25,592 nt of DNA from a virus, in IMG/VR virus record IMGVR_UViG_3300021961_000572, positions 1 to 25,592 of that record; one strand, given 5' to 3'. The position numbers and the translations under genes were made by a program. This document shows positions 1 to 25,592 of this stretch, piece after piece. Numbering within the stretch: position 1 is the first letter of the stretch; each line of letters begins with the position of its first letter. The notes beneath the pieces are model-generated. The model searched no databases and was not told the origin of the DNA. It was given only the letters and a program-made list of their open reading frames with translations.

Positions 1-1
1 A

Positions 2-385
2 GATTTGTTTTATCTTTTAAGTAGTAATTATAAATGCCATTGGTTAAATGCAGACAAAGTTCGTGAACAATTCAATGACTGGGACTTCAGCGAAGCTGGT
101 CGCGAACGCCAAGCTAAAAGAATGAAAGATCTGGCCGATATGTACGGTCAATATAACGAAATAATTATTTGCGATTTTGTATGTCCATTACAGAAAACTA
201 GAGATCAATTTAATCCTGATTATATAATTTTCATGAATACTATTGATGAATCAAGATACGAAGATACGAACAAGGTATTCGAACCGCCGAAAAAGTTTGA
301 TGTCGAAGTCAAAAGTAAGAATAGCAACTATTATTCTAAAATGATCTATAACGAAATAGTTCATAAAATGAATAAAAAAGTGTAA
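2..385 (+). CDS. APS-kinase-like P-loop kinase, 5' end outside window
   Basis: Partial gene: the reading frame is open to the left edge, so the N-terminus and its Walker A loop lie outside. What remains resembles the C-terminal two thirds of adenylylsulfate kinases (CysC family), which phosphorylate APS to PAPS. Visible family marks are N-A-D-K-V-R (equivalent to D-G-D-N-V-R), D-F-S-E-A-G-R-E-R-Q (equivalent to GFS..DR.EN), a strand ending C-D-F-V-C-P (equivalent to SFISP), then R-Y-E-D-T-N-K-V-F-E-P-P near the end. That last stretch differs from the bacterial lid region, so the true substrate may not be APS. It is followed after 9 nt by the next plus-strand gene. An auxiliary metabolic role or modification of a phage component is possible. 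The TTG at 5 is not taken as a start because the homologous region begins upstream. Confidence 0.65.
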   Translation, partial: DLFYLLSSNYKCHWLNADKVREQFNDWDFSEAGRERQAKRMKDLADMYGQYNEIIICDFVCPLQKTRDQFNPDYIIFMNTIDESRYEDTNKVFEPPKKFDVEVKSKNSNYYSKMIYNEIVHKMNKKV

Positions 386-394
386 GTAGTATAT

Positions 395-910
395 ATGGTT
401 AATTATAGCGTCCATGATTTGGCTGATGAGATTTTTGGAAACGAATTCGACTACGACAGTGGTTATGCCCAGTTTTATTATATTTCTGGATGGCTTGGTA
501 ATAATGTCGGACTATTGAATACAAAATTATTTACCAATTTTAGTGTTGATGGTTCTAATTTCATTCCTACAGGAGAATTTAAACAGGAAGAAAGATCGAT
601 ATATAAACAAATGTATTTGTATGAGTTTTATACAAAGAAAACTCGTCAGGTTCTTCGTGGAATAGATTCTAGTGTTGATTTTGTCACTCTTCGCGAAGGT
701 GATACAATGATCACTCGTACAAATAAAAATGAACTAGCCAAAACCTATCGTGGATTGGCTAACGACGCTAGAGAAGAAATGGAAAGATTGGTTACTGCTT
801 ATAATATATATCAAGCAGCACCAGTTCAAGTAGCGGGAGAAGATGGTTCGCCTATATTTACTGGTTCTGGATACTTCTATTATCCTTATGGATATGGCAT
901 TGGCCCTTGA
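395..910 (+). CDS. Conserved phage protein, unknown function, possibly structural
   Basis: 171 residues, ATG start, 9 nt after the preceding stop, so probably cotranscribed with the kinase-like gene. The N-terminal half is rich in aromatic residues and mentions no catalytic motif. Residues about 65-130 are charged and look helical (E-E-R-S-I-Y-K-Q-M-Y-L-Y-E-F-Y, then N-K-N-E-L-A-K-T-Y-R). The C-terminus is a Gly/Tyr-rich tail (F-Y-Y-P-Y-G-Y-G-I-G-P). No signal peptide or membrane segment is seen. Its place next to neck and tail genes, and a general look I associate with small structural proteins of marine phages, suggest a virion or neck role, but that is inference only. The gene ends 19 nt before a strong terminator hairpin. 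Confidence 0.6.
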   Translation: MVNYSVHDLADEIFGNEFDYDSGYAQFYYISGWLGNNVGLLNTKLFTNFSVDGSNFIPTGEFKQEERSIYKQMYLYEFYTKKTRQVLRGIDSSVDFVTLREGDTMITRTNKNELAKTYRGLANDAREEMERLVTAYNIYQAAPVQVAGEDGSPIFTGSGYFYYPYGYGIGP

Positions 911-928
911 TAGTTAAATTAAAATAAA

Positions 929-956
929 AAACCCCCAGTCTTGCGACTGGGGGTTT
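929..956. terminator. Bidirectional intrinsic terminator between convergent genes
   Basis: A perfect 12-bp inverted repeat (AAACCCCCAGTC / GACTGGGGGTTT) encloses the 4-nt loop TTGC. It is flanked by an A-rich run on the left (921-930) and a T-rich run on the right (954-966), so it can end transcription from both sides: the plus-strand gene ending at 910 and the minus-strand tail tube gene ending at 971. Its five G:C pairs stand out strongly from the AT-rich surroundings. Confidence 0.92.
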
Positions 957-970
957 ATTGTTTTTATCTA

Positions 971-2359
971 TTAGTAATTTCTGGCACTGCCGATTGTGTA
1001 GAACTCTGTAATAAGACCTGACAAACCATTAGGATATGAATTAGATAGTGTTGGATTAGTTCCAGTTGTATAACTTCCGCTCATAAATAATCCATTAGTG
1101 GAGTCATTGGCTCCACCGATTTGAATTGAATATGTCAAATCAACAGTTTCATTACCTCCGATATCTTGAGTGTGATTTTCACTGGTCAAGATAGCTCCAC
1201 GGAAGTTGTAAGCAATCTTTGGAGTTGGAGTTTGTCCAACGTCAGCGCATTGATTCAAAGTAATTGTGAATTCCTTAGTTGGTTGAGTTCCGCAAAGAAC
1301 ATTGAATAGATCTTTATTTGGAGCCAATTCATTTACCAAGGCGTTGATTGTAATATCCATGTTTAGAGGAACATTGACAACGCGATTGTAACCGAACAAG
1401 CTTCCAAGTCTGCTAAGAGTTGTTCTAGCTAGAGGAACTGTGAATCCAAAGCTTTGAATATTGATAGCGTTTGTTCCAATATCAGCCACATTAACAAATG
1501 TATCTTCCGTTGAAGCGTTGGCTCCTGGAACGCTTAGAACGATATCTCCTGGTCTCAAAGCTGTTACTGTAGCTGCGCCAGTACCCGCTGTACTTCCAAG
1601 TTGAGCAGCATTGATCTTATAATACTTATTATATCCAGTAATTCTTGTAGCTGGAGAAGTTGCTGAACCGTTATAAATAGCTGGTGAACTACCACTATAT
1701 CCTACTCCAGCAGTTCCAGCTCCAACATCACTCTTGATGTTGAATCCTTCGACAGTTACAGAAGCGGTAGGAACTTCGCCTACAGAAGCTGTAAATTGAT
1801 AATTAGTAACGAAACCATTACCAATTGCAATTACACTGTCGGTAGCAGATCCGATAGTGGCTCCAACTACGTCTTCACCTTCGTCAACAGTTAGAATATA
1901 ATAGTTTTGTCCTTGAGTTTCTGATAAGAAACCAGAAATAGCTCCTGCTCCAGATATCATGGCAGTATCCCAAGATGGAGCGCCAGCAGTTGATGTAGTA
2001 GTTCCACCGAAATTGAATCCCATCAATCTTTCATTCAAGCCATCAGTAATATAATAGCTATAATCAAGAGTTACGGTGGGGGGTTCGTTAACGATAGTTC
2101 CGATACGAGCTAGTTTACCGAATTCATTGACATCTTGACGGTTAATTGTAAAGTTAAAATTACAATTTTGTACGCGATCTAGCTTATAAAGAAGACCTGT
2201 TCCATTATATCCAGATAAACCAGCGGCTGCTGATCCTAATTCAGGTTGATTTTTAGCAGCAGCAGCGGTTGATGCGCCTTCGGCCCAAAGTTGAACTCCT
2301 GTTGAATTTGGAGCGATAAATAAAGCTTTGCTTTGATATATTACACGATTTCTTGACAT
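971..2359 (-). CDS. Major tail tube protein (two-domain)
   Basis: 462 residues. Likely the protein that stacks into the tail tube around the tape measure. The protein contains the same two-part pattern twice. Part A is residues 63-114 (V-Q-N-C-N-F-N-F-T-I-N-R ... T-V-T-L-D-Y) and again 301-358 (I-Q-S-F-G-F-T-V-P-L-A-R ... N-M-D-I-T-I). Part B is residues 182-208 (G-F-V-T-N-Y-Q-F-T-A-S-V-G-E-V-P) and again 386-415 (R-G-A-I-L-T-S ... V-D-L-T-Y-S-I-Q-I-G-G). Part B is typical of the closing strands of tail tube folds. A duplicated tube domain fits trimeric-ring tubes such as T5 pb6. Composition is rich in Ala, Gly, Thr and Ser, with better-balanced codons than its neighbours, as expected of a highly expressed virion protein. 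It is last in the minus-strand run and ends at the bidirectional terminator. Confidence 0.75.
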   Translation of the reverse strand: MSRNRVIYQSKALFIAPNSTGVQLWAEGASTAAAAKNQPELGSAAAGLSGYNGTGLLYKLDRVQNCNFNFTINRQDVNEFGKLARIGTIVNEPPTVTLDYSYYITDGLNERLMGFNFGGTTTSTAGAPSWDTAMISGAGAISGFLSETQGQNYYILTVDEGEDVVGATIGSATDSVIAIGNGFVTNYQFTASVGEVPTASVTVEGFNIKSDVGAGTAGVGYSGSSPAIYNGSATSPATRITGYNKYYKINAAQLGSTAGTGAATVTALRPGDIVLSVPGANASTEDTFVNVADIGTNAINIQSFGFTVPLARTTLSRLGSLFGYNRVVNVPLNMDITINALVNELAPNKDLFNVLCGTQPTKEFTITLNQCADVGQTPTPKIAYNFRGAILTSENHTQDIGGNETVDLTYSIQIGGANDSTNGLFMSGSYTTGTNPTLSNSYPNGLSGLITEFYTIGSARNY

Positions 2360-2416
2360 ATGTTTGTATAGTTAAATTGTTAATATTTTTTACAGAGTAA
2401 AAGTATTTTTGTGAAA
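2360..2416 (-). promoter_or_regulatory. 57-nt leader of tail tube gene, possible own promoter
   Basis: This is the only gap of any size inside the minus-strand run. Read on the minus strand it is almost all A/T and holds TTTTAC-TCT-GTAAAA (a 6-bp stem, 3-nt loop) followed by AATATTAACAATTTAAC before the ATG. There is no Shine-Dalgarno sequence. A separate promoter giving extra tube transcript would be sensible for a high-copy protein, but no clear -10/-35 pair can be defended. Confidence 0.25.
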
Positions 2417-3280
2417 TTAATTTCTTGGGAAACGAACATTTCCAATACTGAATTCCATGAATCCGATATGTAAATTTGGATTAAGTTCTTTAAGAACATT
2501 GTCGCGAATCTTAGATATGTCAATATTATATATAAAACAAGGATTCGTAAATCCACCATTTGTTATAGCGTTAGCGTAATCAAAACCAGTAGGATATAAT
2601 CCTGTTTTTAATTTACTAAACTCGCCTAATGGATGGGCAGTCATTGGTACGATTTTAAAACAACTATTGAAAGAATCGGCAAAAGTACTTAGAACACCGT
2701 CTAATTGATATAGATTTTCGGCAAAAACAACGCTTTTTATTTTTATGTTGGTTTGATCTTGACCGCCAAATGAAAAAGGTTCATTAAAATTATGTTCTAA
2801 AGATATAAAACAACAAGGCGTGACAGGATTATATGGAGGAACATATGTTTCTTGAACAGTAAAACGGCTATTTTGTATATATTTACCTTCAATTATTAGA
2901 TCGTCTTCTGGTTGATCTGTTATATAACTATTGACTTCTTTTACTGTGTAAGTACCAGTTATATTTAAACCGCTTGATACGCCGCTATTAAATATGGCTC
3001 TACCATTATCAAAATCAAATGCTAATCCACTTGTTCCAGTAGGAACAAAGTTTCCATTGATAGTTAGACCGCTTGGTATAATTGCTCCAGTTATATTATG
3101 ATCAAAAACCCATTGTTTATATGGACTTCCATATACAACTTTGCCGCCTCCTAGTCTTGGATCTTCATAATTATAAAATTTAGTAGTGTAAGTTTTATAA
3201 GCATCGCTTCTTTTCATCAAAAAATTATCATACCATAAAAAGAATGAATTTACTATATCATGCGTAAATTTGGGTTTCAT
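2417..3280 (-). CDS. Putative tail terminator/completion protein
   Basis: 287 residues. The start ATG overlaps the stop of the preceding gene (ATGA at 3277-3280 on the minus strand), so translation is probably coupled. It sits between neck proteins and the tail tube, where siphophages usually encode the tail terminator, but it is about twice the length of lambda gpU. The extra length may be the beta-rich segment at about residues 45-135, rich in Gly, Asn and Thr (for example N-I-T-G-A-I-I-P-S-G-L-T-I-N-G-N-F). The second half starts with a Cys-Cys pair (P-C-C-F-I-S-L-E-H). No catalytic motif or membrane segment is seen. The assignment rests on synteny only. Another neck or tail-collar structural role is equally possible. 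Confidence 0.5.
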   Translation of the reverse strand: MKPKFTHDIVNSFFLWYDNFLMKRSDAYKTYTTKFYNYEDPRLGGGKVVYGSPYKQWVFDHNITGAIIPSGLTINGNFVPTGTSGLAFDFDNGRAIFNSGVSSGLNITGTYTVKEVNSYITDQPEDDLIIEGKYIQNSRFTVQETYVPPYNPVTPCCFISLEHNFNEPFSFGGQDQTNIKIKSVVFAENLYQLDGVLSTFADSFNSCFKIVPMTAHPLGEFSKLKTGLYPTGFDYANAITNGGFTNPCFIYNIDISKIRDNVLKELNPNLHIGFMEFSIGNVRFPRN

Positions 3281-3870
3281 AAAATTGATTTTTCTAGTTC
3301 TTGAATTTTTTTATTATATTTATTAATTAAATTAGATATGTAAGGAGTATTTTTAAATCGAACTCCGTCCCTAACTTTGTTTTCGCTTTGAACGCCGAGT
3401 CCAGATCGACTATTTTTAACTTGTTTTACATAATATCCTAATCCAGAAATACCTTCTTCTATACCTTTTGCCCAGCTTCTTCCGGTTTCCCAAGGTAAAG
3501 GAGTGGCTAAAAATATTTGTTTAGCCGTTGGGATTTCGAATATATAAGTTATTATCGAATTATTTTGTACTATTTTTCTAAAAGCAGATTGTTTTAACAT
3601 TTGACGAATGACTTCAGTTGGTCTGTCGCCATTTTCAAAACCGATAAAAGAATACAAATTAGTAATACCATTCAATGTCCTAGAAGAATTAGAAGCATCT
3701 ATTCCTCCTTCTATTTCTACAGTAATAGGATGATTATCAAAATCAGCCAACATCTCTGTTTTTAATTTATCAAATTGATCTGAAATAGCTTTGTCGGCAT
3801 AAGAGATATATTCGGGCTGTTTGTTTAATTGTCTTAGTATTGCATTTAAATCTTGTGGATTTAGGTTCAT
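3277..3870 (-). CDS. Putative head-tail connector (HK97 gp10-like position)
   Basis: 197 residues from the ATG at 3870, which lies one base after the TAA of the preceding gene. A longer reading from 3915 would add 15 residues (M-I-A-S-I-I-L-Y...) overlapping the upstream gene by 44 nt; I prefer the shorter form because N-L-N-P-Q-D-L-N-A-I-L opens a natural helix and adjacency of stop and start is the rule here. The N-terminal third is helical and charged, the middle contains I-T-V-E-I-E-G-G and P-W-E-T-G-R-S-W-A-K-G-I-E-E-G-I, and the C-terminus is a basic helix. The order adaptor, this protein, terminator, tube matches the usual neck gene order of siphophages. It may be the gp10-like tail completion protein; no direct family motif proves it. 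Confidence 0.5.
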   Translation of the reverse strand: MNLNPQDLNAILRQLNKQPEYISYADKAISDQFDKLKTEMLADFDNHPITVEIEGGIDASNSSRTLNGITNLYSFIGFENGDRPTEVIRQMLKQSAFRKIVQNNSIITYIFEIPTAKQIFLATPLPWETGRSWAKGIEEGISGLGYYVKQVKNSRSGLGVQSENKVRDGVRFKNTPYISNLINKYNKKIQELEKSIL

Positions 3871-3871
3871 C

Positions 3872-4327
3872 TTATGGATCAGGCTTGAGATATAAAGTAT
3901 AATACTGGCTATCAAATAATCCGTGGCCTCTAAAAGATGAATTTAAAACAAATCTTCTACCATCTAAATCAAAACGTCTAGCATCTTTAATATATTCATA
4001 GTCTTCCGCTCTAATTTTTAGTCTTACGGTTCCTACAACTGCTTCTAGTTTGATTTGGGTGTTTACGGCAGTTTCGCTCCAATATTGTTTTCTAATATCA
4101 TCATTATAATAAATTCTTGCTTTAAATTGCTTGTAAACAGGTGTATTTATGATAGAGGTCGTTTGACCGGCGGTATTATATAATGGATTAAAGTTTGGAT
4201 CAGTGATAATGACAACTTCAGACGCTTCTTTAAAAACTGTAATAGTACGAGCGAATGTTTCATGAACATCCTCTATTATTAAGTCTAAAGCGGCTTTTTC
4301 ACTATCTGATAATAAACTTGTAGCCAT
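3872..4327 (-). CDS. Putative head-tail adaptor/head closure protein
   Basis: 151 residues and the first gene of the minus-strand run. The N-terminal helix (residues 5-30, D-S-E-K-A-A-L-D-L-I-I-E-D-V-H) is followed by a beta-rich body. The end contains the ordered pieces V-R-L-K-I-R-A-E-D-Y-E-Y-I-K-D-A, R-F-D-L-D-G-R-R-F-V-L and S-Q-Y-Y-T-L-Y-L-K, which read like strands of a small beta-barrel closing on a C-terminal hydrophobic strand, as in head-closure (SPP1 gp16-like) proteins. Size and position before a gp10-like gene support a neck role. It is divergent from the chaperone-like gene across a 34-nt spacer. The identity of the exact neck component is inferred. Confidence 0.5.
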   Translation of the reverse strand: MATSLLSDSEKAALDLIIEDVHETFARTITVFKEASEVVIITDPNFNPLYNTAGQTTSIINTPVYKQFKARIYYNDDIRKQYWSETAVNTQIKLEAVVGTVRLKIRAEDYEYIKDARRFDLDGRRFVLNSSFRGHGLFDSQYYTLYLKPDP

Positions 4328-4381
4328 AATAGAAATTTAATTTATTAACTTTATTATAAGTATGTCTAAGAGTATTTACAC
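4328..4381 (-). promoter_or_regulatory. Divergent spacer with a likely minus-strand promoter
   Basis: Only 34 nt (4328-4361) separate two divergent runs of structural genes. On the minus strand there is a perfect TATAAT at 4358-4353, 25 nt before the ATG at 4327. Seventeen nt further upstream, inside the start of the plus-strand gene, is GTGTAA (4381-4376), a hexamer that also occurs in front of three plus-strand starts. Towards the plus strand the spacer offers only TATAAG directly against the ATG, so the plus-strand transcript would be nearly leaderless or start within the opposing gene. Confidence 0.4.
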
Positions 4382-5123
4382 GTTTAATATAGAAAAGAAA
4401 GCTGAAGTAGAAGAAAAAAGAATAGAAACTTATTTGGAAGATGGTGTCGAAAAACAAAGAACCATCACTGAAAAGGTAGAAAAGATTATTCCAATAGAGA
4501 TTTTATTGAAGGAACCAAACAGAAAACAAGTTCAAGAGGCAGAGCTAGTCTTCTCTGTAGAGATGAGTAAATCTATTAAACTCGGCATCCTGACAAAGAA
4601 CATGTTGCTAAATAAGTACAAGGATACTGGAGGTTTGGATGGAGAAAAAGAAACAAAGGCTTTGTCGCAAGCTTATGCAGATTATCAGCAAGTACAAATA
4701 GACATCGTAAATCTCAGAATCATTCCTGATGCTGAAAAGACGGAAGATCAGGTACAAGAACTTCAACAAAAAGAAAATAGAATGCTAGAATTGAGAAAAG
4801 AAATTGTTCAGCGTGAAAGCAGTTATTTGACTTTATTCAGTCACACGGCGGATGCGAGGGCGCAGAATAAGTCTATTTTGTGGTACGTTTTAAATCTATC
4901 TTATTATAAAGATACAAGCTTGGGTCATAAAGATTTCGTTCCCATTTTCAAGGGTAACACTTTCGAAGAAAAGGAAGAAGCGTTGTCAAAGATGGAAGAC
5001 GAGCAAGACTTTATTTATCAAAACACTTATCTAAAGTTGGCAAGCTTGTTTAGTTACTGGTTCTTCTCTGGAGTTGTCGATAAGGAAGAGTTTGATAAGA
5101 TTATAAAAGAACAGAATGGATGA
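4362..5123 (+). CDS. Putative tail assembly chaperone 1 (lambda gpG position)
   Basis: 253 residues, strongly charged (many Glu and Lys) and mostly helical. Residues about 45-95 (P-I-E-I-L-L-K-E-P-N-R-K-Q-V-Q-E-A-E-L followed by S-I-K-L-G-I-L-T) resemble the start of tail chaperones from large marine phages. A long helix spans about 105-155, and an aromatic C-terminal part (L-F-S-Y-W-F-F-S-G-V-V-D-K-E-E-F) follows. It is the first of two genes directly before the tape measure gene, which is where siphophages place the gpG/gpGT chaperone pair that coats the tape measure during tail assembly. Its stop overlaps the next start (ATGGATGA at 5116-5123). The role is inferred from position and composition. 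Confidence 0.55.
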   Translation: MSKSIYTFNIEKKAEVEEKRIETYLEDGVEKQRTITEKVEKIIPIEILLKEPNRKQVQEAELVFSVEMSKSIKLGILTKNMLLNKYKDTGGLDGEKETKALSQAYADYQQVQIDIVNLRIIPDAEKTEDQVQELQQKENRMLELRKEIVQRESSYLTLFSHTADARAQNKSILWYVLNLSYYKDTSLGHKDFVPIFKGNTFEEKEEALSKMEDEQDFIYQNTYLKLASLFSYWFFSGVVDKEEFDKIIKEQNG

Positions 5124-6102
5124 TTCCCTCTTCTATAAAAATATATTTAAAGATATATGTGCTGGCTTTTCTGTAATCGAAACCGTTTTTGGAAAAGCCT
5201 ATGTGAAGCATATTAATTTTATCGAACAAAGTTATATAGAAGAAAATAGAAAAAAACATTTAGAATACGCTAAGAAAAATGGGCTTCCTACCGTTCAGGA
5301 AGCCCTTGCTAATTTAGAAGAAGAAGGATTTTGGACAAAAGTTGATGAAAGCAAGATTAATCAAGAAGAAGTTTTCATTAGAAAACTTCAAGATCAAAAG
5401 AAAACTACATATTTAAAATCTCAAATTGACGCTTTTAATAGTCAAATCGAAGAAAGTATTAAGAAATTAAACAAGTTGAAAAATACAAGAAACTCTTATC
5501 TTGGTAATACTTGCGAGAATTACGCCGATCAAAAAAATACAGAAGACTTTTTAAAGTTTACTTTATACACAAGTCCATCTTTAACAGATAAAAAATTTTC
5601 TGATGAAGAATTCGACGAGATTCTTGTGTCAGATCTGGGCGATATAATCGAACAATATAATGAAGTTAATCGCAAATTCACCGATTTAAATATACAAAAG
5701 ACAGTATTGCAGGACTTTTTTAGTTATTATATATCGTTTTCAGAAGATCCTATTCATTTTTTTGGTCTTCCAGTAACTAAATTAACGTTTAATCAATTAA
5801 GAACATTAATTTATGCAAGATATTTTAAGAATATCTTTATGCAAAACGACAATATGCCAGAAGAATATCGCCGAGATCCTGAGAAGATTTTTGATTATGT
5901 AAATGCCAATGAAAAAGCTAAAGAATTAATTAATAAAGAAAAAGATGGTCAGGCGCAATCTATTGTAGGAGCGACCAAAGAAGATTACAAATACCTTAAC
6001 ATGGATAAAGGTACAACAAAAACTCTTTCTTTGGCGGAAGAAGCAAAGAAAAAAGGTGGCTCGTTGGACATGAATGATTTAATGAAAATCATGGGAGTTT
6101 AA
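5116..6102 (+). CDS. Putative tail assembly chaperone 2 / tape measure partner
   Basis: 328 residues. Its ATG lies within the last two codons of the preceding gene, so it is probably translated by reinitiation. It is predominantly helical with a probable coiled coil at about residues 75-125 (E-S-K-I-N-Q-E-E-V-F-I-R-K-L-Q-D-Q-K-K, then Q-I-E-E-S-I-K-K-L-N-K-L). A second helical block with Phe/Tyr-rich stretches covers 130-260, and a lysine-rich acidic tail ends S-L-D-M-N-D-L-M-K-I-M-G-V. In lambda the second chaperone is made by frameshifting from the first; here it has its own start, and its frame opens only 16 nt before the first stop with no evident slippery site. Function is assigned by position before the tape measure gene. 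Confidence 0.5.
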   Translation: MDDSLFYKNIFKDICAGFSVIETVFGKAYVKHINFIEQSYIEENRKKHLEYAKKNGLPTVQEALANLEEEGFWTKVDESKINQEEVFIRKLQDQKKTTYLKSQIDAFNSQIEESIKKLNKLKNTRNSYLGNTCENYADQKNTEDFLKFTLYTSPSLTDKKFSDEEFDEILVSDLGDIIEQYNEVNRKFTDLNIQKTVLQDFFSYYISFSEDPIHFFGLPVTKLTFNQLRTLIYARYFKNIFMQNDNMPEEYRRDPEKIFDYVNANEKAKELINKEKDGQAQSIVGATKEDYKYLNMDKGTTKTLSLAEEAKKKGGSLDMNDLMKIMGV

Positions 6103-6111
6103 TAGTTTTTA

Positions 6112-6126
6112 AGTGTAATTAAAAAT
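6112..6126 (+). promoter_or_regulatory. AGTGTAA element before tape measure start
   Basis: The 24-nt gap before the tape measure gene reads T-rich, then AGTGTAATTAAAAAT, then ATG. The heptamer AGTGTAA also stands 12 nt before the start at 16530 (16511-16517) and 9 nt before the start at 395 (379-385). It could be a phage promoter element or an initiation-region signal replacing a Shine-Dalgarno sequence, which is absent. Three or four cases are too few for certainty. Confidence 0.3.
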
Positions 6127-9100
6127 ATGGCAGTACAAATTAGTGTTCAAGCTAGTCAAACAGCATTAGCGCAGAGTATCGCTCAAGGCGTTGCTGCGTT
6201 TAATGCAAGATATGCATCACAGAATCAATTAAATCTGCAAGTTAATGCAAGTGGTTTTACTCAGCCATTAGGAAGAATCACTGGTAATTTAAAAGAATTT
6301 GAATCTGCACTCGCAGCTTCTAATGCTCGCGTACTTGCATTCGGAGCTTCTACAGCGGTAATCGGAGGCGTAGGTAAAGCTTTCAGAGAAATAGCTGATG
6401 TTACTATAGAAGTTGAAAAAAATATTACAGACATTAATCGTGTTTTAGGATTAAGCACAGATAAATTACAGAAATTCTCTTCTGATCTTTTTGGAGTTGC
6501 TAAACAAACAGCTTCTTCATTCCAAGATGCTGCAAAAGCAAGTTTAGAGTTTTCAAGACAAGGTTTAAATGCTGAAGATACTTTAAAGAAAACTGCTGAT
6601 GCTTTAACGCTCGTTCGTCTTACTGGCGTATCAGCCGCTCAAGCTGTTGAAGATTTGACTGCTGCCACAAACGCTTTTAAAGAAACAGGATTAACTACAA
6701 ACGATATTTTAAATAAAATCGTAGCAGTCGAACAACAATTTGCAGTATCAGCCGATGACTTGACTTCAGCCGTTTCTAGAACAGGTCAGGCGGCAAAAGA
6801 AGCTGGTGTTAATTTCGATCAATTGAATGCCTTGGTTGCTTCTGCTCAGGAAAAAACTGCCCGTGGTGGTGCAGTTATCGGTAACGCTCTTAAAACAATT
6901 TTTACTCGTCTACAAAGAACTGAAACTTTGGATCAGTTAGAGAATTTTAATATTGCCGTAAGAGATATCGAAGGAAATGTTTTGCCAGCTATACAAATAT
7001 TACAAAATTTTGCTGGAGCTTATAAAGATTTAAGTACAGCACAAAAAGCAAGTCTTTCTGAACAAGTTGCGGGTGTTTATCAAGTTAACATCTTAAAATC
7101 TATAATCACAGACCTTAATGAAAAACAAGGAGTTTATAATAGAGCTTTGGATTATGGAACGCAAGCTACAAATGAAGCTGAACAAGCTAACGCTAAACTA
7201 AATTTAACTTTAGCTGCACTAATATCTCAAACGGGAACAAATCTTCAACAGTTAAGTAATAATATTGGTAAAGTAACTTTCGAACCTGTTTTCAAGAGTT
7301 TGGTAAGCCCTTTTAACGATGCAGTAACTTATATTAATGATCTTTTAGAAGGAGAAGGCATTGGTTCTCAATTTGCAAATGGTCTATTGCTTGGGATTAA
7401 AAATATATTGAGTGGCCCCGGTTTAGTTGGTGCAGTCGCAGTAATTGGAAAAGTAATTACAAATACTTTTAGTTATGCAAGTTCTGCATTGCCAGCTTTA
7501 TTCGGAATCACTACCGAAACACAAAAGAGAAAAAATATTGAAGAAGCGGTTTTAAAGATTATCCAAAGTCAATCTCAAGTATCTTTGGCATTAAGAGGTC
7601 AACAAGGAAATCTTGTAGCACAATCTCAAATTTTATTTAATTTAGCTCAAGCTCAAACAGCAGAATATCAGCAACAATTAGCAACAGCAAAGCAATTAGC
7701 TGCTGCTTTAACTCCTCGTAATATTACGGTAGGGCAAGCTGGATTGCAAGTTGGGAAAATAAAAGCTGGTGGATATATTCCAAGAGACGTTCAAAATGCT
7801 GAAGTAATGGGTGCGGCAATTGGTGGGTACAAAGCTGGAAAGGTGGTAAAAGCTCCAGTTGGCGGCGTAATGAATACCGCAGAAACAGTAAAATATATTC
7901 CCGGTTTTGCTCAACCTTTTATCAATCCTCCAGCAGGATCAAAAGCCGGTCGTATGCATAGAATAAAATCTATAAATCAAACAGGCATTGATCCATATGC
8001 TGCTAACGGATTTTTACCTAATTTTGCAATTCCGCCAGCATATGTAGAGGAAAGATATGATAACGTAGTTAGAGGTAAAACTCCTAATAAATCAAGAAAT
8101 TCTTATTCTTTAAATATTGATGGTTTACCATCTGATCGTTTGAACGCTGATTTAAATTTAGATTTTAAAGGCACAAAAATAGATGCTGGTTATTCTAATG
8201 CGGACGAAATTCCAACTAGAAATAAGTATTTTGATCAAATTTATGGCCAGATAAAAATTGTCAAATTTCTTGAAAAAGAAATGATTACTAATGCTGTAGA
8301 TTCTATTTGGGAAAAAGTTGTATCTGGTAAAAATGATTATTCTCCTGATGATCCAATTTCAAAACTTTTATTATCTCCTGATTTAACTAAACAAGCATTC
8401 AATCGCGCTTTATTAAAAAACAATATTTCTCTTCTAGATTTAAGAGATAAATATAATCGTTCGAATGGTGGAATGCCTTTGCAAGATAAAACATTTAAAA
8501 CTATTAGAACCAAAAGGGAATTAAAAACACCAAAGGATTTTCAAGAATCTTTATTTGGCGATAAAAATAATTTTATTGGTTCATTTTATGAAGGTATTCT
8601 TTTAAATAATTTAAAAGGTTATGTTTTAGCTGATAATGAATATAGCGCTGTTGATTTAGTCGGCGATAAATACAATTTGTCATTACCACCATTGGAAGCT
8701 AAAGGTGGACAAGCTGAACTTGATCAATTAATAAGAAAAGGAATTCGTAGCAGTTCTTTAAAGGCGGACGATAAAACAGGTCCAGAAAATTTTGGAAGAT
8801 TAGTAGTGGTTCAGCCTTATGGTTCTGGTTTGGCTTATAATTCTGGTTTTATACCTAACTTTTCTCCAATAATAGATGATAATTATTTTGATAAACACGC
8901 ATTTCCCGGTGGCACTGCGATTGGTCCAATTCCAGACAAAGCTATACAAAATATTTTAGATAGACAAAGAAAACGTCAAATGACGTATTTGGATTTTGAT
9001 AGAACATTAGTAAGAACAATGGGCGATATCGCTTATGCTAAAGTTGCGCCAGATCAGAAAAAAGGTGTTTTGCAAAAAATGTTTTTGGATAAAGAAGCTA

Positions 9101-12100
9101 GATTGAAAGATGTTAAAGGATCTAAACTTACTCAGTTTGGTGAATTATTACGTCAAAAAATACAACAAAAAATAATTGATCCAAGTTTACTTGGATTAAT
9201 GACGGCTTCTGATGAAACTCCAGGTATGCCAGAATATATATCTAGCATTTGGGGCATACAAAAAAGAAATCAAGTTTACTCAGCAAAACCCGGTACAAAA
9301 GAAGCCAGATTAGCAAGTCTAGGTGTTTCAGCAAATGGATTTATTCCAAATTTTGCAACAGGTTTATCTCCAAAAGTCACAAGACTTCCTTGGTTGAAAT
9401 CTTTTGCTAATAAAGAATGGTTTAATAAATTTCCTTGGTTCAATGATATTGATTTAAAAAATACAAGTCAAAATATGGATTACAATCCATATACTGGTGA
9501 AAGAAAATTAATTGCTGGTTCTGAAATGTTCAGAGAGTTAAATTTCTTAACTCATGGAAATAATAAAAATCTTACAACTGGAAATTCTCCATTGTTTAGT
9601 TATTTATATGAAGAATATGTTCGTGATATTTTAAATGAGGTTACTAAAAACAAATCCATTAAAGATGCTGAAGAAGCTGGTTTTCCAATGCGAGATAAAT
9701 ATGGAAATCCTACAAAATTTGATCCTTTCAAAGCAGCAAATACTGCTCCAATGGACGCTCTTATTAGAAATAGAGCAGGAAGAATTGGCGGCATTGAAAT
9801 AAAAGGCGGAACAGAAGAAAACTGGAAAACAAAAGATATACTTAAAAAAGAACAAGATTTTGAAACTCAAAATCCCGGTTCTACTTTGGGTAGACGTACT
9901 CGCGTTTATTCAAACATGTACAAAGGTACTGATTTTCTTACTAAAGGATTATTAAAAAGACTCGGAGTTGACAAAGCTAAAATAATTACTAATAAATTAA
10001 TAAGCTTTTATGCTGATAAAATTGCGGGTCACGAATCAGAAATAGAAAGTAATTGGAAAGCTAATAAAGGATTGAGTGGAGGTTTCGTGCCTAATTTTGC
10101 AAGTGATGTTGAAGCTAACGCTAGTTTAATGCGTCAAGTTTTAGGTATAATGCCTTTCCTTGTTGATTTGAAGAGAGGAACGTATGCTGAAGGCGATATG
10201 TTTCATTTTGAAATAGCTAATAAAAAATTCGTTGATCCAAAAACTAAAAAATCTATTTATGGATCTTTGTCAGATAAAGATATTCATGGAAATGTATATC
10301 AAGATACTTTTTTAAGAGGTTTTTATAATCCGTCTTCAGGAGTAGTTGATTTTGAATTAACAGAAGCTCAGAAAAAAGATGAAAGCTTCATGACTAGACA
10401 TTCTGTGCTTTTAAATGCAGTAAAAGCTAAATATAAGAAAAGATTTGAAGAGGCGATTCAATCAAAACCTAGATATGTTTCACCTTTGGCAGCGTTTAGA
10501 AATGAAGGTTTTGTTCCTAATTTTGGATTGATAGGAGACAGATTAAGAGAAGCGTATACTGGATCATCAGAAAAAACAACTAATGAAGTTGTTCCATTTG
10601 TATTAGACTCCAATGGAAAAATTTATTCTGATGGAAAAGATGTTCATCATGAACAAATTGTTTTTAAAAATAATATTAAAAAATGGATTCGTGGATATTA
10701 TGGAGTCTCAAATTCTAAAACTCAAGCTCCTTCTTTAAATTTCAGTACAGGCTCAAACGATCCTTCAGATAAAATATTTAGTAAATATACTAGTGCGGCA
10801 AATAAATTGTCACTATTGGATAAATTAAAATCTATATTTACTAAAGCTAAAACCGTAACTGCAAGTCAAAAATTTAGAGACAGTCTAATTACATTTAATT
10901 CTCCTGACGCGTCAAATCTTTTCTCAAAAGGTTTCATTCCTAATTTTGCTTATCAACAAGCAGTAATGAGCTTGGAGGAAAGCATGAGTGGAAACAAAGC
11001 AATTCTTGATACAAGCACTGGACCTTTTCCATTTATTAGAAATAGTAGTCAACCAAATTTCGCTTCAGCGGTAGCAGATCATGGTGGAGTTCAAAATGCA
11101 TTGAAAGATTCAATGGCTGGACAAAAAGCCGCTGGATTGATGGCCGATGGTAATATACCTAATTTTGCAGCGCCCAATCCAATAACTTTAACAGGAAAAG
11201 GATATGCTGGAAACGCTAAAGTTGAACAAGCGATAAATAATTATTTAAAATCTATTGATATTTTAACTATTTCGAATAGCGACATTAGAAAAGCTTTAGA
11301 CGGTTTATATAAAACATTAGGATTAACTGGTCAAGAATTTGAAAAATTAAAAAAAGAAGTGGTTGCACATGCGAAAGCAGAAAAAAAAGCAGCACAAGCT
11401 TTTATTGGGCCAATGCCTCAACAAAATACCGCAACAACGGCAGCGGCGGCAGTTCCTCTTGGGCCACCTAATCCAACAGCATTACAGTCTGCTAGATTAA
11501 GAGCATCAAGCTTTGGTAGAAAAGCTAACACATTTGCTCAAGGGATTGGTAATAATTTAGCTTTCACTTTAGGCGCTCCGTTAATTGCTGGGCAACTTGA
11601 AAGCGCCATTACAAGGGGTCGCGACAGATCTGAATTGTCTGTTGGAGAAAGATTTGCGGGTTCTGCTATAAGTTCTGGATTAACAAACATAAGTACTGGA
11701 GCTTCTTTAGGAACAGCTTTAGCGCCTATTCTTGGACCATTAGCTCCTTTTGGTCCAGCTATTGGTGCAGCAACTGGAGCAATTGTAGGATTGGGAACAG
11801 CAGCATTCGGAGCTTCTGATAATCTTGAAGATTTACAAAAGAAAGCTGAAAATTATAGAAATCAAACTCAAGAAGCAATTCAATCTGGAAAAGGTATAAT
11901 TGATACAGTAAAAAGTCTAGGGAATTTAGATCCTAATTCTTTAGAAGCTTTCGACGCTAATCAAAAATTAGAAGAATATTTTATAAAAATATCAGAAACG
12001 GGTCTAGATGAAAAATTTAGAGAAGCTGGATCTGATGTTGAAAAAATGACAGAAGCTATAAAAGCTTACGAAATGGAAAGAATGGCTGGTGCTAAGAGAG

Positions 12101-15100
12101 TTGCTGAATCGGCAAATAGAATGTCTAAAAAGGATTTATCTATTGAAGAATTGGGTAAAAAGGGAATTTTGAGAACAGAAAAAGCGGCAGTAACTAAATA
12201 CGCTCAAAATCAAGGTCTTGGAGGCGCTACTTCAAGTTATGTGGTGATGGAAGATGTGATAGCTAGCACAGGAGAAGCTGGAGAAGCTAATTTTAAAAAG
12301 ATAGTTACTCAAAATAGTCAACTTTTTGCTGATTTAGAAAATGTTCAAAACCAGTTAAAAAATAATTTTGTACAATTTGCAACAGAATTTAAATCTCAAT
12401 TTTCTGATTTAGTTTTTAATCAAGGAGAATTGTCTGATATACTTAAAAAGTATAATGTTACCGGAATAGACGCAAATGCTTTGGCAGTTCAGCTTCAAGA
12501 AGTCGCAAAAGATAATGGCGACTATGGAAAATTCATAGTTAATAATTTTGATAAAATTATTGAAGGTTTAGTAAGCGGTAAATATAAAACAGCAGCAGAA
12601 GCTGCTAAAGCTCAAAAAGAAATTGCACAAAGACAAGAAGGTGTTCGTCAAAAGTTGTTTCAATATTCTCAAGCTATTGAACAAGCTATTGCAAGTACAG
12701 CAATGCAGATTGAAAATTATGATTTTGAAAAGAGTTTTGGAAAATTAAATTTAGAAAAATCATCTCAATTAATTAATGATGGACTTGCTGCTATTTCTAA
12801 AAATATAGATAACGCTTTTAAGAATCAGTTTGATTTATTGGTTGGAGAAACTGCAAATATTCAACAAAAAAGAATGTTGGATTTTGATGCTGCAAATTTT
12901 GAAAAAGGTTTTGCGTTACAAAAAGAATCTAGAACTTTAGGAAGATCAAAAGAACTAGTCACTGTTCTTCAAGGAGCTTTGGAAGAAACTGCTGCTGGAA
13001 ATATAGATCAAGTTGTAGAAGCTTTTCAAAAAACAGGAAAAGTTGACATCTCTACTATATCTGGTCTTAAAAAAGGAGAAGAATCAAAAAGAGCTATCCA
13101 AGCTTTTAATTTAACTACGAGTTTAGAAGAAAAAGCAGCTAAAAATAAAGACGACAATGCGCGTAAAATATTTATGGCAGAACAAGCTTATGCTAATAAA
13201 TCTTTGGAATTAAAAAGCGCTGTCGGAAAACTTGATTATGACCTTTCAGAAAGACGTTATAAAAATACTTTACGCGAAAAAGAATTAGTAGATAGCATCA
13301 CTAATCAAAATAAACAGATTCAGATTAAGGGGCAAGCTCAGATCGAAAGAAGTCGCATCGAAACTGAAAGCCCTTATTTTATGCTTGGAAGGGGTGAGTA
13401 TGCAATTTCGGACGAAAAGAGAAAAAGAGAAGCACAGAATACTCAAAAAGGTTTTGAGTTGGAAGCGAGACAGGCAATTGCTGATGCAGAAATAGCCAGA
13501 ATACAAAGAGAAGTATTTGCTGATAATACTGATGCAACATTGAAAAATACAACAGCTATAGAAGATTTAATTATGGCTATGACACAGGAAGGAGCTAAAA
13601 ATTTTGAAACACAAACTAATAAAATTGCAGAACTTGACAAGCAAATTCAAAATGTTGGATCAACTATATCTGATGAAGCAATGCAAAGAGATCCTTTAAT
13701 TGTGCAAAAAGAAAGAAAAAAATTAGAAGAAGAAAAACAAAAAATTCTTTCTTCTTCTGAATACGCTTCTGGCAAAGCGGCTTCCGACTTGAGAAATAGA
13801 CAGATAGAAATGCAAGCGGCTAGACAAGAAATACAAAAGCGTAAAGTTCAAGGAGGCGCTTTTAACGCAACGGACTTGTCTAATATAAAAGATCCAGTTC
13901 AATATTTAAAAGATAGAGCTTCTGAAGAAAGAAAAATTCTAGAATCATTGCAAGCTCAAAAAGATAGTTTAACTGTTCAATCGGAAAAGAGAGTTTTGAC
14001 TAATGAAGAATCTCAAAAGTTAAAAACTCTTGACGAACAAATAGCTAAACAAAGAACTGTCGTCAATGATGTTGACAATGCAAACCTTTCTATACAAGAA
14101 AAAATAACAACAGAAAAAACTCGTCAAAATCAACTTGATAAAGATAGAGAAAAGAGGGGTAAATTTGGTACAGGAGTTTCTAAAGCTCTTGGAGACATAA
14201 GAACAGAAATTGATACTTTTGAAGAAAGACTTGGAGGAACAACCGTAACCGCTTTCAGAGATGGTTTGGTTGGAGCCATGGATGCTGCAATAAACAGGAC
14301 TGATGATCTTGGAAGTGCGTTGTTAGAAGTCGCTGGAGGATTCTTAAAGAGCATACAAAATGCAATGTTCCAACAAATTGCTAATCAGATAGTCAGTGGA
14401 GCAGGTTTTGCAATTGGTAAGCAAAAAGGTGGGGTCATACACGCTCAGGCTGGCATGTATATTAGCGATGCTGGAAGAACTGGTGACGTTAATCCAGCCA
14501 TGCTTGAAGATGGAGAATATGTATTAAATAGAAAAACAGTTAAAGCTTTGGGTGGTCCAAAAGAAATAGATAAACTTAATTTTGGGATGTTTCCAAGATT
14601 TGGTGTTGGAGCTAGAAGATTTGCTGATGGTGGAAATACTGGAAGTGTACAAGCGGCTGCTTCAATGAACGAGCCTTTTGCTCAGTTAAGTGAATTTGGA
14701 AAAGAAAATAATCCTGAATATCAAAAGTATTTGGAAAGAATAAGAGAAGAACAGGCTAAAAAAGATGCGAAGAAAGCTCAAAGAAGCGCATTGGTAAGAT
14801 CTCTGATTGGTACAGCTTTAACAACTGGAATAATGATGGGTGTAGGTTCTTTGGCTAAAGGAATGACAGGTCCTAAAGTTGGTGGAGCAAAACCATCTTC
14901 TACACAATTGAGTCAATTAAAAAAGGCTGGAGTAACCATAAATGAAAGCGGCTTGCCAAATATGCAAAAAGGTGGAGTATTACATTTTGCAAATGGTGGT
15001 TATTTGCCTTATGGAAATAGATTAAATGATAGTATTCCAGCTTTACTAAGCGGTGGCGAATATATTGTTAATAGCAAAGCTGTTAGAAAGTATGGAGTTG

Positions 15101-15387
15101 GCGGACTAAATAGAATCAATTCTGGAGTCGCTAGATTCCAAGATGGAGGTTTGGTTGGTGACGCAGCAAAAACAAACGCTAATACAGAATCTTCAACTTC
15201 TAATAATGTTAGCGTTAATATTACAGTTAATGCTACAGATGGTAAAGCTCAGAATGAACAGTCTTCTGCTGATGGAGGAGATGATAAGAACAGAGCTTTG
15301 GGTAACAAGATTAAAGAAGTTGTTTTACAAGTTATCACAAATGAACAAAGAACTGGCGGCTTGTTAGATTCTACAAAGAAAAAATAA
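6127..15387 (+). CDS. Giant multidomain tail tape measure protein
   Basis: 3086 residues, several times lambda gpH (853). Residues about 40-285 are a phage tail tape measure domain (A-F-G-A-S-T-A-V-I-G-G, T-G-V-S-A-A-Q-A, A-R-G-G-A-V-I-G-N-A-L-K-T-I-F-T-R-L), as in TP901-type minor tail proteins. Hydrophobic stretches lie at 431-460, 1862-1895 and 2888-2912 and may enter the host membrane. Residues about 547-1681 form a mosaic insert punctuated by G-F-[ILV]-P-N-F-A copies, with nuclease-like, HAD-like and unnamed modules (listed separately). Residues about 1900-2750 are charged helix and probable coiled coil, the part expected to span the tube. The C-terminus has two GG...GEY.N repeats (2768-2836, 2949-3008). 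The gene follows the chaperone pair and precedes the tail-tip genes. If only the helical part (about 1900 residues) sets length at 0.15 nm per residue, the tail would be near 290 nm; this is an estimate. Confidence 0.95.
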   Translation: MAVQISVQASQTALAQSIAQGVAAFNARYASQNQLNLQVNASGFTQPLGRITGNLKEFESALAASNARVLAFGASTAVIGGVGKAFREIADVTIEVEKNITDINRVLGLSTDKLQKFSSDLFGVAKQTASSFQDAAKASLEFSRQGLNAEDTLKKTADALTLVRLTGVSAAQAVEDLTAATNAFKETGLTTNDILNKIVAVEQQFAVSADDLTSAVSRTGQAAKEAGVNFDQLNALVASAQEKTARGGAVIGNALKTIFTRLQRTETLDQLENFNIAVRDIEGNVLPAIQILQNFAGAYKDLSTAQKASLSEQVAGVYQVNILKSIITDLNEKQGVYNRALDYGTQATNEAEQANAKLNLTLAALISQTGTNLQQLSNNIGKVTFEPVFKSLVSPFNDAVTYINDLLEGEGIGSQFANGLLLGIKNILSGPGLVGAVAVIGKVITNTFSYASSALPALFGITTETQKRKNIEEAVLKIIQSQSQVSLALRGQQGNLVAQSQILFNLAQAQTAEYQQQLATAKQLAAALTPRNITVGQAGLQVGKIKAGGYIPRDVQNAEVMGAAIGGYKAGKVVKAPVGGVMNTAETVKYIPGFAQPFINPPAGSKAGRMHRIKSINQTGIDPYAANGFLPNFAIPPAYVEERYDNVVRGKTPNKSRNSYSLNIDGLPSDRLNADLNLDFKGTKIDAGYSNADEIPTRNKYFDQIYGQIKIVKFLEKEMITNAVDSIWEKVVSGKNDYSPDDPISKLLLSPDLTKQAFNRALLKNNISLLDLRDKYNRSNGGMPLQDKTFKTIRTKRELKTPKDFQESLFGDKNNFIGSFYEGILLNNLKGYVLADNEYSAVDLVGDKYNLSLPPLEAKGGQAELDQLIRKGIRSSSLKADDKTGPENFGRLVVVQPYGSGLAYNSGFIPNFSPIIDDNYFDKHAFPGGTAIGPIPDKAIQNILDRQRKRQMTYLDFDRTLVRTMGDIAYAKVAPDQKKGVLQKMFLDKEARLKDVKGSKLTQFGELLRQKIQQKIIDPSLLGLMTASDETPGMPEYISSIWGIQKRNQVYSAKPGTKEARLASLGVSANGFIPNFATGLSPKVTRLPWLKSFANKEWFNKFPWFNDIDLKNTSQNMDYNPYTGERKLIAGSEMFRELNFLTHGNNKNLTTGNSPLFSYLYEEYVRDILNEVTKNKSIKDAEEAGFPMRDKYGNPTKFDPFKAANTAPMDALIRNRAGRIGGIEIKGGTEENWKTKDILKKEQDFETQNPGSTLGRRTRVYSNMYKGTDFLTKGLLKRLGVDKAKIITNKLISFYADKIAGHESEIESNWKANKGLSGGFVPNFASDVEANASLMRQVLGIMPFLVDLKRGTYAEGDMFHFEIANKKFVDPKTKKSIYGSLSDKDIHGNVYQDTFLRGFYNPSSGVVDFELTEAQKKDESFMTRHSVLLNAVKAKYKKRFEEAIQSKPRYVSPLAAFRNEGFVPNFGLIGDRLREAYTGSSEKTTNEVVPFVLDSNGKIYSDGKDVHHEQIVFKNNIKKWIRGYYGVSNSKTQAPSLNFSTGSNDPSDKIFSKYTSAANKLSLLDKLKSIFTKAKTVTASQKFRDSLITFNSPDASNLFSKGFIPNFAYQQAVMSLEESMSGNKAILDTSTGPFPFIRNSSQPNFASAVADHGGVQNALKDSMAGQKAAGLMADGNIPNFAAPNPITLTGKGYAGNAKVEQAINNYLKSIDILTISNSDIRKALDGLYKTLGLTGQEFEKLKKEVVAHAKAEKKAAQAFIGPMPQQNTATTAAAAVPLGPPNPTALQSARLRASSFGRKANTFAQGIGNNLAFTLGAPLIAGQLESAITRGRDRSELSVGERFAGSAISSGLTNISTGASLGTALAPILGPLAPFGPAIGAATGAIVGLGTAAFGASDNLEDLQKKAENYRNQTQEAIQSGKGIIDTVKSLGNLDPNSLEAFDANQKLEEYFIKISETGLDEKFREAGSDVEKMTEAIKAYEMERMAGAKRVAESANRMSKKDLSIEELGKKGILRTEKAAVTKYAQNQGLGGATSSYVVMEDVIASTGEAGEANFKKIVTQNSQLFADLENVQNQLKNNFVQFATEFKSQFSDLVFNQGELSDILKKYNVTGIDANALAVQLQEVAKDNGDYGKFIVNNFDKIIEGLVSGKYKTAAEAAKAQKEIAQRQEGVRQKLFQYSQAIEQAIASTAMQIENYDFEKSFGKLNLEKSSQLINDGLAAISKNIDNAFKNQFDLLVGETANIQQKRMLDFDAANFEKGFALQKESRTLGRSKELVTVLQGALEETAAGNIDQVVEAFQKTGKVDISTISGLKKGEESKRAIQAFNLTTSLEEKAAKNKDDNARKIFMAEQAYANKSLELKSAVGKLDYDLSERRYKNTLREKELVDSITNQNKQIQIKGQAQIERSRIETESPYFMLGRGEYAISDEKRKREAQNTQKGFELEARQAIADAEIARIQREVFADNTDATLKNTTAIEDLIMAMTQEGAKNFETQTNKIAELDKQIQNVGSTISDEAMQRDPLIVQKERKKLEEEKQKILSSSEYASGKAASDLRNRQIEMQAARQEIQKRKVQGGAFNATDLSNIKDPVQYLKDRASEERKILESLQAQKDSLTVQSEKRVLTNEESQKLKTLDEQIAKQRTVVNDVDNANLSIQEKITTEKTRQNQLDKDREKRGKFGTGVSKALGDIRTEIDTFEERLGGTTVTAFRDGLVGAMDAAINRTDDLGSALLEVAGGFLKSIQNAMFQQIANQIVSGAGFAIGKQKGGVIHAQAGMYISDAGRTGDVNPAMLEDGEYVLNRKTVKALGGPKEIDKLNFGMFPRFGVGARRFADGGNTGSVQAAASMNEPFAQLSEFGKENNPEYQKYLERIREEQAKKDAKKAQRSALVRSLIGTALTTGIMMGVGSLAKGMTGPKVGGAKPSSTQLSQLKKAGVTINESGLPNMQKGGVLHFANGGYLPYGNRLNDSIPALLSGGEYIVNSKAVRKYGVGGLNRINSGVARFQDGGLVGDAAKTNANTESSTSNNVSVNITVNATDGKAQNEQSSADGGDDKNRALGNKIKEVVLQVITNEQRTGGLLDSTKKK
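8029..8844 (+). other. Tape measure module D1: PD-(D/E)XK nuclease-like
   Basis: Residues 635-906, between the first and second motif copies. The second half has the arrangement of a PD-(D/E)XK nuclease core: a helix with E822 (F-Y-E-G-I-L-L-N-N-L), D843 on a strand (A-V-D-L-V-G), and E857-A-K859-G-G on the next strand, 14 residues after D843. It ends with a hydrophobic strand (G-R-L-V-V-V-Q-P). Family membership is a motif-level judgement. The first half (635-800) is charged, without a motif I recognise. Confidence 0.5.
8866..9336 (+). other. Tape measure module D2: HAD-phosphatase-like
   Basis: Residues 914-1070. HAD motif I is present as Y-L-D956-F-D958-R-T960-L, with the nucleophile and acid/base Asp in the DxDxT order. 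A strand ending L-M-T1026-A-S fits motif II (T/S) and is followed by a helix and I-W-G-I, as in HAD proteins. K1058 in P-G-T-K-E-A-R-L-A-S-L-G could be motif III. The acidic motif IV is not visible before the next GFIPNFA, so the domain may be shortened, inactive or use another acid. Confidence 0.5.
9358..10080 (+). other. Tape measure module D3: second PD-(D/E)XK nuclease-like
   Basis: Residues 1078-1318. A helix with E1162/E1163 (Y-L-Y-E-E-Y-V-R-D-I-L), D1210 (P-M-D-A-L-I) and E1224-I-K1226-G-G reproduce the nuclease core. The D to E spacing (14) and the E-x-K-G-G ending are the same as in module D1, although the sequences around them differ widely. A conserved-looking Gln-containing helix follows (K-E-Q-D-F-E-T-Q). 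The region 1078-1150 is aromatic-rich and of unknown role. Confidence 0.55.
10102..10506 (+). other. Tape measure module D4: unnamed, related to D5
   Basis: Residues 1326-1460. Central feature: K-S-I-Y-G-S-L-S-D-K-D-I-H1387, then R1397-G-F-Y, a strand (G-V-V-D-F-E-L) and a C-terminal basic helix. Module D5 has the same order of elements. I do not recognise a named family with confidence. The layout resembles small His-containing domains seen in large phage polyproteins. Confidence 0.4.
10528..10929 (+). other. Tape measure module D5: unnamed, related to D4
   Basis: Residues 1468-1601. Central feature: L-D-S-N-G-K-I-Y-S-D-G-K-D-V-H1507-H1508-E, then W-I-R1522-G-Y-Y, a strand (S-L-N-F-S-T-G) and a helical end (L-L-D-K-L-K-S-I-F). 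The K-I-Y-x-x-x(-)D-K/G-D-[IV]-H and R-G-[FY]-Y elements match D4, so the two are probably duplicated and diverged. No catalytic assignment is possible from sequence. Confidence 0.4.
10951..11169 (+). repeat. Two short degenerate motif units without cargo
   Basis: Residues 1609-1681 contain two units of about 35 residues, each with S-L-E-E-S-M-S-G-N-K-A or A-L-K-D-S-M-A-G-Q-K-A-A followed by a PNFA ending. They look like the bare linker unit of the array with no module inserted, which gives an idea of the ancestral repeat. Confidence 0.55.
14428..15150 (+). repeat. Duplicated C-terminal GG...GEY.N segment of tape measure
   Basis: Residues 2768-2836 and 2949-3008 align as G-G-V-[IL]-H, then P-A-[ML]-L, then G-E-Y-[VI]-[LV]-N, then L/I-N-x-G and a final R-F-x-D-G-G. 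The P-A-M-L-x-x-G-E-Y-V segment is frequent near the C-terminus of tape measure proteins of siphophages. Between the copies lies a basic helix and a hydrophobic segment (2888-2912). The C-terminal end of a tape measure is expected near the tail tip, so these units may contact the distal tube ring. Confidence 0.75.
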
Positions 15388-15390
15388 CAA

Positions 15391-16497
15391 ATGAAAAATA
15401 AAGCTCAAGCACAATATAATCAAAAAGTATTTTTGGAAGGAGTAAAACTAAAAGGTGTTACTTCTGTTGATGGATCGTATACTCATTCAGTTATGCCAAT
15501 AAATGTGCTTGGTCAAGGAGCGGTTAAAACTGTTATCGCCGATGTTCCACAGGCTGATTTTTCTATAAGTAGAAATATTGCTTTTGCTGATATATTTAAT
15601 CCTTTTACAGGAGTTGTGGAAAGGTTGCGAGGGTCTTTGAATTATGGAGACAAGATATTTGGATTTGAAGATGGTTATTTATCATCTTATTCGTATGACG
15701 TATCTTATGGAGACGTTCCACAAACTAATATTGGTATAAAAGTTTATGGAGACATTGGAAGCGGAATGTATTTATCAAACTCTTCTAATCCTCAATTTGT
15801 AGGAATAGATGGAACATTAAATGCAACAGGCGATTATAATGATGCAGAAGATATACCAATATATCCTGCAAACATTGTTTTGTCTTGCAGAAACAGTAGT
15901 ACAAATAGAGTTAAATCTTTTTCTTTCTCTAGTAATATAAATTACGATGTTATATATGGCGTAAATTCTATAAAGCCAATTCAAGTTTCTATAAAATATC
16001 CTATTGAAGTTATGGTGGATTTCACCCTTGAAGTGGATGATTACGAAACAAAAAGAATGACAGATATGTTAGTAACTGGTATTGCAGATCCATTTACAAT
16101 CGATGTTTTTGGAACAGTTTTTGAAGATCAGCCAATTTATACACAAACTTTTACTTTAAATGGTCCATTATTAACTCCTTTAGAGGCTGGCGATGGAACT
16201 CCTTTATTATTCAATAGAAAACCAAGTTTTAATAGTAATTTTGTAGGACCGATTCCAGAAAGTTCAGAATCTTATAATTATATTAAATTATTTAGTTTTT
16301 CTTATTCTCCAGATACTAGCAAATTAGTTTCTGAACAAGTTTCAGCATCTGCTGATGACGTAACCAATGTAAAATTAAGTTATATAACATATGTTAATAA
16401 AACTTCTCAAAGCTCTGACATCTTTTTCGATCAGTATAAAAATGATAAAATTGTTTATCAATCTGCTGCACAAGCTTTTGAAGAACAAAACAAGTAA
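15391..16497 (+). CDS. Tail-tube-like distal tail protein
   Basis: 368 residues, start 3 nt after the tape measure stop. It carries the tube pattern found in the minus-strand tube protein: residues 95-122 (G-Y-L-S-S-Y-S-Y-D-V-S-Y-G-D-V-P) correspond to tube 182-208, residues 174-227 (V-K-S-F-S-F-S-S-N-I ... P-I-E-V-M-V-D-F) correspond to tube 301-350, and 312-335 (L-V-S-E-Q-V-S-A-S-A-D-D-V-T-N-V) correspond to the closing strands. This suggests a two-domain tube-fold ring, such as the distal tail protein or first ring below the tube. The C-terminal 35 residues are charged. No enzymatic motif is seen. Immediate adjacency to the tape measure gene supports a role at the tail-tip end. Exact identity is inferred. 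Confidence 0.55.
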   Translation: MKNKAQAQYNQKVFLEGVKLKGVTSVDGSYTHSVMPINVLGQGAVKTVIADVPQADFSISRNIAFADIFNPFTGVVERLRGSLNYGDKIFGFEDGYLSSYSYDVSYGDVPQTNIGIKVYGDIGSGMYLSNSSNPQFVGIDGTLNATGDYNDAEDIPIYPANIVLSCRNSSTNRVKSFSFSSNINYDVIYGVNSIKPIQVSIKYPIEVMVDFTLEVDDYETKRMTDMLVTGIADPFTIDVFGTVFEDQPIYTQTFTLNGPLLTPLEAGDGTPLLFNRKPSFNSNFVGPIPESSESYNYIKLFSFSYSPDTSKLVSEQVSASADDVTNVKLSYITYVNKTSQSSDIFFDQYKNDKIVYQSAAQAFEEQNK

Positions 16498-16529
16498 TTT
16501 AAAAAAATAGAGTGTAAATTAATATATAT

Positions 16530-18503
16530 ATGGCAGAAACAATTCCAGATCTAGGTCAAGTATCTTCGATACCTCAAAACGCTTTGTTTCTTTTGAGCTA
16601 TTCAGGCGCACCTTCTCAAATTGTATCTTTTGAGGATTTGTCAAAAAACTTTAATTTTGTACAGCCTTTTTCTGGAAATGATATGTTGTTTGGAATTCAA
16701 GATGTTCCAGTAATGCGAATAGTTAATAGTAATAGATATATTGCAATATCGCCAACTGGATCTTTTTCTCCATTATCAGCATTTCATATTAGTGGAGCTT
16801 CTGGAGTTAATAATGTTTTTACTCTTCAGAACCATACCGGAGCAAGTGGTGCGATTAGATTTTACGATGAAACAGGATCTTGGTATCTGTTGAAAGATGG
16901 AAGTAATAATTTTTCAATTAGTGGAGTATTCAGCACAAATATTCAAAATAATAGCCTTTTAATTTCAAATGATGGATCTGTTTTAGTTACAGATGGTTCT
17001 TTATATTCTTATACTGGAGTAGATCCAGACGTTAATATTCAGTTTTCTGTAGCAACGGGAATAAGATTTAGTTTCGACGATAATACTAACGCTGGAGATA
17101 TTACATTAAGTACTAGTGGAATTAATTTTGATTCTGATGTTTATATAGGATATAACACAGGAGCAAATATAATTACTGGAGCGTTTTTTGGTCTTAGTGG
17201 TGCGGTATTCGTAGACAAAGATGATGCCACAGTAAGAGTTGGAAACACAAATAGAAATACAGACGCAAGACTAACGGTTTCAAATGTTGTCGTTGACGGT
17301 TCTCCTTATAAAACATTATTGATAGAAGATGCTGGTGTTCCTAATTTATTTTTTAGAAATACAGGAACACTTCCAAATCTTACGGCTTCAATAATGTATA
17401 ATCAGCCAGTCTCGCAATTACATTTCGCAAGAAATAAGACGGCGGCGACTGTTGCTACTACTGATCCTGTAATTTTTGATTTGGCTAACGGAAGATTAGG
17501 ATTGGGAGGAATAGATCCTACATATCCATTAGACGTTACTGGAACTTCTTCATTTTTATCTCGTTATCAAAGTTATTCTCAATCTGCATTCTCAAGAATA
17601 CAAAGTAATTATGCCACTTCAAGTGGTCCAGTTGATTATGTTGCAACTGCTTATGGATCAGGAGATTTTAACTCATTTATAATTGGATACGATTTTGATA
17701 AGGCTACAACTGGTCCTTCTGGTCCAGCTTCTGGACCAACATCAAGAGTTGGGCAGTTCTTCTTTCAAACTGGAAATGCTTCTAATATTTATGACGCTTC
17801 AAGAAATATAGTTACTATTTCAGATCAAGGAGATATAAATAATAAAGGATTATATACTAGTGATGATAATTTTTGTTATGGTAAGTTTATTGATATTCAT
17901 CGCGCATCGAATTTAACAGGTGGCGCAGTTTATTTAAATTTAGATAATATAGATTATTCATTCAATCAGTCTGGAAGTGCAGCGTACCATACTCTTTTTC
18001 CAGCTTCAGGAAGAATAATTGGTGTTGATTTTATTTGCCAATTAAATAGCGGAATATCCGATGGAACCGGATATTTAATATTTAATAATTTTAGCGGAAT
18101 GACGCTGAACAATGTTGGCGGAACAACATTTGTTAGTGGAATTTCTACTAGTGTTAATAAAAGATTTTTTCAAGTTTGGGACGCTTATTCTAATGATTAC
18201 TACGATTCTCCAACTCTATCGAATCATTGTTATGTTTCTGGAGTTATATCTGGTCAAGGATTTTTAAATTTAAAAGCTAGAATAAATAACGCTTCAGTAG
18301 GAAATAAATTTAATAACTCAGTTACAAAATTAGCTTTTAATCGTTACGATTATGGAAGTTGGGTTGCATATGCTTTGAGAGATGATGGTTCTGGTGGAAC
18401 GGTATTCACTCCTTTGACTGGAGCGATGAATATAACAACAATGGCAGAATATTTTTACGTTTCAGATACCGATTCAAGTGCTGGTACTTACATTTCACAG
18501 TAA
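16530..18503 (+). CDS. Tail fibre-like structural protein
   Basis: 657 residues, 32 nt after the previous stop, with an AGTGTAA element 12 nt before the ATG. The N-terminal 70 residues (I-P-D-L-G-Q-V-S-S-I-P-Q-N-A-L-F-L-L) look like a virion attachment region. The middle is beta-rich with many S-G and T-G turns. Residues 320-338 hold N-G-R-L-G-L-G-G-I-D-P-T-Y-P-L-D-V-T-G, the G-I-G-T-x-x-P-x-Y-x-L-D-V-x-G type motif common in phage fibres. A short Gly-Pro stretch is at 395-404 (G-P-S-G-P-A-S-G-P). The C-terminal about 200 residues form an aromatic-rich domain (from about 455) that could be a receptor-binding or trimer-forming head. No hydrolase motif was found. The stop overlaps the next start by one base (TAATG). 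Confidence 0.6.
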   Translation: MAETIPDLGQVSSIPQNALFLLSYSGAPSQIVSFEDLSKNFNFVQPFSGNDMLFGIQDVPVMRIVNSNRYIAISPTGSFSPLSAFHISGASGVNNVFTLQNHTGASGAIRFYDETGSWYLLKDGSNNFSISGVFSTNIQNNSLLISNDGSVLVTDGSLYSYTGVDPDVNIQFSVATGIRFSFDDNTNAGDITLSTSGINFDSDVYIGYNTGANIITGAFFGLSGAVFVDKDDATVRVGNTNRNTDARLTVSNVVVDGSPYKTLLIEDAGVPNLFFRNTGTLPNLTASIMYNQPVSQLHFARNKTAATVATTDPVIFDLANGRLGLGGIDPTYPLDVTGTSSFLSRYQSYSQSAFSRIQSNYATSSGPVDYVATAYGSGDFNSFIIGYDFDKATTGPSGPASGPTSRVGQFFFQTGNASNIYDASRNIVTISDQGDINNKGLYTSDDNFCYGKFIDIHRASNLTGGAVYLNLDNIDYSFNQSGSAAYHTLFPASGRIIGVDFICQLNSGISDGTGYLIFNNFSGMTLNNVGGTTFVSGISTSVNKRFFQVWDAYSNDYYDSPTLSNHCYVSGVISGQGFLNLKARINNASVGNKFNNSVTKLAFNRYDYGSWVAYALRDDGSGGTVFTPLTGAMNITTMAEYFYVSDTDSSAGTYISQ

Positions 18504-20122
18504 TGGCTAAATTTTTAACATTTGAAACAACAGCGATAAGATTAAACGATTCTATTTTCCCTTCTAATTCAGCATCGTTTGGTCTTCAGGCTAATACTGT
18601 TCCTGTTTTTGATATCAATGGTAATCTTATTGATTACGCCCCAAATGGGCCTATTCAAGGAAAATTTTCTACAGAATTTTATTTGACAGGAGCATTGCCG
18701 GACTTTCTAAAACTTGAGAATCAATCTGATGTTCCTATTTCAGTTTCTTTTAATAATTTTAATATTCCAAGTGCGTTTTTAACTGATTTAAGCTTTAGCG
18801 TTGAACCTTATCAGCCAATTGCAGTTAGCACAAGTTTTGATTTTTATCATGGAATCAAAGCTTTAGATACAAATTTAAATGATATTCATAATTTATTTAG
18901 TCCTGCTGATGGGTCAACAAAAGTTAAAAACAAGTTGGCGACATTAAATGGTCTATCAAGTTATATAATAACTAATAATAGATCTTCTTATCCTGATAAT
19001 TATGATGATTTTATTGTAAGCAATTTTAATTATTCTTTTAGCGTAGAAAGACAGCCTCTTTTAAGAGTAAAACAAAGTATACCTTTAAGAGTGGCTTTGA
19101 AGCAGATTAATGCTCAGTTTGGTGTGACTGCGAATAATATTGATGGGATTTTAGACATTCATGGAAATGACGCAGTGTTTAATGCTGTTTTAAAAGACGC
19201 GCAAAATCCTTCAGTTTATACTAATATGAGTTTGACAGGAATAATTGTGGACCAAAATTATGCAATTTCTGATTCTAGTTATGGAGTTGGATCTATAAAA
19301 ATGATTCAAAATATAAGTAAAAAGAGAAATATTATAAGCATACCTTTTGGAACCAATGATCCACAAATTGTTGAAACCGCTCCTCCAGTTTTGGGAATAT
19401 GGACTCCAACAATAGTTGCTCCAACTATTCCTAAGAAACCTTTGCCTCCTGCTCCACCGGCACCAATAATTACCATTCCTCCAACACCAACACCTCCAGA
19501 ATTAGATCCAGCTTTAATTTGGTTTAATATATATGCTGAAGTTTTAAGATTAGATAAAGATTGCTCTGATAGAGGCTACGCAAGTAGTATAAATAATATT
19601 ATGGTGTCGTCTAATGTTGATTCTCAATTAAATAATACATATTTTGGAAAACAAATTCATTATTATATAGAATTCAAAAATGTTCAAAAATTCGTTCCTC
19701 TTAATAGAAATTTAGATTCTGAAGGAAATATAGTTTCAAATAATTATTTTATTTGCTCAGTGGGAGTTAATAAAAATGTTTTGGATCTTAATTTATCTAG
19801 TCCGGGTTTAAATTTTATAGAAGATTTTAATGAATTTGAAGTTATTGATCCTTGCTATACTGAAAATTTGTCCGCTAATGATCCTAATAGATTTTTAGCT
19901 ATTCAAGCAAAGACAACAACTTGGGTTAAAAAATACGATGAATACGGACAGCAAGATGGTTGCAAAACAGAACATCCAGATGATAATTTATTATGTACAT
20001 CTTGGAAAGTTTATAAGAATTGGGAATCTTTGATAAATTCTATGCAGACAGTTCGTAGCGCTAATCCTGGATTAGATTCATATAAAACTCCATATCCAAT
20101 AATTTATAATATAATTTCATGA
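18503..20122 (+). CDS. Tail-tip protein: tube-like domain, Pro-rich hinge, Cys-containing domain
   Basis: 539 residues in three parts. Residues 1-292 carry the tube pattern: 91-117 (A-F-L-T-D-L-S-F-S-V-E-P-Y-Q-P), 171-211 (I-V-S-N-F-N-Y-S-F-S-V-E-R ... Q-S-I-P-L-R-V), and 242-270 (S-L-T-G-I-I-V-D ... I-K-M-I-Q). Residues 294-336 are a proline-rich hinge, with runs such as P-L-P-P-A-P-P-A-P and P-P-T-P-T-P-P. Residues 337-539 form a separate domain with Cys in D-K-D-C-S, F-I-C-S-V, D-P-C-Y, D-G-C-K and L-L-C-T. The hinge suggests the C-terminal domain is displayed away from a ring. The start overlaps the previous stop by 1 nt and the stop overlaps the next start by 4 nt (ATGA), so translation is coupled. 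I do not recognise a named family for the C-terminal domain. Confidence 0.5.
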   Translation: MAKFLTFETTAIRLNDSIFPSNSASFGLQANTVPVFDINGNLIDYAPNGPIQGKFSTEFYLTGALPDFLKLENQSDVPISVSFNNFNIPSAFLTDLSFSVEPYQPIAVSTSFDFYHGIKALDTNLNDIHNLFSPADGSTKVKNKLATLNGLSSYIITNNRSSYPDNYDDFIVSNFNYSFSVERQPLLRVKQSIPLRVALKQINAQFGVTANNIDGILDIHGNDAVFNAVLKDAQNPSVYTNMSLTGIIVDQNYAISDSSYGVGSIKMIQNISKKRNIISIPFGTNDPQIVETAPPVLGIWTPTIVAPTIPKKPLPPAPPAPIITIPPTPTPPELDPALIWFNIYAEVLRLDKDCSDRGYASSINNIMVSSNVDSQLNNTYFGKQIHYYIEFKNVQKFVPLNRNLDSEGNIVSNNYFICSVGVNKNVLDLNLSSPGLNFIEDFNEFEVIDPCYTENLSANDPNRFLAIQAKTTTWVKKYDEYGQQDGCKTEHPDDNLLCTSWKVYKNWESLINSMQTVRSANPGLDSYKTPYPIIYNIIS

Positions 20123-22956
20123 AAGCTGTAAACGATTATAGAATATTGATGCCAAACATTCCGTTTTACGAAACGGGAGTGACTTTTAATGAATTTGATG
20201 TTGTATATTATACTGGAATAAATCCTGGCACATACATAGACGACAAGGGAAACTCAAGGGTAGTCGCTGCGCCATTTACTACTGGTTATTTTTATTGTAA
20301 AACTAATTTACCTTCTGGAGAAAACTTTTTCTTTAATCGTCCAGATGGAAACAATAGTGGTTATTATTGGACAAATAAATTTTTCTTTGTTCCTACTTAT
20401 GGGTCAAGCGTAAATTTTAAAGCTAATTTTTACGAAAATAAATTTCAAGATGATTATACTGTAATCGTTGGTAAAAGTGAGAACGTAGTTCAAGTAGACG
20501 CGAAATTACAATTTAGTAATATAACAGATACTGAAGCAAAAGCTTTAAATCATTTTTATCAACAATCATTTGTAAAACCTGCGCAATCTAGCGGTCAAGG
20601 ATTGTTGCCAATTGAGGCTGCTTTGTTTCCTCCACATTCAAAAGTAAGACCTTATTATCTTAAGACTATAGATAATAATTTTGAAATGGTTGATTTGAAT
20701 TCTGTAACTCTAAGCTTAGAGTCTCCGTTTGTTTCAGTAACAGAGTGGAAAGAAAAATTAATACCATATGGCGCATCTGATTTTGATAATAATAAGCCAT
20801 ATTCTCAAGATGATTATGTTTTCTTGAATAATGCAGGATCAAAAAATGGATTTTATTATTTTAGCGGAGACGCTGGAGATGAACCTGTTGTGGGAATAAG
20901 TCCGGCAACTAGTAATTCATTTTGGACTCAAAAATTTTATTTTCAGCCAGACAATGCACAGCAGCTTCAATTTAATTCTAATAGTTATAAAAACGATTTA
21001 GGAAATTTTTATCTATACCAGAATGACGGTATTAATTCAAATTCTTTTGATTTTTCTTTAACTTTCAATAACAGATCAGATAAACAAGCAAAAGCAATTT
21101 TACATTTCTTAGAAAATCATAATGGAATTGATCTTTTTGATTATGATATGTATACATTCTTTACTGGAACAAGATCTTTTTATTGTCCAGAATGGAGCCA
21201 TACTTATAATTTCTTAGACAACAATTCTATAACTGCAAGATTCATTGAGTCTAAATTTTCTTTTGACAGGGTATTCGATTTTAAAACTTATTTAACTCCA
21301 ACTGGTTTTAATTTTGGTTTTCTTCCAGCAGGATTTCAAACAAATAAAGAATATGGTATTATAAACAGTGGATTAAGATATCCAGCTTCATATTCTATTT
21401 TAAATAAAGTAGAACAATCTACTCCAACAACAAATTTCTTTTATCACGATTCTTCAGAAAGTGCGACGATTGATGTAAGAGCGGGTAGTACGGGATATTT
21501 TAATATAATATTTCAACATCCACAAAATAGAACAGGTCCAGATCAAATATATGGATTTTTTAATGTGGGACAATCACAAGATAATTTTGGAACAGTTGGA
21601 AATGATTTTCAAATATATTATACAGGATCAAAAGTAAGTGCTGGATCGGCGGCTCCTTATAACTTCTTATCTGGCGTTCAAAACTGCGTAGCTTCGCCTG
21701 TTTTATATGAAAACAAATTAGCTCTTTTGACTCGTTGGACACTTCCTGAATCTGGATATTTCTTTACAGGATTTTCTGGAAGAATATCTACGAATAGTGG
21801 ATTTTCTCCACTTTTATCTGTCACTGGAAAAAGCGTAGCAATTCCATTAAACACTTCAAATTATTTATATGATGTTGGAACTCCAGGAGTTGCTACATAT
21901 GAAATGCTTTTTACAGATTTAAGTTTTGATACAGATTATTATGTCACAATAAGTGGCATGAATGATACATATACTAATACCACTGGCCAAGCCGTTTTCG
22001 CAAGTGGCGTTAGTGAAATAAATTCTTGGCCTTCTTCAGATCCGGTTCAAGGCTATGAGGCGGTATTCAGTGGATTAACGACAGGTGTTTTAAATAAAAT
22101 TGGATCTACACCACCAAATTTAAGATTAACCAAAAAGATTGAAAGCAGAACAGTTAAATCTCAAAAGTTTGATTATTTAGACGTTTATGATTACATTAAG
22201 AAAAATTTTACATATGCAGATAAATTTGATTTTTATTCAGGAATAGTTTTAAACTTAGATAATGTGTTTATTGGTGCCGATAGTATATCTGATAATTATG
22301 ATATATATAATACAGGCTGCTGTATAATAACTGGAAATTATTCTAGTTTAAGTAGCGGATTAACTGTTAATTTATTTAATAATTCGAATATATATGCTAA
22401 AGGTGGAAGCACAAGTAAGTTATCGACAGATTCCGATCCAGTAAAAACAGGAAAAAATGCCTTATATGTAAATTGTAGTGGCGATTTAAATCTTTATTTA
22501 GATAAAAGTTCTTATGTTATAGCTGGAGGAGGAGCGGGTGATAATATTGGAATAAGAGACGTTCTTAATGTAACAAATAATAAATTTTCAACATTAAAAG
22601 AAGTTTTCAGACAATCTTCATTATCGGCGTCTGGAATATTTGATATTCCAACAAATACAAAATACAATACACAAGATATAAATGATTTATTTGGAAGTTT
22701 TAATGATAGCGCTCAAATAATAAATAAAAATTTTACTTCTACGGTTGGAGCTTCTATTTTTTATGATTTCTTTGATCCAGCGGTTATTCCATCTGGATTA
22801 GTTTATGGAAGCCCAGCAACAGCTTTTGGTTCTGGATATTATACTGCTAATATAGAATACACACAAGACGCAGAAGTAAATAAACCTTCTGTTCCTTATG
22901 TATTAGCTAATCTTTTTAAAGTTCAAGGTTCTGTATACCCTTTAAAATCTTCTTAA
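20119..22956 (+). CDS. Minor tail protein M-like, duplicated, with glycine-rich C-terminal region
   Basis: 945 residues. Residues about 283-382 match the lambda gpM type of minor tail protein: F-D-F-S-L-T-F-N-N-R-S, A-K-A-I-L-H-F-L-E-N-H-N-G, F-Y-C-P-E-W-S-H-T-Y, then N-S-I-T-A-R-F-I-E. Residues about 98-205 are a more diverged copy (V-D-A-K-L-Q-F-S-N-I-T, A-K-A-L-N-H-F-Y, L-E-S-P-F). Each copy is preceded by an aromatic module (23-90 and 228-275; F-N-E-F-D-V-V-Y-Y and Y-S-Q-D-D-Y-V-F, each ending with a Trp in Y-W-T-N-K-F or F-W-T-Q-K-F) that resembles chitin-binding type 5/12 modules. Residues about 400-945 are beta-rich; 755-808 include I-Y-A-K-G-G and A-G-G-G-A-G, like the glycine-rich parts of phage tip and fibre proteins. 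Position after the tape measure and before the gpL-like gene supports a tail-tip role. Confidence 0.65.
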   Translation: MKAVNDYRILMPNIPFYETGVTFNEFDVVYYTGINPGTYIDDKGNSRVVAAPFTTGYFYCKTNLPSGENFFFNRPDGNNSGYYWTNKFFFVPTYGSSVNFKANFYENKFQDDYTVIVGKSENVVQVDAKLQFSNITDTEAKALNHFYQQSFVKPAQSSGQGLLPIEAALFPPHSKVRPYYLKTIDNNFEMVDLNSVTLSLESPFVSVTEWKEKLIPYGASDFDNNKPYSQDDYVFLNNAGSKNGFYYFSGDAGDEPVVGISPATSNSFWTQKFYFQPDNAQQLQFNSNSYKNDLGNFYLYQNDGINSNSFDFSLTFNNRSDKQAKAILHFLENHNGIDLFDYDMYTFFTGTRSFYCPEWSHTYNFLDNNSITARFIESKFSFDRVFDFKTYLTPTGFNFGFLPAGFQTNKEYGIINSGLRYPASYSILNKVEQSTPTTNFFYHDSSESATIDVRAGSTGYFNIIFQHPQNRTGPDQIYGFFNVGQSQDNFGTVGNDFQIYYTGSKVSAGSAAPYNFLSGVQNCVASPVLYENKLALLTRWTLPESGYFFTGFSGRISTNSGFSPLLSVTGKSVAIPLNTSNYLYDVGTPGVATYEMLFTDLSFDTDYYVTISGMNDTYTNTTGQAVFASGVSEINSWPSSDPVQGYEAVFSGLTTGVLNKIGSTPPNLRLTKKIESRTVKSQKFDYLDVYDYIKKNFTYADKFDFYSGIVLNLDNVFIGADSISDNYDIYNTGCCIITGNYSSLSSGLTVNLFNNSNIYAKGGSTSKLSTDSDPVKTGKNALYVNCSGDLNLYLDKSSYVIAGGGAGDNIGIRDVLNVTNNKFSTLKEVFRQSSLSASGIFDIPTNTKYNTQDINDLFGSFNDSAQIINKNFTSTVGASIFYDFFDPAVIPSGLVYGSPATAFGSGYYTANIEYTQDAEVNKPSVPYVLANLFKVQGSVYPLKSS

Positions 22957-22958
22957 TT

Positions 22959-24581
22959 ATGCCTTTTATACAAACTCAAAATTTAGTGGTAGAAAAAGAA
23001 GTTCTTTCGGAAATAACCGAACAAGAACAAAAAATTAAACCTGAAAAGTCTTCTTTGATAATATTGCAAGGTGGTCAGGGAGGGTCTTTTGGAGAAAAAA
23101 GTTATAAACCTAAAGTTGTATTAGCTAAAGCCGACATAAATAGCTCAGAGCTATCTTTAGCGTCGGCAAGCATAACAAATCATAGTACAACAGAAATAAA
23201 AAATGAAAATGATTGCGGTTATGCTATAGATTTTAAAACTGATGCTTCTAATCAATGTAATTTTACTATTGGACAATATAATCCTTATGGAGATTTAGAT
23301 ATTTATAATAGATCTCAGCTTTTGCAGTTTTCTGATGTTTTTACTGGAGGGGTTAGTAGTTCTACTGTTTTAAATGATGGTGATAGTGTTGGAAATTTCA
23401 CGCTTGTTTCTTCGACTTCTTTAACTCCACAATTAGATTCAGAATTAAATTTAAATAAATATTATCTTGAATTAAGAAATTCAGCCGCTGTGGCTGACGG
23501 TTTTTATTTACAAAAATCAATTAACTTTGCAGATGTTGGTTCTAGTGTTTATATATTCTATGTGGCTCAAACAGATTTAGCAGATGGTTATGCCACATAT
23601 AACACTGGACAAATATCTTATCAAAAAGATAATTTATCTACACAAATAACAGGAGGTTTTTATCATAACGCATTTCAAGTTGGAGATAAAATAAATATAT
23701 CTCATCCAAATAATTATTTTGGTATCAATGCTACGGTAACTCAAAAAGATGCTTCAGATGTTTATACATTATCTATAACAAAAGAAATAAATACACCTTC
23801 TTCTGCAAAAAATAGTTTGATTGTTTTTCCAGTCGGATCAAGCGCAACAATTCAAGATGTTGAATTAGATGGTTCGAATAAATTATCTATTACAACAGAA
23901 CAGTCTTTGTCAAGTTTTACAGATTATAATACTGTTTTTTCAAATCCTTCATTCGGAACTAAATTTAATATAGGTAAAAAAATAACTATTGATCAAAAAG
24001 AAACTTTAAATAATGTCGGTTTCAGTACAGAAGGAAAGTTTTTATCAGAGCAATTTACATCTTTACCTATCGATGTTTCGTATAATAGAATAGGTAGTAG
24101 AAGTTATATGCAAGATCAGTATGGCACAGATGTTGTAAAAAATGAAATTAAAAATAAAACAAAATTTGGTATTTTTTATCATGGAATAGAAAAAACAATT
24201 TCTAGAAATGAATCTAATACTAGCCAAGCATCTACCACTTATAACTGCGGATCAGAAATATCTTCTTTTATTTCCAATAATCAATTAAATCAAGATATTC
24301 TTAATATGTTGCAAGATAAAACAATTAAAATAATTTTAGGATCTCCTATAAAATATATAAATGGAGTTGCAAGGTGCTATTATTCCAATAAAATATATGA
24401 AGTTTTGGTATATATAGATTTAAAATCATCAGATATACCTAAAGTTTTGTCTTACCTTTCTAGAAAATATAAAGAAAAAATAACATTTTCTTCGCCAGTA
24501 GAATTTCAGTCTACTGATATGTATTATTCTATTACTGATAAAATTAATATAGTTGGTAAAATAAAGAAAACATCTACATAA
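22959..24581 (+). CDS. Tail-tip-associated protein of unknown function
   Basis: 540 residues, start 2 nt after the previous stop. The N-terminus (1-60) is charged and then Gly-rich (L-Q-G-G-Q-G-G-S-F-G). The middle is beta-rich with Ser, Thr, Asn and Asp, without catalytic residues that I can identify. The C-terminal 140 residues are different: more Lys and Ile, a mixed alpha/beta pattern (L-N-Q-D-I-L-N-M-L-Q-D-K-T-I-K-I-I-L-G, then Y-E-V-L-V-Y-I-D-L-K-S-S-D-I-P-K). Cysteines are few and spread out. It lies between the gpM-like and gpL-like genes, a position that is empty in lambda, so it is likely an added tail-tip component. The real function is unknown. Confidence 0.5.
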   Translation: MPFIQTQNLVVEKEVLSEITEQEQKIKPEKSSLIILQGGQGGSFGEKSYKPKVVLAKADINSSELSLASASITNHSTTEIKNENDCGYAIDFKTDASNQCNFTIGQYNPYGDLDIYNRSQLLQFSDVFTGGVSSSTVLNDGDSVGNFTLVSSTSLTPQLDSELNLNKYYLELRNSAAVADGFYLQKSINFADVGSSVYIFYVAQTDLADGYATYNTGQISYQKDNLSTQITGGFYHNAFQVGDKINISHPNNYFGINATVTQKDASDVYTLSITKEINTPSSAKNSLIVFPVGSSATIQDVELDGSNKLSITTEQSLSSFTDYNTVFSNPSFGTKFNIGKKITIDQKETLNNVGFSTEGKFLSEQFTSLPIDVSYNRIGSRSYMQDQYGTDVVKNEIKNKTKFGIFYHGIEKTISRNESNTSQASTTYNCGSEISSFISNNQLNQDILNMLQDKTIKIILGSPIKYINGVARCYYSNKIYEVLVYIDLKSSDIPKVLSYLSRKYKEKITFSSPVEFQSTDMYYSITDKINIVGKIKKTST

Positions 24582-24582
24582 T

Positions 24583-25592
24583 ATGGCAGATTTAATTTCA
24601 ACTCAGTCTTTAATAGATTTAGATCCTGATTCTTTTGTAGATCTTTTTGAGATTTATATAGATGAATCTACTGGTATATTGCGATTTCATGCTGGTAAAA
24701 ATTTTAATAAATATATAGTTTATAGAGGAAATCAATATACACCTGCTCCTATTGAGTATGGTGGATTTGAATTTTCATCTGATGGAAAACAAAGCAGACC
24801 ATCTATAAGATTGGCAAATATAAACGGTCTGATAACTAATGTAATTAAAAATAAAAATGATTTAGTCAATTCAAGATTAAAGCGTTTAAAAGTTTTTGTA
24901 AAAAACCTTGATGACGAAAATTTTTCAGATGGTAAAAATCCTTTTTTTGGATACAGAACAAAAAGAAATTCTGTGCAAGGGTATGGTCAGTCTTTCTTTG
25001 AAGAAAATTATATTATAAATCGTAAGACTACAGAGAACAAGTATATTATAGAATTTGAGCTTTCAAGTCCTTTAGATTTTGAGAATCAGTTTTTACCTAA
25101 TAGAAAAATATCAGATAATTTATGTTCTTGGTCATATAGAGGTTGTGGATGCAATTACGGAAAACTTCCTTGGAAGGATCAATCTGGGCAATCTCAAACA
25201 ATAACTTATACAAATAGTAGCAATGAAATAATAACAAAAACAGCAACTGATATTTTTGGAGACAAAGTTCCAAATTTAGGAATTCCATTTGCAGATGAAA
25301 ATAATAAACCATTCTACTCTCCTCAAGGGTACGGATTAAATATGGTTAATGGTGCTTATAGGGGATTTTGGAATTCAGACTCATCTTACAACGCTGGTGA
25401 ATTTGTTGTGTATGCAGATTCGGTTAATTATGATTTTTTTGGTAGCAAGTTTCAATTTTCAGAAGATAATATTTCTATATCAGTATACGTTTGTATTGAA
25501 AATAATAGTAATAAAGATCCTAAACTTAATAAGCAATATTGGATAAAAGATTCTTGCTCAAAGAATATAAAGGGATGCGCTTTTAGATGGAA
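24583..25592 (+). CDS. Minor tail protein L-like, 3' end outside window
   Basis: Open from the ATG at 24583 (1 nt after the previous stop) to the right edge: 336 residues without a stop. It matches the lambda gpL family: F-E-I-Y-I near the start, I-R-L-A-N-I-N-G (76-82), L-S-S-P-L-D-F-E-N (160-168), C181-S-W-S-Y-R-G-C188-G-C190-N-Y-G and D-S-C325-S-K-N-I-K-G-C332-A-F-R. The lambda protein binds an iron-sulphur cluster through C-terminal cysteines in the same two blocks. In lambda the blocks are about 20 residues apart; here 135 residues separate C190 from C325, and the insert contains Y-N-A-G-E-F-V-V-Y (269-277), C304 and W320, which resemble a small carbohydrate-binding module. It is expected at the tail tip next to the gpM-like protein, with a gpK-like gene likely to follow outside the window. 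Confidence 0.8.
   Translation, partial: MADLISTQSLIDLDPDSFVDLFEIYIDESTGILRFHAGKNFNKYIVYRGNQYTPAPIEYGGFEFSSDGKQSRPSIRLANINGLITNVIKNKNDLVNSRLKRLKVFVKNLDDENFSDGKNPFFGYRTKRNSVQGYGQSFFEENYIINRKTTENKYIIEFELSSPLDFENQFLPNRKISDNLCSWSYRGCGCNYGKLPWKDQSGQSQTITYTNSSNEIITKTATDIFGDKVPNLGIPFADENNKPFYSPQGYGLNMVNGAYRGFWNSDSSYNAGEFVVYADSVNYDFFGSKFQFSEDNISISVYVCIENNSNKDPKLNKQYWIKDSCSKNIKGCAFRW

What the first reader, a model, noticed from the sequence alone, without database searches (positions are those of the whole stretch)
7764..11169. Tape measure protein with a motif-punctuated array of cargo-like domains
Eight G-F-[ILV]-P-N-F-A copies split about 1050 residues into blocks of 273, 157, 241, 135, 134, 33 and 28. 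The long blocks contain different globular, enzyme-like modules, and the short ones look like the empty unit. The motif is thus a boundary marker into which modules appear to have been placed. Tape measure proteins leave the tail ahead of DNA, so such modules could be delivered to the periplasm or cytoplasm at the first moment of infection. The array is seen in the sequence; delivery and function are inference.
Basis: partly seen in the sequence, partly recalled or inferred. Interest (0 to 1): 0.88.

Follow-up and report, generated by a model that had tools for sequence, protein, structure and literature searches.

The report
Swappable enzyme modules in phage tail-ruler
A large group of uncultured phages carries, inside the protein that sets tail length and is expelled first at infection, a row of interchangeable enzyme-like modules separated by one short repeated motif, and relatives have swapped these modules exactly at the motif, which suggests a built-in magazine of proteins delivered into the host.

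Summary
The 3086-aa ORF (6127-15387) is a tape measure protein (TMP). It has eight PNF-type sites: four strict GF[ILV]PNFA, two ending in S/G, two degenerate (SSQPNFA, GNIPNFA). They bound five modules (272, 157, 241, 135, 134 aa) and two short spacers. The array is widespread: 181 ORFs with at least two motifs were collected, and all 91 with an intact 5' end are TMPs. None was found in 50,697 GenBank phages. The 296 modules fall into 75 families. In three window relatives, 13 of 13 ends of nucleotide homology inside the array lie within 29 nt of a motif, 11 within 4 nt. Module 2 is 87% identical in DNA between TMPs whose N- and C-terminal regions are 64% and 34% identical in protein. Modules include staphylococcal-nuclease, P-loop, GHKL-ATPase and cytidylyltransferase-related domains, plus a dominant family with invariant E-D-[DE]xK; window modules 1 and 3 carry that signature, module 2 a HAD-like one. 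Window modules 1-3 are under purifying selection. Structure prediction failed, so folds are unconfirmed. Delivery as injected effectors is the best inference, untested. This is a new variant of injected multidomain phage proteins, with the TMP as vehicle.

The parts
6127..15387 (+). tape measure protein gene, 3086 aa
   Evidence: Pfam PF10145 E=3.4e-25, PHROG tape-measure families down to 2.4e-43
6499..7074 (+). PhageMin_Tail domain (aa 125-316)
8008..8028 (+). motif 1 GFLPNFA; homology to L009 and L010 ends at 8027
8029..8844 (+). module 1, 272 aa; PD-(D/E)xK-like signature (FYEG, VDL, LEAKGG)
   Evidence: phmmer 1.4e-4 to module L030.1 over the signature; positions
8845..8865 (+). motif 2 GFIPNFS; homology to L010 resumes at 8841
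8866..9336 (+). module 2, 157 aa; HAD-like signature (DFDRT, LMTAS, AKPGTK); 85% aa identity to L010 although the TMP N- and C-terminal regions are 64% and 34%
   Evidence: weak profile match to another DFDET module (E=0.004)
9337..9357 (+). motif 3 GFIPNFA; homology to L009 resumes at 9334, homology to L010 ends at 9356
9358..10080 (+). module 3, 241 aa; PD-(D/E)xK-like (YEE, MDAL, EIKGG)
   Evidence: alignment with distant modules keeps E, D and [ED]xK
10081..10101 (+). motif 4 GFVPNFA; homology to L005 ends at 10098 and to L009 at 10100
10102..10506 (+). module 4, 135 aa, function unknown, distant paralogue of module 5
   Evidence: hhalign E=3.5e-4; 32% to L005 module 4
10507..10527 (+). 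motif 5 GFVPNFG
   Evidence: shared island with L005 10478-10525
10528..10929 (+). module 5, 134 aa; replaced by an unrelated module in L005
10930..10950 (+). motif 6 GFIPNFA; homology to L005 and L010 resumes exactly at 10930
10951..11148 (+). conserved terminal framework block, with degenerate motif 7 (SSQPNFA, 11044-11064)
   Evidence: same 38+35 spacing in L005, L009, L010
11149..11169 (+). motif 8 GNIPNFA
11689..11823 (+). hydrophobic Gly/Ala-rich hairpin (aa 1855-1899), candidate membrane segment
   Evidence: hydropathy
14428..15126 (+). C-terminal GG..GEY[IV]-type repeats of the TMP, possible source of the motif (inference)

Best explanation
The TMP is a scaffold carrying a magazine of exchangeable enzyme modules. 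A conserved TMP N-terminus and a long helical C-terminus flank a globular array in which the GFIPNFA-type motif marks each boundary. Because the motif sits between self-contained domains, recombination that starts or ends in it replaces one whole module without breaking the chain; this produces the observed mosaic (shown). The modules are different enzyme families with kept active-site residues (shown for several families by sequence). By TMP biology they would travel in the tail lumen, probably threaded, leave ahead of DNA, and refold in the periplasm or cytoplasm to act on host nucleic acids, nucleotides or proteins in the first moments of infection (inferred). I think the motif itself is a short hydrophobic docking or hinge element, probably derived from the GG-x-P/GEYV repeats at TMP ends, that fixes the chain between cargo domains (inferred, least certain).
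For: TMP identity of the arrays: 91 of 91 5'-complete ORFs with two or more motifs, and 20 of 20 contigs checked carry PF10145 above cut-off in open frames of 2018-5143 aa. Module exchange: window versus L005, L009 and L010 have 13 homology ends inside the array, 11 within 4 nt of a motif and all within 29 nt. Module 2 versus L010 has dS 0.50 against 0.98 for the N-terminal region. Over all pairs 49% of homology ends lie inside a motif (7% expected); in disjoint pairs 42%. 69 module pairs are at least 20 points more alike than their flanks. Enzyme families: SNase module, Pfam 1.9e-9 above cut-off and solved thermonucleases 1.1e-8; P-loop NTPase module 2.6e-6; GHKL ATPase 3.7e-5 and cytidylyltransferase-related 6.1e-8. 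The commonest family (111 modules in 109 TMPs) has only four invariant columns among the 161 well-occupied ones: G, E, D, K, forming E-D-[DE]xK. In 17 records it occurs only inside TMP-sized frames. Window modules 1-3 have dN/dS 0.02-0.34.
Against: No experiment shows packaging, ejection or activity. AlphaFold2 of the window array failed (pLDDT 34). The model of the commonest module (pLDDT 82) had no PDB or viral structural match, and its profile found no nuclease in PDB, so PD-(D/E)xK rests on the residue signature. The window modules themselves have no significant Pfam match. Globular domains of about 30 kDa in several TMP copies would have to be unfolded or staggered to fit a narrow tail lumen.
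Confidence: 0.66

Rival explanations
1. Polyprotein: the motif is a protease site; modules are cut free during assembly or after ejection and then act separately.
For: Motif copies sit at domain edges and are short and highly conserved. Polyvalent proteins are proposed to be processed by peptidases (PMC5512222).
Against: No dedicated protease gene was identified, though neighbours were not searched in depth; cutting at every motif would sever the N- and C-terminal TMP halves, which tail assembly is expected to need joined.
Confidence: 0.15
2. Structural filler: the modules are inert globular inserts that adjust tail length or tail properties, and their enzyme look is a relic.
For: They lie in the length-determining protein; TMPs tolerate insertions.
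Against: Active-site-type residues are the only invariant columns in the commonest family; SNase catalytic-type residues are conserved; purifying selection on window modules 1-3.
Confidence: 0.1
3. Selfish mobility: nuclease modules are homing elements that drive their own insertion at the motif-coding DNA.
For: Nuclease-like modules are the most common; exchange boundaries are at the motif.
Against: Motif DNA is highly variable (244 distinct 21-mers among 391 copies), so there is no fixed target site; several modules are not nucleases; motifs also bound short frame blocks without insertion.
Confidence: 0.04
4. Warfare between phages: the modules act in the producing or newly infected cell against competing phages or plasmids rather than on the host.
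For: Variable nuclease and other enzyme domains resemble conflict proteins; rapid exchange is typical of such systems.
Against: No immunity genes were identified, but this was not searched thoroughly; the data do not separate targets.
Confidence: 0.12

Closest known systems
Polyvalent proteins (Iyer et al. 2017, PMC5512222)
   Same: Large multidomain proteins of phages predicted to be injected with DNA, mixing disparate enzyme domains in one chain.
   Different: Described for capsid-packaged phage proteins and conjugative elements; the paper's text does not contain 'tape measure'. Here the carrier is the TMP, with a repeated boundary motif and module exchange at it.
TMP-related contractile injection effectors Sle1 and Tme (PMC13277306)
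   Same: TMP-related N-terminus with interchangeable functional domain, packaged inside a tail tube and translocated.
   Different: Bacterial injection systems; a single variable C-terminal domain, no internal motif-bounded array described, not a phage TMP.
TMPs with a muralytic domain (TM4 motif 3, phiIPLA35, T5 pb2; cited)
   Same: Enzymatic domain inside a phage TMP acting at entry.
   Different: One peptidoglycan hydrolase, not an array of exchangeable and diverse enzymes.
Polymorphic toxins such as the temperate-phage family (PMC5576092, abstract only)
   Same: Variable enzyme domains on a conserved carrier, diversified by recombination.
   Different: From general knowledge, variable part at the C-terminus with immunity genes; here several variable slots lie in the middle of the chain and no immunity gene was recognised.
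Phage protein domain mosaicism survey (PMC10684548)
   Same: Treats domain shuffling within phage proteins, TMPs included.
   Different: Reports mosaic signal in TMPs but says no genuine recent case could be confirmed; here recent cases are resolved to the nucleotide.

Membership tests
Phage tape measure protein | PhageMin_Tail or other TMP homology domain | tested here: met
   PF10145 3.4e-25; PHROG TMP families; 20 of 20 related contigs
Phage tape measure protein | Very long, mostly helical chain with hydrophobic segments, in a tail gene cluster | tested here: met
   3086 aa, helix-type composition outside 600-1700, hydrophobic segments; downstream minor tail proteins by PHROG
Phage tape measure protein | Length proportional to tail length; present in virion | not testable with these tools
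   no virion or micrograph
Polyvalent protein | Several disparate enzyme domains in one polypeptide | tested here: inconclusive
   met across relatives: SNase, P-loop (98), GHKL and cytidylyltransferase-related (25); in the window itself by residue signatures only
Polyvalent protein | Injected into the host with the element's DNA | not testable with these tools
   expected from TMP biology only
Polyvalent protein | Shares the described polyvalent domain families (MPTase, ART-PolyVal and others) | tested here: not met
   none among the families listed (first 25 of 51 shown) for 60 representative modules in Pfam, nor in the later batches
PD-(D/E)xK nuclease superfamily (window modules 1 and 3; commonest module family) | E ... 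D ... [DE]xK residues | tested here: met
PD-(D/E)xK nuclease superfamily (window modules 1 and 3; commonest module family) | restriction-endonuclease-like fold | tested here: inconclusive
   no structural match for the model; window array model unusable
HAD hydrolase (window module 2) | DxDxT/V, S/T, K and acidic motif IV | tested here: inconclusive
   DFDRT, LMTAS, AKPGTK present, motif IV not recognised; no Pfam or PDB match
Polymorphic toxin | adjacent immunity gene | not tested
   small neighbouring genes were not examined

The most novel reading that the evidence does not exclude
A widespread, uncultured phage group uses its tape measure protein as a general-purpose delivery magazine: a universal short adapter motif lets any folded effector be slotted in, so the first proteins to reach the host are a mix-and-match set of enzymes that changes by recombination at the adapter.
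Probability: 0.45. Interest if true: 0.95.

Novelty: new variant of a known kind. Interest (0 to 1): 0.82.

Why it matters
If the modules are delivered, these phages would carry several effectors at the moment the host's defences first see them, before any phage gene is expressed, and could change them by single recombination events. It supplies nucleotide-resolved recent mosaicism in tape measure proteins, which a large survey reported it could not confirm (PMC10684548). It also gives a rule (cut at the motif) for finding about 75 families of candidate injected effectors, most without annotation.

Tried and rejected
AlphaFold2 on aa 541-1700 (12-row alignment) gave pLDDT 34 and no usable fold. 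AlphaFold2 on the commonest module gave pLDDT 82 but no structural match in PDB or BFVD. Its profile hit plant lectins at E 0.004 around one FD stretch, which I take as chance. Searches for closer relatives of modules 1 and 2 found only the known relatives. Searches for the array in GenBank phages and plasmids were empty. The framework alignment was too variable for the search for related loci, so DNA patterns were used. My by-eye readings of ADP-ribosyltransferase-like (LYRG...), kinase-like, HExxH peptidase and acetyltransferase-like modules were not supported by Pfam or PDB; one unidentified representative did match GNAT at 4.6e-4. PADLOC gave only weak scattered hits. Single linkage placed window module 3 in the commonest family, but the iterated profile did not include it, so it is treated as a separate subfamily with the same residue signature.
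Full report
What was checked. The window is a 25,592-base virus record. One ORF, 6127-15387 (+), encodes 3086 aa. Its N-terminal part matches PhageMin_Tail at 3.4e-25 and many PHROG tape-measure families, with minor tail protein genes downstream, so it is a tape measure protein (TMP). The motif is real: six copies G-F-[ILV]-P-N-F-[ASG] and two degenerate ones (SSQPNFA, GNIPNFA), against an expectation of 0.0005 for G[FN][ILV]PNF in shuffles. Block lengths are as described within two residues. The array (aa about 600-1700) has a globular-type composition, while the rest is richer in helix formers.

Relatives. Six loci encode relatives of the whole TMP; four are essentially one lineage at 87% (L005-L008), and L009 and L010 are more distant. 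Their arrays differ. L005 keeps modules 1-3 but has a distant homologue of module 4 and an unrelated module 5. L009 keeps only module 3, has another module 1, and carries a further module of about 155 aa behind a variant motif GFIPHFA. L010 keeps only module 2, and its module 4 is a distant relative.

Breakpoints. Nucleotide alignments show where homology stops and resumes. With L005: ends at 10098 (motif 4, 10081-10101), a shared island 10478-10525 ending in motif 5, resumes at 10930 (first base of motif 6). With L009: ends 8027 (motif 1), resumes 9334 (motif 3 starts 9337), ends 10100 (motif 4), resumes 10914 (motif 6 starts 10930). With L010: ends 8027 (motif 1), resumes 8841 (motif 2 starts 8845), ends 9356 (motif 3), resumes 10930 (motif 6), ends 11170 (motif 8 ends 11169). 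That is 13 of 13 ends within 29 nt and 11 within 4 nt. Alignments run through the motif because both sides keep it, so the exact crossover cannot be placed. Over all ORF pairs, 49% of homology ends fall inside a motif against 7% expected and 81% within 20 nt against 21%; in disjoint pairs (179 ends) 42% and 71%. The pairs are related to each other, so these percentages describe the data and are not a significance test.

Module transfer. Module 2 is 85% identical in protein and 87% in DNA to L010, whereas the N- and C-terminal regions are 64% and 34% identical; dS is 0.50 against 0.98 for the N-terminal region. Across the data set, 69 module pairs are at least 20 percentage points more alike than their flanks, and 34 of 65 pairs with close N-termini differ in module content.

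How widespread. Two pattern scans of viral contigs, one for the motif and one for a conserved framework stretch, each stopped at their limit of 120 stretches and overlap strongly. From these, the relatives and four MAG contigs, 181 ORFs with two or more motifs were collected; 91 of 91 with intact 5' ends have TMP N-terminal homology. That profile was iterated on these sequences, so PF10145 was used as an independent check and was over its cut-off in 20 of 20 contigs. No match was found in 50,697 GenBank phage records or 72,556 plasmids. In genomes only four MAG contigs (Halobacteriovorax, two; Verrucomicrobiales; Flavobacteriaceae) have the framework, and 1 of 400 genomes in one family search. 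The hosts are therefore unknown.

The motif. 406 distinct contexts show G-[FY]-[IV]-P-N-F-A preceded mostly by small residues (PNF is fixed by the search pattern, so its invariance there is by construction). 391 copies use 244 different 21-mers, so selection acts on the peptide, not the DNA. Last-block frameworks of about 75 aa are conserved among distant TMPs. The TMP C-terminus carries GG-x and GEY[IV] repeats, and some frameworks read NTSEYIVPNFAGG; derivation of the motif from such repeats is my inference.

What the modules are. 296 modules form 75 BLAST families. Supported by statistics: staphylococcal nuclease (Pfam 1.9e-9; PDB thermonuclease 1.1e-8), P-loop NTPase (2.6e-6), GHKL ATPase (3.7e-5, below the curated cut-off) and cytidylyltransferase-related (6.1e-8, over the cut-off). 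The commonest family, 111 modules in 109 of 181 TMP-type ORFs, has four invariant columns out of 161 well-occupied ones, G-E-D-K, arranged as in PD-(D/E)xK nucleases; in 17 records it lies only in TMP-sized frames. Window modules 1 and 3 have the same order of residues but belong to separate subfamilies. Window module 2 has HAD-type motifs I-III by eye. Modules 4 and 5 are distant paralogues of unknown function. Window modules 1-3 show dN/dS 0.02-0.34; some other, more divergent module pairs are less constrained (0.5-0.8, where dS estimates are rough).

Structure. The array model was unusable (pLDDT 34). The model of the commonest module had no structural neighbour.

Mechanism. Shown: a TMP with motif-bounded, exchangeable modules that keep active-site-type residues. 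From established TMP biology (TMP meets inner-membrane proteins during injection, PMC13190303; TMP-related effectors are packaged and translocated by tail-like machines, PMC13277306): modules would be expelled ahead of DNA. Inferred: activity in the host at the start of infection, and the motif as docking or hinge element. A cleavage role for the motif is the main alternative.

Novelty. Multidomain injected phage proteins are known (polyvalent proteins) and single enzymatic domains in TMPs are known, but the polyvalent-protein paper does not mention TMPs, no paper in the library holds the motif, and a mosaicism survey could not confirm recent mosaic TMPs. Subscription papers and preprints were not searched. 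I file it as a new variant of a known kind.

Noticed in passing
window 971-4327 (-): Four adjacent genes on the opposite strand just upstream of the tail genes have no PHROG match and interrupt the plus-strand gene order; not characterised.
   Followed up: no
L131 and L132 (Halobacteriovorax MAG contigs): Motif-bearing TMP frames of 4202 and 5001 aa, among the largest seen, on 34 and 72 kb contigs binned with Halobacteriovorax; may be a phage of that predator or a binning error.
   Followed up: partly
L057:4163-6145 (-), in a contig frame of 5143 aa: A 661-aa module with a cytidylyltransferase-related C-terminal match over the Pfam cut-off (6.1e-8) inside a TMP.
   Followed up: partly
L129:10448-12154 (-), also L033 and L048: 569-aa module with a GHKL (HSP90/gyrase-like) ATPase match inside a TMP array.
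   Followed up: partly
L047:7921-8547 (-), L095:517-1263 (-), L189:1659-2180 (-): Three otherwise dissimilar modules carry LYRG near their start and ST/ExE-like residues, as in ADP-ribosyltransferases; no database support.
   Followed up: partly
window 2-385: Gene fragment at the window's start matches a PHROG kinase family (1.2e-16).
   Followed up: no
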